Shown here piece by piece: positions 1-64,000 of a stretch of DNA of 64,000 nt. Below the pieces are notes generated by a model. It did no database searches, was not told the DNA's origin, and saw nothing but the letters and a program-made list of their open reading frames with translations. The stretch spans positions 1 through 64,000 of the forward strand of contig JAJZDM010000007.1 in assembly GCA_021806005.1 (NCBI GenBank). The letters run 5' to 3'. Both the position numbers and the translations under genes were made by a program. Source of the stretch: Acidobacteriota bacterium. GTDB lineage: Bacteria; Acidobacteriota; Terriglobia; Terriglobales; Acidobacteriaceae. Positions within the stretch are counted from its first letter, which is position 1. Each line of letters opens with the position of its first letter.

Positions 1-1
1 G

Positions 2-3000
2 TCCGGGGCTTACCAGGCGGCCAATACGGATACAGCAGGTGACGGATGCCTTTGGGCGCCGGCGGTTACCCCGTTTATGCCTGCCTCCTGCGGCACAGGA
101 TTGGTTGGCAAGCTCAGTTCTGCCGGAGCACTGTCGTTCCTCACCTATCTGGGGGGAAGCAGCCAGACCCAGATTGAATCGCTCTCTCTCGACAGCCATC
201 AGAACCTTTGGCTGGCTGGCTCAACATCATCGACGAACTTTCCGGTGACCACTGGCCACTATCTGGTCACGCCTGGATACCTGTCTCCCTTTCTCGCCGA
301 GATGTCGAACGACGGAACTCAACTTCCGTTTGCAACGCTGGTGGGAGGAAACTCGGGACACGCCTCTTCTCTGGCGGTCGACGGCAGCGGCAACGTCTAT
401 ATTGCTGGATACATCTCGAATGGGCTGCAGACACCCAATGTCTACCAGACGAGCTTTGCCGGCTTGAGCATGGCATTTGTAGAAAAATGGGGCGCGGGCG
501 CTGCGCCAAGCATCACCCTCTCGACAAACAATCTGGCTTTCAACAACACTCCGTTTGGCGCCGTCAGCGTACCGCAGACCATCACCATTCAGAATACGAG
601 CAGTGTCGCAGCCGAGATTGGGATGGAACTGGCCTCCGACGTTCCCGGATCAGCCACGAATTTCCTGGAGTCCTCCACCTGCGGCACATCTCTGGCCGGT
701 GGCGCATCGTGCACCGTTACCGTGACCTTCGCGCCGGGAACGGCGCCCGCTTCCTGCGTTCCGACTCAGGGATGCAACCCATTGTCGCCCACCGCTACGC
801 TTACGATCGAGACCAACGCGATTCAAGGGACGGAGTTGGTCTCCCTGAGTGGATCAACCGGGGTCGCACCAGCTGTCGTAATAAGCCCAAATCCACTTGT
901 CTTTTCACCTCAGGCCGCGGGGACGTCAAGCACCCCACTCCTGGTTGACGTCTCAAACCTTGGCGACATGGATTTTGTCGCCAGCAGCATCGTGCTCAGC
1001 GGCCCCAATGCGGCAGACTTCCAACTGGCGCTTAGCGGTTATGGCGCAAACTGCACCAATCCGATCTCTCCGGGGAGCTACTGCGTCGTGGCCGTCACCT
1101 TCAGCCCTGCTGCCTCGGCCACGGGAACACGAACGGCGACGCTGACCCTCACCGACGATGCGCCGGACAGTCCGCAAGCCGTGCCGATCACGGGCACCGT
1201 GATCGGGGCCAGTACAGTCATTGTGTCGCCGACGATCGCAGCGGCTGGACCGGTAGTCATCGGCACATCCAAAACCACCACAGTCTCCGTGCAGAATCTC
1301 TCGCCCAACAGCATTGAAGTCACCAGTCTTGCGATTACCGGGACCAATGCCGGAGATTTTTCAGCAAATCCACTGAACTGCTCAGCGAACAACGCTCTCC
1401 CAATGACGGTCGCTTCCGGATCCTCATGCACTGCGGTCATCACGTTTACCCCTGCCGCTGGAGCCAGCGGGTTGCGGACAGCCACGCTTACCGTGGGCAC
1501 CAGTCCCATGATCACCGGATTGGCCACGGTGACCCTGCAGGGAGACGCCCTCACCAACTCCCAGACGTCGCTCAGCTACTCCTCGTTCCCAAATCCCATG
1601 AACTTCGGCGGCTTGGAGGTAGGAACATCCTCCAACAATGGGAGCGTTCTGCTCCAGATCAATAACGATCCTCCAAGTACCTGCGGGGGTGGCGCAACAA
1701 CCTGTGGCGCGACGCTGACCATCTCCTCCATCACCCCAGGATTGAGCGACTATTCTGTCGCTGTACAGCCAGGCAACTCATACTGCACGGCGCCGCCTCT
1801 GACGATCCCCGCTCTGGGCGGCAACTGCACCTTCGTGGTCGTCTTCACTCCTGCACAGGCAGGGTCCAGAGACACCACGCTTACGGTCAATAGCAACGAT
1901 CCGCAGGGACCGATACAGATCCCTGTCTTTGGCAGCGGATTGGCGCTGCCCCTGGGCGCATTCCTGCAGACTGCGCTCAACTTCGGCAACTGCGCCATTG
2001 GCGTAGCCTGTCCAGCCTTGAGCACCACCCTTGTCAACCAGGGACAAGGCAATCTGTCGATCAGTTCGGTAACTGCAAGCCAATATTTCACGGTAGAGAC
2101 AAACTCCTGCCCCACCTCACTTGCGCCACAGGCAAGCTGCAACATCTCCCTGACCTTTACGCCTCCATCGGCCGGCTTCTTCACCGGGACCCTTACCATC
2201 ACAGACAATGGAGGACTTGCCTCACAGCAAAGCGTGACCATGACAGGTTCAGGGGCAACTGGACCACAACTTCGCCTGTGGCCCGCGTCGGTCAACTTTG
2301 GAAATCAGACTGCGACTACAACCAGCAGCCCGCAGACGGTTGAAGTGGCCAGCACCGGTGACTCCACGGTGACCCTGCCGGTGAACGGGCTTTTCACCAC
2401 CGGGGACTTCATTCTGGAGAGCACCACATGCGGCACGAGCCTGACTGCTGGATCAACCTGTACGGCAAGCGTCCAGTACAGACCCTCGAGCGCTCAGCTT
2501 GTGGGGGTGGCAGAGTCCGGGTCGCTGGAGGCAACAGATAATGCCACCGGCAGCCCCCAGATCGCCCTGCTGCTGGGAACTCCCTCTCAGAGCACCACTG
2601 CGGCAACAACCACAACGCTCACCTCGTCGTTGAATCCAGCCACGGCAGGAGCCAGTATCCTGTTCACGGCGACTGTGGCAGGCCCCTCGGGCAATACAAC
2701 CGTACCCACCGGAACCGTGAGCTTCCTGAACGGGACCACGACGTTGGGCAGCGGGCCACTCAGTGCCTCCGCTGCGGCCACCTTCAGCACCTCCACGCTC
2801 CCCGCAGGCACCTACTCGATCACCGCCCTGTATAGCGGCGACTCAAACTTCAGCGGCTCAACATCAAACCTCGTCACGCAGGTGGTGAACGCAGCCGCCA
2901 AAGCCTCGACGACGATCGTTGTGACCTCTTCCGCCAATCCCTCAACCACCGGGCAGCCCGTCACGTTCACGGCAACCGTTGCCGGTGCATCTGGCAGTTC

Positions 3001-4021
3001 CGCCGCGCCCACTGGGTCCGTGACGTTCATGGACGGTGGGACAACGCTCGGCAGCGGAACCCTCAATGCGTCCGGAGTAGCAACATACAGCACATCCTCG
3101 CTCTCTACCGGCTCGCAATCCATCACCGCGGTATACAGCGGCGACTCGAACTTCAACGGATCGACCTCAGGGATACTGACGCAGATGGTGAACGCGGCTG
3201 CTCTGCTGTCGACCGCAACGGCCCTCAGCTCTTCGGTGAATCCCTCTGCGCAGGGGGAGTCGGTGACCTTTACTGCGACCGTTACCGGACCATCGGGCAA
3301 CACGGTCACGCCAACAGGTTCGATCATCTTCATGGACGGCTCCACCACGTTGGGTACCAGCCCGCTCAACAGCAGCGCGCAGGCAGCCTACACGACGTCG
3401 TCGCTGACCACCGGCACCCACTCCTTGACGGCGGTCTATGGCGGCGACGCCAACTTTGCCGGATCAACCTCCGCGGTGCTGACGCAAACCGTGAATGGAC
3501 CTGGCTTCGCGTTGGGTCTGAACCCCGCGACGGTCACCCTGAATGCCGGCCAGTCCGGAAGCACAACCGTTACTGTCACGCCTGAGAGCGGTTTTGACCA
3601 GTCGGTGAGCTTTGCCTGTTCCGGGCTTCCGCTGGCGAGCTCCTGCAGCTTCTCGCCTTCCACCGTGACGCCGAACGGAAGTGCCGTCACCACGACGTTG
3701 ACCATCGCCACCGACGTGGCCATGACTCCGCTTCACGCGCCATCCATCTTCGGTGGCCATGGAAGCGCCGGGTCCGGCATCCTGCTGGCGTGCATGCTCT
3801 TCGGTCTTGGCGGCATCTTCCGGGCAGGGCGCAGGTGGAGGGGATTCTTCGCCGTCCTGGCCCTCTTTGCCGTGTTGGGCTTGGCCCTCTCCGGCTGCGG
3901 CGGCAACAGCAGTGGGGCCGGCAGCGGTACAACCACACCTTCAGGCAGCAGCACGGTGACGGTGACGGCAACCGCCGGAAGCTTGAGCAAGAGTGGAACA
4001 TTCACCCTCGTCGTCCAGTGA
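2..4021 (+). CDS. Giant SBBP / choice-of-anchor / Ig-repeat surface protein (5' end outside window)
   Basis: The reading frame is open from the first bases, so the N-terminus lies upstream; the 77 ATG is internal. The first ~140 visible residues carry SBBP-type beta-propeller motifs (GNVYIAG, NLWLAGST, TYLGGSS). Then come about six choice-of-anchor-D/ASH-like modules, recognisable by repeated CGTSL...SCTVTVTF.P patterns, then three Ig-like modules of exactly 101 residues each, then one more beta module rich in SLPLASSC-type motifs. Near the C-terminus are two hydrophobic segments split by RAGRRWR, followed by an SGCGG motif and a Ser/Thr tail. This architecture is typical of very large secreted proteins in Terriglobia and suggests cell-surface adhesion or matrix function; the substrate is unknown. 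The C-terminal hydrophobic pair suggests membrane retention. Family class is confident, function is not. Confidence 0.85.
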   Translation, partial: SGAYQAANTDTAGDGCLWAPAVTPFMPASCGTGLVGKLSSAGALSFLTYLGGSSQTQIESLSLDSHQNLWLAGSTSSTNFPVTTGHYLVTPGYLSPFLAEMSNDGTQLPFATLVGGNSGHASSLAVDGSGNVYIAGYISNGLQTPNVYQTSFAGLSMAFVEKWGAGAAPSITLSTNNLAFNNTPFGAVSVPQTITIQNTSSVAAEIGMELASDVPGSATNFLESSTCGTSLAGGASCTVTVTFAPGTAPASCVPTQGCNPLSPTATLTIETNAIQGTELVSLSGSTGVAPAVVISPNPLVFSPQAAGTSSTPLLVDVSNLGDMDFVASSIVLSGPNAADFQLALSGYGANCTNPISPGSYCVVAVTFSPAASATGTRTATLTLTDDAPDSPQAVPITGTVIGASTVIVSPTIAAAGPVVIGTSKTTTVSVQNLSPNSIEVTSLAITGTNAGDFSANPLNCSANNALPMTVASGSSCTAVITFTPAAGASGLRTATLTVGTSPMITGLATVTLQGDALTNSQTSLSYSSFPNPMNFGGLEVGTSSNNGSVLLQINNDPPSTCGGGATTCGATLTISSITPGLSDYSVAVQPGNSYCTAPPLTIPALGGNCTFVVVFTPAQAGSRDTTLTVNSNDPQGPIQIPVFGSGLALPLGAFLQTALNFGNCAIGVACPALSTTLVNQGQGNLSISSVTASQYFTVETNSCPTSLAPQASCNISLTFTPPSAGFFTGTLTITDNGGLASQQSVTMTGSGATGPQLRLWPASVNFGNQTATTTSSPQTVEVASTGDSTVTLPVNGLFTTGDFILESTTCGTSLTAGSTCTASVQYRPSSAQLVGVAESGSLEATDNATGSPQIALLLGTPSQSTTAATTTTLTSSLNPATAGASILFTATVAGPSGNTTVPTGTVSFLNGTTTLGSGPLSASAAATFSTSTLPAGTYSITALYSGDSNFSGSTSNLVTQVVNAAAKASTTIVVTSSANPSTTGQPVTFTATVAGASGSSAAPTGSVTFMDGGTTLGSGTLNASGVATYSTSSLSTGSQSITAVYSGDSNFNGSTSGILTQMVNAAALLSTATALSSSVNPSAQGESVTFTATVTGPSGNTVTPTGSIIFMDGSTTLGTSPLNSSAQAAYTTSSLTTGTHSLTAVYGGDANFAGSTSAVLTQTVNGPGFALGLNPATVTLNAGQSGSTTVTVTPESGFDQSVSFACSGLPLASSCSFSPSTVTPNGSAVTTTLTIATDVAMTPLHAPSIFGGHGSAGSGILLACMLFGLGGIFRAGRRWRGFFAVLALFAVLGLALSGCGGNSSGAGSGTTTPSGSSTVTVTATAGSLSKSGTFTLVVQ
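2584..3495 (+). repeat. Three tandem 303-bp in-frame repeats encoding Ig-like modules
   Basis: Equivalent VNAA/VNGP boundaries fall at 2887, 3190 and 3493, giving units of exactly 303 bp (101 residues). Each unit contains a S.NPS..G...TFTATV..PSG start, a PTG.V.F.DG.TTLG centre and a Y.GD.NF.GSTS end. The units have diverged at DNA level, so this is an old internal duplication under protein-level constraint. Confidence 0.85.
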
Positions 4022-4683
4022 CCTTCGTCGAAGATACCCGGAGTGTAAACGCCGTAGATGGCTTCGGCAACACTCTGAGAGTACAGGCGTCGGCCTGATC
4101 TCTTCAGATTTGGAGATCCGCGGCGTCTGACCGATGCACCGGAGGGCTGACATCGCCTAAGCGGCGGGCGGATGGCTCCGCCGGGTCACAAGCCATGCTC
4201 CGCGCGCGGGAGTCCTTGCTGCCGGCCTCTGCCCGGAGCCTCCGGTGGCTCATCCTTGAACCCGGCCCCGGAGTACCAGCCTCAAAACGCCAGCCCAGCC
4301 ACTTACGCTTGTCAGGATGGCTTGTCCTCCGGCCTTCCGCCGCGGCCGATCGAATCTTTGCCGGCAGCAAAAGAGATCAGCCGTTCCATCTGGCAAGATT
4401 CACAATGCAGTCTCTTCACCGTCCTCGTTCTGGCGCGCAGCATCGCGAGAAGTCTGGAGGATAGATGATTGACCGGGCTGAAACAATCCCGTGTGGACGG
4501 GAAGATCACATCCTAATGCGCAGGAACCATCTTCATATCCACTCCGAGTCGACTAGCGCGAGACTCTTCCGGTATCCTAGGGTTCGAAACGAATGACACC
4601 GGTCGCAAAGAAGGCGTCCGGAGCTTTCAGCCCGTACTGTCAAACAGGTAGGCTAGAGGCGAGGCAATTCAAGGAGAGCTGCT
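4022..4683. other. 662-bp intergenic region, no gene supported
   Basis: Several short overlapping frames exist on both strands but none has a convincing start, ribosome site or recognisable protein. No clear terminator was found directly after the giant Ig-repeat gene. The last ~20 bases carry the ribosome site (AAGGAGAG) of the following glycine-rich gene. Confidence 0.6.
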
Positions 4684-5205
4684 ATGCGTGGTCTCAAACA
4701 TCTTGTACTGGTTGCGCTATTAGGAATCATCACGGCGGCCTCTGCCAAAGCGCAGATTTCGTTTGGAGTAGATATCGGTGGCTATCCCGCCGCTCCACCG
4801 GTGTGTGAATATGGATATTACTCCTACCCACCCTACGCCTGTGCCCCCTATGGCTTTTATGGTCCACAATGGTTTAATGGTGGACTATTCATCGGTGCTG
4901 GCCCGTGGTACCACGATGGCTGGGGCGGTGGCTGGGGCGGCGGGGATGGCTGGGGTGGCGGCTGGCGAGGCGGTGATGGCTGGCGAGGCGGCATGGATCG
5001 CGGCGGGTGGGGCGGTGGACGAGGCTTTGTAGGCGGTGGCTTCCATGGCGGTGGTGGTGGCTTCCACGGCGGTGGCTTCCACGGTGGTGGTGGCTTCCAC
5101 GGTGGCGGTGGTTTCCACGGCGGTGGTGGTGGCTTCCACGGTGGCGGTGGTGGTTTCCATGGCGGCGGCGGTGGTTTCCACGGCGGCGGCGGTGGACATC
5201 GCTGA
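4684..5205 (+). CDS. Secreted glycine-rich protein with GGGFHGGG repeats
   Basis: This encodes 173 residues preceded by a good ribosome site (AAGGAGAG, 6 bases before ATG). A classical Sec signal peptide covers residues 1-22 with likely cleavage after SAKA. The mature part starts with a Tyr/Pro-rich segment (about 30-70), continues as GGGWGGGDGW repeats (about 78-110) and ends in about ten His-containing FHGGGG repeats. The biased composition suggests a structural or metal-binding envelope protein of low complexity; histidines could bind metal, but no family assignment is possible. A strong terminator follows 25 bp downstream, so the gene looks monocistronic. Antisense proline-rich frames over the repeat are by-products of the skewed composition. 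Confidence 0.8.
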   Translation: MRGLKHLVLVALLGIITAASAKAQISFGVDIGGYPAAPPVCEYGYYSYPPYACAPYGFYGPQWFNGGLFIGAGPWYHDGWGGGWGGGDGWGGGWRGGDGWRGGMDRGGWGGGRGFVGGGFHGGGGGFHGGGFHGGGGFHGGGGFHGGGGGFHGGGGGFHGGGGGFHGGGGGHR

Positions 5206-5230
5206 TCCACGAGTTCACATCATGCAAAAG

Positions 5231-5260
5231 ACGGCTGCCCAGCAGGGCAGCCGTTTGTTT
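5231..5260 (+). terminator. Rho-independent terminator after the glycine-rich gene
   Basis: A perfect 10-bp stem, ACGGCTGCCC / GGGCAGCCGT, with loop AGCA is followed by TTGTTTTG. It lies 25 bp after the stop codon. Confidence 0.85.
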
Positions 5261-5365
5261 TGATGGACTTGGAGAAAGGCATGGGTCTGAGAGTCGTCTT
5301 CCAGCCACCGACATCTTTGACGATCTGGAGCAACGAAGGCAATCCACGCTCAAGCATGACGACAG

Positions 5366-5481
5366 TAAGGCAGTTTCGGTGTCGGTGTAGAGGGCGACTC
5401 GACTTCGATGGGCGTTTTCCCTCAATGAAAACGCCACTCCAAGCCCGCTTCGGGATACCCATCCACACCGAAAATGCCATA
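5366..5481 (+). mobile_element. MITE-like repeat, copy 1
   Basis: A 116-bp non-coding element. It begins TA-AGGCAGTTTCGGTGT and ends in the imperfect reverse complement ACACCGAAAATGCCA-TA, so it has terminal inverted repeats of about 15 bp bordered by TA. In the middle is a 9-bp hairpin, GGCGTTTTC (5411-5419) / GAAAACGCC (5427-5435). It is nearly identical to the inverted copy at 25474-25589 and clearly related to the one at 55397-55528. It encodes no protein, as expected for a non-autonomous element. The TA borders recall IS630/Tc1-type target duplications, which is inference. Confidence 0.75.
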
Positions 5482-5704
5482 GCGCTCTCTGATGAACCTT
5501 TCAGGAGCTTCCCGGAGACAGATCTTCCGATCCTCAGCTCTTGCTGACGATAGACGGATTCGCCGGTCGATCACAGGCTTGTACCGGGGCGACGCCAGTT
5601 CGTGCCGTTCCAGTGCATCATCCAAAGAAGAGCGGCTCTATCCGAACCAGCCAGACAAGCCTTCTGATCTCGGATCCTCCCACCGCTTACCCCGCAAATA
5701 ATTA

Positions 5705-5733
5705 CCCCCGGGCTCCGAAAGGGAACCCGGGGG
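5705..5733 (-). terminator. Rho-independent terminator for the minus-strand secreted hypothetical gene
   Basis: Read on the minus strand, CCCCCGGG and CCCGGGGG form an 8-bp stem around a 13-base loop, followed by TAATTATTT. It lies 20 bp beyond the stop codon of the gene at 5754-6650. Confidence 0.75.
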
Positions 5734-5753
5734 CGTATCGGTCCCTTGGTGCT

Positions 5754-6650
5754 TTACTTGGCTGTCGTCGTTTTGCCAGTTGTCGTCGTTTTGTTGGCTG
5801 CAGCGGTTCTCAGCGGCTTGGGGTGCCAGAAGTCCATATCATTCTTCGTCCAGGTATCAGGAAGCCGGCTCATGCTTGGCGAGAATACATAAAGGTTCGA
5901 CTCGATGCTATTGTAGTCTGCGCTCTCAATACCAAGGATTTTCTTATGCGTGTCGGCTCCCATGTTCTTCATATACTCCGCCGCGAGCGACTGGTGTTTG
6001 TCCAGGTCAGCCAGCGACTTCACAGGAAACACGATCAGGAAGGTGTCGTCCTTCGAATTGCCGAAAATCTCCTGATAGATCGTAAAGTGGAAGCTCGGAT
6101 CCGTCTGAATCCAGATCTCTCCGGTCTTTCTGATCACGTCTGAAAACTCCGTGTCATGTCCCAGCTTTACATGAATCTGGATCAGATCCATGAAGCGCAT
6201 CGTGCCGAGACTCTCGGGTTCCGGATTACTCAGGTCCGGGCGCAACCGCCAGATGGCTGTCTTTGATCCCAGCAGGGTCGCGTTGTGCTCTGCTTCAAGA
6301 CTGTCCAGCTTGTCGCCAATCAGGGCGTCGTCGTAGTCATGCACGGCCTGCATCTCTTCAAGCGATGCGTAGCCGGAGAGAAACATGGTTTGCTCCGACC
6401 CGGAGATCTCTCCCATACCCAGGTAGTACTGCTTGGCCTTGTCCGCGTCCATTGCCGTTGCGTACTCTGCCTCCAGCTTGGCATGGGTCGCCTCTTCTCC
6501 CGGCTTCGGCATCTCCCGAACAGTTACCAGGATCGGAGCAGGTCCGCTCGGCGGCGGCCCTTGTTGCTGTGCGTGAGCTGCGGTCACCGTCAGGCCAGCT
6601 GCTGCTACCCCTATCCATACAAAGTACTTCCGAAGTCGGAGCTGGATCAT
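5754..6650 (-). CDS. Secreted hypothetical protein, possible two-domain alpha/beta-barrel (NIPSNAP-like)
   Basis: The 298-residue product has a Sec signal peptide (residues 1-27, cleavage near AHA-QQQ). The mature protein seems to hold two similar alpha/beta halves: ILVTVREMPKPG near residue 40 and FMDLIQIHVKLGH near residue 150 both begin beta strands followed by a long helix, and each half contains a YA/IYQ aromatic region, as in dimeric alpha/beta-barrel (NIPSNAP/ABM-like) folds. That fold is my inference. The C-terminus is a Thr/Lys-rich tail (KTTTTGKTTTAK). It is monocistronic with a strong terminator. No catalytic motif is visible and no function is proposed. Confidence 0.65.
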   Translation of the reverse strand: MIQLRLRKYFVWIGVAAAGLTVTAAHAQQQGPPPSGPAPILVTVREMPKPGEEATHAKLEAEYATAMDADKAKQYYLGMGEISGSEQTMFLSGYASLEEMQAVHDYDDALIGDKLDSLEAEHNATLLGSKTAIWRLRPDLSNPEPESLGTMRFMDLIQIHVKLGHDTEFSDVIRKTGEIWIQTDPSFHFTIYQEIFGNSKDDTFLIVFPVKSLADLDKHQSLAAEYMKNMGADTHKKILGIESADYNSIESNLYVFSPSMSRLPDTWTKNDMDFWHPKPLRTAAANKTTTTGKTTTAK

Positions 6651-6995
6651 ATTCCTCGCTTCTCCTTGTTAGCGAAATCAAGACCAAGGTTATTGTACGC
6701 GGGGGAGCAAAAATAGACCACGGAGTTTGCGCAAAGGAATCTGAGCGATGCTGGGCCCGCGGAACTCACGCAAAGAGATCTGCCGCGGCCGGCGCTGGAG
6801 GCCTCTCTGCTGGTGGAGGAGATCTGCAGAACCAGAGACCTCAGTCCGTCTGCGCAGGCTCTGCGTGGGGATCTTCTAGCAGAAATGGCTTGTACCGGGC
6901 GCCTGCCGTTGGGTGCAGTTCACCTGTTTCCGTCGGATCATGGATACGATGGGTGCGTCCGTCGTCTTCCAATTGCCCTGTACCTTGAGAAGGTA

Positions 6996-7031
6996 TGCAT
7001 GGGCGTCTTCTTCAGGGAAGACGCCCATGCA
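6996..7031 (-). terminator. Strong hairpin 3' of the RND efflux operon, probable terminator
   Basis: A perfect 15-bp stem, TGCATGGGCGTCTTC / GAAGACGCCCATGCA, has a 6-base loop. It lies 56 bp past the stop codon of the outer-membrane factor gene. There is no clean T-run, so it may end or stabilise the transcript. Its core resembles the central hairpin of the MITE-like repeats. Apart from this hairpin I see nothing in 6651-7086. Confidence 0.5.
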
Positions 7032-7086
7032 CATCGAGCTCCAGGAGAAGCACACCCTGATCTTCCGGACTTTTTTGGAGACCATC

Positions 7087-8568
7087 CTACCAGCCTCCGC
7101 CCAGCGCGTTGTAGAGCTGGACCAGGGCAAGCGCCTCCTGCTGTTCGGCGGTGTCCAGCGTGAGTTCCGCGTTATAGAAGTCGGTGTCGGTCGTCAACAC
7201 CTCCAGATAACTGGTGCCTCCGCCCTGATACCGGATGCGAGCCAGTCGCAACGCATCGGCGGCGGCCGCGGTCTGCTTCTCCTCAAGCTGCCGATACTCT
7301 TGGCTCTTATGGTAGGCCACCAGCGCGTTCGAGACATCCCGCAGCGCCCCCGCGATGGTCTGCTGGTAGGTATCCAGCAACTCCTTGTGCCTGGAGAGCG
7401 CAAGATGGTAGTTATTGCGGATCTTGCCAGCGTCGAAGATGGGCTGGGTGAGACCGCCGACGGCGTAGTAGTAGCCGTTGGCCGGATTCAGGAGCTCGTC
7501 AAACTGACTACTGCCCATGCCACCCTCTGCAGTAATGGAGAGCTGCGGAAAGTATTCGGCACGAGCGACGCCGATGTTGGCGTTAGCCTGAACCAGAAGC
7601 TCTTCGGCACGGCGAACATCCGGCCTGCGCTCCAGAAGATCGGTGGGGAGCCCCACGGGAACGTCTACCGGATGCGGGGCATCAGCGACAGCATCGCCGC
7701 GAACGATGGGGCCTGGTGATTCACCCAGCAGAAGGCGAAGATCATTCTCCTGACGTGCAATCTGGCTCTGCAGCGTGGGGATCTGTGCCTGCGCGGCGTA
7801 ACAGAGTTCTTCGGCCTGGCGGACATCGGCCAGCGAGCTCGCGCCGCCCTCCTCCAGCGTTCGCGTCAGCTTGAGGGACTGCTGGCGCGCCCGGAGCGTC
7901 TTGCGCGTCAGCGTGAGCTCGGAGTCGAGGGTGCGCAACTGATAGTAGTCGGTTGCCACATCTTCCACCAGAGTGCTGTAAGTCGTCTGGCGGGCCCACT
8001 CGGTAGCTTGCAGGTAGGCACGCTGGGCCTCGGTCTGGCGGCGATAGTAACCCCAGAAGTCCAGATTCCAGGCTACGGATCCGGTAATTCCGCCGGCAAA
8101 GAAGTTCGTCTGCGAACTACTGGAACTGCCGGAGCCGCCGAGCAGGTTGCCGGGCAATCCCAAAGCGACATAGGACGCGCCGACGTCGACGGTTGGATAC
8201 GCCCCCGCCTTGGTGATGCCGAGTTGGGCCTGTTCTTCCAGGACCCGGTCGGCCGCGATCTTCACGTCGTAGTTGTTCTTGAGCGCCTGGCGGATGAGTT
8301 GCTGCAGCACCGGATCGGTGAAGATCGTATCCCACTTCTCCGCGCCGAGAGGCGTGGCGTTGGAGCTTGCGGCGGTAGTGGCCGCCGGAGCAATCTCCGG
8401 AGCCATGGCTCCGCGATAGCTCGTCGGCATGTCGACCACGGGCCGCTTGTAGTTGGGACCAGCCTTGCACCCGGTAAATCCGAGCGCGAGGCCCCCTGTG
8501 ATCAGAGAGCCGAGGAACAGAGCCAGGCTGCGGTTCGTTGCAGAGAAGGTGCGTTCACGGTGCTTCAT
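7087..8568 (-). CDS. NodT/OprM-family RND outer-membrane factor lipoprotein
   Basis: This 493-residue protein is the outer-membrane exit duct of the tripartite pump encoded just upstream. A hydrophobic leader ends in FTGC (Cys34), a lipobox-like site, followed by the family signature AGPNYKRP. The body has two TolC-like repeats: one near residues 70-270 (NYDVKIAADRVLEEQAQLG) and a second near 300-480 (RPDVRRAEELLVQANANIGVARAEYFPQ split by turns). Length is normal. Its ATG overlaps the pump's stop codon (ATGA) and is preceded by AAGGAGG, so translation is coupled. It is the last gene of the operon. Confidence 0.95.
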   Translation of the reverse strand: MKHRERTFSATNRSLALFLGSLITGGLALGFTGCKAGPNYKRPVVDMPTSYRGAMAPEIAPAATTAASSNATPLGAEKWDTIFTDPVLQQLIRQALKNNYDVKIAADRVLEEQAQLGITKAGAYPTVDVGASYVALGLPGNLLGGSGSSSSSQTNFFAGGITGSVAWNLDFWGYYRRQTEAQRAYLQATEWARQTTYSTLVEDVATDYYQLRTLDSELTLTRKTLRARQQSLKLTRTLEEGGASSLADVRQAEELCYAAQAQIPTLQSQIARQENDLRLLLGESPGPIVRGDAVADAPHPVDVPVGLPTDLLERRPDVRRAEELLVQANANIGVARAEYFPQLSITAEGGMGSSQFDELLNPANGYYYAVGGLTQPIFDAGKIRNNYHLALSRHKELLDTYQQTIAGALRDVSNALVAYHKSQEYRQLEEKQTAAAADALRLARIRYQGGGTSYLEVLTTDTDFYNAELTLDTAEQQEALALVQLYNALGGGW

Positions 8569-11500
8569 GCCTGGCCTCCTTGGGAGTGGTCCGGGCCGCC
8601 GTCAGATCCGGATGCAGGATGCGGATGATGATCCGGTTCCTCCAGATCCTCGGCGGTTCGGCGGTGAGCCGGATGCCCCTTCAGCTCCAGAGAGCCGCTG
8701 TGTTCCTTGCCGAACCAGCCGGCAAAACGTTCAGCGATCGTAAAAGTGACTGGGATAACAAAGATGGCGATCAGCGTTGCGGCTAACATGCCGCCGATGA
8801 CCACCGTACCCAGAATCTGGCGCGAGACGCCGCCCGCGCCGGTCGCGAACCAGAGGGGAACGCAGCCCAGGATGAAGGCGAAGGCCGTCATCAGGATGGG
8901 ACGGAAGCGCAGCCGAGCGCCGTTCATCGCCGCCTCGAAGAGGGTCTCACCTTTTTCGTACTCATCCTTGGCAAACTCGACGATTAGAATCGCGTTCTTG
9001 GCAGCCAGGCCGATGAGCATGACCAGACCGATCTGTGCGAAGACATCGTTCTCCAGGTGTCGCATGCTGAGCGCGAGATAGGCGCCCAGGATCGCGATGG
9101 GAGTACTGAGAAGGACGCCGAAGGGAAGCGACCAGCTCTCATATTGCGCGGCAAGGATCAGGAAGCAGAGCAGCAGGGAGAGCGCATAGACCACCCATGC
9201 GGGCACACTCTCCTCCGCCTTCTTCTGCTGGAAGCTGAGGCCGGAGTAGTCCATCCCGATGCCGGCAGGCATGGTTTGTTGGAATACAGACTCCAGCGCA
9301 TCCATAACCTGGCCGGAGCTATAGCCGGGCTTCGCGACGATGGTGATGTCGGCAGCCTCGAACTCATTGAAGCGGGTGATGAACTCCGGACCCTCGATGC
9401 GCTTTACCGTGACCAGCGAAGAGAGCGGAACACGGTTGCCATTGGCCGCCGTCACATAGAACTGGCTGATGTCTCCGATATCGGTGCGCGAGGTTCCCTC
9501 AGCTTCGATATAGGTCTGCCACTCGCGTCCGAAGCGGTTGAAGTAGTTCACCAGCGTGCCGCCCATGAACGCCTGCATCGTGGTGTACACGTCGCTCAGG
9601 TTCACCTGGTCCTGCGCCGCCTTCTCACGGTCCACATCCACGTAAAGCTGAGGAACCGCCGGAAAATAACTTGGAATCGCGGCTGCAATCTCCGGACGCT
9701 TGCTGATGGCGCCAAGATACTTGAAGAGATTGGCGGTCAAAAAGTTCGGGTCGCTGCCGCCGGAACGATCTTCCAGCACCATGCTGACCCCGCCAGACGA
9801 TCCCAGTCCCGGGATCGCTGGAGGCGTAAAGGAGAAGGCGATACCTTCTTTCACTCCGGCCAGCGTCCGGGCAAGGTTCGCCTGCAGGGCGTCAAAATGT
9901 TCATTCGGCGCCGTGCGCTGATCCCAGTCCTTGAAGGTGACAAAGAAGAAGCCGCTGTAGGTGGTCTGTGCCTGAGAGAGCAGACTGAAGCCAACCACGT
10001 CCACCACGCTGCTCACCCCAGGCACCTGATGCAGCGCCTTATCAATCTGCAGTGCGGCCTGGGTGGTGCGTTGCAGACTGGCGCCTGCCGGAAGTTGCAG
10101 ATTGACGAAGGCGTAACCCTGATCTTCCGTGGGCAGGAAGCCGCGGGGAAGCCTTGCCCCCAGCAGCAGCACCAGAACGCTGACGACGGCAATAATCAGC
10201 ACACCCAGCAAGGACTTGTGCACCAACCATCCGGAGGCGGTAACGTACCCATCGGTGGTGCGGCGGAAGACCCGATTGAACCACCGGAAGAAGCCGTCCA
10301 GAAGGCTCTTGGACTCTGCTCTCGGCTTCAGCAACAGCGCGCAGAGCGCCGGGCTCAGCGTCAAAGCGTTGAAGGCGGAGAAGAGGACAGAGACGGCGAT
10401 GGTGACCGCAAACTGTTGATACAGCCGGCCGGTGATACCGGGGATAAACGCAGTGGGAATAAAGACGGAGGCCAGGATCAGCGCAATAGCGATCACCGGA
10501 CTGGCGACCTGCTCCATGGCGGCGTAGGAGGCGGCTACCGGTGTCATGCCCTCTTCGATATGATGTTCCACCGCCTCGACCACAACAATGGCATCATCGA
10601 CCACCAGGCCGATTGCCAGCACCAGGCCGAACAGCGAGAGGGTGTTGATCGAGAATCCCAGCACGGGGAAGACCATGAAGGTTCCGATCAGGGAGACTGG
10701 CACGGCCAGCAGCGGAATCAGGGTGGCCCGCCAGCCCTGCAGGAAGATGAATACCACCAGAATCACCAGCACCAGGGCCAGCAGCAGCGTGATCAGAATC
10801 TCATGCATGCCGGCGCTGACCGCTTTGGTGGTATCCAGCGGCACAGCCGAGGTCATGTCTGACGGGAAGTTGGTGGAGAGCCTGGCCAGCTCCAGGCGGA
10901 CGTTTTTGGCCGTCTCAACCGCGTTGGTTCCCGGGAGTTGATAGACAGCCATGACGGCCGCCGGCTTGCCATTGAATAGACCGTTCAGATTGTACGTCTG
11001 GTCACCCAGTTCGATGCGGGCCACATCCCGCAGGTGCAGAACGGAGCCGTCCGGGTTGCTGCGCAGAATGATGTCGCCAAATTGCGCAGAGGTAAGCAGA
11101 CGCCCCTGGGTGCGAACAGTATAGGTAAACTCCTGTCCGTTGGGAACCGGTTCTCCGCCGATCTGGCCGGCCGGATTAACCGTGTTCTGCGCCAGCAGCG
11201 CCGCTTCAATCTGCGGAATCGTCACACCCAGTCGGGCCAGCTTGTCCGGCTTCACCCAGATGCGCATGGCATACTGGCCGGCGCCGAAGATCTGGATACG
11301 GGAGACGCCCTTGACCCGCGTCAGGTCGTCGGCCATGTGGATGTACGCGTAGTTGGCCAGAAAGATGCCGTTATAGGTGGCGTGGGGCGAGGTGACCGCC
11401 AGCAGCATCAGCGGAGACATCAGCGACTTCTGAACCGTGATGCCGGCGGTATTCACCTCGGATGGTAGTTGGCTCTGCGCCTGGGAGACACGCAACTGGG

Positions 11501-11822
11501 AGAGAATCTGATCCGTGTCAGGGTTGGTGTCAATGCCGAAGTCCACGGTGAGCTGCGTCAAGCCGTTGCTCGCGTTGATGGACTGCATGTAGTTCATGTT
11601 GTCCACGCCGTTCATCTGCTGCTCGAGCGGCGTAGCCACTGAATTGACCATCGTATCGGCATCGGCGCCCGGATACGTGGCCTGGACCATGATCTCCGGA
11701 GGAGCAATGTCGGGGTACTGCGCCGTCGGCAGGCTGAACAGCGATATGATGCCGCCGATCACCATGAGAATAGCGATCACCATGGCCACAATGGGCCGGC
11801 GTATGAAAAACTTTGAGATCAT
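8565..11822 (-). CDS. HAE1-type RND multidrug efflux pump (AcrB/MexB family)
   Basis: This inner-membrane proton/drug antiporter has about 1085 residues. I place the start at the ATG at 11822, giving MISKFFIRRPIVAMV, which matches the AcrB N-terminus; the longer frame to 11915 would overlap the adaptor gene by about 90 bases and adds an unrelated Pro/Arg-rich stretch. Visible motifs are the first membrane helix at about 10-30, the large periplasmic loop, the proton-relay motif GLVVDDAIVVVE (two Asp, near residue 405), and the second half repeat after MISKF-like helices near 880. It lies 4 bp after the adaptor gene and overlaps the outer-membrane factor gene. Substrates cannot be read from sequence. 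Confidence 0.95.
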   Translation of the reverse strand: MISKFFIRRPIVAMVIAILMVIGGIISLFSLPTAQYPDIAPPEIMVQATYPGADADTMVNSVATPLEQQMNGVDNMNYMQSINASNGLTQLTVDFGIDTNPDTDQILSQLRVSQAQSQLPSEVNTAGITVQKSLMSPLMLLAVTSPHATYNGIFLANYAYIHMADDLTRVKGVSRIQIFGAGQYAMRIWVKPDKLARLGVTIPQIEAALLAQNTVNPAGQIGGEPVPNGQEFTYTVRTQGRLLTSAQFGDIILRSNPDGSVLHLRDVARIELGDQTYNLNGLFNGKPAAVMAVYQLPGTNAVETAKNVRLELARLSTNFPSDMTSAVPLDTTKAVSAGMHEILITLLLALVLVILVVFIFLQGWRATLIPLLAVPVSLIGTFMVFPVLGFSINTLSLFGLVLAIGLVVDDAIVVVEAVEHHIEEGMTPVAASYAAMEQVASPVIAIALILASVFIPTAFIPGITGRLYQQFAVTIAVSVLFSAFNALTLSPALCALLLKPRAESKSLLDGFFRWFNRVFRRTTDGYVTASGWLVHKSLLGVLIIAVVSVLVLLLGARLPRGFLPTEDQGYAFVNLQLPAGASLQRTTQAALQIDKALHQVPGVSSVVDVVGFSLLSQAQTTYSGFFFVTFKDWDQRTAPNEHFDALQANLARTLAGVKEGIAFSFTPPAIPGLGSSGGVSMVLEDRSGGSDPNFLTANLFKYLGAISKRPEIAAAIPSYFPAVPQLYVDVDREKAAQDQVNLSDVYTTMQAFMGGTLVNYFNRFGREWQTYIEAEGTSRTDIGDISQFYVTAANGNRVPLSSLVTVKRIEGPEFITRFNEFEAADITIVAKPGYSSGQVMDALESVFQQTMPAGIGMDYSGLSFQQKKAEESVPAWVVYALSLLLCFLILAAQYESWSLPFGVLLSTPIAILGAYLALSMRHLENDVFAQIGLVMLIGLAAKNAILIVEFAKDEYEKGETLFEAAMNGARLRFRPILMTAFAFILGCVPLWFATGAGGVSRQILGTVVIGGMLAATLIAIFVIPVTFTIAERFAGWFGKEHSGSLELKGHPAHRRTAEDLEEPDHHPHPASGSDGGPDHSQGGQA

Positions 11823-11826
11823 ATGG

Positions 11827-13044
11827 TCAGTTTCCCTGCTGGTCTGCGCTCTGGCCCGCCGCGCCGGGGATGGAATCGATGGTCGGTTGGGGCGTGGTAT
11901 CCGGTTGGGGTACAACCTTCATTCCGTCCCGCACCTTGTCATTGCCTTGCGTAATCACCTGCTCACCCGCGTTCAGTCCACTGGTGATGACGATGTTCGA
12001 ACCCAGTTGCGGTCCCAGTTGTACGGTGCGAAGGTGTGCGACATGATCCTCCCCGACCACAAAAAGCTGATGCATGCCCTGGAAGTCGGAGATGGAGCGC
12101 TGCGGCGCCACCACCGCGTTCTGCAGAATCGAGGTCTCCGCCGAGACCCGTCCGAACTGGCCCGGGCGAAGCAGATTGCCCGGGTTGGGGAACGCCGCCG
12201 CCAGACGAATACTTCCGGTTTGAGCCGTCACCGCCCGGTCCACAAAGACGATATGGCCGGTTTGAGGAAAGGACTGGTTGTTGGCCAGGGTCAGGTGGAT
12301 AGGAATCAGATTGCCGCTCTGCAGCAGGTCATTCTTGCCGCGCGACCTGGCCCGTGCCGAGAGGGACAGATACTCTTGCTCACTGATGTAGAAATAAACC
12401 TTGATAGGGTTGACCTGCGATACGGAGGTGAGCACCGAGCTGGGACTGACCAGATTGCCGACCTGAAGCATCGCCTGGCCGGCAACGCCCTCAATCAGGG
12501 AGCGTACCTGGGTGAAACCCACATTGAGCGCGGCGGATTCAACATTGGCCTGTGCGCTGGCGACGGCAGCCTTGTCGGCTGCCTCGGTCTGAACTTCGGT
12601 GTCCAGTTGGCTCTGGGCAATGGCATGAGCCCCCGCCAGCGGCGTGTCGCGGTGCACGTTGATCTCAGCCAACCGCAACTGCGCCTGCGCCTGCGCCAAC
12701 GACGCGTTCGCTTGGTCAAGCACAGCCTGGAACGGCCGCGGGTCGATCTCGAAGAGCACCTGGCCCTTGTGGACCTCGCTGCCCTCGGTGTAATCCTGAC
12801 GGATCAGATATCCGGAGACCTGGGGTTGAATCTGAGCATTTACATAGCCGTCCGTCGTAGCCACCCAGTGCCCAATCACAGGGACGTTCTGCTGGGCAGC
12901 CGTGGTAACCATCACCGGCAGCGGACCGTAGGCCGCCTGCATCCCCGGAGGAGGCCCACCGCTCTGGCATCCCAGAGAAAACCCTGCAACGATCAGTGTG
13001 GCGGCAAGCGCAGGGAATCTCCGCAAAGAAGGGTAGGGCATCAT
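11827..13044 (-). CDS. RND periplasmic adaptor (AcrA/MexA membrane fusion protein)
   Basis: The 405-residue protein links pump and exit duct across the periplasm. It has an N-terminal hydrophobic leader ending in SLGC (Cys26), probably lipid-anchored. The lipoyl half-motifs are visible (VSGYLIRQDYTEGSEVHKGQ near 95-115), then a helical hairpin rich in Gln/Ala, then the beta-barrel (FQTGHIVFVDRAV). Length is normal. Either of two adjacent ATG codons (13044, 13041) could start; a GAGAGG lies upstream. It is the first gene of the efflux operon, divergent from the TetR gene and downstream of a perfect palindrome. Confidence 0.93.
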   Translation of the reverse strand: MMPYPSLRRFPALAATLIVAGFSLGCQSGGPPPGMQAAYGPLPVMVTTAAQQNVPVIGHWVATTDGYVNAQIQPQVSGYLIRQDYTEGSEVHKGQVLFEIDPRPFQAVLDQANASLAQAQAQLRLAEINVHRDTPLAGAHAIAQSQLDTEVQTEAADKAAVASAQANVESAALNVGFTQVRSLIEGVAGQAMLQVGNLVSPSSVLTSVSQVNPIKVYFYISEQEYLSLSARARSRGKNDLLQSGNLIPIHLTLANNQSFPQTGHIVFVDRAVTAQTGSIRLAAAFPNPGNLLRPGQFGRVSAETSILQNAVVAPQRSISDFQGMHQLFVVGEDHVAHLRTVQLGPQLGSNIVITSGLNAGEQVITQGNDKVRDGMKVVPQPDTTPQPTIDSIPGAAGQSADQQGN

Positions 13045-13100
13045 AGGATGAAAACCTCTCGGGTGAAGATGGATGGGTACCTTCGGAGGTAAGTTCCGAA

Positions 13101-13120
13101 AATATACACGTATGTATATT
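13101..13120. promoter_or_regulatory. Perfect 20-bp inverted repeat, probable TetR operator
   Basis: AATATACA-CGTA-TGTATATT has perfectly matched 8-bp arms around a 4-bp spacer. It sits midway between the divergent efflux operon and tetR starts, in a locally AT-rich patch, the expected position for a repressor controlling both. A second smaller inverted repeat (TTCGGA...TCCGAA, 13082-13100) adjoins it. Confidence 0.75.
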
Positions 13121-13151
13121 ATGCTCGAGGGGGGAGAAAGGATTCAAAATA

Positions 13152-13826
13152 ATGTCCGGGCGGCGGAAGGCACAGGAGCGGGGGCTTGTCATGGCGAAGC
13201 AGGGAGCCCGGCCCGGCCCGGGACAGACGATGAAGTCAGAGAAGACCAGAGCGGAGTTGTTGCAGGCCGCCGAGCGGATCTTTGCTCGTGACGGCTTTGA
13301 GGCCTCTCGGATCGAGGACATCGCCGCCGCAGCCGGCCGGAGCCGCGGAGCCTTCTATGCAAACTTTGCCAGCAAGACTGAGGTCTTTCTGGCGCTTCGC
13401 ACGCTGGCAACCCAGCGGCATGCCCGGGCGGTGCGTGAACGTGTGCAGAGTATCCAGGAGCAGGATGCCCGCTATCAGGCCCTGATCGACTACATCGTAG
13501 AGCAGATCTACGACACCCAGACCCAACTGCTGCAGATTGAGTTCAAGCTCTTCACCCTGCGCCACCCGGCGATGCAGGCGAAGTTGGCGGAGATGCACCT
13601 GGAGGCCAGCACCTCGGTCAATCGCCAGGAGCTATCGGATCTATTTCCGGAGAAGAGTAACAAGCTCGCAGAGATGCGCTGCAGCACCCTGGAGATTGAA
13701 GCGCTGCTGGAGGGGTTTGCACTGAATGCCCGCTTCAGTCCGAAGGTGCTGGACGAAGCGAGCATTCAGGCAATCGTTCCGCAGTTGATGGCGCAGATCT
13801 TTCATCGCGCCGGGACCCACTCATAG
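13152..13826 (+). CDS. TetR/AcrR-family repressor of the adjacent RND efflux operon
   Basis: The 224-residue protein has an N-terminal helix-turn-helix (about 26-75): [20 protein letters not shown], then [19 protein letters not shown], the canonical TetR recognition helix. The C-terminal helical part is the expected ligand and dimer domain. ATG 13152 is favoured because GGGGAGAAAGGA ends about 9 bases upstream; in-frame ATGs at 13191 and 13230 would remove a basic leader. It is divergent from the efflux operon with an operator-like palindrome between them. Its last 6 bases overlap the 3' end of the convergent pckG gene. Confidence 0.93.
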
Positions 13827-15671
13827 ACGACAGATGAGCAACTCGCGCTCGTAGATCATCTCCGCCGGCAGATGGTCATGCAGCGCGAGGAAGAGTTCCT
13901 CATGGTCCATGACCTCCCGCAACCAGGCTTTGTGATCCACCTTCTCCAACTCGGCAAAGGTTTCGGGTGAGATATTGAGACCCTCCCAGGTGATGTCCTG
14001 ATAGCGCGGGACCCAGCCAATGGGTGTCTCGCGGCCTTGCGCGCGCCCGCGGGCCCTGTCGACGATCCACTTCAGCACCCGCATGTTCTCGCTGTAGCCT
14101 GGCCACAGGAACTTGCCATCCTTGTCTTTGAGGAACCAGTTGACCTGGAAGACGCGGGGCGTAATGGTGAGTTGCCGCTGCATGGTAAGCCAGTGCCTGA
14201 AGTAGTCCCCCATGTGGTATCCGCAGAAGGGAAGCATGGCCATAGGATCGCGACGCACTTTGCCAACCGCGCCCTCCGCGGCCGCGGTGGTCTCCGAGCC
14301 CATCGTTGCGCCCAGATAGACGCCAGAGGACCAGTTGAAGGCCTGAACCACCAGGGGGATCGACGTAGCGCGTCTCCCGCCGAAGACAAAGGCGGCGATG
14401 GGCACGCCGTCGGGAGACTCCGACGCAGCCATGTCAAAGGACGGGCACTGCGAGGCGGGGGCTGTGAAGCGGCCGTTGGGATGGGCTGCGGGGCGTCCGG
14501 TCTGGCGGCCGATCTCCGGCGTCCAGTGCTCTCCCTTCCAGTCGATGCACTCCGCGGGCGGCTCATCGGTCATACCCTCCCACCAGACGCCTCCCTCCGG
14601 GGTCAGAGCTACATTGGTGAAGATGGTATTGCGGCTCAGGGTCGCCATGGCGTTGGGATTGGTTTTGACGCTGGTGCCGGGAGCGACACCAAAGAAGCCA
14701 GTCTCCGGGTTGATGCCCCGAATGCGGCCGGTCTCGTCTGGCCGTAGCCAGGCGATGTCATCGCCCACCGTCCAGGTCTTCCAGCCTTCAAACCCCTTGG
14801 GAGGTATAAGCATCGCCAGGTTCGTCTTGCCGCATGCGGAGGGAAACGCAGCGGCCAGATAGGTCTTTTCGCCCACGGGAGACTCCAGTCCCAGAATGAG
14901 CATGTGCTCGGCCATCCATCCCTCATCGCGGGCGATGTTCGCGGCGATACGCAGGGCGAAGCATTTCTTGCCAAGCAGCGCATTTCCCCCATAACCGGAG
15001 CCGTAACTCCAGATCTCCCGCGTCTCCGGGAAGTGCACGATGTACTTGGTGTCATTCTGCGGCCAGGGAACATCCTGCTGGCCCGGCTCCAGGGGCGCTC
15101 CCACCGAGTGCATGCACGGCACCACGCGGTGGATGTCCTTGTCGATCTCGGCGAATACCGGCAGCCCGATGCGGGTCATGATGCGCATATTCACCACAAC
15201 GTAGGCTGAATCCGTCAGTTGCACGCCGATGCGGGACATGGGCGATCCGACCGGCCCCATGGAGAAGGGAAGCACGTACATAGTCCGGCCACGCATGCAT
15301 CCCCGGAAAAGGTCCTTCAGCCTCTTGCGCATCGCAAAGGGAGCCTCCCAGTTGTTGGTCGGCCCGGCGTCATCCTTGGAGAACGAGCAGATGAAGGTCC
15401 GGTCCTCCACCCGGGCTACATCCTTGGGCGACGAGCGTGCCAGGTAGCAACCCGGCCAAAGCTCCTGATTCAGGCGAATGAAGGTGCCAGAGTCAACAAG
15501 TTGCTGGCAAAGGTACTCATTCTCTTCGGCGGATCCGTCGACCCAGTGAATCGCCGCCGGTTGGGTAAGATTCGCCATCTTCTCTACCCAGCGAATGAGA
15601 TGAATGTTTGTAGACAGGACACGTGTCGATATGGGGTGTTGCCCAGTGACCGCGTCAGGAATAGTTGCCAT
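13821..15671 (-). CDS. pckG: Phosphoenolpyruvate carboxykinase, GTP-dependent
   Basis: It converts oxaloacetate and GTP to PEP, CO2 and GDP at the entry to gluconeogenesis, in the cytoplasm. The 616 residues fit the GTP class. Visible motifs are the P-loop [13 protein letters not shown] (about 290), the downstream GDDIAWL metal/nucleotide segment, the [17 protein letters not shown] region, and the FGGRR site near 425. The start at 15671 is supported by GGAGGAAG a few bases upstream. It is single-gene and convergent with tetR, the two stop regions overlapping by 6 bp. An organism growing on acids or polymer breakdown products would use it for glucose synthesis. Confidence 0.96.
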
Positions 15672-16136
15672 GATCTTCCTCCAGTGCCCAATGAATGCTC
15701 AGATAGGTTTGCATCTGTGTGTCATTAACTCACTTGAGATTTATAGTCCTCATGATAGTGGTTGCGCCTCTCCACCCAACCTATTCCTGCCTCCGGCGCG
15801 GCGATAACCGGCTGTCCTCTTCCGCACCCTTCGCTCTGAGCTTGAATGTTCCCTGCAGAGGTGAGTGGTTCAAGCTTCGGGGGATTCTGCTGTAGTGCAA
15901 GCTGCAGGGGAAACAGTCCGGTGAGGCCGATTGCGCAGGGCGTCGCTTTGCCGGTACACTCGAAGGTGAGCGAGCGGAGAGCCCGGAACTTTGGGAGAAC
16001 TGCTCAATCCGTGATCCTTTGCATCGTGGATTCCTGGCAAAACGGCAGGTATCCGGGCACCGGGGATCCGTCGGCAAGGGAGGCTTTAAAACCCTGTCGA
16101 GGATCAGCGAATGATCCAGCCGCCGCGGCTTAAAGC
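15672..16136. other. 465-bp intergenic region upstream of pckG and tRNA-Ser
   Basis: It must hold the pckG promoter (minus) and the tRNA-Ser promoter (plus). The pckG ribosome site is at its left edge. A TATAAAT on the minus strand near 15740 could be a -10 element but has no clear partner. No coding frame is supported. Confidence 0.5.
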
Positions 16137-16228
16137 GGAGAGTTGGCAGAGCCCGGTTGAATGCACCTGACTCGAAATCAGACATAGTCGCAAGGCTATC
16201 GGGGGTTCGAATCCCTCACTCTCCGCCA
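16137..16228 (+). tRNA. tRNA-Ser (anticodon CGA)
   Basis: The acceptor stem GGAGAGT/ACTCTCC, anticodon loop CTCGAAA, long class II variable arm (ATAGTC-GCAA-GGCTAT), T-arm GGGGGTTCGAATCCC and encoded CCA are all present. Anticodon CGA reads UCG. Confidence 0.95.
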
Positions 16229-16589
16229 GTTTCCCTTCCAGCAACGCCCACGAACGTCCAGAATCGACACCTATCGTCTCATCACAAGACGGCCGCTGGT
16301 CGTGCTCCCGGTTGCTTTCAGACCAGCGGCAGGCAGAGTTATGCCGTCATGCCGATTGGCATCGTCCTGAGATCCGCTCCCGCTCGATGACTCCGCGCAA
16401 CGTCTTCAGTCTCCAGCCGAAATGGCACAGAGCAGGCCTTCCCAAGGCAGCCTGTGGTTGCAAAACCAGGCTGGCGACCGCCTCAGAGACAACGTCTCCC
16501 TGACCTTTAGCCGAAAAAATCGTTACCTGTAGCGTTGCCTCTATCATCTTTCAGCATTTATAGTGGGGCAGTTCCACCTGAGGTGATAC
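16229..16589. other. 361-bp intergenic region before the alpha-L-fucosidase gene
   Basis: No gene is supported. It should hold the fucosidase promoter; the ribosome site CTGAGGTGAT lies just before the ATG. No convincing operator palindrome was seen. Confidence 0.5.
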
Positions 16590-18443
16590 ATGCGACGTCG
16601 TGACTTTTGCAAACTGGTGGCGGCTGCGGCTGCCTCCGCCGCGACTCCCGAAGCTGCCACACTCGCGGCACAGACTCCTGTCCCAACTCCCCACCAGGCC
16701 TCTGCGAACGGCGTCTCCGCCGCAGAGGCTCCGGGGTTTGACCAATACACCCAGGACTACGCCCAGTTCTGCGCCACCCCTGCGGACCAGCGCGTCTTCT
16801 ACTCTCTGGTGGACGGTAAAATCGTCAGCGAAAAGCTCGATGAAAGCACCTGGAAGCCCGCCGGCTGGGGTGATGCTCCGGCTCTTCCGGTTCCCGGCGG
16901 CTCCTGGGACGGAGTTCCGATGAACTCGCCGATCCCTGACCTGGCTGGCAGTGGCCCCTACCAGCCAACCTGGGACTCGCTGCTCCAATACGATGCCCCG
17001 GAGTGGTACCGCGACGCCAAGTTCGGCATCTGGGCTCACTGGAGCCCGCAGTGTGTTCCGGAAGACGGCGACTGGTACGCACGCAAGATGTATATCCAGA
17101 GCGACGATCCAAAGGGCCAGTACGAGTATCAAAAGCAGCACTACGGCCCAACCTCGCGCTTCGGCTACAAGGATCTCTGCCCTCAATGGACGCTGCTCAA
17201 CTGGGAACCTGAAGCCTTGATGGAGCGCTACAAGAAAGCCGGCGCAAAGTTCTTCATCACGCTGGCCAACCACCATGATGGATTCGATGCCTGGAACTCG
17301 AAGCACCACCCCTGGAACTCAGTCAACCTCGGTCCTCACTGCGATGTCGTCGGCCGCTGGGCCAAGGCTGCCCGGGCCCAGGGCCTGCGGCTCGGCGTCA
17401 CCGTGCACCAGGCCCGCAACTGGTGGTGGTTCCAGCCCTCCCATGACGCCGACAAGACCGGCCCGCTGGCCGGCGTTCCCTACGACGGCCGCCTGACCAA
17501 GGCTCAGGGCCAGGAGCAATGGTGGGAGGGATACGATCCGCAACTCCTTTACGGCGTCAAACACCCGATCAACGCGCTGCCCGACCCCTCTTACGTCAAG
17601 GACTTCTACGACCGCACCCGTGACCTGATCGACCAGCACGACCCGGACCTGCTTTACTTCGACAACGCGCTGTTTCCTCTGGGCTGGGGCGGCATGAACC
17701 TTGGCGCTTACTTCTACAACCACAACCTCCAGACCCACGGAGGCAAGATGGAGGCTGTAGTCACCGTCAAGGAGGTTCCGGACAAGTGGCTCAAGTCCGT
17801 GGTGGCCGATGTCGAGCGCGGCATCACCAGCAAGATCATGGACTATCCCTGGCAATCGGAGACCTGCATCGGCGAGTGGCACTATAACCGGGCGCTGTAC
17901 AACAAGCCCGGTGAGTACGGGGGCTACCTGCCGCCGAGTGGCGTCATCCACTGGATGATCGACACGGTGAGCAAGAACGGCACCTTCATCCTCAACGTCC
18001 CCGGCAAGCCCGACGGCACCATCGACTCTAAGGAGATCGCCGTGCTGGATGGCATCACAGCCTGGATGCAGATCAACGGAGAGGCCATCTATGCAACTCG
18101 TCCCTGGAAGGTCTTCGGCGAGGGGCCGAATATGATCAAGGCGGGCAGCTTCCAGGGCGACAGCATCTCCAGACTGGGCGAGAAGGACATTCGCTTCACC
18201 CGCAGCAAGGATGGCAAGACGATCTTCGCCATCGCTCTGGGATGGCCCTCCAGCGAGGTGGTTATCCAATCCCTTGGTTTGAACAGCCCGACGCAGCCCG
18301 GCAAGATCAGGAACGTTGAGTTGGTCGGAAGCACGGCCAAGGTGCACTGGAAGCAGTCCGACACCGCTCTGCGCCTCTCTCTGCCGGCGCAGGCGCGCCC
18401 CGCGGCAGATTACGCCGCGGCATTAAGGGTCAGCCTGGCCTGA
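16590..18443 (+). CDS. Alpha-L-fucosidase, glycoside hydrolase family 29, exported
   Basis: The 617-residue enzyme releases terminal L-fucose from glycans. The N-terminus MRRRDFCKLVAAAA looks like a Tat signal. The GH29 domain is recognised by WYRDAKFGIWAHWSPQ (about 132-148), YKKAGAKFFITLANHHDGFDAWNS (about 211-234), LRLGVTVHQARNWWW and DPDLLYFDNALFPLGWGG, where the Asp of YFDN is the likely nucleophile. A short C-terminal beta domain follows. A GAGGTGAT ribosome site supports the start. It lies beside a FucP-like symporter, a LacI regulator and sugar-oxidising enzymes, suggesting an L-fucose locus. A strong hairpin follows the gene. Confidence 0.93.
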   Translation: MRRRDFCKLVAAAAASAATPEAATLAAQTPVPTPHQASANGVSAAEAPGFDQYTQDYAQFCATPADQRVFYSLVDGKIVSEKLDESTWKPAGWGDAPALPVPGGSWDGVPMNSPIPDLAGSGPYQPTWDSLLQYDAPEWYRDAKFGIWAHWSPQCVPEDGDWYARKMYIQSDDPKGQYEYQKQHYGPTSRFGYKDLCPQWTLLNWEPEALMERYKKAGAKFFITLANHHDGFDAWNSKHHPWNSVNLGPHCDVVGRWAKAARAQGLRLGVTVHQARNWWWFQPSHDADKTGPLAGVPYDGRLTKAQGQEQWWEGYDPQLLYGVKHPINALPDPSYVKDFYDRTRDLIDQHDPDLLYFDNALFPLGWGGMNLGAYFYNHNLQTHGGKMEAVVTVKEVPDKWLKSVVADVERGITSKIMDYPWQSETCIGEWHYNRALYNKPGEYGGYLPPSGVIHWMIDTVSKNGTFILNVPGKPDGTIDSKEIAVLDGITAWMQINGEAIYATRPWKVFGEGPNMIKAGSFQGDSISRLGEKDIRFTRSKDGKTIFAIALGWPSSEVVIQSLGLNSPTQPGKIRNVELVGSTAKVHWKQSDTALRLSLPAQARPAADYAAALRVSLA

Positions 18444-18448
18444 TCCCC

Positions 18449-18480
18449 AACCGCCGCGGTCGGGGTGGACCGCGGCGGTT
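18449..18480. terminator. Hairpin between fucosidase and the convergent symporter gene
   Basis: A perfect 13-bp stem, AACCGCCGCGGTC / GACCGCGGCGGTT, has loop GGGGTG and starts 5 bp after the fucosidase stop. There is no T-run, but the tail-to-tail position fits a bidirectional transcription stop. Confidence 0.6.
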
Positions 18481-18531
18481 CAGTATGGAGCAGGGAACCG
18501 CGCCGCGGAACTTTCCAGCGGTTCTGCGGCG

Positions 18532-19845
18532 TCACTCCTGGAGGTCACCGGCGGCGCCGATCCGCAGATCCATGAACGCATAAAAGGCGATGAAGATGTA
18601 GGCCGCCAGAGGCACAAGGTAGGCCAGGGCCTGGCTCCCGGTGCGCTCCGTGATCAGGCCCATCAAGGGCGTCAGCACGGCGCCGCCCACAATCGCCATC
18701 ACGATCATCGAACCACCCAGCTTGGTGTTGGCGCCCAGCCCGCGAATGCCCTGGGCAAAGATGGTGGGATACATGAGAGACATGAAGAAGCTGGTCAGCA
18801 ACAGGGACCACACACCCAGCCATCCGGGAAATGCGACGCCTACCAGCACCAGGAAGAGATTCGCAATGCAATAGAGCGCCATCAGCCGGCTCGGATGCAC
18901 AAAACGCATCAGCCAGGCGGAGACAAAACGACCGACCAGGAATGCGATCAGCGAGGTGGTCAGCAGAAATCCAGCCGCCTTGTCCTGGTCGTGGGTGTAG
19001 GACAGAACGTAGGGAATGAAGTAGCTCCAGGTGCCTACCTGCGCGCCAACATAGGCAAACTGGGCTGCCACGGCCAGCAGGAAGCCGGGATGCCGCAGCA
19101 GCGATCCAAGATTGCCGCTGTGCTCCTCCATCGCTTCACTGCGGGTAAGGGACTCCGGAAAGCGGGTTGCCGCAATCAGGGCCAGCATGGCCAGCGTGGC
19201 CACGCCCAGCGCCAGGTAGGGCCCCGTCACGCGCATCGTCTCTACGTGCAGATACGCTCCATAGGCGTGCCGCGCCTTGAGGGCCGCTACCTGAGACGCG
19301 TCGAGATTGACCCCGGAGAAGATAAAGATCGTACCAATCAACACCCCGGTAATGGCACCCAGAGGATTGAACGCCTGGGCCATATTCAGCCGGCGCGCAG
19401 CACTCCGTGGATCACCCAACTGCGCGATAAAGGGGTTGGAGGCGGTCTCCAGAAAGGACAATCCGCTGGCGATGACAAACAAAGCGGCCAGGAAGTAGGC
19501 GTATCGATTCGCCAGGGCTGCGGGCCAGAAGAGAAAAGCTCCCACGCTGTATAGTCCCAGCCCGATCAGGAAGCCGGACTTGTAGCCAAAACGGCGCATC
19601 ACCAGGGCCGCCGGCATCGCCAGCAGAAAGTACCCCATGTAAAAAGCCGATTGCACCAGCCCGGCCTGCAGCCGTGTCATCACAAACGACTTCATGAACT
19701 GCCGGATGAGCACATCATTCAGGTTGTTCGGAATACCCCACAGAAAGAAAAGCGTGGCGATCAGAAGGAACGGAATCAACGTGGCCGGCGCGAGCAACGC
19801 GACGTCAAGATCGCGGTCTTTTACAGGGGAGGGCGTGACGTTCAT
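18532..19845 (-). CDS. FucP-like sugar:proton symporter (FHS family, MFS)
   Basis: This polytopic inner-membrane transporter probably imports L-fucose or a related sugar with protons. I choose the ATG at 19845 (MNVTPSPVKDRDLD), giving about 437 residues, the family's usual length; the longer frame adds a non-conserved leader. The family motif GLSFLETASNPFIAQLGDP (near 135) matches the ETxANPY region of FucP, and WGIPNNLNDVLI in helix 1 matches the FHS N-terminal motif. About 12 membrane helices are visible. It shares strand and neighbourhood with the Zn-dehydrogenase and lies tail-to-tail with the fucosidase. The ribosome site is weak, so the start is approximate. Confidence 0.88.
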   Translation of the reverse strand: MNVTPSPVKDRDLDVALLAPATLIPFLLIATLFFLWGIPNNLNDVLIRQFMKSFVMTRLQAGLVQSAFYMGYFLLAMPAALVMRRFGYKSGFLIGLGLYSVGAFLFWPAALANRYAYFLAALFVIASGLSFLETASNPFIAQLGDPRSAARRLNMAQAFNPLGAITGVLIGTIFIFSGVNLDASQVAALKARHAYGAYLHVETMRVTGPYLALGVATLAMLALIAATRFPESLTRSEAMEEHSGNLGSLLRHPGFLLAVAAQFAYVGAQVGTWSYFIPYVLSYTHDQDKAAGFLLTTSLIAFLVGRFVSAWLMRFVHPSRLMALYCIANLFLVLVGVAFPGWLGVWSLLLTSFFMSLMYPTIFAQGIRGLGANTKLGGSMIVMAIVGGAVLTPLMGLITERTGSQALAYLVPLAAYIFIAFYAFMDLRIGAAGDLQE

Positions 19846-19987
19846 CAAAGGCGTAAGTCCTTCGAGCGATCTTCCGGAGCAGTCTTCCCGTGGATGAGTG
19901 TCCCGGAGCGGGCATGCAGGGTGTTTTGGGTTGGCAGGACGCCCATCGGTGTGGATGGCCGAGCGTGGCACCGACAGGAAGACGCGT

Positions 19988-21049
19988 TTATGGCTGAGGC
20001 GAAAGCTCATCCAGGTCAAACATGATCTTGGTAAAGCGTGCAGGTTCCGCACTCCAGGCGGCGAAGATCTCGGGAGCCTCCTCCATGCGAACCGTTCTGC
20101 TGATCACATCGTTCACCGGGAAGCGTCCGGCCTCCAGCATGGCGATCACCTGGCGGAAGTCCTCCGGCTGCGCGTTGCGGGTTCCCAGCACATCCAACTC
20201 CTTCTGTACAAAGAGCCGCGTCTCGTAACAGACTGGCTCCTTGGCATATCCGATGTAGACCACACGTCCCGTGTAAGCTACCTCTTCCACCGCCGCTCGA
20301 AACGTCTCCGGCATGCCGACAGCTTCGATGATGACGTCCGGCCCCCGGCCTCCGGTGAGGTCGCGAAGAGTCTTACCCAGCGGATCTCTTCCCGTATGGA
20401 TGGTGTGCGCCGCGCCTGCTTTTCGGGCGATGGCCAGCTTGGTATCGTCCACGTCCACTGCGACGGTAACCGCTCCCCGGAAGGCCGACGCCGCGATGGC
20501 TCCCAGGCCTACGCCGCCACAACCCACCACCACCACCGTCTCGCCCACGGATACTCGGCCGCGAGCAACGGCGTGAGCCCCCACCGTCAGCGGTTCCACC
20601 AGGCACAACTCCTCCAGACTCAACTCCCGGGAGTTGGGATCCATCGGGTCGCGCCGCGCGGGGAAGAGCCGATCGAACGGAACAGCGATGTACTCGGTCA
20701 GCGCTCCGTCGCGCTGAACTCCCAGGGTCTGGTTCGATTCGCAGGCGTTGTGCCGGCCCCGGAGGCAGGACGCGCAGACGCCGCAGCTCGTATACGGGGA
20801 GAGGGTTACATTCATCCCCACCTTGAGCGAGGGATGCGTGCCGTTCATCTCGACGATGGTCGCTGCAACCTCATGCCCGGGAACACGCGGAAAAGAGATC
20901 AGCGGATTTCGGCCCCGGTAGGAGTTCAGGTCGCTCCCGCACAGTCCAATCCTGCGCACCTTCAACAGAGCCTCACCCGGTGCAGCGCAGGGCCTGTTTC
21001 TCTCTGCGAGTTGGGCCGCTCCCGGCCCGGCAAGAACCACAGCCTTCAT
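19988..21049 (-). CDS. Zinc-dependent medium-chain alcohol dehydrogenase, sugar catabolism
   Basis: A 353-residue MDR-family NAD(P)-dependent polyol/sugar-acid dehydrogenase. The start at 21049 (MKAVVLAGPG) is preceded by GAGGATGGAAG and matches the family N-terminus. Visible features are the catalytic zinc ligands in GLCGSD and GHEV, the structural-zinc cysteines CGVCASCLRGRHNAC, and the Rossmann GCGGVGLGAIA with an Asp at the end of the second strand, suggesting NAD. It lies upstream of the FucP-like symporter on the same strand with a 142-bp gap. In an L-fucose pathway it could oxidise 2-keto-3-deoxy-L-fuconate or a related acid; this role is inferred from position only. L-galactonate or altronate metabolism is an alternative. 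Confidence 0.85.
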   Translation of the reverse strand: MKAVVLAGPGAAQLAERNRPCAAPGEALLKVRRIGLCGSDLNSYRGRNPLISFPRVPGHEVAATIVEMNGTHPSLKVGMNVTLSPYTSCGVCASCLRGRHNACESNQTLGVQRDGALTEYIAVPFDRLFPARRDPMDPNSRELSLEELCLVEPLTVGAHAVARGRVSVGETVVVVGCGGVGLGAIAASAFRGAVTVAVDVDDTKLAIARKAGAAHTIHTGRDPLGKTLRDLTGGRGPDVIIEAVGMPETFRAAVEEVAYTGRVVYIGYAKEPVCYETRLFVQKELDVLGTRNAQPEDFRQVIAMLEAGRFPVNDVISRTVRMEEAPEIFAAWSAEPARFTKIMFDLDELSPQP

Positions 21050-21407
21050 GCTTCCATCCTCAATCGATTCATCTCCACCGTCTCCCAGCCAGAGACCAGA
21101 TCCCGTCTGGCGGCAGGGACCTCCCGGCAAACCTCTGGTCACGACCGTTCCGCTCAACAGCCACAGCGCTGGCCCAGGGGAGATCGTCTGCGGACGCCCT
21201 CGGCCCGGAGGCGCAATCTCGAACCGGCCTCATGCGAGGCGCGTGCCGGAGCCTGCTGCCGTGCGGTGGTGACTCAACCCGGTAAGGATTTGCCACCATC
21301 CAGCCTTGAAACACCTTACAGGAAACGATAAAGTCGAGGCAATAGACTTCTCCTGGAACGTCGGGACGCACTGCATCTCTATCCGGCGTTGTGAAAGGCG
21401 CCTCACC
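21050..21407. promoter_or_regulatory. 358-bp divergent regulatory region between Zn-dehydrogenase and lacI-type gene
   Basis: It must hold both divergent promoters. GGAAACG near 21320 resembles a LacI-family half site but lacks a clear mirror half, so no operator is claimed. No coding frame is supported. Confidence 0.4.
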
Positions 21408-22421
21408 ATGGCTGTTCGGATGAAAGACATCGCGCAGGACCTCGGCCTCTCCGTGGTGACGATCTCCAAAGTGCTCCGCAACCACCCCGATATTGCGGAG
21501 GAGACCCGGGAACGGGTGATGAAGCGAGTGATCGAACTCGACTATCAGCCCAATCTGCTGGCGCGCAGCCTGGTCACCGGGCGCAGCTATCTCATCGGGC
21601 TGGTTGTCCCCAGCCTGCTGCATCCCTTCTTTGCCGAGGTCTCCAGGGCGATCTCGGCGGCCGTGGGCATGCAGGGATACTCGATCCTTCTCTCCTCCTC
21701 GGAAGAAGATCCATCCCTTGAGACCCGCGAGATTCAGCAACTCACCGCACGACGGCTCGATGCTCTGGTCATCGCCACGGCGGGGGCAGAGAGATCCATC
21801 TTTGAACGGCTGGGCAACAATCATACGCCGTATGTTCTTATCGACCGTGAGATCCCGGGCCTCTCGGCAAACTTTGTCGGCATCGACGATGAAGCTGCCG
21901 GCCGTCTTGCCACTGAACATCTGATTGAGCTTGGCCGCCGTCGCATCGCACACATACGCGGACGCGAGGACAGCACGGGCATCCGGCGCTTTGAAGGATA
22001 CCGCAAGGCACTGGCCAAAGCCGGCCTGGAGTTCTGCGAAGATAGGGTCGTCGCGCGTTCAACCGTGGATGTGGACAGTACCCGGAAGGGCGCTGAAGCC
22101 ATGCGCCTCCTGCTGGATCGCCGGCCGCTTCCGGATGCTCTCTTCGCCTACAACGATCCGCTGGCCATCGGCGCCATCAACGCCATCCTTGAGGCCGGCC
22201 TTCGCATCCCTCAGGACATCGCTGTCATCGGCTGCGGTAATCTTCACTACGACGCCCTTCTGCGTGTCCCGCTCTCCAGCATTGACCAGCGCAGCACCCT
22301 CATTGGCGAACGCACCGCCGAGGTTCTCCTGCGCATGATCGGATCCCGGAAGGAGCTGCAGCCGGTGAGCATCATTCTGGAGCCATCTCTGGTTGTCCGT
22401 GACTCCACCCGCGTACCCTGA
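21408..22421 (+). CDS. LacI-family transcriptional regulator of the sugar cluster
   Basis: A 337-residue repressor-type protein. The start at 21408 (MAVRMKDIAQDLGLSVVTIS) gives the standard LacI N-terminal helix-turn-helix, followed by hinge helix YQPNLLARSLVTGRS (about 47-62) and a periplasmic-binding-protein-like sensor domain (GLVVPSLLHPFFAEV; later GIDDEAAGRLATEHLIELG and HIRGRE). Length is normal. It is placed centrally between the dehydrogenase/symporter genes and the dehydratase/SDR genes, so it probably controls both arms in response to the sugar or an intermediate. Confidence 0.92.
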   Translation: MAVRMKDIAQDLGLSVVTISKVLRNHPDIAEETRERVMKRVIELDYQPNLLARSLVTGRSYLIGLVVPSLLHPFFAEVSRAISAAVGMQGYSILLSSSEEDPSLETREIQQLTARRLDALVIATAGAERSIFERLGNNHTPYVLIDREIPGLSANFVGIDDEAAGRLATEHLIELGRRRIAHIRGREDSTGIRRFEGYRKALAKAGLEFCEDRVVARSTVDVDSTRKGAEAMRLLLDRRPLPDALFAYNDPLAIGAINAILEAGLRIPQDIAVIGCGNLHYDALLRVPLSSIDQRSTLIGERTAEVLLRMIGSRKELQPVSIILEPSLVVRDSTRVP

Positions 22422-22562
22422 GGAGTCTCCCCGACCGCTGGAAGCATTCGCATCCTTCAGCCGGACGGTCCCGATGAAAGAAATTCAGATTGCCATGAAA
22501 AGAGCCAAAGATCTTCGTCCCTGCCCGCTTTCCTCCCCCAACAGACCCTCAGGAACATCCCT

Positions 22563-24224
22563 ATGCCCAAGCTGATGCAAGTGGATCCACGCGATAACGT
22601 ACTGATTGCGCTCGAAGACCTGCAGGCCGGTGAGACGGTCGCGCTGGATGGCAAGAGATGGACGCTCGCAACCTCGGTTCCGCGCAAGCACAAGTTCCTC
22701 AGCGAAGCCCGCCAGCCCGGAGACCCGGTTCTGATGTACGGCGTTCTGGTCGGCCGCGCTCGGGAACCCATCCCCGCAGGCGCTGTTCTCACGACTGCGA
22801 ACCTTCAGCACGATATCAGTGACTTCTCCTCCACCCGTCATCCTCATCCGCAGCCGGCCGGAGTCTCCTCCGGCCTGGAAGCATGGCGTCAGAGAGAGTT
22901 TCAGGGCTATCACCGCGCCGATGGTCAGGTGGGCACACGCAACTACTGGCTCGTCATCCCCCTGGTCTTCTGCGAGAACCGGAACATCGCCACCTTGCGT
23001 CAGGCCTTTGAGGAAGAACTGGGATTTGCTGCGCCCTCCCGGTATCGCCGTCAGGTGGCGCATCTTGCCCGTCTTTATCGTCAGGGCCGAACGGATTGGC
23101 CGGCATCCGCGGGATCTGCAGGCCTGCCGTCAACTCTGGAGGATGCGCCCCAGCGCCTCTTCGAGCACGTCGATGGTCTTCGCTTCCTGATGCATGAAGG
23201 CGGATGCGGCGGCACGCGCGAGGATGCACGGAATCTGTGCGCCCTGCTGGCCGGCTATCTGCACCACCCGAACGTTGCAGGAGCTACCGTGCTCAGCCTC
23301 GGTTGCCAGCACTCGCAAGCGGCCATTCTCATGGAGGAGCTGCAGCGGCGCGACCCGGCGTTCCACAAGCCGCTGGTTCTGCTGGATCAGCAGTCTCTTG
23401 GGACGGAATCGGTTCTCATGGACCGCGCCATCCGTGAGACCTTCGACGGCCTGGTCCGGGCAGACCAGTGCCATCGCGCGCCCGCGCCGCTCAGCCGCCT
23501 CACGCTCGGGCTCAAGTGCGGCGGCTCGGACGGCTTCTCCGGTATCTCCGCCAACCCTTCCATCGGTTACACCTCCGATCTTCTGGTAGCCCTTGGCGGC
23601 AAGACCATCCTGGCAGAGTTTCCCGAACTCTGTGGCGTGGAGCAGAGCATCGTCGACCGCTGCGCCACGCAGGAGTCGGCAGACAGATTCGTAGCCCTGA
23701 TGCGCGACTACGCCGCGCGTGCCCGGGCGGTCCGCTCCGGGCTGGAGATGAACCCCTCACCCGGCAACATTCAGGATGGGCTCATCACCGACGCCATGAA
23801 GTCCGCTGGTGCGGCCCGTAAAGGTGGAACCTCTGCGGTGAACGCTGTTCTGGACTATCCGGAGTACGCGGTCACGCCCGGCCTGAACCTTCTCTGCACG
23901 CCCGGCAACGACGTCGAATGCGTTACCGGCGAGGTCGGCGCCGGGGCCAGCATCGTCCTGTTTACTACCGGGCTCGGCACACCCACCGGCAATCCCATCG
24001 CGCCGGTGGTGAAGATCGCAACCAACACACCGCTCCAGCAGCGCATGCCGGATATCATCGACATCGATACCGGCCCGGTCATCGCCGGCGAAGCCACCAT
24101 CGAGCAGATGGGAGAGCAGATTCTGGACCGGGTCTTGGATGTCGCCAGCGGAAAGGTGCACACCTGCGCGGAGCAGCTTGGCCAGTTTGACTTCATTCCC
24201 TGGAAGAGAGGCGTCTCGTTATGA
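22563..24224 (+). CDS. UxaA-family (altronate/galactarate-type) sugar-acid dehydratase with N-terminal SAF domain
   Basis: A 553-residue dehydratase of the UxaA/GarD superfamily, which uses Fe2+ to convert an aldonate to a 2-keto-3-deoxy acid. Residues about 8-90 form the SAF-like domain (LQAGETV, PRKHKF, VLMYGVLVGRA). The catalytic part begins GYHRADGQVGTRNYWLV and contains MHEGGCGGTRED, LSLGCQHSQ, LGLKCGGSDGFSGISANP and a C-terminal HTCAEQ. Single-chain fusion is normal. In the fucose context the likely substrate is L-fuconate, which would replace the enolase-superfamily fuconate dehydratase; L-altronate or L-galactonate-type acids are alternatives. It is followed by the SDR gene. Confidence 0.85.
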   Translation: MPKLMQVDPRDNVLIALEDLQAGETVALDGKRWTLATSVPRKHKFLSEARQPGDPVLMYGVLVGRAREPIPAGAVLTTANLQHDISDFSSTRHPHPQPAGVSSGLEAWRQREFQGYHRADGQVGTRNYWLVIPLVFCENRNIATLRQAFEEELGFAAPSRYRRQVAHLARLYRQGRTDWPASAGSAGLPSTLEDAPQRLFEHVDGLRFLMHEGGCGGTREDARNLCALLAGYLHHPNVAGATVLSLGCQHSQAAILMEELQRRDPAFHKPLVLLDQQSLGTESVLMDRAIRETFDGLVRADQCHRAPAPLSRLTLGLKCGGSDGFSGISANPSIGYTSDLLVALGGKTILAEFPELCGVEQSIVDRCATQESADRFVALMRDYAARARAVRSGLEMNPSPGNIQDGLITDAMKSAGAARKGGTSAVNAVLDYPEYAVTPGLNLLCTPGNDVECVTGEVGAGASIVLFTTGLGTPTGNPIAPVVKIATNTPLQQRMPDIIDIDTGPVIAGEATIEQMGEQILDRVLDVASGKVHTCAEQLGQFDFIPWKRGVSL

Positions 24225-24396
24225 CGACTCTCTTCAACCTCGACCTCCCGGCCATCCAGCGAAGAGACTCCACCCTCCGTGCGGGATCTCTTGCCTTCTC
24301 TCTGAACCAGTCAGGCGGCACACACAGCAACGTCATCCTCCTGTCCACCTCAAGACCGCATTCCGGCGGTCTTCCCAACCGGAAAGGCTGATTCCT

Positions 24397-25179
24397 TTGG
24401 ACCTTGGACTGAAAGACAAAGTCATTTTGATCACTGGTGGAGCAGAGGGCATCGGAGCGGCCATCTCGCAGGCCTGCATGGCGGAGGGCGCCATTCCGTG
24501 CATTGTCACGCGCGACTCTGCGGCTGTACAGGGCTTTGCCGCATCCCTGCGTGCCCGGCAGCAGCGGTTCGAGCTCATCATCCTGGAGTTGGACTCGCCG
24601 CGGAGTTGCAGGCAGGCCGTCGAAGTGGCCCTGCAGCGTTGTCACCGTATCGACGCTCTGGTGAACAACGCCGGCATCAATGACAAGGTGGGTCTGGAGT
24701 CTGGTTCTCCAGAGGAATTTCTAGCCTCAATCCAGCGCAATCTCTGGCACTACTACTCCATGGCGCACTACGCGCTGCCGTCGCTCAAGGCAGCACACGG
24801 TTCGATCGTAAACATCGCCTCGAAGACAGCGATCACCGGGCAGGGCGGGACCTCCGGCTATGCGGCGGCCAAAGGCGGTCAACTCGCTCTTGCCCGGGAG
24901 TGGGCCGTGGAACTCCTTCCGTTCGGCATCCGCGTCAACGCGATTGTTCCGTCAGAGGTGATGACGCCCGCCTATACCAACTGGATTGCTACCTTTCCGG
25001 AGCCGGACGCCAAACTCCGCTCGATCACAGCCAAAATTCCTCTGGGGCGGCGCATGACCGAACCGGACGAGATCGCCAGCATGGCGCTCTTTCTGCTCTC
25101 CGAGAGAGCCAGCCACATCACCGGCCAGCATCTCTTCGTCGATGGCGGCTACGTTCACCTGGACCGCGCGATCGACTGA
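24397..25179 (+). CDS. SDR-family oxidoreductase, candidate L-fucose dehydrogenase
   Basis: A classical short-chain dehydrogenase of 260 residues. I choose TTG at 24397 (LDLGLKDKVIL) because GGAAAGG lies 9 bases upstream and the protein then starts exactly before the Rossmann motif ITGGAEGIGAAI; the longer frame runs through the 3' end of the dehydratase gene. Other motifs are NNAG (residue about 90), catalytic S-Y-K (SKTAITGQGGTSGYAAAKGG) and the C-terminal ITGQHLFVDGGYVHLD. It is co-oriented with the UxaA-type gene across a 172-bp gap. NAD(P)-linked oxidation of L-fucose to its lactone is the likely role by context; a later ketoacid dehydrogenase step is also possible. Confidence 0.85.
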   Translation: MDLGLKDKVILITGGAEGIGAAISQACMAEGAIPCIVTRDSAAVQGFAASLRARQQRFELIILELDSPRSCRQAVEVALQRCHRIDALVNNAGINDKVGLESGSPEEFLASIQRNLWHYYSMAHYALPSLKAAHGSIVNIASKTAITGQGGTSGYAAAKGGQLALAREWAVELLPFGIRVNAIVPSEVMTPAYTNWIATFPEPDAKLRSITAKIPLGRRMTEPDEIASMALFLLSERASHITGQHLFVDGGYVHLDRAID

Positions 25180-25865
25180 ACTCTGATCTGTAGCATGACG
25201 CCTGCCGGGTAGTTCCGAGCAGACCAGCCCATCTCGGAAACGCTGCAATCTGGACCGCTTCGTGCCTCCAGCCGCGCGACGGAGCGCAGCCTCAACTCGC
25301 AGTTCACCTGGGGAAGGCGCACGCTATCCGGAACACCTTCAGGCCCTGACCGGTAGCTGAACGGCAACCATCTCAAAACAGGGCGGGGTCGAGTGCCTGG
25401 AGACAGCCGCATCCGGCAATCTTTCAGCCCCGCATCGCCGTCACCCTCCTTACAATGCTGCCGGTCCAGGCTCTATGACATTTTCGGTGTGGATGGGCAT
25501 CCCGAAGCGGGCTTGCAGTGGCGTTTTCATTGGGGGAAAACGCCCATCGAAGTCGAGTCGCCCTCTACACCAACACCGAAACTGCCTTAGCCAGGATTGC
25601 GGTTCTCGATCCGAAGATCGTGCGCTGGACGCGGAGACGTGGGATGAGTGAACGGGGGCCGCCGGCGGCCGCATCCAGAGCCGATGCGTGAACGGAGGCC
25701 AAAATTATGGCGCCGCAGTCTGGATTCCGGTCACGATTCTGCCGATAGCCGTAAGCGATACGCTCTTCTGCCGTCGCCACCTCCTCCAGGGGAGGCGGCT
25801 ACGGGTGGGAGCGGTCACCCTGAGATGCCATTCCAGGGGAGTGGCATGGGAAGGCGGTCGATTCG
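25180..25865. other. 686-bp intergenic region containing MITE-like copy 2
   Basis: Apart from the inverted MITE-like element (listed separately) no gene is supported. The right edge holds the GGGAAGGCGG region that serves as the ribosome site of the PilZ-domain gene. Confidence 0.6.
25474..25589 (-). mobile_element. MITE-like repeat, copy 2 (inverted)
   Basis: 116 bp, same length as copy 1 and differing from it at only a handful of positions, but in the opposite orientation. It is bordered by TA at both ends, with the terminal inverted repeats TATGACATTTTCGGTGT / ACACCGAAACTGCCTTA and the central GGCGTTTTC / GAAAACGCC hairpin intact. Near identity over 20 kb suggests recent spread or gene conversion. 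Confidence 0.75.
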
Positions 25866-26618
25866 GTGGAAGCGCAGAAAGAGCAGAAGGAGAAGAGGAG
25901 TCAGGAAGACGAGAAGAACCCTGGTACCATCCTCTCTTCCTTCGAGATCGAGAACATCATCCGAGGTCTGCAGAAGACGCGGAGCTTTGTAACCGTGGGT
26001 GTGAACGATGGCTGGAAGATGGGCTCGATGATCCTCGAAGTGGATGGAAAGAATCGGCAGTTCCTCTACGATGCAGGGCAAAAGGACCAGGTAGAGACGC
26101 TCCTTTCCAGCCCAAGAATCTTCTTCCACTCCACCCTGCGAGGTGCAGGCGTTCGTTTCTCCGTTAGATCCGTGGCGGCGATCACCTTTGAAGGGCATCC
26201 TGCGCTGCGCTCTCCGATGCCGGAGGCGCTCGACTATCTGCAGCGGCGGGAGCACTTCCGGGTGCCCATCAAAAGATCATTTCAGGCCACGGTGAAGGTG
26301 CCGGAGAGCGAGCCGATGGCTCTTGATCTGACGGACATCTCGATCAGCGGAGTAGGTCTCTCCTCGCTCAAGATACAACCCTCGATGCTGCCGCTGGAGA
26401 GTGTGGTGGATGCGAGTCTGGACTTTGCCGAACTGGGAAGGTTTGAGATCACGCTGAAGATCAGGACACACCGCAAAGTCGAGATGCGAGGACGATCCAC
26501 GCACTTCTACGGATGCGCCTTTTGCAATGTACCCTATCCGATCGAAGGCAGGGTACAACAACTTCTCTTCACGCTGGATCAACAGAATCGGGAAGACAGC
26601 CGAGGCCGGTTGCGATAG
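25866..26618 (+). CDS. YcgR-like PilZ-domain protein, c-di-GMP receptor
   Basis: A 250-residue protein starting at GTG. The N-terminal half (about 20-112) is a YcgR-N-like beta domain (SFVTVGVNDGWKMGSMILEV). The C-terminal PilZ domain starts with the cyclic-di-GMP binding arginines in LQRREHFRVP (about 126-135) and has the second motif DISISGVGLS (about 156-165), matching RxxxR and D/NxSxxG. Such proteins couple c-di-GMP to motility or exopolysaccharide control. It stands alone; no flagellar genes are in the window, so the target is unknown. A strong hairpin lies 110 bp downstream. Confidence 0.88.
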   Translation: MEAQKEQKEKRSQEDEKNPGTILSSFEIENIIRGLQKTRSFVTVGVNDGWKMGSMILEVDGKNRQFLYDAGQKDQVETLLSSPRIFFHSTLRGAGVRFSVRSVAAITFEGHPALRSPMPEALDYLQRREHFRVPIKRSFQATVKVPESEPMALDLTDISISGVGLSSLKIQPSMLPLESVVDASLDFAELGRFEITLKIRTHRKVEMRGRSTHFYGCAFCNVPYPIEGRVQQLLFTLDQQNREDSRGRLR

Positions 26619-26728
26619 CAAGAAGCTTCTCCATGCAACTCCCTGTCGGCTCCCAACGTCCGTCGGTTCCAAGCCTCTGCCGGTTCCAGCCGCAACCGCC
26701 GTTGCGCGGGCAGATCGTCCCCGACGGA

Positions 26729-26758
26729 GTTCCAGAGCGAAGGCTGTCGCTCTGGAAC
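26729..26758. terminator. Hairpin between PilZ gene and convergent small gene
   Basis: A perfect 12-bp stem, GTTCCAGAGCGA / TCGCTCTGGAAC, has loop AGGCTG. It lies between two convergent genes. There is no T-run on either side. Confidence 0.55.
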
Positions 26759-26803
26759 CGCCGGCACTGCGACGCCTTCAGTCCTGTTGCGCGGCCGGCG
26801 AAG

Positions 26804-27046
26804 TCATTCCTTGGTCTTCAGGTGTGCTTCATTCTCGCGGATGAAGGTTTCAATCTCCTGTGCGGCGGCCAGCAGGCGCAGCCACTGCTCTTTATAGAGG
26901 GTGACGGGGAAGCGGCCCATGCCATACACGGAGACCGCGCCCTTCTCGCTCACCTTCAGCGTGAGACCACCCTTCTCTTTGCCCTTGAGCCGGACATTCT
27001 CCGCCCGCAACCGCTCCAACTCCGCTTGCATCTCCGATTCGCTCAT
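26804..27046 (-). CDS. Small conserved coiled-coil protein (about 80 residues)
   Basis: The short protein begins MSESEMQAELERLRAENVRL, a leucine-zipper-like coiled coil, then a compact domain with KVSEKGAVSVYGMGRFPVTLY and a helix EQWLRLLAAAQEIETFI. I recognise this pattern as a small uncharacterised family found in several phyla, but no function is known to me. Two adjacent ATG codons (27049, 27046) could start; GGGAGAA lies just upstream. It is monocistronic. Confidence 0.75.
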   Translation of the reverse strand: MSESEMQAELERLRAENVRLKGKEKGGLTLKVSEKGAVSVYGMGRFPVTLYKEQWLRLLAAAQEIETFIRENEAHLKTKE

Positions 27047-27359
27047 CATGCTTCTCCCGCACAACTCTCAACTGATCCTTGCCCAGAATAAAGGCAGGGA
27101 CCAGCCATACTCAATGGTCGAGCGCTCTTGCACGGCACAACCGGCAATCGCTTGAACCCCGCGATAAACTCCGTCAGGGTGCCGGATGCCGCAACTGGCT
27201 CAGCCCCATGGGTCTGGCACAAACCTCGCTCTTCCGCCTGCCACTGGCCGAAAGATCTGGTAAGGATGTTGGTCTCGATGGATTTGTTGGATTCGTTTGG
27301 GTCGCCTGGCTTCGACGGGCGGGATGCCTCCGGTCAAAACGCATGGGAAGAGAAGTTAG
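27047..27359. other. 313-bp intergenic region between the small coiled-coil gene and tRNA-Ser
   Basis: No gene or structure is supported. Frames that cross it continue into the tRNA and are spurious. Confidence 0.5.
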
Positions 27360-27447
27360 TGGCGGAGAGACAGGGATTCGAACCCTGGATACCTTGCGGT
27401 ATACACGCTTTCCAAGCGTGCGCCTTAAGCCACTCGGCCATCTCTCC
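27360..27447 (-). tRNA. tRNA-Ser (anticodon GGA)
   Basis: On the minus strand, acceptor GGAGAGA / TCTCTCC, D-arm TGGCCGAGTGGCTTAAGG, anticodon loop TTGGAAA, a long variable arm (GTATACCGCAAGGTATCC), T-arm AGGGTTCGAATCCCT and encoded CCA are present. It reads UCC/UCU. Confidence 0.96.
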
Positions 27448-27537
27448 GCTCAAGCACCCGGCAACCTTTTGACTTTATCACAAGCAGGAGATGAAACGAA
27501 GCGCGCCGCGAAGGCTTCTATGCGCGACGCGCTTCGT

Positions 27538-28440
27538 TCAGGAGGGCATCTGCTTGGAGTAACCGAGGATAAAGCGGCGGAATGCTCCCGTATTTCCCCG
27601 TGGCTCGGGACCGGCGACGTAGGCAAGAGAGAACTTTCGCGAGAGCTTGAGCCCCTTCACATGCGCAATGCTCAGTGTGTGCAAGGCGATCTGGTTACGC
27701 ATCGCCCAGCGTGAGACAAAGGTGAATCCCAGACCAGCTTCAACCCCGCTCAGCAGTCCTTCAGTTGAGTCCAGATCCATGACGACCTTCAGGTTTTTCT
27801 TCTTGAGCCCGATCTGCGCCAGCGCATTCTCCACCACACGGCGGGACCCTGAGCCAACCTCTCGCATCAGCAAGGGCGCCGTCTCCAGGTCTGCGGCTGC
27901 GATATGCTGTCCGGCCCAGGGATGATCGGCGGGAACCACCATAACCATCTCGTCCTCCATGAAGGGCTCGGTGTGCAGATCTTTCCTCAAGCCCGGCCCT
28001 TCAATCAGAGCGATCTGAACCCGATGCTCCACCACCGCCTCCAGCATCTCGTCGGTGTTTCCACTGATTGCCGTCACGTTGATCCGCGGATACTCGCGCA
28101 GGAACAGCGCCACAAATCTGGGCAGAAGATACTGGCCAATGGTCTGTGAGGCTCCCAGCGCCAGGCTTCCGTCGTTGCGTCCGGCCGCGTTGTTCACTGA
28201 TTCAAAGGCCGCTGCGGAGAGTGTGTTCATCTGGTCGGCAAAGGGGATTAGAGCCTCACCCGCCGGAGTCAGCACCACCCGGCCACCGCTCCGGTCAAAA
28301 AGCGGAACACCGAACTCCTCCTCCAGCGCCTTGATCTGCTGTGTAACCGCAGGCTGGGTCAGAAGAAGTTCTTCTGCGGCCCGAGTGAAATTGAGATGCC
28401 GGGCCACCACGCGAAAGACCTTGATACGAAAGTTCTCCAT
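27538..28440 (-). CDS. LysR-family regulator (YeiE/CysB-like) divergent from yeiH
   Basis: A 300-residue LysR regulator with N-terminal winged helix (FRVVARHLNFTRAAEELLLTQPAVTQQIKALEEEFGVPLFDR) and the two-lobed effector domain (LGASQTIGQYLLPRFVALF near 95). Length is normal. It is divergent from a YeiH-family transporter with a 203-bp gap; in Enterobacteria yeiE and yeiH are arranged the same way, so control of the transporter in response to a sulfur compound is likely. Sulfur genes nearby (tauE-like, cysDNH) support that theme. Confidence 0.9.
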   Translation of the reverse strand: MENFRIKVFRVVARHLNFTRAAEELLLTQPAVTQQIKALEEEFGVPLFDRSGGRVVLTPAGEALIPFADQMNTLSAAAFESVNNAAGRNDGSLALGASQTIGQYLLPRFVALFLREYPRINVTAISGNTDEMLEAVVEHRVQIALIEGPGLRKDLHTEPFMEDEMVMVVPADHPWAGQHIAAADLETAPLLMREVGSGSRRVVENALAQIGLKKKNLKVVMDLDSTEGLLSGVEAGLGFTFVSRWAMRNQIALHTLSIAHVKGLKLSRKFSLAYVAGPEPRGNTGAFRRFILGYSKQMPS

Positions 28441-28643
28441 GTATCTCCGCCACCGATCTGTTTCTGTCCATCGTCAGCCGGGCAAGCGGTTCCGGTGGCG
28501 CGCACTCCCCCTTTTGAATCAGTGAGGTGCGAACCTGTGCTCCGCGGACGCAGACGATTATCCATTCTAATGGAGCGTCATAAGAACTAACACTTGGACT
28601 CAGGCGCCCTATTGCTGGGAAACTTCACTGACAGGGAGGTTCA

Positions 28644-29588
28644 GTGCAACAACTCTTCGCCAGGGCTAACTCAAGAACAGTCTTTTTCATTGCACTCATC
28701 GTCGTTGCTTCGGGGATCCTCTCCCCGGCAGTGGCACTCCTCATCGGGCTTGGCTACGGTTTGACCTTCAGTCACCCCTATCACCTGGAGAGCAGAAATC
28801 TCTCCCGCCTTCTGCTCAAGCTTGCTGTGGTTGCGCTTGGATTCGGAATGAATCTGCGCCATGTCGTCCAGGCAGGCAAGGCAGGCTTCTTCTACACAGC
28901 GATCAGCATCTCTCTCGTCTTGCTATTGGGATGGGGCATCGGGCACGCTCTCAAGGTCAGCAAAAAGGCCTCCTATCTCATCACCGTAGGAACGGCGATC
29001 TGTGGTGGAAGCGCCATTGCAGCCATCGCACCCATCACGGCGCCAACGGATGAAGAGATGGCCATGTCTCTCGGGACGGTCTTTGCCTTGAACTCGGTGG
29101 CTTTGCTGATCTTTCCGATGATTGGGTTCGCATTACATCTGACTCAGTCCCAGTTCGGCCTATGGTCGGCCCTTGCAATTCACGATACAAGTTCGGTGGT
29201 GGGGGCCGCCGCAAGGTACGGACACGCGTCCCTGCAGATTGCTACCACCGTCAAGCTGACCCGCGCGCTGTGGATTGTTCCGGTAGCGATGCTTACCGCC
29301 TATACGACCAAGAGCAAAGCCAGAATCGAGTTGCCCTGGTTCATCCTGTTCTTCTGCCTGGCCGCGGTTGCCTATACCTATATCCCAGCCGGCGCTGCGC
29401 TTTATCCCGTGCTCAGCAAACTCGGCGGCGTGGGGCTTACCGTGGTTCTGTTTCTAATTGGCACGGGGCTGTCCAAAGAGATGATCATGAAGGTAGGCAT
29501 ACGTCCCTTTGTTCAGGGCATATCCCTTTGGGCGATCGTAGCTGTCCTCTCACTGCTGGCCATACGGGCAGGCTGGATCTCCCTTTAG
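28644..29588 (+). CDS. YeiH-family putative sulfate/sulfite exporter
   Basis: A 314-residue membrane protein (UPF0324/PSE family) with about 9-10 hydrophobic helices. Conserved stretches are LLKLAVVALGFGMNL, the glycine-rich VGTAICGGSAIAAIAPI (about 115-131) with following DEEMAMSLGTVFALN, and HDTSSVVGAAARYG (about 178-192). The start context is a GTG (28644) behind GGGAGG. The family is named for sulfate export, although experimental support is thin. It is divergent from a LysR gene and close to another predicted sulfur-oxyanion exporter. Confidence 0.88.
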   Translation: MQQLFARANSRTVFFIALIVVASGILSPAVALLIGLGYGLTFSHPYHLESRNLSRLLLKLAVVALGFGMNLRHVVQAGKAGFFYTAISISLVLLLGWGIGHALKVSKKASYLITVGTAICGGSAIAAIAPITAPTDEEMAMSLGTVFALNSVALLIFPMIGFALHLTQSQFGLWSALAIHDTSSVVGAAARYGHASLQIATTVKLTRALWIVPVAMLTAYTTKSKARIELPWFILFFCLAAVAYTYIPAGAALYPVLSKLGGVGLTVVLFLIGTGLSKEMIMKVGIRPFVQGISLWAIVAVLSLLAIRAGWISL

Positions 29589-29639
29589 AACGGCGTCTTA
29601 GAACGGCGTCTTAGAGCGACGCCCGGCGAGGAAGACGCC
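29585..29639 (+). repeat. Two and a half 13-bp direct repeats and hairpin at the yeiH stop codon
   Basis: TTAGAACGGCGTC occurs at 29585-29597 and 29598-29610, with a degenerate third unit at 29611-29623 (TTAGAGCGACGCC). The first unit includes the yeiH stop codon. GGCGTCTT (29605-29612) can pair with AAGACGCC (29632-29639), so the array may act as a 3' transcript structure. Confidence 0.6.
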
Positions 29640-29663
29640 ACGGCAGGGCACTGGAAAAGCACT

Positions 29664-30041
29664 CTATCGCACGCCGCTGCTCAGGCTATAGAGCAGCACC
29701 ATCAGAACCATGCAACTGACGACGACATACAAGCGGTCCTTTTGCCGGGCAAACCCAATCACGCAGAAGACAACCCGGGCCACGGGCGTCGCGATAAGCA
29801 GAACCAGGCCAAACTGAATGATGGATTTGGGATCCAGATGAACCATGCCATGCCAGATGCCGGCCAGAGTCCTCAACCCCGGACCGCCCGCACGGAAGGT
29901 CTCATACCGGGTGATGGGGAGGTGAGGCTGGCGAAGGTAGAGCAGCCCGCCGAATATGGAAACGATAGCCGCGGCCGTCACCCCAAAACGGAGCATTCCC
30001 GCGACCGAAAGTTCCAGTTCATGATCGGTGGGTCTGCGCAT
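29664..30041 (-). CDS. DUF1634 membrane protein paired with a TauE-type exporter
   Basis: A 125-residue protein with three predicted helices (about 15-35, 75-97, 103-120) and the DUF1634 pattern ELELSVAGMLRFGV...FGGLLYL, then QFGLVLLIATPVARVVFCVIGF. Its ATG overlaps the stop of the TauE-like gene by one base (TGATG), so the two are translationally coupled. DUF1634 proteins commonly accompany TauE/SafE transporters and may be a partner subunit; the exact role is unknown. Confidence 0.85.
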   Translation of the reverse strand: MRRPTDHELELSVAGMLRFGVTAAAIVSIFGGLLYLRQPHLPITRYETFRAGGPGLRTLAGIWHGMVHLDPKSIIQFGLVLLIATPVARVVFCVIGFARQKDRLYVVVSCMVLMVLLYSLSSGVR

Positions 30042-30877
30042 CAGATCCTCCCCGTGATTCCGCTATAAATCATCTCGCAGCCTAGCACGACGACCACCAC
30101 AGCGAAGATCTGCTTCAACATGGATACCCGGGCCTTCACCAGCACTCGGGTGCCTAGCAGTGAGCCGCACAGAACTCCCAGCATCACCGACAGCGCGATG
30201 GTTGGATCAATGTAGCCACGGGACAGATAGATGCCCGCACTGGCGGCGGCTGTTACCCCGATCATGAAGTTGCTGGTGGTGGTTGAGACCTTGAACGGCA
30301 GCTTCATCACCTGATCCATCGCCAGCACCTTCACCGCGCCCGAGCCGATTCCGAGTAGTCCGGAGAGTGTACCGGCGATGAACATAATCCCGAATCCGAG
30401 CGGCACACGCTCGGCAGAATAGATCCGTGTTCCATCGGCCGAGGTGTACCTGCCGGTGAGTTCCAGTTTGCTGGCCAGCGTACCCGGCTGCACCGCCACC
30501 AGGTGATCGACGTTGCTGCGGAAGGAGGAGACAGCCGAGTAGAGCAGGACAACCCCGAAGATCACGGCGATCCAGTGGCCGGAGATCTTTGCGGTCAGAT
30601 AAGCGCCCAGCAGCGCGCCCAGCGTCGTCGCTACCTCCAGAAACATGCCGACGCGAATGTTGGAGAGCCCCTCACGCACGTAAGCAATAGCCGCTCCTGA
30701 GGATGTTGCGATGACGGAGACCAGGGACGCTCCAATCGCATAACGGATATCTACCTTGAAGAGCAGGGCCAGGACAGGAACGATCACCACGCCGCCACCC
30801 AGGCCGGTCATGGCTCCCAGCAAGCCTGCCGCAATCGAGGCAAAGAACAGAAGGGAACTGAAGGCGAATACGCTCAC
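30041..30877 (-). CDS. TauE/SafE-family sulfite/organosulfonate exporter
   Basis: A 278-residue membrane transporter. The family pattern is clear: GLLGAMTGLGGGVVIVPVLALLF (about 18-40) and its second-half repeat GTLSGLLGIGSGAVKVLAMDQ (about 165-187), each preceding a membrane helix pair. It probably moves sulfite, sulfoacetate or similar anions. It starts the two-gene operon with DUF1634. Its placement between YeiH and cysDNH genes suggests sulfur homeostasis, though TauE members also serve other anions. Confidence 0.88.
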   Translation of the reverse strand: MSVFAFSSLLFFASIAAGLLGAMTGLGGGVVIVPVLALLFKVDIRYAIGASLVSVIATSSGAAIAYVREGLSNIRVGMFLEVATTLGALLGAYLTAKISGHWIAVIFGVVLLYSAVSSFRSNVDHLVAVQPGTLASKLELTGRYTSADGTRIYSAERVPLGFGIMFIAGTLSGLLGIGSGAVKVLAMDQVMKLPFKVSTTTSNFMIGVTAAASAGIYLSRGYIDPTIALSVMLGVLCGSLLGTRVLVKARVSMLKQIFAVVVVVLGCEMIYSGITGRI

Positions 30878-31171
30878 GCTGGATCCTATGGGGCTGCCGT
30901 CCGGCGGCCAGTGATGCGAGTCAAGCAGCGGGACGTTCCTGCCACCTCAAACGCTCTGCGTCCTTTGCTTACCCATCGTTTGCATCCCCATCGTTCGCAG
31001 GGCGCTATTGAGCCAACCCGAACAGGATCCTGGTGCTGCGAATCCGCTTCGAGTCTACGACCCTCATCATAGCAGAGGATCAAGACCGGAACGGCTAGAC
31101 TACCCATGTCGATTGTCGTTGTGCGGAAGCAGCGGAGAAGGGAAGATTGCGAGGCGGAAGATGCGGATTGA

Positions 31172-31248
<77 letters not shown>

Positions 31249-31551
31249 AACATGACCCTTGGGAAAACCACCAAGGGTTTGCCGATCTTCAACTGATGGT
31301 GCCGAGCCTTGCGGATACTGCTGAACAGCAAAGGCCAGATGCCAACCTTTTGATAGTAGCAGAAGTTGGGCAGCACTGCCGTGGATCACTCGGTGCACCA
31401 CATCCATCGTCGCAGCCGGCCATCCACCACCGGAGTTCATCCCAGCCTACGCGGTTCGGCGTCTGTCCTGCCTGTGTCGATCTTGCCTCTTGGCTAAACT
31501 CCCTCCGGGCGTTGCACCATCAGCCTCGCCTTGGAAGATGCCCGAAAGATC

Positions 31552-33336
31552 TCAAGCGGGCGTTGCGCTGCCTGTGGCTGCAGGCGCTGCGGGCTGGCTG
31601 GTCTTCTTCTTACCCGCTGCTCCGCTCTTCGCCTTCTTCGTCGTCTTCTTCGTCGTCTTCTTCACGGCACTCTTTCCTGCTGCACTCTTGCCCGCAGGCT
31701 TCTTGTCCGCAACCTTCCTCGCGCGGGGAACACCGTAAGCCTCGCCATGACGAACGATTGTCTTCTCGTCAAAGGTCTGCGTATTGGAGTCCTTGAAGGC
31801 AGCACCCGGCGGAACCAATGTGTTGGTGACCGTCTTGCCGGAGGGCTCGCCAATTCGAACCTCGATGCGGGAGGAGTCGATGCCTTTCTCTTTCACCAGA
31901 TACTGGCGGGCGTTCATGGCGCGTTCCGCCGCGGCATCGGGCTTCTCAGGGGGAGCCGAGTTGCCCACTATCACCAGACGCGCTCCCGCCTGCTGCTTCA
32001 GTGTCAGGGCGATATCGTCCAGGCAGCCCTTCGCCTCGTTATCCACGCGTACCGGACGGCGGCGATCGCGGGTGAAGCTCAGACTGCAGAGCGGCTGGGT
32101 CTGCGGAACTACAGGGATGATGGGAGCGGTGAGGTTCACCTGAGTGGTGGCTGTGGCGGTTTGGCCAAGATCGTCCACTGCATTACAGGTAACCGTAATG
32201 GTCTGGGGACTCAGGCCGGCGGTGGTAAGAATCGCCGTGGGCCCCGAACTGGCAACTACACCGGCGGTTGCGGAGTAGGAGTAGGTCAAGGGACGATTCT
32301 GCGGGCTCACTCCAACCGTGCTGATGGCGATGTCCGTCCCTGAAACTGCGGTGCCGGGATTGGCGCTGCAGGTGAGGCTGGGTGGCTGGAACTTCAGAAT
32401 GCTGAACGGAGCATCGCAGGAAGCCTGCTGCCGTGCGCGGAAGCCCTGTTGCACGTGGCCGGTGATGGTATAGTCGCCCGGGGCCATACCCGTCGTATCC
32501 ACCGTCGCCTCCGGGCCGGACGCGTTGATCTTGCCCCCATTGGAGTTCCAGGTGTAAACCGGAGTCTTCTTCGGGTTCAGGTGCAGCGCATTCGCCTCCA
32601 CCTTGATCGGCTCGCCTGGATAGACGCTGGTAGGTTGAGCACCGCAGCCCAGCATCACCGGATACGCCGGCTCCACGCTGCCCAGCCGGAGCACCAGGCC
32701 CGCGGATAGCTTCATATTCGTCAGAGAGCTGAAGCCGCCCTCCGTTCCCGAAGGTAGCAGCAGGGGACCGTATACCACCTGCGAGTACTGATAGTCGGCC
32801 TGAATGGGTCGAAGCGCCAGGTGTTGATGAAAGAAGGGCAGAATGTAGTCCACCCCGCCACCGCCGGTAACTCCCCAACCCCACATCAGGCTCTGTCCGG
32901 CAGGGCCATTGGTGCGCTCACCGCCTCCCAGCGTATGAATGAAGGGAATAAATCGTCCCAGAGGAAGACGAAAGACGGGCCCGCCTTCCGCGGTATAGAC
33001 CAGTTGGCTGCATGTTTCACCCGTGCAGGATGGCACATACGGCTTGTGCTCGTTGCTGCCGGAGAAGTAACCACCCTCGATCTGGACACCGAAGTAGCGG
33101 TTGAAGTACGCCGACACGCTCACTGTCGCGTTCGGGTTATACACGCTCTGGAACTGGTAGCCGTCGATGCTGCTATGGTCGGGATGGAAGTAACCGTAGC
33201 CCCCGTAGATGTCAACTCGTGAGTCCACAATCTCCTCACCTGCCTTCGTGGCCTGGGCGTGGCAGCGCCCTCCAAATCCTGAGGCGGCACTCAGAGCGAG
33301 AAGAACCAGAACCATCCGGGTCGTCAAGCGATGCAT
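31552..33336 (-). CDS. Outer-membrane beta-barrel protein with Ig-like and OmpA-like domains and Lys-rich tail
   Basis: About 594 residues from the ATG at 33336 (MHRLTTRMVL), which follows GGAGGT. After a Sec signal peptide (about 1-27) comes an OmpA-type eight-strand barrel (DIYGGYGYFHP, VSVSAYFNRYFGVQIEGGYF, to about 220), two PKD/Ig-like modules (about 235-400), and a C-terminal OmpA-like domain (CSLSFTRDRRRPVRVDNEAKGCLDDIALTLKQ, AERAMNARQYLVKEKGID). It ends in about 50 residues of Lys/Ala/Thr (KKTTKKTTKKAKSG), histone-H1-like. The OmpA-like domain lacks a clear peptidoglycan-binding D...R pair in the usual TD..G..xxN..LS..RA form, so wall binding is uncertain. Monocistronic. Confidence 0.8.
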   Translation of the reverse strand: MHRLTTRMVLVLLALSAASGFGGRCHAQATKAGEEIVDSRVDIYGGYGYFHPDHSSIDGYQFQSVYNPNATVSVSAYFNRYFGVQIEGGYFSGSNEHKPYVPSCTGETCSQLVYTAEGGPVFRLPLGRFIPFIHTLGGGERTNGPAGQSLMWGWGVTGGGGVDYILPFFHQHLALRPIQADYQYSQVVYGPLLLPSGTEGGFSSLTNMKLSAGLVLRLGSVEPAYPVMLGCGAQPTSVYPGEPIKVEANALHLNPKKTPVYTWNSNGGKINASGPEATVDTTGMAPGDYTITGHVQQGFRARQQASCDAPFSILKFQPPSLTCSANPGTAVSGTDIAISTVGVSPQNRPLTYSYSATAGVVASSGPTAILTTAGLSPQTITVTCNAVDDLGQTATATTQVNLTAPIIPVVPQTQPLCSLSFTRDRRRPVRVDNEAKGCLDDIALTLKQQAGARLVIVGNSAPPEKPDAAAERAMNARQYLVKEKGIDSSRIEVRIGEPSGKTVTNTLVPPGAAFKDSNTQTFDEKTIVRHGEAYGVPRARKVADKKPAGKSAAGKSAVKKTTKKTTKKAKSGAAGKKKTSQPAAPAATGSATPA

Positions 33337-33577
33337 TGTGGGCTGACCTCCAGGTATCCCATTCCGGTTGATGAGTGTTCCCATGGCGCACACAATCCCA
33401 AAAGCTGTCTGGAATCAGAGCAGTGCACCTTCTTCACTATAAAAGCATTTAGACAAGAATCTACCTGGGCTGTTGAAAACCGGGCTCATCCCTCTCCGGC
33501 AAACTTGATGCAGGTGGCGGAAACGAATAAAATCAACCTTGATGAAAGATACCAGTTTCCGAGTCGCGCGATGTTCG

Positions 33578-33597
33578 CAGCACATTGAAATGTGCTG
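33578..33597. promoter_or_regulatory. 20-bp palindrome in the cysDNH upstream region
   Basis: CAGCACATT-GA-AATGTGCTG has perfect 9-bp arms. It sits about 130 bp before cysD, in a 390-bp gene-free interval (33337-33729). A dimeric regulator's operator or a small RNA hairpin are both possible. Confidence 0.45.
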
Positions 33598-33698
33598 AAC
33601 GAGTTCGTGTGTTGCTCCCGTGAACGGCTTTCATCCAAAATTCCGTCTGTTCATCCTAATCCTTCAAGCCTTTGCGGGGCACTTTATCTGTGACAACC

Positions 33699-33715
33699 CG
33701 GACCATTGTGGTCCG
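33699..33715 (+). promoter_or_regulatory. Leader hairpin just before the cysD ribosome site
   Basis: CGGACC-ATTGT-GGTCCG forms a 6-bp stem ending 5 bases before AGGGAGGG. It contains an upstream in-frame TTG (33706) in its loop, which argues against that codon as the start. It might tune cysD translation. Confidence 0.4.
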
Positions 33716-33729
33716 CAAAGGGAGGGTGT

Positions 33730-34677
33730 TTGACTACTGACAGGATTGCCAGCGAAGTACCCGCGAAACAACTTCACCAGGAGAGACTGAATCACTTGCA
33801 GGCGCTGGAGGCGGAGAGCCTCTACATCCTGCGTGAAGCGGTGGCGGAGTTTGCCCGCCCGGTGATGCTCTACTCCATCGGCAAGGACTCCAGCGTGATG
33901 TTGCGTCTGGCGCAGAAGGCCTTTTATCCGGGCAAGATTCCGTTTCCACTGCTGCACATCGACACCAGCTACAAGTTTCCAGAGATGATCACCTTCCGCG
34001 ACGAGTATGCCCGAGCGATCGGAGCGGAACTGATCGTACACCGCAATGAGGCTGCCATCGCAGGTGGCGCCAGCCCCTGGAAGCTGGGTACCCAGAACTG
34101 CTGCGCGGCGCTCAAGACGCGCTCGCTGCTGGATGCGCTGGAGCAGGGCGGCTTTGATGCGGCCTTTGGCGGTGCACGGCGGGACGAAGAGAAGAGCCGC
34201 GCCAAAGAGCGTGTTTACAGCTTTCGTGACGCAGCCGGGCAGTGGGATCCGAAGAATCAGCGGCCGGAACTCTGGAGCCTGTATAACTCCCGGCTGCGCA
34301 AGGGCGAGAGCATCCGCGTCTTTCCGCTCTCCAACTGGACGGAGTTGGACATCTGGCTCTATCTCTACGCTGAGCAGATCCCCATCGTGCCGCTCTACTA
34401 CGCCGAGGAGCGGGAGGCGGTCATTCGCGGCGGCATGATTACGCTGGTGCATCCGGGGATGCAGTTGCTGCCCGGCGAAAGGCCGCAGAAAATGATGCTG
34501 CGCATGCGCTCGCTGGGCTGCATGCCGTGCACCGGGGCGATCCGCAGCCAGGCGGAGACACTGCCGCAGATTATCGAAGAGCTGATTGGCTTCCGGCGCA
34601 GTGAGCGCGAGGGAAGAGCGATCGACCACGATGAGGAGGGGTCGATGGAGTTGAAGAAGAGGGAGGGCTACTTCTGA
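33730..34677 (+). CDS. cysD: Sulfate adenylyltransferase subunit 2
   Basis: With CysN this forms ATP sulfurylase, which makes APS from sulfate and ATP. About 315 residues. I choose TTG at 33730 ([10 protein letters not shown]), 4 bases after GGAGG; the TTG at 33706 lies in a hairpin loop. PP-loop motif [12 protein letters not shown] (about 42-53), then [52 protein letters not shown] and the C-terminal [12 protein letters not shown] are all conserved. Its stop overlaps the cysN start by one base (TGATG). Confidence 0.96.
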
Positions 34678-36368
34678 TGAGTTCACCAAACCAGAGCAGG
34701 GAGATGCAGCAGGAGGACCTCCAGTCGCAACGGTTTCGCCAGTTCCTGGACGGTCATCTGGAGCAGGAGATGCTACGTTTCACCACGGCGGGCAGCGTCG
34801 ACGATGGAAAGAGCACGCTGATCGGACGACTGCTTCACGACACCCGAAGCGTCTATGAGGATCAGCTGGCATCGATCCGTGCCAGCCGGGTCAATCGGTC
34901 CGGCGGCGCAGTGGATCTTTCGCTGCTGACCGACGGCCTCAAGGCAGAGCGCGAGCAAGGCATTACGATCGACGTCGCCTATCGCTACTTCTCCACGGCC
35001 CGGCGCAAGTTCATCATTGCAGATACACCGGGACACGAGCAGTACACGCGTAACATGGCCACCGGAGCTTCCACCGCCGACGTCGCCATCGTCCTGATCG
35101 ACGCCAAAGCCTTTCAGCGCGCCGGAGAACTGCTGCCGCAGTCTCGGCGTCACACCTACATCGCCAGCCTCCTGCGGATTCCGCACGTGGTGGCGGCCAT
35201 CAACAAGATGGACCTGGTGGACTATCGCGCCGAGGTCTTCGACGAGGTCAGTGCGGAGTTCAGCGAACTGGCCAAGCGCCTGGGGTTGAGCAGCATTGAG
35301 GTGATCCCGGTCAGCGCGCTCGCCGGGGACAACGTGGTGGAGCGCAGCCAGAAAATGGATTGGTATAACGGGCCAACCCTGCTGGAGTATCTGGAGACGG
35401 CGCCGCTGGCCCTGCGCGAGGCTGCCGACGGGCCCTTGCGCTTTCCCGTGCAACTGGTAGTTCGTCCCAATGCGGAGTTCCGCGGTTTTGCCGGGCGGAT
35501 CGAGCGCGGCGAGGTGCGGCCCGGAATGCGCGTCAGAGCCCTGCCCAGCGGCCGGGTCACCACAGTCAAGAGCATCGTGACCTATGATGGTGAGTTGCCT
35601 GCCGCGAGCTTTCCGCTCAGCGTTACCCTGGAACTGGAGGATGAGATCGACCTGAGCCGTGGCGAGATGCTGGTCGCCGAGACACAGATGGCGCCCCATG
35701 CGAGTCCCTGCTTCCGGGCGATGGTCGTCTGGATGCATGAACAACCAATGAGTGAAGGCCGTTGCTATCTGGCCAAGCACACCACCCGCACCGTCCGGGC
35801 TTCGGTGCGCAGGATCCGCTACCGGGTGGACATCCAGAGCCTCGGCCATCATCCCGCCAGTCAGTTGCAGATGAATGACATTGCGGAGGTGGAGTTTGCT
35901 GCCAGCCTACCCCTGTTCTTCGACACCTACGCCGACAACCGCGAGATGGGAGCTCTGATCCTTATCGATCCGGTGACCAATGCAACGGTTGGCGCCGCGA
36001 TGATTCTGGGCCCCGTGGAAGACACAGAGGAAGACTCCGCCCTGGCAGAGTACGGACGTCACGAGCAGGCTGCCGCCATGGTCTGGCTGCAGGGCCGTAG
36101 AGATGATGCCGTGCGGCTGCACGACGATATCCGGCACGCCGGTCATGCCGCTGTCATCCTGGATGATCCATGGATTCCCGAAGCATCCCTCCCGGCGGCC
36201 ATGCGGGCTCTGCAACTCGCCAATGTCACCGGTATTTCCTCCCGGACCGATCTCACCGAGACCACCCTCGCCCAGCTTCGCGAGGTAGCCGGAGACAGGT
36301 TCTACACCACCGCCGAAGACGCCGCTGGGTTGGCGCCAACCTGGAGAAGCATGGAGGAGCAGGGATGA
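34677..36368 (+). CDS. cysN: Sulfate adenylyltransferase subunit 1 (GTPase) with vestigial APS-kinase-like tail
   Basis: The GTPase subunit of ATP sulfurylase, 563 residues against about 475 in E. coli. G motifs: GSVDDGKST (39-47), DTPGHEQY (about 116), NKMD (about 175). The elongation-factor-like barrels end near residue 445. The last ~115 residues are extra: AAAMVWLQGRRDDAVRLHDD (about 465-484), HAAVILDD and LANVTGISSRTDLTE resemble an APS kinase (CysC) in order and spacing, but the kinase P-loop (GxxGxGKST) is missing. So the tail looks like a decayed CysC domain; this is inference. It overlaps cysH by ATGA. Confidence 0.93.
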   Translation: MSSPNQSREMQQEDLQSQRFRQFLDGHLEQEMLRFTTAGSVDDGKSTLIGRLLHDTRSVYEDQLASIRASRVNRSGGAVDLSLLTDGLKAEREQGITIDVAYRYFSTARRKFIIADTPGHEQYTRNMATGASTADVAIVLIDAKAFQRAGELLPQSRRHTYIASLLRIPHVVAAINKMDLVDYRAEVFDEVSAEFSELAKRLGLSSIEVIPVSALAGDNVVERSQKMDWYNGPTLLEYLETAPLALREAADGPLRFPVQLVVRPNAEFRGFAGRIERGEVRPGMRVRALPSGRVTTVKSIVTYDGELPAASFPLSVTLELEDEIDLSRGEMLVAETQMAPHASPCFRAMVVWMHEQPMSEGRCYLAKHTTRTVRASVRRIRYRVDIQSLGHHPASQLQMNDIAEVEFAASLPLFFDTYADNREMGALILIDPVTNATVGAAMILGPVEDTEEDSALAEYGRHEQAAAMVWLQGRRDDAVRLHDDIRHAGHAAVILDDPWIPEASLPAAMRALQLANVTGISSRTDLTETTLAQLREVAGDRFYTTAEDAAGLAPTWRSMEEQG

Positions 36369-37132
36369 GTCAGCACGAGGAGCAGATGCCGCACTCTGTC
36401 CTGGATCAGGCCGAGGCCCTCTCGGCGGAGGATCTGGTCGCAGCGGTGGTGAGAGAGGCGCAGTCCCGGCCCAGCCCCCGGAGCGGGGCGGGCTCCGAAA
36501 CAGTCTCCGGAACAGGGACAGGAAGCGTCTGCCTTACCAGCAGCTTCCAGACCGAGGATATGGTCGTCCTGCACATGCTGCGCAGACATCTTCCGCAGGT
36601 TGCGGTGGTCTTTCTGGAGACCGGTTATCACTTTGCGGAACTCATCGCCTATCGCGACCGGATGGTACGGGAGTGGAACCTGAACCTTGTGAACGCGCTG
36701 CCCGCAACCACCCTCGAGCAACATGAGCGGGAGTTCGGCCTGCTGCATATTGTGGACCCCTCCAGATGTTGTGCCATACGCAAGGTCGAACCTCTGATGC
36801 GCTCGCTGGAGCCCTTCTCCTGGTGGTTCACAGGGCTTCGCCGTCAGCAGTCACCCACCCGCGCCGGACTGAAGAAGATCGAGGACCATCGTCTGCCCAC
36901 CGGAACTTCTTTGAAAAAGGTGAGCGTGCTGGCAGACTGGGATTGGGAGCGCGTGGAGAGTTATGCGCAAAAGCATGGGATTCCTCGGCTCTCGCTCTAT
37001 GACCGCGGCTATCGCAGTATCGGGTGCGAGCCCTGCACGGCGATTCCAGAGGTCGGAGCCGACCCGCGCAGCGGCCGCTGGGGTGGCAAAAAGCAGGAAT
37101 GCGGCATCCACACCTTCAGTGAAAAAGCGTGA
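36365..37132 (+). CDS. cysH: Assimilatory adenylyl-sulfate (APS) reductase
   Basis: It reduces APS to sulfite with thioredoxin. The ATG at 36365 overlaps the cysN stop (ATGA). 255 residues. PP-loop-like TSSFQTEDMVVLHML (about 57-71), ETGYHF, the cysteine pair CCAIRKVEPL (about 136-137) and CEPC (about 221-224), and the catalytic ECGIH near the C-terminus. The paired CC and CxxC cysteines bind a [4Fe-4S] cluster and mark the APS-using class rather than the PAPS class. That fits the absence of a working APS kinase in this operon. Sulfite reductase is not in the window. Confidence 0.93.
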   Translation: MSQHEEQMPHSVLDQAEALSAEDLVAAVVREAQSRPSPRSGAGSETVSGTGTGSVCLTSSFQTEDMVVLHMLRRHLPQVAVVFLETGYHFAELIAYRDRMVREWNLNLVNALPATTLEQHEREFGLLHIVDPSRCCAIRKVEPLMRSLEPFSWWFTGLRRQQSPTRAGLKKIEDHRLPTGTSLKKVSVLADWDWERVESYAQKHGIPRLSLYDRGYRSIGCEPCTAIPEVGADPRSGRWGGKKQECGIHTFSEKA

Positions 37133-37244
37133 CGGCCATCTCCCCGCGTGAGATCGCAACGCGGTTTGCAGACGCCCCGGAAGTGCAGGGCTCTGTAAAT
37201 CCCCGAGAGGCAACTCTCGCCCCGTTCCTTTATACTTAGTTTTT

Positions 37245-38291
37245 ATGCGTGACCGGCGCAGGATGGTCGAGATGTGGCGTCGGGGCGAATCCGTAGCCCT
37301 GATCACGTTAGTGCGGTTGGAGGGATCCAGTTACCGCAAGGTGGGCGCTCGCCTGCTCGTGGGAGCCGATGGGCAGTACGCCGGGTCGATCTCCGGCGGG
37401 TGTCTGGAGGCCGAGGTAGTACACAAGGCTCCCTGGATGGTGCGCTCCGGAGCGGTGATCGTGAGGTACTCCACCCTCTTCGACGATACCGCGGAGATCC
37501 CCTACGGCCTGGGCTGTGGCGGAACAGTCGATCTGCTCCTCGAGCCGGCAGGCACACCCGAGTTTCAATCCTTGATGGAGGCGCTGGAGGCTTCGCTGGA
37601 CGGGATCGGCAGCCGTGTGGTCACATGGCTGCCAGAGGCTGGACAGCGGTTGCAGCGGGTGATCAATCCACCAGCGACAGCGGAAGTTCCAGGCGTCTTC
37701 GCGGAGACCATCCTTCCTCCGCAGCGGCTCATCGTCTTTGGAGCAGGGGACGATGCCCGGTCCATGGTGGAGGCGGCCGCTCTCCTGGGTTGGCGGGTGG
37801 TCGTAGTGGATGGAAGAGCGCAGTTGGCGAAAGCCCAGCGATTCCCGCAAGCACGTCTGGTGCTGGTGGCCAGAGAGTTTGCAGAGTTGGAGGGTTTGGG
37901 CATCGGGGCCCAGGACGCTCTGGTAATCATGACGCACAGTTATGAGCAGGACAAAGCCTGGCTTGCTGGAGCCTTGAAATGCAGGCCACGATACCTTGGC
38001 CTGCTCGGGGCGCGGCACAGAAGCGCACTGCTGGTCAGCGAAACGGCGGCAGCTTTGGAGTGGAGCGTAGACCAGGTCTGCGAGCAGTTGTTTGCCCCGG
38101 TCGGTCTGGACCTGGGGGGCGACGGTGCCGATGCGATTGCCTTGGCGGCGATCGCCGAAATGCAGGGATTCCTGAATGGAAGGATTGGCGTCTCGCGCCG
38201 GATGACCGCGGCGATGGTAGCCGCGCAGATGAAGCAAGGCGCTCAAAAGGGAAGCAGTCAGGGGAGTCTGCAGCCCCGGTGCGCGCTGTGA
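37245..38291 (+). CDS. XdhC/CoxI-family molybdoenzyme maturation factor
   Basis: 348 residues. The N-terminal XdhC/CoxI domain (about 1-75: LVRLEGSSYRKVGARLLVG, SISGGCLEAEV, and LGCGGTVDLLLEP) is followed by a Rossmann-type C-terminal domain (LIVFGAGDDARSMVEAAALLGWRVVVVDGR near 165, then MTHSYEQDKAWL, YLGLLGARHR). Such proteins hold the molybdenum cofactor and assist its sulfuration for xanthine dehydrogenase-type enzymes. The following gene starts within its stop codon (GTGA). No molybdenum hydroxylase genes are in the window. Confidence 0.9.
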   Translation: MRDRRRMVEMWRRGESVALITLVRLEGSSYRKVGARLLVGADGQYAGSISGGCLEAEVVHKAPWMVRSGAVIVRYSTLFDDTAEIPYGLGCGGTVDLLLEPAGTPEFQSLMEALEASLDGIGSRVVTWLPEAGQRLQRVINPPATAEVPGVFAETILPPQRLIVFGAGDDARSMVEAAALLGWRVVVVDGRAQLAKAQRFPQARLVLVAREFAELEGLGIGAQDALVIMTHSYEQDKAWLAGALKCRPRYLGLLGARHRSALLVSETAAALEWSVDQVCEQLFAPVGLDLGGDGADAIALAAIAEMQGFLNGRIGVSRRMTAAMVAAQMKQGAQKGSSQGSLQPRCAL

Positions 38292-38845
38292 GCGTTGCCG
38301 CCGTGCTGCTGGCTGCCGGAGCTTCACAGCGGCTGGGGTGGCCCAAGCAGACAGCGATTCTGGGAGCAGAGACGCTGCTGCAACGAGCCGTGCGCGTGGC
38401 GCGGCAGGCCGGACTCTCACCCATCCTGGTGGTAGTACGCGAAAGCTGGATGGCGCAGGGTCTGGGCGACTGCGAAGTCGTGCTCAATCCGTTCGCCAAA
38501 GAAGGTGTCGCGTCGTCAATCCGCTGCGGCGTGGAGCGGGCTCGAACCCTTGGTGCGGTGGGTGCAGCGCTGATGAGCTGCGACCAGGTGGCGCTGCGGC
38601 CGGAGCACCTGCGTCAGATCTGTGCGCAGACGGATCGGGTCACTGGCTCGGGATATGCGGGGAAGATTGGGATTCCGGCTTACTTTCCGGCGTCCTGTTT
38701 TCCATCTCTGCTGGAGTTGCAGGGCGACGTAGGCGCCCGCGATCTGTTGCGAGGGGCTGCATCCGTAGCGGATGAGGCTCTGGGGCTGGATGTGGACACG
38801 GAGGCGGACCTGGTGCGAGCCCGCTCTATCCAAGCCACGGTCTAG
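38288..38845 (+). CDS. MocA/MobA-like nucleotidyltransferase (molybdenum cofactor cytidylyltransferase)
   Basis: 185 residues, start at GTG 38288 overlapping the XdhC stop (GTGA), giving MSVAAVLLAAGASQRLG immediately, the standard N-terminus of the family. Motifs: LLAAGASQRLGWPKQ (nucleotide binding), SSIRCGVERA, LMSCDQV (metal Asp), PAYFPASCFPSLLELQGDVGARDLL. It probably attaches CMP to molybdopterin for the enzyme served by the XdhC partner. An in-frame GTG at 38279 is an alternative start. MobA-type GMP transfer cannot be excluded. Confidence 0.88.
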   Translation: MSVAAVLLAAGASQRLGWPKQTAILGAETLLQRAVRVARQAGLSPILVVVRESWMAQGLGDCEVVLNPFAKEGVASSIRCGVERARTLGAVGAALMSCDQVALRPEHLRQICAQTDRVTGSGYAGKIGIPAYFPASCFPSLLELQGDVGARDLLRGAASVADEALGLDVDTEADLVRARSIQATV

Positions 38846-39033
38846 CGGCTGTTGCACCACCGGCAGTCACCGCTTCCTCTCTGCCCGCACCTTCCTCCAC
38901 GCCGAACAGGAGTATGCTGAGCGCAGGATGAGCTTGAGGCTGAGAAAGATGATTGCCATCAAGCACATACTCCACAAGTTCGGGAGACCGGCCAGTACGG
39001 GTCGGCTCTCCCACTGCACGCACTGGAGGCAGT

Positions 39034-39846
39034 ATGAGTCGTATCCCTTTCGTCAAAGCCCACGCCTGTGGCAATGATTTTCTGATCCTCGACGAGGAGC
39101 ACGCCCACGGCCGGCATGCCGTTCTGGCGCACAAGCTGTGCAGCCGCAATACGGGCATCGGCGCCGACGGTATCGAGTTCCTGGAGCGCCGGCCCAACGG
39201 CGAGTTCTTTCTCCGCCTCTTCAACGCAGACGGCTCTGAGGCTGAGCTCAGCGGCAACGGCACTCGCTGCGTGGCTGCCTGGCTGGCGGCCAGCGAAGGC
39301 CGGCAGGAGACGGCACTGGGCACGCACGGCGGCCTGCGCACCTGCCGGCTCATCCGCCGGGACGGGGTGGACTACTGGATTGAGAGCAACATGGGAATCC
39401 CACAGGTGACGCCAAAGACGATCGAGATCCCGGGCGTAGAAGGTCCCATCCACGGCGCAGTGGTCAACGTCGGCAACCCCCACTTCGTCCTCTTTCCGGA
39501 GAGTGAAGCATTCTCCTCCCACAACCTGTCCTGGCAGGCTTTGGGTGCCAAGATCGCCGTCGATGCCGCCTTTCCCAAGGGAACCAACGTAGAGTTTGTC
39601 CACCCTCTGGCTCCCAGCCACATCGCCTTCCGCATCTATGAGCGTGGCTGTGGCCCCACTACCTCCAGCGGAACCGGGACCTGTGCAGCCGCGGCGGCGT
39701 CCATGGCCCTGCGCGGCTCCGCGCGCCGGCTCTCCGCAACTACCCAGGGAGGTACGCAGCAGGTCGCCTGGCCCACGGACTCCAGTGAGATGCTGCTGAC
39801 CGGTCCGGCAGAGATCATCTGCACCGGCGAGGTTGACTTTGCCTGA
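39034..39846 (+). CDS. Diaminopimelate epimerase homologue lacking both catalytic cysteines
   Basis: 270 residues; ATG 39034 follows GGAGG. The DapF fold is evident: KAHACGNDFLIL, NTGIGADGIEFLE, FNADGSEAELSGNGTRC (about 62-78), VNVGNPHFVLF, ERGCGPTTSSGTGTC (about 203-217). In true DapF the catalytic pair are the Cys of xCGNG and the Cys of ACGTG; here both are Ser (Ser73, Ser212), while flanking glycines and the Asn/Arg residues are kept. So it may be a variant epimerase, a different isomerase or an inactive paralogue. It is coupled to LD-carboxypeptidase and mpl genes, which points to cell-wall peptide metabolism; dapF remains the closest name. Confidence 0.85.
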   Translation: MSRIPFVKAHACGNDFLILDEEHAHGRHAVLAHKLCSRNTGIGADGIEFLERRPNGEFFLRLFNADGSEAELSGNGTRCVAAWLAASEGRQETALGTHGGLRTCRLIRRDGVDYWIESNMGIPQVTPKTIEIPGVEGPIHGAVVNVGNPHFVLFPESEAFSSHNLSWQALGAKIAVDAAFPKGTNVEFVHPLAPSHIAFRIYERGCGPTTSSGTGTCAAAAASMALRGSARRLSATTQGGTQQVAWPTDSSEMLLTGPAEIICTGEVDFA

Positions 39847-40810
39847 GTTCGCACCCCTGCGTCCCAGCATCAGGGAAGGAAGCCGCATCGCCATCGTCTC
39901 TCCCGCCTCCGCTGCACAACCGGAGCTGGTGGAGCAGGGGCGGGCTGCTCTGGAGGCCTTCGGCTATCACCCTGTCATCATGCCGCATGCCCTGGACCGC
40001 GGACCACTCTACCTGGCCGGCTCAGCGGCGGACCGCGCGGCGGATCTCCATGCCGCGTTCTCCGATCCGGAGATCGACGGCATCCTCTGTACCCGCGGCG
40101 GATGGGGCTCCGCCGAGATTCTTCCCCTCCTGGATCCCGATCGGATCCGTGCCAACCCCAAGGTCTTCGCCGGCTACAGCGACCACACCTCACTCCACAT
40201 CTATCTCTGGAACCACTGCCGCCTCACCACCTTCTATGCCCCCATGGTCGCGGCCGACTGGTCCAACCCCAGCGGGGTGGATGAACGCACCTGGCGCGCC
40301 GCCCTGCATGCCGAATCGCTCTGGTCCGTGGGGCCGGCCGATGGAATCCGGTTGCTGCGCACCGCTGGCTCGGCCAACTCCAGCGTGCCGGAATCCAGCG
40401 TCGTTGAAGGCCGCATCCTCGGCGGGTGTCTCTCCCTGCTTGCCGAATCCCTGGGCACGCCCTACGCGCTGAACCTCACCGAACCAACCATCCTCTTTCT
40501 GGAAGACATCAACACCCGGCCGTATCAGTGGGACCGCATGATTAGCCATCTGCGTCTGGCCGGCCAGCTTCGCCACGTCCGCGGCATCCTCCTGGGTGAC
40601 CCGTCGTCCAGCATCCAGTCCTCTCCGTCGCCTGATCTTGCTCTCCTGGAGGCCGCCTGCCTCCACGCCCTTGATCAGTCTCCCGGAGAGTTTCAAGGTC
40701 CCATTGCCATCGGTCTCCGCTGCGGCCACGTGGACCGCCAGAACCGCTCCATCCCCTTGGGTACATGGGTAAGATGGAAGTACGACACGATAAGCGAGAT
40801 GGCAGCGTGA
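39839..40810 (+). CDS. LD-carboxypeptidase (muramoyltetrapeptide carboxypeptidase, S66 family)
   Basis: 323 residues from TTG 39839, 6 bases after GAGG and overlapping the end of the dapF-like gene by 8 bases. It cleaves the terminal D-Ala from murein tetrapeptides in the cytoplasm. The S66 pattern is complete: IAIVSPAS, CTRGGWGSAEILPLLD, FAGYSDHTSLHIYL with the nucleophile Ser (about 114), LEDINTRPYQWDRM with the catalytic Glu, and RCGHVDRQNRSIPLG with the catalytic His. It ends within the GTG of the next gene. Peptidoglycan recycling is the natural role. Confidence 0.93.
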   Translation: MPEFAPLRPSIREGSRIAIVSPASAAQPELVEQGRAALEAFGYHPVIMPHALDRGPLYLAGSAADRAADLHAAFSDPEIDGILCTRGGWGSAEILPLLDPDRIRANPKVFAGYSDHTSLHIYLWNHCRLTTFYAPMVAADWSNPSGVDERTWRAALHAESLWSVGPADGIRLLRTAGSANSSVPESSVVEGRILGGCLSLLAESLGTPYALNLTEPTILFLEDINTRPYQWDRMISHLRLAGQLRHVRGILLGDPSSSIQSSPSPDLALLEAACLHALDQSPGEFQGPIAIGLRCGHVDRQNRSIPLGTWVRWKYDTISEMAA

Positions 40811-42291
40811 AGAAGAAGACAGAAGGGTCCATGGGACCGGACAGCCAGGGGTCCCACGGGCCGGCCACAGGCAAGCACATCCACCTGATCGGCATCTGCG
40901 GAACGGCCATGGCTTCGCTGGCCGGGATGCTCCGCGCTCAGGGTCACCGCGTCACCGGTTCAGACACAGCCGCCTACCCGCCCATGAGCGACCAGCTCCG
41001 CGCCATGGGTATACCCATCCTGGAACCGTACAGCGCTGCGAACCTCACCCCGGCTCCAGATCTCGTCGTGGTGGGCAACGCCATCTCCCGCGGCAACGCC
41101 GAACTTGAGTACCTTCTGGATCGGCCGGCCAACGACCGCATCCCCTTCACCTCAATGGCGGCGCTGATCCACGACGAGTTCCTCGCCCGGCGTGAGCGAC
41201 TCATCGTATGCGGAACCCACGGCAAGACGACCACCACCAGCATGCTTGCCTGGATCTACGAGGTCGCCAGCGCTTCCGACCCCGTCTTCATCCCATCATT
41301 TCTGATCGGTGGCGTGGCAGAGAACTTCGGTGCCAGCTTCCGCGTGCACGCTGACTCCCGCTCCTTCATCCTGGAGGGCGACGAGTACGATACCGCCTTC
41401 TTCGACAAAGGGCCCAAGTTTTTGCACTACTTTCCCGACGCAGCCATCCTCACCCACGTGGAGTTCGACCACGCCGATATCTACGTCGATCTGGGCGCGG
41501 TGAAGACCGCCTTCAAGCGCATGGTCAACCTGATCCCTCGCCGCGGCCGATTGATCGCCTTTGACGCCAACCCCAACGTCACCGAATGCTGCGCCAGGGC
41601 CTTCTGCAACATCGAGCGCTACGGCTTCCAGTCCGCATCGTACTGGCAGGCCACGAACCTGCAGCAGTTGGGCGCTACGACCAGTTGGACCCTCCTCCGC
41701 GGTGGAGAAGAGTTTGCCCGCCTTACGCTACCCATGGCTGGGGAACACAACGCCCTGAACGCTACCGCAGCGGCGGCTCTGGCCGCCGGGCAGGGCGTGC
41801 CGGCTGAGGCCATCACCCAGGCCCTGGCCACCTTCCGCTCGGTCAAGCGTCGCCTGGAGGTCCGTGCCGAGGTCGGCGGCATCACCATCATCGACGACTT
41901 TGCCCACCACCCCACGGCGATCCGGGAGACGCTGCGCGCCCTCCGCTCGGCCTACCCAGGCCGCCGTCTGTGGGCCGTCCTCGAACCCCGCTCCAACACC
42001 CTCCGTCGCAACGTCTTTGAGCGCGAGATGGTAGACGCTCTGGCCCTGGCCGATCAGGTGGTTTTCTCGGCCGTCTTCAAGAGCGAAGCCATTCCGGCTC
42101 CGGAGCGGTTGGAGCCGGAGAACGTGGTCGCAGCGCTCGGCGCACGAAACGTCCCCGCCGTGCTATGCGCCAATGCGGATGAGATCGTCGCTGCAATCAC
42201 TCCAAGGCTGGCTCCCAACGATGTGGTAGCTATCCTCTCCAACGGCGGCTTTGGCAATATCTATGAGAAGCTCCCCGCAGCCCTGCGGTAA
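40807..42291 (+). CDS. mpl: UDP-MurNAc:L-Ala-gamma-D-Glu-meso-DAP ligase
   Basis: 494 residues from GTG 40807, which overlaps the previous stop (GTGA). It joins recycled murein tripeptide to UDP-MurNAc in the cytoplasm. Motifs: HLIGICGTAMASLAGML (Mpl/MurC N-domain), AMLRAQGHRVTGSD, ATP-binding VCGTHGKTTTTSMLAW, LEGDEYDTAFFDKGPKF (typical of Mpl rather than MurC), HVEFDHADIY, GEHNALNA and the C-domain DDFAHHPTAIRETL. A non-conserved polar leader of about 28 residues precedes the domain. Together with the LD-carboxypeptidase it forms a recycling operon. Confidence 0.92.
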   Translation: MKKKTEGSMGPDSQGSHGPATGKHIHLIGICGTAMASLAGMLRAQGHRVTGSDTAAYPPMSDQLRAMGIPILEPYSAANLTPAPDLVVVGNAISRGNAELEYLLDRPANDRIPFTSMAALIHDEFLARRERLIVCGTHGKTTTTSMLAWIYEVASASDPVFIPSFLIGGVAENFGASFRVHADSRSFILEGDEYDTAFFDKGPKFLHYFPDAAILTHVEFDHADIYVDLGAVKTAFKRMVNLIPRRGRLIAFDANPNVTECCARAFCNIERYGFQSASYWQATNLQQLGATTSWTLLRGGEEFARLTLPMAGEHNALNATAAAALAAGQGVPAEAITQALATFRSVKRRLEVRAEVGGITIIDDFAHHPTAIRETLRALRSAYPGRRLWAVLEPRSNTLRRNVFEREMVDALALADQVVFSAVFKSEAIPAPERLEPENVVAALGARNVPAVLCANADEIVAAITPRLAPNDVVAILSNGGFGNIYEKLPAALR

Positions 42292-42347
42292 CTTCAGCGC
42301 TCTGCCAGCGTGATGCGCTCATCCGCAGGGTTTGCCTGGACCAATCT

Positions 42348-42740
42348 CTAACTCTCCCAGACCCTGAACGGAAACACCCCTGGATTGTCGCGTTCCAGCG
42401 TGTGCGTCCGGTCCGGATTGGCCGGGTCATAGCGCACCACGATGGCTTTGGCCTCTCCCATCTCCCGCATCCAGCGGCTGCCCTCCGAGTCAGAGCAGGG
42501 AACACTGCGCAGATATCCGCCGAAGAACTCCTCCTTCAGGGCAAAGTAATAGGGATACTCCACCTGGACCGTCTGTGCCGCCGTTCCCTGGACGAGTTCA
42601 TCGCAGGGAACAATCTTCCCCTCCAGCAGCTTCGCGGTTGCCGTCGGCCACCCGGAGGCAGCCTGCAGATCCCGCTGCCGGGAGCGCCGTCGGAAGTATC
42701 GAAAGATCCAGCCAAAGAGGATCGAGTCTCTCATGCCCAT
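42348..42740 (-). CDS. Small hypothetical membrane-proximal protein
   Basis: About 130 residues from the ATG at 42740; a longer frame to 42809 would include a hairpin. It begins with a short amphipathic/hydrophobic stretch (ILFGWIFRYF), then a basic segment, then a beta-rich domain with ATAKLLEGKIVP, VEYPYYFALKEEFFGGYL and VRYDPANPDRTH. The last part resembles DUF3592-like domains (conversion of a variable leader into V.YDP.NP). No function can be assigned. Tail-to-tail with mpl. Confidence 0.65.
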   Translation of the reverse strand: MGMRDSILFGWIFRYFRRRSRQRDLQAASGWPTATAKLLEGKIVPCDELVQGTAAQTVQVEYPYYFALKEEFFGGYLRSVPCSDSEGSRWMREMGEAKAIVVRYDPANPDRTHTLERDNPGVFPFRVWES

Positions 42741-42788
42741 GGATTCTAACAAGGTTTTGAACCGATAAATGGATGCCTTGGCGTCACC

Positions 42789-42810
42789 CTTGCCTGCCGC
42801 AACAGGCAAG
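42789..42810. other. Small perfect hairpin upstream of the hypothetical gene
   Basis: CTTGCCTG-CCGCAA-CAGGCAAG has an 8-bp stem. It lies about 50 bp upstream of the minus-strand gene start; no T-run follows in either direction. Confidence 0.35.
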
Positions 42811-43022
42811 TCGCTGGCCGTGGAACCGACCGCCAGGGGTCATGGCCGTCTCGCAGCCTGCTACACGCTCCTCGCCACGGGAAAGGAGGACAGCCTGCGG
42901 AGCTCTGCCTGAAATGTGCGAAGAACGCGATCCGGAAGGTCGCCTGCTCAGCAATGAGAGACCCCGGGTCGTGTATCGTTGGTAGCAATCGCCATTCTAA
43001 TGCTTTCCAGGAGGTGATTCTG

Positions 43023-44057
43023 GTGAGATGGTTCCATAAGTCCCGTGCCATCGAGATGATCTTCCCCGGTCGCTCGCGATCGAGCATACGGATCCGAACC
43101 GGATCTCTGGCCTGTGTTCTGGCCTCTGTCCCGGGCTGCGCCCACAGGCTGCCTTCTCCCGTTCCGCAGCCGCCCTCCAACGCCGTCATCCAGCGCATCA
43201 CCCGGGCCCGGAACGTCTTCCTCTCCAACGCCGGCGCCAACGATTACTTCAACAGCGAGATCCCCGGCGCCCCCAACGTGGTGTACAACGAGCTCTATGC
43301 CGCCATCCGGCAGTGGGGCTACTTTCATCTGGCGGATTCGCCTGCCCACGCTGACCTGATCTTCCAGATATGCGGCACCGAGGCCGCGCCTCAGATCGTC
43401 ACAGACTCCTTCGGAGACGCCACCGGACGGCAGCACCAGCCTTATCTCCAACTCACCATCCTCGATCCCGGCAACAACCCCAACCAGCCTGCCCGGATCG
43501 ATAGGATCTCAGTGCTCGCCGGCCGTGCAGGCAATCTTGCCAATGGCCGCATTGCGCTGGCGCACTCCGTCGAGTGGCTCACGTATCAGCTCAGCACCCG
43601 GGTCGCGCTCCCGCCCGCGCGATCCTCCGGGCTGAATCCCAACACCGCCCTGCGCCCCTCCTTTGAGACACTGCTTCGATCCGTAGCTCCCGTTCCACCC
43701 CAGTTTCTCAATGCCCGGAGTGTCTACCTGGAGGCCGGCCCGCCAGCCAGGGATGGAGGTTCAACCCGGAATGTTGACCTCAAACACCTTCAATCTGACC
43801 TTGCGGCCTGGGGTTACTACCATCTGGTATCCACCCCGGAGGCCGCGGACGTCGTCTTCCACCTGAACAGCGATCCATACAATGGCGTCTCGATCACCGT
43901 CACCCTGCCCCACAGTACAGTGATCCTCTGGGCCATCGACGATCCCCGACTCGGCCTGAACCACAGCCTGGCCACCGTAGACAGGAACCTGGTCAGCCTC
44001 CTGAAGCAGATCCACCATATCCCTCTCACCCGGGCAGAGACGGCCTCTCTCCGCTGA
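43023..44057 (+). CDS. Lipoprotein-like hypothetical protein with two tandem copies of one domain
   Basis: 344 residues from GTG 43023, well supported by GGAGGTGAT. A basic N-terminus and a short hydrophobic stretch end in VPGC (Cys39), near a lipobox. Residues about 50-125 and 240-310 carry the same pattern: R.VF/YL followed by N..L...I.QWGYFHL (first) and L..DLAAWGYYHL (second), then P..ADLIF / AADVVF. Thus the mature protein is an internal duplication of an alpha/beta domain. I do not recognise the family beyond Acidobacteria-like hypotheticals. It sits alone just before dnaE. Confidence 0.7.
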   Translation: MRWFHKSRAIEMIFPGRSRSSIRIRTGSLACVLASVPGCAHRLPSPVPQPPSNAVIQRITRARNVFLSNAGANDYFNSEIPGAPNVVYNELYAAIRQWGYFHLADSPAHADLIFQICGTEAAPQIVTDSFGDATGRQHQPYLQLTILDPGNNPNQPARIDRISVLAGRAGNLANGRIALAHSVEWLTYQLSTRVALPPARSSGLNPNTALRPSFETLLRSVAPVPPQFLNARSVYLEAGPPARDGGSTRNVDLKHLQSDLAAWGYYHLVSTPEAADVVFHLNSDPYNGVSITVTLPHSTVILWAIDDPRLGLNHSLATVDRNLVSLLKQIHHIPLTRAETASLR

Positions 44058-44230
44058 GACTCTCGCGTCCCGTTGATTCCGGAGATGGACTCCAGAGACT
44101 GCCCCCACGGACTGACTCCACACACTGATTCTGGAGAGGGTCCCCGTAGCGCGACCCAGGCGTGGACGTAGCCTTGGAGGTTGCCGCATCAAGCTCTTTT
44201 GTCCTAAGCAGGGGATCGTACACTAGCGCT

Positions 44231-47200
44231 ATGGCCGCCGAGTTCACCCACCTCCATCTGCATACCGATTACTCCCTGCTGGACGGGGCCTGCGACGTCG
44301 ACAAGCTGGCAAAACACCTGACCAAACTGGGCCAGACCTCCGCCGCGATCACCGACCATGGCAACATTTATGGCGCCGTGCACTTCTTCGACGCCATGAA
44401 GAAGAAGAACCTTAAACCGATCCTCGGATGCGAACTCTACATCTGCAAGGAAGAGTCCCACCTGCGCGAACACGCCGACCCTGACTCCAAGTACAACCAT
44501 CTGCTGGTTCTGGCCGAAAACGAGGCCGGGTACAGAAATCTGGTGCGCCTTACCAGTGAGGCAGCCTTGCACGGCTTCTATAAGAAGCCTCGCGTCTCCA
44601 AGTCCTTCCTGGCCCGACACACGGAGGGCCTCATCTGCTTCTCCGGCTGTCTTGCCGGCGAAGTCAGCCAGCACATCATGGCCGGCAACTACGATCGGGC
44701 AAAACAATCCGCCGGCGAACTGGAGACCCTCTTTGGCCGCGGGAACTTCTTCCTGGAGATTCAGGATCACCACCTCGAGCCGGACAAGGCCGTAACCGAG
44801 GCCATGTTCCGCCTGGAGAAGGACCTCGACATTCCCCTGATCGCCACCAACGACTCCCACTACATCGAAGACCAGGACTCCCGCGCTCACGAGGTCCTGC
44901 TCTGCGTGCAGACCGCCGGCAGCATGAATGACCCCAAGCGCTTCAAATTTGATACCCAGGAGTTCTACATCAAAAGCGCGGAGGAGATGCATCGTCTCTT
45001 CGCCCACGCACCCGAGGTCTGCACCCGCACCATGCAGTTTCCGGAGCGCTGCCAGCTTGAGCTCTCCAAGGTCAAGAATCCCTTTCCCCGGTTCGATTGT
45101 CCCGAAGGAATGGATATCGATACCTACTTTGAGCAGGTCTGCCGGGCCGGTTGGCGTCACCGCCGTGAGACGGCCATCAAACACCTGGAGGACACCGGCA
45201 AGCTACGTAAGTCTATAGCGGACTATGAGGCCCGCCTGCAGCGCGAGATAGAGTGCATCAAACAGATGAAGTTTCCTGGCTATTTCATGATTGTATGGGA
45301 CTTCATTCGCTATGCACGAGAACAGGGCATCCCCGTGGGGCCGGGCCGTGGATCGGCCGCCGGCTCGCTGGTGGCCTACGTCATGGAGATCACCGATATT
45401 GATCCCTTGCAGAATGATCTGCTCTTTGAGCGATTCCTGAATCCAGAACGCATCTCGATGCCGGATATCGACATTGACTTTGACATGAACCGCCGTGGGG
45501 AGGTAATCGAGTACGTCCGTCAGAAGTACGGGAACGACCAGGTGGCTCAGATCATCACCTTCAACACCATGGCTGCCAAGGCGGCGATCAAGGATGTCGG
45601 ACGGGCCTTCGATATGCCCTACGGCGAGGTAGACCGCATCGCCAAACTCATCCCGACGACCATCGGCATCACCATCGAACAGGCCCTCCAGGAGAACCCG
45701 ATGCTCTCGGCAGCCTACGAGGCGGACCCCAAGGTCAAGGAGTTGATCGATACCGCTCAGCGCCTGGAGGGACTTGTGCGCGGCGCCGGCGTACACGCCG
45801 CCGGAGTGGTCATCGCACCTCAACCTCTTACTGAGCTTGTTCCAGTAACACGCACAAAAGATGAGGCTATAGTTACCAGCTACGATATGAAGGCCGTGGA
45901 GAAGATGGGGCTTCTCAAGATGGACTTCCTGGGCCTGACCACGCTGACGGTGATCGACGACTGCCTGAAGCTGATCCGGTCGAACCGCGGGGAGACGGTC
46001 GATCTGGCCACCATCGACCTGGAGGATGAGGCTACCTTTGAGCGGGTCTTTCACCGCGCCCTCACCTCCGGCGTCTTCCAGTTTGAGTCCGGCGGGATGC
46101 AGGACGTCCTGCGCCGTTACAAGCCCAACTCCATCGAACATCTCACCGCGCTCAATGCGCTCTATCGTCCCGGACCGATGTCCATGATCGACGACTTCAT
46201 CGAGCGCAAGTGGGGACGCCGCGAGGTGGAGTATATCCTCCCCGACCTGGAACCGCTGCTCCGCGAGACCCTGGGGGTGATGGTCTATCAGGAACAGGTG
46301 ATGCAGATCTCCAACCTGATAGGCGGCTACTCCCTGGGCGGCGCAGACCTGCTGCGCCGCGCCATGGGAAAGAAAGACGTCGCTGAGATGGAGAGGCAGC
46401 GCGAGGTCTTTCTGGCCGGTGCGGCACAACGCAACTACCCCAAGGCCGCAGCCGGGGAGATCTTCGATCAGATGGCCAAGTTTGCAGGATACGGCTTCAA
46501 CAAGTCGCACTCGGCCGCCTACTCTCTGCTGGCCTATCACACCGCCTGGCTCAAGACACACTATCCGGTAGAGTTCATGGCGGCGCTGCTCACCTCCGAA
46601 ACCAGCAAGCCGGAGAACGTCGTCAAATATATCGGGGAGTGCCGCGAGTTGGGGATTGCGGTGATTCCGCCCGACGTCCAGGTCTCGGCGGCTAACTTCA
46701 CCCCCACCGGCGACTCCATTCTCTTCGGACTGGCCGCCATTAAAAATGTGGGGCATAACGCCATTGACTCCATCCTCAGCGCCCGCAGCGAACTACAGGC
46801 GGCAGGGAAGCAGGGCTTCAGCACGCTTTGGGAGTTCTGTGAGAAGGTAGACCTTCGCCTCATGAACAAGCGCGTGCTGGAGAGCCTATGCAAGGCGGGC
46901 GCTCTGGACTCCTTCGGCCCCCGTGCCCGTGTCTTTGCCGCCCTGGACAAGGCGATCGAGCGCGCCCAGAAGTCGCAGCGCGACTCCGCCTCTGGCCAGC
47001 ACGGCCTCTTTGGCATGTTCGACGAACCCGGCCCGGCCCGCAGCGAGGACGAACTTCCGGCGGGGCCGGAGTGGGATGAGCACGTTCGCCTGCAGAACGA
47101 GAAAGAGGTTCTGGGCTTCTTCGTCAGCGGCCATCCCCTGGATCGGTATCGGGAGAAGTTGCGCAACCTCAAGGTTGTCGACACGGTGACGGCCTGCGAG

Positions 47201-47755
47201 ATGAAGCCTGAGCCGCAGCAGTTCCGCCGCGGGCGAGGGGAGGATACCTCCCATGAGATTCAGATCGCCGGTGTCATCACCGGCCTCAAGGTCGCCAAGT
47301 CCAAGCGTACCGGAGAGATGTACGCCCAGGCTGCCCTGGAGGATACGGTAGGCAGAATTGAACTGATCGCCTTCTCCTCCGCCTACGAAAAGCTCTCCGA
47401 GAAGCTGAAGATCGATGTGCCGGTCCTGGTCCGGGGCACCCTGCGCGGCGACGAGGATGCCGCCCCCAAGCTGGCCATCACAGGGATCACGGCGCTGGAG
47501 GACGTTCAGCTCAAGCTTCCGGGGGCGCTGCGTATCCGGGTTCCAATGCATAACCCTGACACACAGCTTCTGGGCAAACTGGAGGCGATCTTTCGCTCCG
47601 CCCCCGGAGACGGCAAACTGATGCTGCGCCTGGAAGAGCCCAGCCAGTTCGCCGTAGACCTGGAGCCGAAGGGGCTGAACGTGGCTGCGGACGTAGCCTT
47701 CATCGAGCAGGTAGAGTCGCTGGTGGGCCGCGGCGCCGTCCAGATTATCCACTGA
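44231..47755 (+). CDS. dnaE: DNA polymerase III alpha subunit
   Basis: The replicative polymerase catalytic subunit, 1174 residues from ATG 44231 (MAAEFTHLHLHTDYSLLDG); the longer frame adds an unrelated leader. The PHP domain begins HLHLHTDYSLLDGA, with ITDHGNIYGA; the polymerase active site is seen in PVGPGRGSAAGSLVAY and MPDIDIDFDMNRRGEVIEYVR (three acidic residues), with KMDFLGL..L and GVMVYQEQVMQISNLIGGYSLGGAD. The C-terminal OB fold (IAGVITGLKVAKSKRTGEMYA) is present. Length and order are normal for DnaE1. It is followed by accA, a common arrangement. Confidence 0.97.
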   Translation: MAAEFTHLHLHTDYSLLDGACDVDKLAKHLTKLGQTSAAITDHGNIYGAVHFFDAMKKKNLKPILGCELYICKEESHLREHADPDSKYNHLLVLAENEAGYRNLVRLTSEAALHGFYKKPRVSKSFLARHTEGLICFSGCLAGEVSQHIMAGNYDRAKQSAGELETLFGRGNFFLEIQDHHLEPDKAVTEAMFRLEKDLDIPLIATNDSHYIEDQDSRAHEVLLCVQTAGSMNDPKRFKFDTQEFYIKSAEEMHRLFAHAPEVCTRTMQFPERCQLELSKVKNPFPRFDCPEGMDIDTYFEQVCRAGWRHRRETAIKHLEDTGKLRKSIADYEARLQREIECIKQMKFPGYFMIVWDFIRYAREQGIPVGPGRGSAAGSLVAYVMEITDIDPLQNDLLFERFLNPERISMPDIDIDFDMNRRGEVIEYVRQKYGNDQVAQIITFNTMAAKAAIKDVGRAFDMPYGEVDRIAKLIPTTIGITIEQALQENPMLSAAYEADPKVKELIDTAQRLEGLVRGAGVHAAGVVIAPQPLTELVPVTRTKDEAIVTSYDMKAVEKMGLLKMDFLGLTTLTVIDDCLKLIRSNRGETVDLATIDLEDEATFERVFHRALTSGVFQFESGGMQDVLRRYKPNSIEHLTALNALYRPGPMSMIDDFIERKWGRREVEYILPDLEPLLRETLGVMVYQEQVMQISNLIGGYSLGGADLLRRAMGKKDVAEMERQREVFLAGAAQRNYPKAAAGEIFDQMAKFAGYGFNKSHSAAYSLLAYHTAWLKTHYPVEFMAALLTSETSKPENVVKYIGECRELGIAVIPPDVQVSAANFTPTGDSILFGLAAIKNVGHNAIDSILSARSELQAAGKQGFSTLWEFCEKVDLRLMNKRVLESLCKAGALDSFGPRARVFAALDKAIERAQKSQRDSASGQHGLFGMFDEPGPARSEDELPAGPEWDEHVRLQNEKEVLGFFVSGHPLDRYREKLRNLKVVDTVTACEMKPEPQQFRRGRGEDTSHEIQIAGVITGLKVAKSKRTGEMYAQAALEDTVGRIELIAFSSAYEKLSEKLKIDVPVLVRGTLRGDEDAAPKLAITGITALEDVQLKLPGALRIRVPMHNPDTQLLGKLEAIFRSAPGDGKLMLRLEEPSQFAVDLEPKGLNVAADVAFIEQVESLVGRGAVQIIH

Positions 47756-47930
47756 TCGCAATGGCCGGGGCCAGCGCCCCTCCAGTGTGCCCCCCTTCGA
47801 TCTCCATCTGCTTCCTGGGGATCGGGTGGGTTTCTGGGGACGCGGATGGCTCTTCCGCCTGTGCCGGAGGCCCAGCCTGGCCGGCCGCCGCAGGATCCAT
47901 TTCTCCCGTACAATCATCTTGGTAAAAGAG

Positions 47931-48782
47931 ATGGCAGAGAACATATCCGCAAAGAACGCTCCTAAGCCCGCAACCCCGGTTCCGGAAGCCTGGGTCAAAA
48001 CAGAGCTGGCCCGACATCCGCAACGTTGCTATCCGATGGACTTCATTCAGGCTCTCTTTACTGGCTTCAGCGAAATTCACGGCGATCGCCACTTTGCCGA
48101 CGATCCGGCGATGACGGCTGGGATGGCACGCTTTCACGGTCAGCCGGTGATGGTCATCGCCAATCTGAAGGGCCGTACCGTGAAGGAGCGCGTTGCCCGC
48201 AAGTTCGGCTCGCCCGATCCGGAGGGGTACCGCAAGGCTCTACGGGCCATGAAGATCGCGGAGAAGTTTCATCGCCCGATCTTTACCTTCATCGACTGTG
48301 CCGGGGCCAACCCCGGTCTGGGTGCAGAGGAACGCGGCCAGGCCGAAGCCATCGCCCGTAACCTGCTGGAAATGTCCCGCCTTCGCGTCCCCACCATCGC
48401 CACGATCACCGGCGAAGGCGGCTCGGGCGGAGCTCTCGCGCTCGCCGTGGCCGACCGGGTCCTGATCCTGGAGAATGCAATCTACTCTGTCATCTCCCCG
48501 GAAGGCTGCGCCTCCATCATGTGGAAAGATGCCTCCCGAAGACAGGACGCCGCTGTGGCGCTCCGCTACACGGCAGATGACGTCAAGCGCCTGGGTTGCG
48601 TGGATGAGATCATCTCCGAGCCGGAAGGCGGCACGCAGAATGACCCGATTCTGGCTGCTAAGCTGCTCGACGAGCGGCTGGTGGCGCACCTGGACGCCTT
48701 GCAGCGCCTCCCAACGGACGACATGCTCGCCGCGCGCTACCAGAAGTTTCGCAATATTGCGCAGCTTTATACCGTCGCTTGA
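47931..48782 (+). CDS. accA: Acetyl-CoA carboxylase carboxyltransferase alpha subunit
   Basis: Transfers carboxyl from biotin to acetyl-CoA, making malonyl-CoA with AccD. 283 residues from the ATG at 47931, against about 319 in E. coli; the domain begins directly at VKTELARHPQRCYPMDFI, so the usual N-terminal coiled segment is reduced to about 30 residues. Conserved patterns: GDRHFADDPAMTAGMARF, FGSPDPEGYRKALR, FIDCAGANPGLGAEERGQAEAIARNL, TGEGGSGGALALAV, SPEGCASIMWKDA. An upstream extension would start in untranslatable-looking sequence. The accD subunit is not here. It lies 175 bp after dnaE. Confidence 0.94.
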   Translation: MAENISAKNAPKPATPVPEAWVKTELARHPQRCYPMDFIQALFTGFSEIHGDRHFADDPAMTAGMARFHGQPVMVIANLKGRTVKERVARKFGSPDPEGYRKALRAMKIAEKFHRPIFTFIDCAGANPGLGAEERGQAEAIARNLLEMSRLRVPTIATITGEGGSGGALALAVADRVLILENAIYSVISPEGCASIMWKDASRRQDAAVALRYTADDVKRLGCVDEIISEPEGGTQNDPILAAKLLDERLVAHLDALQRLPTDDMLAARYQKFRNIAQLYTVA

Positions 48783-48988
48783 GCACAGTTGCGCAGGCTG
48801 ACGCTGAGGTTCACCAGTTGGGTCTTCCGAGCAGTCAACTGCGTCGCAGACGTCGCCGCTTCAGCGCGATGAACCCGACAGGAGGGGGATCGGCATCCAA
48901 TCTCTGCGGCCAGATACAACTCGGCCTGGCCTGCTTCATCTCTCCAATCCGCTACAGGACCGTCTGAACCAAAGGAGTCTTTATACCT

Positions 48989-50053
48989 TTGCAACCCTCA
49001 CGTCCCTCTGCTCTTCTGCGCCCCTTGCACATGCTCCTCTTCCTTGGTGGGGGAGTGTGGGTCATCGCCGCCCGCGGTCTGGCGCTGCGTGCCGCCAACG
49101 GGCTTACGATCCGCTTTAACCTCTCGATCTTCAACGATCTGTTCCAGCAGGCATTCCTTCTCTTCCTTCTGCTTTGGGGTTTCACCACCCTGCGCTGGAT
49201 CACCTCTCACTCTCCCGCCCCGGATCGCCATAATCGGATCAATGGGTTTCGCACCGCCAACGCTCTACCCAGCCGTGCCACCAGCCGAGAGGAGTGGCTG
49301 CGCGGTGTCGCCATCGGATGGGGCATGGTGCTGGCTGCGCTGTTACCTATGGTGCTGGCTGGGTCTCTCCACCCTCAGTTCAACTTTTCCTTCAACAACC
49401 TCGGCTTGACGCTGCTCAGCGTGATCACCCTTGCTGTCCTCACGCTCACGATGGAAGTAACCTTCCGCGGCTTCCTCTTCACGGAGTTTCTGGAAGCCAC
49501 CAGCCCAGGCTTCGCCACCTTCTTCCTCTCGTTTTTCTATGCCAGCCTGGGGAGCCTCCAGCCGGACGCCACCCTGTTCAGCATCCTCAATGCCTTCCTG
49601 TTTGGCATCCTCCTGAGCACCTGCTATCTGCGCACCCGGGCGCTCTGGATCGGGTGGGGAATCCACTTCGCCTGGAACACCATATTGGCCGTTCTCTTCG
49701 GGCTTCCGCTGGCTGGGGACGCCAGCTACAGCAACATCGTCTTTACCTCCACCTCCGGCTCACCTTGGCTAACCGGTGACGCCTATGGTCCGAACGCAGC
49801 GATGCTCACCTCCATCGTGTTGCTCCTTTCCATCGTGGTAGTCCTGCGCGTCACCCGCCATTACGCGTGGGAGTACACCTATGTCGCCCCGGTACCTGGC
49901 GGCTACCCCATGGAGGGCGCGGAGCCGGCCACCCCCAGTGCAGCGCCGGCTCCGCTGGTCCAGATTCTCGGCTCCACACCATCCATTCCAGCGCCCGTCA
50001 CAAACCTTGCACCGCCGGTATCTCCGCAAGAGGATCCATCCTCCCAACCCTGA
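48989..50053 (+). CDS. CPBP-family intramembrane protease-like protein with altered motif
   Basis: 354 residues from TTG 48989, with AAAGGAG 11 bases upstream. About eight hydrophobic helices (to about 285) are followed by a Pro/Ala-rich cytoplasmic tail. The CPBP motifs are recognisable but altered: the glutamate pair motif EExxxRG reads MEVTFRG, the middle FxxxH reads FYASLGS without the His, while the last motif HFAWN is kept. So catalytic ability is doubtful. The tail is unusual for the family. Neighbours give no operon context. Confidence 0.75.
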   Translation: MQPSRPSALLRPLHMLLFLGGGVWVIAARGLALRAANGLTIRFNLSIFNDLFQQAFLLFLLLWGFTTLRWITSHSPAPDRHNRINGFRTANALPSRATSREEWLRGVAIGWGMVLAALLPMVLAGSLHPQFNFSFNNLGLTLLSVITLAVLTLTMEVTFRGFLFTEFLEATSPGFATFFLSFFYASLGSLQPDATLFSILNAFLFGILLSTCYLRTRALWIGWGIHFAWNTILAVLFGLPLAGDASYSNIVFTSTSGSPWLTGDAYGPNAAMLTSIVLLLSIVVVLRVTRHYAWEYTYVAPVPGGYPMEGAEPATPSAAPAPLVQILGSTPSIPAPVTNLAPPVSPQEDPSSQP

Positions 50054-50387
50054 CGTGCTACGCAGCCTGTAAGACCATTCGCTGAGAGTATTCACGAGGA
50101 TGTTCTGCAACGTCGCGATCCCCAGTGGGCTCGCCTGCGGCGTTGGACAGAAGATGTCCGTGCACGCCCTCGCTGGGGAACTTGTCCACACTGAAAATGC
50201 TGCAATCACCTCCTTCGGACAAGGGGGAAAACCCCTCGCTTCGTGTAAAATCGCAGGAGAAGTTCAATCGGCCCTGCGCCCTTGCGACCCTCCTGTTCGG
50301 CCCAGCCCACCAGCCCAGCCTGCCACGGATCAAGCACGGTCGCCGCGCGCACCGCAGGCCGCACCTTCTTATCAGGAGATCATCACG
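50054..50387. other. 334-bp intergenic region before the zinc-ribbon gene
   Basis: No gene is supported. A GGGGGAAAACCCC inverted run near 50225-50238 is the only structure seen. The gene's ribosome site CAGGAGAT ends the region. Confidence 0.45.
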
Positions 50388-50567
50388 ATGGCAAAGATTG
50401 CCAAGACCGGCGACCGCAAAAAGGTCATGGATACACAGAAGAGCACGGACTGCCCCAAGTGCTCCAAGCCCACCCGCATCGTCAAGCGGGTCAAGGACCG
50501 CGAGCGCGGCATTCCGGGGGGAGTCTATATCTCCTGCTCGGCCTGCGACTTCTTCGAGAAGCTTTAA
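50388..50567 (+). CDS. Zinc-ribbon microprotein, 59 residues
   Basis: Starts MAKIAKTGDRKKVMDTQKS with AGGAG upstream. Two CxxC pairs, CPKC (residues about 22-25) and CSAC (about 51-54), flank a basic beta segment (RIVKRVKDRERG), the signature of a zinc ribbon. Length and basic character suggest nucleic-acid or ribosome contact, but this is inference. I know of no named family; ORF-length neighbours in this region are non-coding, so the gene stands alone, with a terminator 275 bp downstream. Confidence 0.8.
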   Translation: MAKIAKTGDRKKVMDTQKSTDCPKCSKPTRIVKRVKDRERGIPGGVYISCSACDFFEKL

Positions 50568-50843
50568 TCTTTTTCCTGGATGCAGGGCTTCGGCTAAATG
50601 CTTTTCCCATCCACTGTCCATCGGTTGCATATGGACCAGGTCCCAGCTAAAACATCCGCGGTGCCTGCCCGGTGGTGGCGAGGAGTGTCCTCAACCAGCA
50701 CCTGAGCCGATCACGAAGAGGAAACCGGAGCAGGGAATCAACGCTGGCCCGGGCATACGCAGGTGAACCAGAGGATGTTCCGCTGGTCTGGTTGGGTTGC
50801 CTCTGAGCACGTTCAGCAGAGATATCGTCAACGTTCCATCAAA

Positions 50844-50869
50844 AGGTTCGCCGCCCGGCGGACCTTTTT
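50844..50869 (+). terminator. Rho-independent terminator downstream of the zinc-ribbon gene
   Basis: AGGTTCGCC / GGCGGACCT forms a 9-bp stem (one G-T pair) with loop GCCC, followed directly by TTTTT. The rest of 50568-50993 holds no supported gene. Confidence 0.75.
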
Positions 50870-50993
50870 GCTTGTAGTAGCGTCTCACCAACTGTGCGAT
50901 TAGGGGGATGTATCCCCGCGAGTAACCTTTCCCACTTGACGACTGTCGTCTTGGGGGAGGAAACTCCTTCACGGTATTAGGAATTTTTTCATT

Positions 50994-51926
50994 ATGGTCA
51001 TCAGCACTGCCGTTTCACCCGACGTTTCAAAGGTCTTCGCCTCCACGCCACAGTTCACCCGTCCGACCTTTCTGATGTGTCCGCCAGAGTGGTACGGCGT
51101 GGATTATGTCCTGAACCCCTGGATGGCGGGCAACGTCCATCGCTCCTCCCGCGATCTCGCCTTCGCCCAGTGGAAGAGCATGCACAACGTCCTACGCAGC
51201 GTCGCCGATGTTCGGCTCCTGCGTCCCGAGCCGGGCTGTCCGGACATGGTCTTCCTCGCCCATGGGGCCCTCATCCATCACGGCGTCGCTGCCATCTCCA
51301 GCTTCAACCCGCAGCAGCGTCGTGCTGAAACCGCCCATCTGCGCCGCTGGCTCATCAGCGAGGGATTTCTCCTCTGGGAGACTCCGCGTGAGACCCCCTT
51401 TGAGGGCGAGGGCGATGTCGCCTTCAACGAAGAGGGAACCGCTCTCTGGGCGGCACATGGCGTGCGTACCTGCCGCGCAGCGCACCGGCATCTGGCGGAT
51501 GCATGGCAGGTCCCCATCACCTCGCTACACCTCTCCGATCCCCGCTTCTACCACCTGGATACCTGCTTCACCCCGCTGGCGAACCCCACCGGTGCAGGCG
51601 GCGGCTACATCCTCTACTATCCCGGCGCTTTTGACGCCGCCTCCATCGCTGCCATCGAAAGCGCCTACCCCGCCGACCACCGCTTCGCTGTCTCCGAACT
51701 CGACGCGACCCACATGGCTTGCTGCGCCCTCAATCTGGGCCGCACGATCTTCACCGGTGAGATCACCCGGGAGTTGGCGACTCGGCTCTTCGATGCCGGC
51801 TTTGACGTGGTCCAGCTCGAACTCAGCGAGTTCATCAAGGGAGGCGGAGGCGCCAAATCCCTCGCGCTGCGTCTCAGCGATATGCCCATCACCCACGGCC
51901 GCCTCGGCCAGCTCGCTGTCTCCTAG
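50994..51926 (+). CDS. Amidinotransferase / DDAH-like protein with Ser in place of the catalytic Cys
   Basis: 310 residues of the guanidine-modifying (GME) superfamily, which includes arginine deiminase-like and dimethylargininase enzymes. Family pattern: FLMCPPEWYGVDYVLNPWM (about 27-45), PDMVFLAHGALI (about 83-94; usual form FTANAGLV), GEGDVAFN (about 139), DPRFYHLDTCFTPL with the catalytic His, and near the end KGGGGAKSLALRL, where the usual KC(L/T) catalytic Cys is Ser289 (codon TCC). So it may be catalytically altered or inactive. ATG 50994 follows AGGAA. It is monocistronic between two terminators. Confidence 0.85.
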   Translation: MVISTAVSPDVSKVFASTPQFTRPTFLMCPPEWYGVDYVLNPWMAGNVHRSSRDLAFAQWKSMHNVLRSVADVRLLRPEPGCPDMVFLAHGALIHHGVAAISSFNPQQRRAETAHLRRWLISEGFLLWETPRETPFEGEGDVAFNEEGTALWAAHGVRTCRAAHRHLADAWQVPITSLHLSDPRFYHLDTCFTPLANPTGAGGGYILYYPGAFDAASIAAIESAYPADHRFAVSELDATHMACCALNLGRTIFTGEITRELATRLFDAGFDVVQLELSEFIKGGGGAKSLALRLSDMPITHGRLGQLAVS

Positions 51927-51971
51927 AGATCGAACATCTATAAAGCACTTTAGAATCATTTGGATAAGGAA

Positions 51972-52005
51972 CTCAAAAGGCCCGGCATTCGCCGGGCCTT
52001 TTGAG
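51972..52005. terminator. Strong bidirectional rho-independent terminator
   Basis: A perfect 15-bp stem, CTCAAAAGGCCCGGC / GCCGGGCCTTTTGAG, has loop ATTC. The internal A and T runs make it work in both directions, between the amidinotransferase-like and rlpA genes. Confidence 0.88.
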
Positions 52006-52053
52006 TGAAGAAAAGCTGAGAGTCTTCAATCTCCGTCTCACCGCTCTCCTGTC

Positions 52054-52659
52054 TCAGCGGTCCACACGGGCAACCAGCTCCGGCTCCAGCAGGCTATCCG
52101 CGGGTGGTCTTCCCTCCGGGTGCAGCCTGGAGGGGTCGTCCATGTGCAACTGCGCAACCGCGCTCCCAGCGAGTCGTTGGTCATCCGGAGTCACCTCCTC
52201 GATTCGTACCTTGGCCAATCCCTCCACGCCGAGTCTCTTCGCTGCCGCGTAGGAGAGATCCACAATCCGGTTCATGGGCATGGGCCCCCTGTCGTTTACC
52301 CGGAGGATGGTCGACCTTCTGTTGTTGAGATTCGTTACCCGAACCCAGCTACCCAGCGGCAGCGTTCGGTGCGCACAGGTCATGGCGTACATGTCGTACG
52401 TCTCCCCGTTCGCTGTCTTTCGTCCGTTGAAGTCTCCTCCATACCAGGACGCCTTGCCTATCTGAAACCAGTGACGTTTCGCTATCGTCTTCTCGGACGG
52501 TGAACTGTTCGACAGGACTGCGTTGTCTCGTTTCACCGTAGGACTTGCAGCGAGGGAGGCCGTCAAACCCAGAGTCACGGCGAGCACACCGACGCGGGAG
52601 CGCCTGCGGTCTCTCCTTCCCTGTAGCTCTTCCACGCCATTCATCGTAGGATCACTCAT
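52054..52659 (-). CDS. rlpA: RlpA-family septal ring lytic transglycosylase
   Basis: About 201 residues from the ATG at 52659. A hydrophobic leader (VGVLAVTLGLTASLA) precedes the double-psi beta-barrel (about 75-155): GKASWYGGDFNGRKTANGETYDM, AHRTLPLGSWVRVTN, NDRGPMPMNRIVDLSYAAAKRLG. The Asp of NDRGP and the Ser of DLSYAAA are conserved. There is no SPOR domain, so it would not bind denuded septal glycan as E. coli RlpA does. It probably cleaves naked peptidoglycan strands in the envelope. Divergent from thiD. Confidence 0.9.
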   Translation of the reverse strand: MSDPTMNGVEELQGRRDRRRSRVGVLAVTLGLTASLAASPTVKRDNAVLSNSSPSEKTIAKRHWFQIGKASWYGGDFNGRKTANGETYDMYAMTCAHRTLPLGSWVRVTNLNNRRSTILRVNDRGPMPMNRIVDLSYAAAKRLGVEGLAKVRIEEVTPDDQRLAGSAVAQLHMDDPSRLHPEGRPPADSLLEPELVARVDR

Positions 52660-52780
52660 ACAGTTATTGTCGCCTCCTGGATGACCTAAGTCAAACAAAT
52701 AAAAGGCATTTAGGCTCCATTTTCCATTGCAAATTCTGGATGAGTGTGATAGGGTTTTCTCACAGCCGGGTTGCCTCAAC

Positions 52781-53650
52781 GTGTCCGATTTTTCGCCTTC
52801 AGCCCCAGCCGCTTCACGCACGCTTCTGACCATTGCGGGTCATGATCCCTCCAGCGGTGCAGGGATCACCGCCGATCTGAAGACCTTCTCGGCGCATCGG
52901 TTCTTCGGAACCTCTATTCCAACGGCTCTAACCGTGCAGTCCACGCTCGGGGTGGCTGAGGTTTTACCCATCGACCCTGGCTTTCTGCGCCGCTCTCTCG
53001 ACTACCTGGTGGCCGATCTCCCACCCGCCGGCATCAAGATTGGCATGCTGGGCTCAGCCACGGCTGCCGCCTCCATCGCGGAGTTTCTGGCAACGTTCCG
53101 CGCACTCGCCAATAGGACCGCAAAAGGGAATCAGCGCACCGCCGACTCGCCCCTTCCACCGATCGTACTCGACCCCATCCTCCGCTCCACCTCCGGAGCC
53201 GATCTGCTCCCTCCCGACGCCATCGAGTCCCTTCACAGAGTCCTCCTGCCGCTGGTCAACTGGATCACACCCAACTGGAAGGAACTCTCACAGTTGACCG
53301 CTCTTCCAGTCGAGACTCTCGCCCAGGCCGAGGCTGCTACCCACGCGCTGGCTCAACGGCACTCTCATCTGCACATCGTCACCACCGCCGGCGAACACTC
53401 TCAGCCCACCGATCTTCTCCTCTTGCCCTCGGGAGAGGTGCACCGGTACGCTGGAGAACACATCGAATCCAACGCCACCCACGGCACAGGTTGTGCCTTT
53501 TCCTCCTCGCTGCTCTGCCACCTGGTCCTTCGAGACTCCCCATTGGAGGCCGTCCGAGGGGCCAAACACTTTGTCACCGAGGCTATCCGCCATGCTCCCA
53601 ATCTGGGCCATGGAAAGGGTCCTCTCAACCTCTTCTGGCACCTGCTCTAG
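52781..53650 (+). CDS. thiD: Hydroxymethylpyrimidine (phosphate) kinase
   Basis: Phosphorylates HMP and HMP-P for thiamine synthesis. I use GTG 52781 (VSDFSPSAPAA), giving about 289 residues; TTG 52727 would extend into the rlpA promoter side, and both starts have weak ribosome sites. Motifs: TIAGHDPSSGAGITADLKTF (about 17-36), LTVQSTLGV, IKIGMLGS, PIVLDPIL, ITPNWKE and the catalytic loop THGTGCAFSS (about 234). A 35-residue insertion between IGMLGS and PIVLDP is longer than usual. thiS follows after 65 bp. Confidence 0.92.
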   Translation: MSDFSPSAPAASRTLLTIAGHDPSSGAGITADLKTFSAHRFFGTSIPTALTVQSTLGVAEVLPIDPGFLRRSLDYLVADLPPAGIKIGMLGSATAAASIAEFLATFRALANRTAKGNQRTADSPLPPIVLDPILRSTSGADLLPPDAIESLHRVLLPLVNWITPNWKELSQLTALPVETLAQAEAATHALAQRHSHLHIVTTAGEHSQPTDLLLLPSGEVHRYAGEHIESNATHGTGCAFSSSLLCHLVLRDSPLEAVRGAKHFVTEAIRHAPNLGHGKGPLNLFWHLL

Positions 53651-53715
53651 CTCCGGCGTCTGCTCCCGGCATCGAGTGCCGCCTCCCGGGTTCGCTTCTG
53701 CTACGCTGATTCTGT

Positions 53716-53949
53716 ATGGCATCACCACTGACGCTACAGATTAATGGACAACACCGGAGCTTCGAAGATCTCTCTTCACCTGCAACCTTGAAGACCGTCG
53801 TCCTTGCCTTGGCACTTAAAGGCGACCGGGTCGCCGTGGAACTCAACGGTCAAATCATCTCCCGGGAGAGTTGGGAGCAGGTCCAGGTCTCCAACGCTGA
53901 CCGTCTGGAGATCGTTCATTTTGTTGGAGGTGGAAGTTTAATAAAATGA
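53716..53949 (+). CDS. thiS: ThiS-like sulfur carrier with residues after the Gly-Gly
   Basis: 77 residues of the ubiquitin-like fold: LTLQINGQHRSFED, TLKTVVLALALKGDRVAVELNGQIISRESW, then IVHFVGGG. Normal ThiS ends in Gly-Gly, which is adenylated and thiocarboxylated; here four more residues (SLIK) precede the stop, so the tail would have to be removed or the gene is altered. The sequence around the stop is much more AT-rich than its surroundings. A 22-codon ATG frame overlaps the stop (ATGA) in the place thiG often starts, but it does not resemble ThiG. No thiG follows. Confidence 0.82.
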   Translation: MASPLTLQINGQHRSFEDLSSPATLKTVVLALALKGDRVAVELNGQIISRESWEQVQVSNADRLEIVHFVGGGSLIK

Positions 53950-53986
53950 ATATTCTTGAAGTAAATAAAGCGGTTAGCACCTCAAC

Positions 53987-55138
53987 TCAGATCGTTGATT
54001 CCGCCTGCTGAACTGTCCGGAGAAGCTGATCCATCCCATTCTCATAGGGCCGGGGCCAGCCTCCCGCCTCCAGCGCCTGCACCGCCGCTGGTCCACGGGT
54101 TTCAAGCGTCTCCCGAAGCTCCCTGGATGCGTACAGGCGCTGCACGGACTCTTTAATCTGTTCTACGCTAAACGGTTCAATCAAAAGAAAATCGCGCTCT
54201 GGAACCAGGAGCTCAGAGGCTCCGCAGTTGCGCGTGGCAATGGAGGGTACACCGTTGGCCAGAGCCTCGAACAGGGCCATTCCAAAGCCGTCATCCACGC
54301 TGGGCAGGATGAACGCATCGCAACTGGCATAGAACTCGCTGATGTCGGGGACGTAGCCGACCATCTCGACGTTGGGCAATTGGCCGAGCAGGTCTTTGAG
54401 CACGGGATAGCGAAGGATCGCGTCGCCGGAGCGAATCCGCAACAGGGCGTCCGGCAGCGCCAGTTCCTTCCAGGCCTGCAGCAGATACAGATACCCCTTC
54501 CGCAAGGGCTGTCCGCCCACCACCCCCAGCACAAAGGGGGAGCCGGCAACTCTGGGAGATCGCGGCGAGACCTGGGAGCGGCCATACAGGGGAGCCAGCA
54601 CCATCTTCCGGCGCAGGTGCTCCGGGTAGCTGCTCCGGCTGTACTCTGACGGGGAAAGGATGAAGTCCGCGCGCTCATACTCCTCTACCTGGCGTTCGAT
54701 GAACCAGGGGGAGTTGGGCCGGAAAACGCCGCCTGCCTTGCGCGCCTCCTCCACCATCATCCGCTGTTGCACCCGGATATCCGGGCAGGCGCGGTCCAGA
54801 ACAAAGATACCCCCGGAACGCTGAGCGGCCATACCGGTAGCCAGACTGGAGGTGGATGCACCGAGCAGCAGGTCACAGTCCCTCAGCGCTGCTGCAGCGC
54901 AGCGGTCAAACAGGGTGGAGTCCAACTCCTCCAGAGCCAGGGGTGTCTTCCAGTGGGTGAGCCCGCTGAAGATGGCAACCGGAGCAGGAATCCACCGGGT
55001 GCGAACCGCTGGATCAAACTTCCGCATCCGGCTGCGGGGAGTCGCTGTATAGATGCAGACCTTATGACCACGCCGCGCGAACGCGTTGGCAGGCAGGCTG
55101 TAATGCGCCTGGCGTCCAGTGGCAATCACGACCCTCAC
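53987..55138 (-). CDS. GT-B family glycosyltransferase (GT4-like)
   Basis: About 383 residues from GTG 55138 (VRVVIATGRQAHYSLP), which fits the family start; an ATG at 55171 is possible, and the longer frame to 55357 adds a Cys/Arg-rich leader without homology. GT-B features: N-domain beginning VVIATG, central ADFILSPSEYSR, VLGVVGGQPLRKGYLYLLQAW (start of the C-domain), YASCDAFILPSVDDGFGMALFEALANGVPSI with the E-x7-E pair. Acceptor and donor are unknown; exopolysaccharide or lipopolysaccharide decoration is likely for this class. It is the last gene before a MITE copy. Confidence 0.88.
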   Translation of the reverse strand: MRVVIATGRQAHYSLPANAFARRGHKVCIYTATPRSRMRKFDPAVRTRWIPAPVAIFSGLTHWKTPLALEELDSTLFDRCAAAALRDCDLLLGASTSSLATGMAAQRSGGIFVLDRACPDIRVQQRMMVEEARKAGGVFRPNSPWFIERQVEEYERADFILSPSEYSRSSYPEHLRRKMVLAPLYGRSQVSPRSPRVAGSPFVLGVVGGQPLRKGYLYLLQAWKELALPDALLRIRSGDAILRYPVLKDLLGQLPNVEMVGYVPDISEFYASCDAFILPSVDDGFGMALFEALANGVPSIATRNCGASELLVPERDFLLIEPFSVEQIKESVQRLYASRELRETLETRGPAAVQALEAGGWPRPYENGMDQLLRTVQQAESTI

Positions 55139-55396
55139 AGCCTGAACCTCATCCTGACGGAAGAGTATCATCTGGCGGAAACGGGTGGGACTGAGGGTGC
55201 CGCCATCCGGGCTGGAATGCCGAATCAGGAGCCGACCCCAAAACCCTGCCAGCGACCGCTCAGAGGCCGGGAAGCACGCTGCGGAACATATCGTCGAGCC
55301 ACTATACAGAATATGCGTTATCGGACGTTCCTTGTCTCTGGCTTGCCTGCCCCTCAACCCTTCTTTCGCCCCAACCCATTCCTATCCAAGGCTCCT

Positions 55397-55528
55397 TAAG
55401 GCAGTTTCGGTATAGATGTAGATGTCGACTCGACTTCGATGGGCGTTTCCTCCAATCAAAACGCCGCTGCAAGCCCACTTCGGGGTACATCCCCTTTTAT
55501 AGAACCCATCCACTTCGAAACTGTCTTA
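55397..55528 (+). mobile_element. MITE-like repeat, copy 3 (diverged)
   Basis: 132 bp, the most diverged copy. It starts TA-AGGCAGTTTCGGTATAG and ends CCACTTCGAAACTGTCT-TA; the terminal inverted repeats and the CGACTCGACTTCGATGGGCGTTT segment are shared with copies 1 and 2. An extra 15-17 bp (CATCCCCTTTTATAGAA) lies near its right end. The right-terminal TTA on the plus strand is the TAA stop codon of nagB. Confidence 0.7.
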
Positions 55529-56278
55529 GGGTGTCTCGCCCCGCTCAAGCTCCGCTGCCGAATCCTCATCCAGGTACATCGTGGCGTTCGGGTGGGTTCG
55601 GAGAATGCTTGCCGGGCAATGGGTCGAGATCGGGTCGTAGAGTGCTCGCCGTACGATCGCCGCCTTTCTCTTCCCGGGGACCGAGAGGATCAACTCCGGC
55701 ACCTGGAGCAGCGTTGGAATGGTCAGCGTCAGGGCCTGCCTCGGAACCTCTTCGAGGCTGCCGAACCAGCCCTCTGCAAGCTGCTGCTCACGGCAGGCAG
55801 CGTCGAGTGTCACCACCTTCATCGGCTTCGGATCCGCAAAGTCTGCCTCATGAGGCTCATTGAAGGCGAGGTGCCCGTTCTCGCCGATTCCCAGCAGGCA
55901 GATCTGCGGATCGGCAGCGCGGAGTCTCTCGCTGTACTCCAGGCAAATCTCATCGACGTTCGCGGCGTTCCCGTCGATCTCCGCAAAGGCCCCCATCCGG
56001 ACCCGGCTGGTCAGCCGGTCTCGCAGATAGCGACGAAAGGAGCCTGGATGATCCCGATCGAGGCCAATGTACTCATCCAGGTGGAAGCCATGCACCTTTG
56101 CCCATGGAAGCCCGGCAGTGGAGGTCAGGGCGAGCAGCATCTCGAACTGGGACGAGCCGGTGGCAAAGATCACGCCAACCGAGTCCCTCCTGGCGCCCAG
56201 CTCCCGCAACGCCTCTGCCACGGAGGCGGCCGCGGCCTCACCCGCAGCCTTGGCCGTTGGATACACTTCAAGCTTCAT
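55526..56278 (-). CDS. nagB: Glucosamine-6-phosphate deaminase
   Basis: Converts glucosamine-6-phosphate to fructose-6-phosphate and ammonia. 250 residues from the ATG at 56278, preceded by GAGGAGG. Motifs: FATGSSQFEMLLAL (about 40-53), VHGFHLDEYIGLDRDHPGSFRRYL (about 68-91; catalytic Asp), ICLLGIGENGHLAFNEP (about 128-144; catalytic Asp replaced by the EN pair of this class, His kept), and LTIPTLLQV. The stop codon lies in the end of a MITE-like element, so the last residues (ELERGETP) may be changed from the ancestor. It follows nagA on the same strand after 158 bp. Confidence 0.94.
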   Translation of the reverse strand: MKLEVYPTAKAAGEAAAASVAEALRELGARRDSVGVIFATGSSQFEMLLALTSTAGLPWAKVHGFHLDEYIGLDRDHPGSFRRYLRDRLTSRVRMGAFAEIDGNAANVDEICLEYSERLRAADPQICLLGIGENGHLAFNEPHEADFADPKPMKVVTLDAACREQQLAEGWFGSLEEVPRQALTLTIPTLLQVPELILSVPGKRKAAIVRRALYDPISTHCPASILRTHPNATMYLDEDSAAELERGETP

Positions 56279-56436
56279 AAGCCATCCTCCTCGCAAATCC
56301 TTCTGCTGGTCCCCGATGGAACCTTGCGCCCGGTTCGCTCTTCCAGGTACCACCCGCAACCTCATCCCAGGGCCAGTTACCCAGCTTTAGGTCCTGGACG
56401 ACTATCCCTTTAGCCCAACCTTGTCCGGAGAGGCAC

Positions 56437-57573
56437 TCAAGGGGTTGCACCAGCCACAACCAGGCTGACCACTTCGATCTCCCCGCCGGGTGCCCATCGG
56501 AACTGGACCAGGTCGGCAGAAGCACCGACCTGCAGGACCCCACGTTGCCTAACAAAGCGCCCCGGATTCGCGGTGGCCATGCGGATCGCGTCCTGCAGCG
56601 AAAACCCCGGCAGACGCGCCACATTGGCGATGCCCGAGATCAGAGGCAGGGCTGCGCCGGCCAACGTCTCCGTCCCTTCGATGTAGATTTGGCCGTCAGC
56701 GGTCAACTCCACGGCTCCTCCGACCGCTGTGCGATAGCAGCCCGGAGCCGACCCCGCGAGGGCGACCGTATCGGAGACAAGGATGCTTCGATCGACCCCC
56801 TTCGCGCGCAGCATCGCCTTGAGCGTATCCGGGGAGAGATGATGCCCGTCGCCGATGAATGAGGCCGAGAGGCGATCGTCGGCGAGCTGTGCCCATAGCA
56901 GGTTGGGATGCCGCGGAAGTTCGGCCGCCACGCCGTTCCCAAGGTGGGTGGACAGAGTGGCGCCCGCCTCAGCCGCCGCATGGATGCGGGTTGGATCGGC
57001 ATCGCTGTGGCCGATCGCCACCATGCAGCCCCTGCGCACAAGATGAGCGATGTAAGGCAACGCCTGGGCATGGTGCGGAGAGACCGTCACCATGCCTACC
57101 AGGTCGCCGCAGGCCGCCTGCCAGCGCTCAAACTCCGCGATCTCAGGAGGCCTCACGTGGTCGCGCGTGTGGGCGCCCCGCGGGCCATCCGTAGCCGAGA
57201 TGTGTGGACCCTCCACATGCACATAGGGGGCTACATGCCTTACCAGTGGGGATCGATGCCGCGCCTCGGCGATCGCGCGAAGAGCGGCGATGATCCGGTC
57301 TTCCGGGGCCGTAATCACGGTTGGGAGGAACGTGGTCACCCCGACGGCGAAGAGGCGCTGTGTGAGCTCCATTACCAGATCGGGAGTGATGAATTCGGCA
57401 TTCAGATCGCAGCCGGCGTAACCATTCACCTGCAGGTCAATGAACCCGGGCGAGATCCACAGATCTTCACCTGGAGGCGCGGGAGTAATCTCCCGGATGA
57501 TTCCCTTCTCGATGAGGATCTCGACGGACTTGCCGCTGATCGGATCGCGTCCCTGAAGCGTCTTTGAAGCCAT
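56437..57573 (-). CDS. nagA: N-acetylglucosamine-6-phosphate deacetylase
   Basis: Removes acetate from GlcNAc-6-P, feeding nagB. 378 residues from the ATG at 57573 (MASKTLQGRD), matching the family N-terminus; in-frame ATGs further upstream (57597, 57609) are close and cannot be excluded. Motifs: SPGFIDLQVNGYAGCDLN (metal-region of the amidohydrolase fold), HVEGPHIS (metal Glu), AIGHSDADP (His), STHLGNG (His) and ILVSDTVALAG (catalytic Asp). Together with nagB and the divergent exported GH20-like gene it forms a GlcNAc-use locus. Confidence 0.94.
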   Translation of the reverse strand: MASKTLQGRDPISGKSVEILIEKGIIREITPAPPGEDLWISPGFIDLQVNGYAGCDLNAEFITPDLVMELTQRLFAVGVTTFLPTVITAPEDRIIAALRAIAEARHRSPLVRHVAPYVHVEGPHISATDGPRGAHTRDHVRPPEIAEFERWQAACGDLVGMVTVSPHHAQALPYIAHLVRRGCMVAIGHSDADPTRIHAAAEAGATLSTHLGNGVAAELPRHPNLLWAQLADDRLSASFIGDGHHLSPDTLKAMLRAKGVDRSILVSDTVALAGSAPGCYRTAVGGAVELTADGQIYIEGTETLAGAALPLISGIANVARLPGFSLQDAIRMATANPGRFVRQRGVLQVGASADLVQFRWAPGGEIEVVSLVVAGATP

Positions 57574-57790
57574 CTCGGTTCGCGCCAAGTCTACCATCCT
57601 TTCTGGCATCCAATTGGACATCCTTTCGGGCGATTCCCAGACAGGCCTTCCAGCGGCGGTGTGTACCCCTCGAATGCGCCTCAAAAGATCGAAGTATCGC
57701 GTTTCAAGCGCGAAGATGCTATAGCGTTAAATCACTCACGCTGAAGGCGTGCCGGAAGCAGCGGCGACCATCCCTTGAGGAGGCTCCCCT

Positions 57791-59491
57791 CTGAAGACGC
57801 TCAACCCGAACCGACGTGATTTTCTCCGTGAAGCCGGAATGACCGTGGCTGGCTCTGTCGCAGTTCCATCCTGGCTGGGAAGACCAGCGCAGCGTGCTCG
57901 GGATGGGGCGGCATCCCCTGTTGCCCACTCCGGACCAGTTCCGCGCCCCATACTTGGACTGATGGTGGATGCCGGGCGAGTTCCAGAGAAGCTCGACTAC
58001 TACCGCAGGGTGATCGATTTCTGCGCGGAGTGGGAATGCAACACGCTTCAGTTCCGCATCGCCGACGACCAGGGCAGCGCATTGCGCTTTGCCTCCGTTC
58101 CCGGTCTGGTCACGCATAAGAATGCCTTTGCGCCAGAACAACTCAAGGATCTTGCCGACTACGGTCAACGACGGGGCGTGGATCTGCTGCCCGAGATTGA
58201 ATCCTTCGGGCACACCGGCTACATCACGCGATCCCCTGTTTATGCGCACCTGCTGGATCGCGACCCCAACGGCACGGCGGATTTTACCGGCCTTTGTCCG
58301 GTCCATCCGGAGACGCTGGCCCTGATGACCAGGCTCTATGGCGAAGTTGCCTCTATCTTTCCTTCGATCTATCTGCACGGCGGCTGTGACGAGGTGAACT
58401 GGGGAGGCTCCGCGCTCTCCCGTCAGGCTCTGCACAGCCGGAGCCGAGCCCAGGTCTGGGCGGATTACCTCAACGCCCTCCACCAGGTAGCGGCTGAGCT
58501 CAGCAAGGAGTTCATTGTGTGGGGGGACTATGTGCTGCACAAGCTGCCCCAGGTGCTCCCCTTGCTCGACAAGCAGATCATCATCATGGACTGGGACTAT
58601 GCGGCCAACGATGCGGTTCCCCTCCGGCGCTCGCTCGATCAGGTTGCAGCGCACGGTGCGCGGGCGATCGGAGCGCCCGCGCTCTCCTGCTACCGATGGG
58701 GTCCCAGGGTGGGCGGCGAGCAACTGCGCAACGTCGACGCGTATGCGAACGCGTATCTGGCCTCGAGCAACCCCGCATCTCTCGGAGTTGTCGTCACCAA
58801 CTGGGTCCCCAGCAGGTATCTGCAAAACTCCATCTGGGACAGCTTTGCCTATGCCGCCGTTGCCTTAAGCAAAGGAACGGCAACCGCGCAGACCTCGGGA
58901 CTCCGCCGCTTCGTAGAGAAGCACTACCAGGCCACATGGAACGAGGAATGGAGAGAGGTCTTCGAGAGCCTGTACAACGCCGCGCCTTACTGGCCTGGAG
59001 CTTCCACCACCTCCTGGGAGGGGATCGAGTTGCCGGTTCCGTGGAGCAGTGACGCTCAACTCACCGCCCTTCTGGCGTCCGGCGCCCCGGCACAGAACCC
59101 GTTTACACGGCTGGCCAGCCTGCTGGTTCTGCTGGAGCCTGGTGTAATGGACAATCTCCCTGACTTCCAGGCGTTTGCTCTTTGCGTCCAATATCTGGAG
59201 AGGATGTACTGGCGCCAGACTGTCGTACTGGAACTGGCGACGCAGCGCCCACTGAAACAGGACCGCGCGGCGTTGCTCATGGAGGCGATCGCCACCCGGG
59301 ACGAAGCTCTCACCCAGGCTCTCACCGACGCCTGGAGTGTGGGCCGTTTTGCCGACTCGGCCGCGGCATCGCAGCCGCTGTTCGGTCTGCGAGCGAAGGA
59401 TCAGATGCTCTTTCAGTGGAAACAGGCCTCGCATTACTCGGCCTCGCTGGCGCGGAATCCAGACAGGTTCTACAGATTGCTGCAGGAATAG
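57791..59491 (+). CDS. Exported GH20-like beta-hexosaminidase, probable CTG start
   Basis: About 566 residues. In this frame a stop lies at 57776; the first possible start is CTG 57791, 6 bases after a perfect GAGGAGG, and it gives a Tat signal LKTLNPNRRDFLREAG followed by a hydrophobic stretch. ATG 57839 has no ribosome site and would remove the twin arginines. The catalytic barrel contains ILGLMVDAGR, PEIESFGHTGYI, and IYLHGGCDEVNWGG with the Asp-Glu pair (about 200-201) of GH20 hexosaminidases. It probably releases GlcNAc (or GalNAc) outside the membrane for NagA/NagB. No classical GH20b N-domain is seen. Confidence 0.85.
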   Translation: MKTLNPNRRDFLREAGMTVAGSVAVPSWLGRPAQRARDGAASPVAHSGPVPRPILGLMVDAGRVPEKLDYYRRVIDFCAEWECNTLQFRIADDQGSALRFASVPGLVTHKNAFAPEQLKDLADYGQRRGVDLLPEIESFGHTGYITRSPVYAHLLDRDPNGTADFTGLCPVHPETLALMTRLYGEVASIFPSIYLHGGCDEVNWGGSALSRQALHSRSRAQVWADYLNALHQVAAELSKEFIVWGDYVLHKLPQVLPLLDKQIIIMDWDYAANDAVPLRRSLDQVAAHGARAIGAPALSCYRWGPRVGGEQLRNVDAYANAYLASSNPASLGVVVTNWVPSRYLQNSIWDSFAYAAVALSKGTATAQTSGLRRFVEKHYQATWNEEWREVFESLYNAAPYWPGASTTSWEGIELPVPWSSDAQLTALLASGAPAQNPFTRLASLLVLLEPGVMDNLPDFQAFALCVQYLERMYWRQTVVLELATQRPLKQDRAALLMEAIATRDEALTQALTDAWSVGRFADSAAASQPLFGLRAKDQMLFQWKQASHYSASLARNPDRFYRLLQE

Positions 59492-59771
59492 CGATGGCTG
59501 CATCTCCCATGCGGAACCAGGGAAGTTCCGCTGCTCGAAGCTCTGAAGCTGGCTCCGGGAAGCGTCGAACGCCACAGTCTCATCCGTTCCGTTGCTGAAC
59601 TGGCCCACTTCTTTAATGCCAGACGCAAACAACTCCTGGCGCTTTGTCCCCATCTAACCAAGAGCGTCTTGTTTCAACTTTGGATGCGTCTAAGGATCAG
59701 ACGCGTTGATGTTCTCAGACCGGAAAGTCTGGTAACCTGAGCTAGTCTGGATGTTGAGGAGGAGAGTGTCG
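59492..59771 (+). other. 280-bp region after the GH20-like gene with an in-frame continuation
   Basis: Directly after the GH20-like stop (TAG) the same frame stays open for about 80 codons (REVPLLEALKLAPGSVE... to a TGA near 59739). There is no start codon or ribosome site inside it. It may be a remnant of a longer C-terminus or chance. A separate 34-codon frame (ATG 59494) is also unconvincing. Confidence 0.35.
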
Positions 59772-60152
59772 GTGCAATGGAATGCCAGAAAGCTGCTGGG
59801 TGGCCTCTCGAAGTGCGCCCTTTTGCTGCTTTCGATTCTGGTCATCGGCTGGGGCCTGGGCGCGAAGCTCGATCTCTACCACGCCGGCAAGCACCAACTC
59901 CCCACAACCGATTCGACGGCCAAACTCTCTGCGGAGACTCGCTCCACCCCTGTGCTCCTTTCGGCGCCGCAGCGGTCTAGACCGCGTGTGACTTCGGATT
60001 CGGTCATTCTGGCCAGCGTTCATTTTCATCTGCCGGAGGCTCGGTTCTCTGCATCCGTGATTCGGCAGATGAGAGACAGGCGTGTTGATGAGCAGCAAAA
60101 TCACATCTACGGCCAAAATTGTATGCGACGCCCTCCGCCCGTTCTCTCCTGA
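59772..60152 (+). CDS. Small single-pass membrane or secreted protein, unknown
   Basis: 126 residues from GTG 59772, about 7 bases after AGGAGGAG; an ATG at 59751 is the other candidate. A hydrophobic helix at residues about 12-32 (ALLLLSILVIGWGLG) follows a basic N-terminus. The rest is Pro/Arg/Thr-rich and low in conserved features. I do not recognise a family. It stands alone before a long non-coding stretch. Confidence 0.55.
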   Translation: MQWNARKLLGGLSKCALLLLSILVIGWGLGAKLDLYHAGKHQLPTTDSTAKLSAETRSTPVLLSAPQRSRPRVTSDSVILASVHFHLPEARFSASVIRQMRDRRVDEQQNHIYGQNCMRRPPPVLS

Positions 60153-61003
60153 TCTGGTTCTGGATTCTTCGTCCCGCGTATCAAGGATCATCCGTCATTA
60201 AAGGCTGAATTGCTCTCGAGCCTGCCTTGAAGGCAGATGATTCTGAGTACGATATACATAACTCATCAGCAGGTTCTCGCGATGGTTCTTCGCGCTGGCG
60301 GTGCAATCTTCTCACCGCGTTTGATGCTGATGAGGATGCATGCCGGGGATTGTTTCCAAAGTTTTTCCTGGGATCGCTGAGGCAACCAGCGATCGCCGGG
60401 TGAGGGCTCAGGAACGTGCGGGTCTTAGATGGCAAAATACGCGGTGGGTTCAAGATCTCCAGCGTTCTGGGGCAAGGTGCGGTGCTCGCAGGCGTGGGAT
60501 GCTTCCGGATGGAGTTGCCGTCCCGGCGCTCTTCTCGCGACGCATCAGGACCAGCGGCTCCTGGATCCGCTGCAGCCGGGCTTTTGTCTCCACAAGAGCG
60601 TCACGAAACGAACTCCGGAACGATGAGCCACGGACGGATCCGATTCGAAGCTCAAGGTATCTCTCCCTCTCCCACCGCAAACCCCCGGGTGCTCCCGGCT
60701 GGGTCCCAAGGCTATGCCCGGAGCCCACACAGCCCCGCTCACCTTCTTTTCCCTGTCGTTGACTGGACGATCTCACTCCCCTCTCGAGTGGCCGTCCGGC
60801 GTGATGCGGGGAACGGTCTGGCAGCTCTGCCGCCCGGTGTCCCGCACTTCTCCCTCTACGCCCCAACTCTTCCCTTCCCTGGCGGAGGCGCCGCAAGGCG
60901 TTTTGTCAGGCGCTCCTCCCTGGAGGAGCCTCCGAGAGTTGACCCTTCTCTTTGCTAATCCGGCATCCCGTGCACCTTTATTGATCAACAGGAGCTCTAC
61001 CCA
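60153..61003. other. 851-bp region without a supported gene, upstream of the second RND operon
   Basis: Several frames of 140-180 codons on both strands are Arg/Pro/Gly-rich, overlap one another and lack ribosome sites, as expected in GC-rich non-coding DNA. Small hairpins occur near its end (CGCC-GCAA-GGCG at about 60888-60901 and CTCCTC / GAGGAG at about 60915-60931). The second RND adaptor's promoter must lie here. Confidence 0.5.
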
Positions 61004-62296
61004 ATGCGCTATCCGCACTCAGTACTATCCGTCACGGCTTCCCTTTGCGCTGTCTTCGGGATCACATCCTGCCATAGCGGCGACGCCGCTCCTGCTCCAA
61101 AAGCCGCTTCGGCTCCCTCGGCCCTGGTTGCCGTGGCTCAGCGCGGCAATATGGCCTACTCGGTCACGCTGGTCGGACAGTTTCAGCCCTACCAGGTAGT
61201 CGATGTCCACCCCAAGGTCAGCGGATACATGGAAAAGATCAACGTCGACATCGGCGACATCGTGCACAAGGGAGAGACCCTGGCGATTCTTGACGTTCCC
61301 GAACTGCGGGCCCAGTTGCGGCAGTCGGCCTTTGAGCTGCAGCAGAGCAAGCAGGCGGTACAGCGCGCGCAGCAGGAGATCAATCGCGCCGTTGCCTTGA
61401 ACTACGCGCTGCATGCGGAGTCCACCCGGCTGGACAAGGCTGCCGCGACGCAGCCCGGCCTGATCGCGCAGCAGGAGCTGGATGACGCGCGGGCCAAGGA
61501 CCTGGACTCCAAGGCGCAGATTGAAGCGGCAACCGCGGCGATGGCCGCCGCCCAGCAGCAGGAGGCGGCAGCCCAATCCGACAACGAGCGCTTCACGGCG
61601 CTGGAGAACTACACGGATGTGGTTGCTCCGTTCGATGGTGTGGTGATCTGGCGCTACGCGGATACCGGAGCGCTGATCCAGGGTGGAACCACCACCAACG
61701 ACGCGGCGCTGCCCATCGTCCGCCTGTCGCAGAGCAACCTTTTGCGTCTGCGCTTTCCGGTACCGGAGAATGACGTGCGGACCATCCATCTGGGCGATAC
61801 CGTCTCGGTGCGTGTCGATGCCGTCCATCGTTCCTACCAGGGAAAGATCGTTCGCTTTACGCGCAGCGTGAACTTCGAGACACGGACCATGGAGACGGAG
61901 ATCGACATTGAGAATCCGAAACTCACCCTCACACCTGGAATGTACGCGGTGGCAAACCTGCCGCTGTCGACGGCTGAGAATGTAGTCACGGTCCCCGTAG
62001 AAGCCCTGGCGCTGAATGGAAGCCAGGAGACGGTCTATGCGCTTGACAGCACCAATCACGTGCATATCCGGAATGTGACGCTTGGGATCATTGGGCAGAA
62101 GCTTGCTCAAGTTAACAGCGGGTTGGCTGTTGGCGATCGTGTGATCGATGGGGGTCAGGAAAAATATCGGGAGGGTGAAGTTGTGGACCCGCGGATTGTC
62201 TCCACGCTGGCATCCGAAACCTCCCAGCAGACCGGCGGCATGATTGACATGAAAAAAGAAGAGGCAGTCACCGATGCGTCCTTGGCGCCCAGCTAA
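61004..62296 (+). CDS. RND periplasmic adaptor lipoprotein, second efflux system
   Basis: 430 residues with an Sec leader and true lipobox ITSC (Cys23). The adaptor pattern is clear: lipoyl half VHPKVSGYMEKINVDIGDIVHKGETLAILDVPEL (about 68-100), a long Gln/Ala helical hairpin (about 100-200), the second lipoyl half TDVVAPFDGVVIWRYADTGALI, then the beta-barrel and membrane-proximal domain. CAGGAG precedes the ATG. It lies 88 bp before the RND pump gene. No TetR-type regulator is next to it. Confidence 0.93.
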   Translation: MRYPHSVLSVTASLCAVFGITSCHSGDAAPAPKAASAPSALVAVAQRGNMAYSVTLVGQFQPYQVVDVHPKVSGYMEKINVDIGDIVHKGETLAILDVPELRAQLRQSAFELQQSKQAVQRAQQEINRAVALNYALHAESTRLDKAAATQPGLIAQQELDDARAKDLDSKAQIEAATAAMAAAQQQEAAAQSDNERFTALENYTDVVAPFDGVVIWRYADTGALIQGGTTTNDAALPIVRLSQSNLLRLRFPVPENDVRTIHLGDTVSVRVDAVHRSYQGKIVRFTRSVNFETRTMETEIDIENPKLTLTPGMYAVANLPLSTAENVVTVPVEALALNGSQETVYALDSTNHVHIRNVTLGIIGQKLAQVNSGLAVGDRVIDGGQEKYREGEVVDPRIVSTLASETSQQTGGMIDMKKEEAVTDASLAPS

Positions 62297-62384
62297 AGCC
62301 CGTGCCTCTGCGCAGTAACCCGCCAGTCCCTGGCGGGCGAGCCTACTCTTCACTTCGGCTACCCATACTAGGAGTATTTGTTCC

Positions 62385-64000
62385 ATGCCAAAGTTTGCAT
62401 TGAAGTTTCCGTTCTTTATCATCATGCTCTGCCTCATGGTAACCCTGGTTGGCACGGTCACGGTCTCCAGGATGCCGGTGGATCTGTTCCCCGAAATCGA
62501 TATGCCAGTGGTGGTGGTGGCTACGTTCTACAACGGCATGCCTCCGCAGCAGATCGAAGCAGATATCACCAATACCTTTGAACGGTTTTTCACCCTGGCC
62601 ACCAATGTAGATCACAGCGAATCGCGATCGATGACTGGGGTAAGCATCATCAAGATCTACTTCAAGCCGGGCACCGACCCCAACGCGGCTGCCAGCGACG
62701 TAGCCAATCTTGCCATGGCTGACCTGCGCCGTCTGCCCCCCGGTACTCTGCCCCCAGTGGTGTTGGCCTTGACGGCGTCCAGCCAGCCCGTCTGTCTGAT
62801 TACTCTGGACGGTAAGGGGCTGAATGAGACTCAACTCAAAGATCTGGCGCAGTATGAGGTGCGCGATCAGGTTGCCAACGTCCAAGGAGCCTCTGTAATC
62901 CAGCCCTTTGGAGGAACGTACCGTCAGATCCAGATCTACGTGGATCCGCTCAAGATGATGGCTCACAATATGAGCGTCAACGACGTGGTCAAATCCGTGA
63001 ATGCGTCGAACCTGATCCTGCCCGCGGGCGACGTCCGTATCGGCAGCAAAGACTACAACATCTACGCCAACAGCCAGTTTCCAAACGCGAAGATGATGAA
63101 TGAGATGCCGGTCAAGACGGAGGGGAACTCCTCAGTCCTTGTCCGTGATATCGGTCGAGCCGAAGATTCAGGCGCGCTGCAATACAACATCGTGCGTATC
63201 AACGGGCAACGATCTGTGTACGTACCGATCTTCTCGCAAGGTGGCAATGCGAACACGATCAATATCGTCGATGGCATGAAAGAGGATATCAAGCACCTGG
63301 TCGATGTTCCGAAGGCCTTGAAAGTCGCTGTCGCATTCGACCAGTCGATCTTTGTGAAACTCGCCATCCGAAACCTGATCAAGGAAGCCAGTATCGGCCT
63401 GGTGCTCACCGGGATCATGATCCTGATCTTCCTCGGCAGTCCGCGAGCCACCTTTGCGGTCATGCTGTCCATCCCGCTCTCGGCCCTGGTTTGCCTGCTG
63501 GTCTCCAATCTCCTCGGCGGGACGATCAATACCATGCTGCTTGGCGGGCTGGCGTTGGCCTTTTCCCGGCTTATCGACGACTCGGTCGTCGTGCTGGAAA
63601 ACATCTTCCGATATATGGAGATGGGAAGCCCACCGGAGGAGGCCGCAGAGAAGGGCGGAATGGAAGTGGCCCTTGCCGTTCTTGCCGCAACATCCACTAC
63701 GGCAATTGTGTTCTTCCCTGTCGCGTTTCTTACCGGAATCAGCAAATACATCTTCACACCGCTGGCGTTGGGTGTGGTGATCTCGATCTTTGCCTCCTAC
63801 TTCTTCGCCATGACCGTGGTGCCGCTTTTCTGCGCCAAGTTTGTCCGGCTATCGCATAACGCGGAGGGACATGAGGGCGACGGAGATTACGGCAGCGCTG
63901 GACTCCATCATGCCAAGGCATCTTTCTTCCAAAGGTTCATAGCCCGCTTTAATCAATACTTTCAGCGGTTTCTCGACGTCTATGAGAAGCTTGCCTATCG
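62385..64000 (+). CDS. RND-type efflux pump (HAE family), 3' end outside window
   Basis: The first 538 codons are inside the window; the frame is still open at the edge. It begins MPKFALKFPFFIIMLCLMVTLVG, the first helix of an RND pump. Then VDLFPEIDMPVVVVATFYNGMPPQQIE (as in the AcrB/CusA N-domain), large periplasmic loop, helices from about 325, and the proton-relay motif LIDDSVVVLENIFRYMEMG with two Asp (near residue 398). It differs clearly from the pump at 8.5-11.8 kb. AGGAG lies 11 bases before the ATG. Substrate unknown. Confidence 0.93.
   Translation, partial: MPKFALKFPFFIIMLCLMVTLVGTVTVSRMPVDLFPEIDMPVVVVATFYNGMPPQQIEADITNTFERFFTLATNVDHSESRSMTGVSIIKIYFKPGTDPNAAASDVANLAMADLRRLPPGTLPPVVLALTASSQPVCLITLDGKGLNETQLKDLAQYEVRDQVANVQGASVIQPFGGTYRQIQIYVDPLKMMAHNMSVNDVVKSVNASNLILPAGDVRIGSKDYNIYANSQFPNAKMMNEMPVKTEGNSSVLVRDIGRAEDSGALQYNIVRINGQRSVYVPIFSQGGNANTINIVDGMKEDIKHLVDVPKALKVAVAFDQSIFVKLAIRNLIKEASIGLVLTGIMILIFLGSPRATFAVMLSIPLSALVCLLVSNLLGGTINTMLLGGLALAFSRLIDDSVVVLENIFRYMEMGSPPEEAAEKGGMEVALAVLAATSTTAIVFFPVAFLTGISKYIFTPLALGVVISIFASYFFAMTVVPLFCAKFVRLSHNAEGHEGDGDYGSAGLHHAKASFFQRFIARFNQYFQRFLDVYEKLAY

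What the first reader, a model, noticed from the sequence alone, without database searches (positions are those of the whole stretch)
39034..39846. DapF homologue with Ser at both catalytic cysteine positions
Motifs read LSGNG and SSGTG instead of xCGNG and ACGTG. Two-base racemisation by a Cys pair is the defining chemistry of DapF, so this protein is either a serine variant, another isomerase or inactive. It is coupled to LD-carboxypeptidase and Mpl, which process meso-DAP peptides.
Basis: partly seen in the sequence, partly recalled or inferred. Interest (0 to 1): 0.6.

Follow-up and report, generated by a model that had tools for sequence, protein, structure and literature searches.

The report
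Serine-for-cysteine diaminopimelate epimerase
This cell-wall and lysine enzyme normally works with two reactive cysteines; here, and in many bacteria of several phyla, both are serines although the enzyme seems still to be needed, which challenges the textbook mechanism and can be tested at the bench.

Summary
Window 39034-39846 (+) encodes a 270-aa DapF (TIGR00652, 200 bits, cut-off 114.65) with Ser73 and Ser212 where DapF has its catalytic Cys pair. It is no local mutation: it is the only DapF found in the genome. All 30 class-level loci read are Ser/Ser, as are 98 of 146 rows of the phylum (45 Cys/Cys, 3 Cys/Ser, 0 Ser/Cys) and 79 of 81 Solirubrobacterales places. Ser/Ser also occurs in Chloroflexota, Myxococcota, Nitrospirota and Lachnospiraceae. 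DAP-binding residues are kept, all six Ser codons occur at both sites, and the tree needs several separate changes. The genome has LysA and a DNPR-type MurE but no Ddh over cut-off. Solirubrobacterales are reported to carry meso-DAP (PMC3035278). Best reading: a working, thiol-free DAP epimerase using serines for the two-base proton transfer. This is inferred; no activity is shown. Against it: engineered Cys-to-Ser mutants of this fold are nearly dead, and 15 of 16 two-copy genomes hold Cys/Cys beside Ser/Ser, so another role is possible.

The parts
39034..39846 (+). dapF homologue, 270 aa, Ser/Ser form
   Evidence: TIGR00652 200.2 bits (cut-off 114.65); PF01678; AF2 model nearest to DAP epimerase 9mro, Z 35.3, rmsd 1.8 over 255 residues
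39250..39252 (+). codon of Ser73, at the position of catalytic Cys 1 (the side of the alpha-H of LL-DAP in DapF)
   Evidence: alignment to solved DapFs; directly before a helix in the model
39667..39669 (+). codon of Ser212, at the position of catalytic Cys 2
   Evidence: alignment to solved DapFs; directly before a helix in the model
39833..40810 (+). LD-carboxypeptidase (peptidase family S66), ORF overlapping the end of dapF; true start codon not established
   Evidence: PF02016 and PF17676 over cut-off; PRK11253 108 bits, below its cut-off of 378; beside dapF in 23 of 23 same-family genomes read
40765..42291 (+). Mpl, UDP-MurNAc:L-Ala-gamma-D-Glu-meso-DAP ligase (murein peptide recycling); true start codon not established
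   Evidence: TIGR01081 410.5 bits, cut-off 388.7

Best explanation
It is the organism's diaminopimelate epimerase, a naturally serine/serine form. It binds LL-DAP as DapF does: the distal amino acid is held by Asn64, Asn148, Asn185, Glu203 and Arg204, and the reacting alpha-carboxylate by backbone NHs at the starts of helices 74-88 and 213-227. The alpha-proton is then moved by Ser73 on the LL-DAP side and Ser212 on the other side, as alkoxides or through a bound water, helped by the two helix dipoles and the protonated substrate amine. Shown here: predicted fold, residues, phylogenetic spread, conservation, pathway context. Inferred: that it is active, that DAP is the substrate, and that the serines themselves act as acid and base. 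In the biosynthetic direction site 1 is the base and site 2 the acid; that Cys/Ser (Cys kept at site 1) occurs while Ser/Cys was not seen fits loss of the less demanding acid first.
For: Only DapF found in its genome. LysA over cut-off in 20 of 21 genomes incl. own (the miss is 74% complete). MurE with the DNPR motif in the own genome (motif meaning recalled). Ddh over cut-off in 0 of 21 genomes incl. own and in 0 of 20 single-copy Ser/Ser genomes of other groups (three weak sub-threshold hits). Recognition residues in Ser/Ser rows: N64 and N148 161 of 162, N185, E203, R204 162 of 162, the residues that hold DAP in Anabaena DapF (PMC12039745, part 1 of section 2.2 read). Ser kept through all six codons at both sites, 15 of 81 rows mixing AGY and TCN. 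In a 66-row tree built without the two sites, the Ser/Ser label needs 7 changes, at least 5 on starred branches. Solirubrobacterales: 79 of 81 places Ser/Ser, 80 of 81 genomes with DapF, 79 of these with one copy, while all members of the order are said to carry meso-DAP in peptidoglycan (PMC3035278, passage). G447 has a contig of exactly the C. woesei genome length, so I take it as that species; its only DapF match is Ser/Ser. Precedent: a Ser-Cys 4-hydroxyproline epimerase of the same fold is active (PMC4113996, passages).
Against: Cys-to-Ser mutants of relatives lose nearly all or most activity: PddB (PMC8225329, passages), HisR (PMC11602996, passages). Of 16 two-copy genomes (Lachnospiraceae and other Clostridia, Nitrospirota, Myxococcota), 15 have a Cys/Cys DapF beside the Ser/Ser one, and the other has a second copy with Cys at site 2, so there Ser/Ser is not needed for meso-DAP and may do something else. 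Where lysA lies beside dapF (L033, L038, by eye) the dapF is Cys/Cys. No meso-DAP measurement for the window's own class was found (listings). The Asn that positions the catalytic Ser in the proline racemase superfamily (third residue after it) is Gly here. No activity data were found.
Confidence: 0.66

Rival explanations
1. The Ser/Ser protein binds DAP or a similar bis-amino acid but catalyses another reaction (an elimination, or isomerisation of an easier substrate), and some unrecognised enzyme makes meso-DAP in Ser/Ser-only genomes.
For: Two-copy genomes keep Cys/Cys beside Ser/Ser (15 of 16). In the proline racemase superfamily a Ser/Thr pair goes with a dehydratase, not an epimerase (PMC4113996, passages).
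Against: Needs a second, unknown epimerase in several phyla. The DAP-binding set is the same in Ser/Ser rows, including 19 of 19 rows from Lachnospiraceae and other Clostridia, Nitrospirota, Myxococcota and acidobacterial family f25. The dapF-S66-mpl order in the window's family points to meso-DAP peptides.
Confidence: 0.16
2. A catalytically dead DapF kept as a binding or regulatory protein (E. coli DapF has been solved in complex with RppH), with meso-DAP made otherwise.
For: Cys-to-Ser mutants are almost inactive or much slower. E. coli RppH-DapF complex 6d13 (title).
Against: A dead enzyme would not need serine at both sites over all six codons, nor an untouched active site.
Confidence: 0.09
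3. These bacteria put LL-DAP into the wall, so no epimerase is needed for it, and the gene is drifting.
For: No meso-DAP measurement for Terriglobia was seen in the held papers (listings).
Against: LysA, which needs meso-DAP (recalled), is over cut-off in 20 of 21 genomes. Solirubrobacterales with the same form are reported to carry meso-DAP. No sign of drift.
Confidence: 0.06
4. Sequencing error, pseudogene or misalignment.
For: None found.
Against: Over 200 places in separate genomes with open frames and Ser at both sites.
Confidence: 0.01

Closest known systems
DapF, diaminopimelate epimerase (TIGR00652, PF01678; structures 9mro, 3ejx, 5m47)
   Same: Whole fold, length, DAP-binding Asn/Glu/Arg set, helix-start position of the two acid/base residues
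   Different: Ser/Ser instead of Cys/Cys; no activity measured
Ser-Cys 4-hydroxyproline 2-epimerase and Ser-Thr trans-3-hydroxyproline dehydratase of the proline racemase superfamily (PMC4113996, passages)
   Same: DapF-like fold with a natural Ser at the first site that acts in catalysis
   Different: Other substrates; only one site is Ser; the helping Asn three residues on is absent here (Gly76)
PhzF and histidine racemases CntK/HisR
   Same: Same fold (Z about 23-27)
   Different: 13-19% identity; other substrates; PhzF works with an acid residue (recalled), CntK/HisR with a Cys pair

Membership tests
DapF (diaminopimelate epimerase) | Full-length match to the curated model over cut-off | tested here: met
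   200.2 bits, cut-off 114.65, residues 5-267 of 270
DapF (diaminopimelate epimerase) | Catalytic Cys pair (thiolate/thiol) | tested here: not met
   Ser73 and Ser212
DapF (diaminopimelate epimerase) | Residues that hold the distal amino acid of DAP (Asn64, Asn148, Asn185, Glu203, Arg204) | tested here: met
   all present in P0001; 161-162 of 162 Ser/Ser rows
DapF (diaminopimelate epimerase) | DapF fold with the reactive residues at the starts of two helices | tested here: met
   AF2 model, pLDDT 95.8; Z 35.3 to 9mro
DapF (diaminopimelate epimerase) | Interconverts LL- and meso-DAP | not testable with these tools
   needs an assay; context evidence only
Proline racemase superfamily with catalytic Ser | Ser held by an Asn three residues on | tested here: not met
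   residue 76 is Gly (SGNG); criterion from PMC4113996 (passages)
PhzF | Clear sequence relation to PhzF | tested here: not met
   Pfam gives PF01678 only; 13-15% identity in the PhzF structure rows

The most novel reading that the evidence does not exclude
The paired-cysteine chemistry taken as defining for cofactor-independent DAP epimerase is dispensable: several bacterial lineages, among them a large part of Acidobacteriota and the order Solirubrobacterales, make their meso-DAP with an enzyme that has only serine hydroxyls at both positions, a state reached or left repeatedly and probably by way of a Cys/Ser stage.
Probability: 0.6. Interest if true: 0.82.

Novelty: new variant of a known kind. 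Interest (0 to 1): 0.7.

Why it matters
DapF is the standard example of a weak thiolate base removing a proton of pKa about 29. If serine pairs do the same job in nature, the accepted reason why cysteine is needed is incomplete, and the Cys/Cys, Cys/Ser and Ser/Ser orthologues form a ready natural series to test it. It also matters for drugs: aziridine and other thiol-directed DapF inhibitors should not touch Ser/Ser enzymes; and annotation that transfers a 'Cys proton donor' would be wrong for wide taxa. One possible advantage, not tested, is freedom from disulfide inactivation: an oxidised DapF of Corynebacterium glutamicum has been solved (5h2g, title).

Tried and rejected
Hidden second DapF in the genome: protein and family searches found none; a 29%-identity, E 0.057 hit on contig 48 is not found by the family model at E 10. 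Alternative route by Ddh: none over cut-off. A plant-type DapL over cut-off: none; an alanine-transaminase/DapL-like gene scores over the alanine transaminase cut-off, and DapD-type routes were not searched, so the route to LL-DAP is not settled. A replacement base specific to Ser/Ser rows: against 15 chosen Cys/Cys rows only the two Ser are exclusive; Glu71 (141 of 162 against 7 of 15) and Cys36 (154 of 162 against 2 of 15, but 46 of all 62 Cys/Cys rows) are enriched, not exclusive. Cys79 or Cys217 as substitutes: rejected. Neighbour genes across phyla as a clue to another function: by eye no DAP genes recur beside Ser/Ser genes in the 45 largest clusters listed; in two Lachnospiraceae loci the gene lies near what reads by eye as homoserine dehydrogenase (aspartokinase too in one), in others not. 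Papers on a serine DapF: none seen in the listings (held open-access library only). Paper terms on lysine in Chloracidobacterium gave nothing; PMC5900883 has no word on lysine (passages).

Limits: the rows of the window's phylum were picked to cover families and score ranges, not drawn at random, and one search did not list all matches. The 119 genome contigs stretches (capped) were selected for a TCN serine codon at site 2 and cannot show Ser/Cys; 80 of them went into the tree sets and all 119 into the tally. Rows under 225 aa and identical rows were dropped before the 241-row set. Trees do not give the direction of change.

Full report
OBSERVATION. Window 39034-39846 (+) translates to 270 aa without an inner stop. 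The motifs are SEAELSGNGTRC and ERGCGPTTSSGTGTCAA. The protein matches TIGR00652 (DapF) from residue 5 to 267 with 200.2 bits, cut-off 114.65. Alignments to Arabidopsis, Anabaena and Corynebacterium DapF put Ser73 and Ser212 on the catalytic Cys. An AF2 model (25-row alignment, pLDDT 95.8, pTM 0.92) has both Ser directly before helices 74-88 and 213-227, where DapF has its Cys. The closest solved structures are DAP epimerases, first 9mro with Z 35.3, rmsd 1.8 A over 255 residues (Foldseek agrees).

ONLY COPY, AND A FIXED TRAIT. No other DapF was found in the genome (4.16 Mb, 97.4% complete). In one search, 35 of 41 genomes gave a match. I read 30 of the 36 places listed; all 30 are Ser/Ser. 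Over the phylum, 290 of 297 genomes have a match; by my count 27 of these have more than one, some being pieces of one gene. I read 146 usable rows from loci picked to cover families and score ranges: 98 Ser/Ser, 45 Cys/Cys, 3 Cys/Ser, 0 Ser/Cys. Some of the Cys/Cys rows are a divergent type (family code f25 and others; that f25 is Holophagaceae is my guess); one such genome, G098, holds both forms.

CONSERVATION. In 81 Ser/Ser loci all six serine codons occur at both sites (site 1: AGY 30, TCN 51; site 2: AGY 25, TCN 56; 15 rows mix the two boxes). Serine itself, not a chance codon, is kept. In the 241-row set, the residues that hold the distal amino acid of DAP in the Anabaena enzyme (PMC12039745, part 1 of section 2.2 read) are present in Ser/Ser rows as follows: Asn64 and Asn148 161 of 162, Asn185, Glu203 and Arg204 162 of 162. 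Against 15 chosen Cys/Cys rows no acid or base apart from the two Ser is exclusive to Ser/Ser rows; Glu71 and Cys36 are enriched. Cys79 and Cys217 cannot stand in: they are inside the helices and vary.

OTHER PHYLA. Of these 119, 96 are Ser/Ser, 15 Cys/Ser, 1 Cys/Cys, and 7 have site 1 unreadable or odd. Ser/Ser rows come from Acidobacteriota, Actinomycetota, Bacillota (Lachnospiraceae and others), Chloroflexota, Nitrospirota, Myxococcota, Zixibacteria and others; Cys/Ser from Rubrobacter, Acidimicrobiia, Poribacteria, Pseudomonadota and others. Whole-genome searches of 48 of these genomes gave one DapF in 32 (20 Ser/Ser, 12 Cys/Ser) and more than one in 16. In 15 of the 16 the other copy is Cys/Cys; in the sixteenth (G374) it has Cys at site 2 and I did not read site 1. 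This is the main evidence against a single shared function.

TREE. With the two sites left out, a careful tree of 66 chosen rows needs 7 changes for the Ser/Ser label, at least 5 forced by starred branches, and 14 for the three states. A 222-row FastTree gives 8 (at least 4 forced) and 15. In one search Ser/Ser rows form a large, mainly acidobacterial clade (22 rows, 100/99, with Zixibacteria rows, one of them Cys/Ser, inside), a clade of Solirubrobacterales, Nitrospirota, Clostridia and acidobacterial families f25 and f66 (12 rows, 98/91), a clade of Myxococcota and Chloroflexota (4 rows, 100/100), and single rows (L134, L205, L236) elsewhere. The tree does not polarise the changes. Ser/Cys is absent from rows not chosen for Ser at site 2 (146 rows of the window's phylum; 81 Solirubrobacterales places, one with site 2 masked), while Cys/Ser occurs.

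PATHWAY. The own genome has LysA (484 bits) and a MurE with DNPR (that DNPR marks meso-DAP-adding MurE is recalled), and no Ddh match. LysA is over cut-off in 20 of 21 genomes; the miss is 74% complete. Ddh is over cut-off in 0 of 21 (7 weak hits), in 0 of 20 single-copy Ser/Ser genomes elsewhere, and in 4 of all 45 genomes (three Lachnospiraceae or relatives, G338, G339, G343, and one Cys/Ser Fermentithermobacillaceae, G375). In the window's family the gene lies beside an S66 LD-carboxypeptidase in 23 of 23 genomes read and mpl follows in 21; both act on meso-DAP peptides (established knowledge). Beside this, lysA (by eye) lies next to a Cys/Cys dapF in L033 and L038.

LINK TO CHEMISTRY OF WALLS. 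I searched 81 genomes of the order of Patulibacter americanus (G354), Solirubrobacterales: 80 have DapF, 79 of them one copy. Of 81 places read, 79 are Ser/Ser, one has site 2 masked, one is Cys/Cys (second copy in G417 on an 8-kb contig). A passage in PMC3035278 states that C. [quoted passage not shown] G447 has a contig of 6,359,369 bases, exactly the genome length in that paper, so it is very probably C. woesei (same order); its only DapF match (L356) is Ser/Ser. I did not search Ddh in G447 itself; it has no match in Patulibacter (G354) or a Conexibacter MAG (G364). A Solirubrobacter strain also shows meso-DAP (PMC10722151, passages). For Terriglobia no measurement was seen (listings).

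MECHANISM. In Anabaena DapF, L,L-aziDAP reacts with Cys75 (site 1) and D,L-aziDAP with Cys224 (site 2); thiol pKa values of 6.5 and 8.5 are quoted for H. influenzae. So in the biosynthetic direction site 1 should be the base (inference). Engineered Cys-to-Ser mutants nearly kill PddB (PMC8225329, passages) and greatly slow HisR (PMC11602996, passages). Natural precedents for hydroxyl residues exist: a Ser-Cys 4-hydroxyproline epimerase and a Ser-Thr dehydratase (PMC4113996, passages), and a Cys/Thr aspartate/glutamate racemase that works one way only (PMC8142540, passages). I therefore propose Ser73 as base and Ser212 as acid, perhaps with water, perhaps slow and mainly in the direction LL to meso. 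Canonical DapF can itself be slow (M. tuberculosis enzyme, kcat/Km 883 per M per s, same review). Activity, direction and the role of water are inferences.

VERDICT. A real, widespread serine/serine form of DapF that meets the sequence and structure criteria of the family that I tested, except the catalytic Cys pair. Whether it epimerises DAP can be settled by one protein preparation.

Noticed in passing
L158-L165 (family code f25; L164 f16): A divergent Cys/Cys DapF type with Asp or Glu at the Asn64 position, mostly CCGTG at site 2 and FCSNG at site 1, 81-128 HMM bits; may have another substrate.
   Followed up: partly
L134 (G041), L101, L135, L143: Ser/Ser (L134) and Cys/Ser rows inside the other, GVP/ERGVExET type of DapF of the phylum, so the change also happened there.
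   Followed up: partly
L098 and L162 (both genome G098): One genome with both a Ser/Ser and a divergent Cys/Cys DapF.
   Followed up: partly
window 37245-38845: Upstream genes: one reading by eye as XdhC and a MobA-like NTP transferase (PF12804); found beside dapF only in the own locus (L001/L010) and L015, L017, L018 of the loci searched.
   Followed up: no
L395 (G417): A Cys/Cys second DapF on an 8-kb contig of a Solirubrobacterales genome; possible contamination.
   Followed up: no
own genome C110:6364-7758 (L116): Aminotransferase scoring over the alanine transaminase cut-off and high, but below cut-off, on DapL models; the route to LL-DAP in this genome is unsettled.
   Followed up: partly
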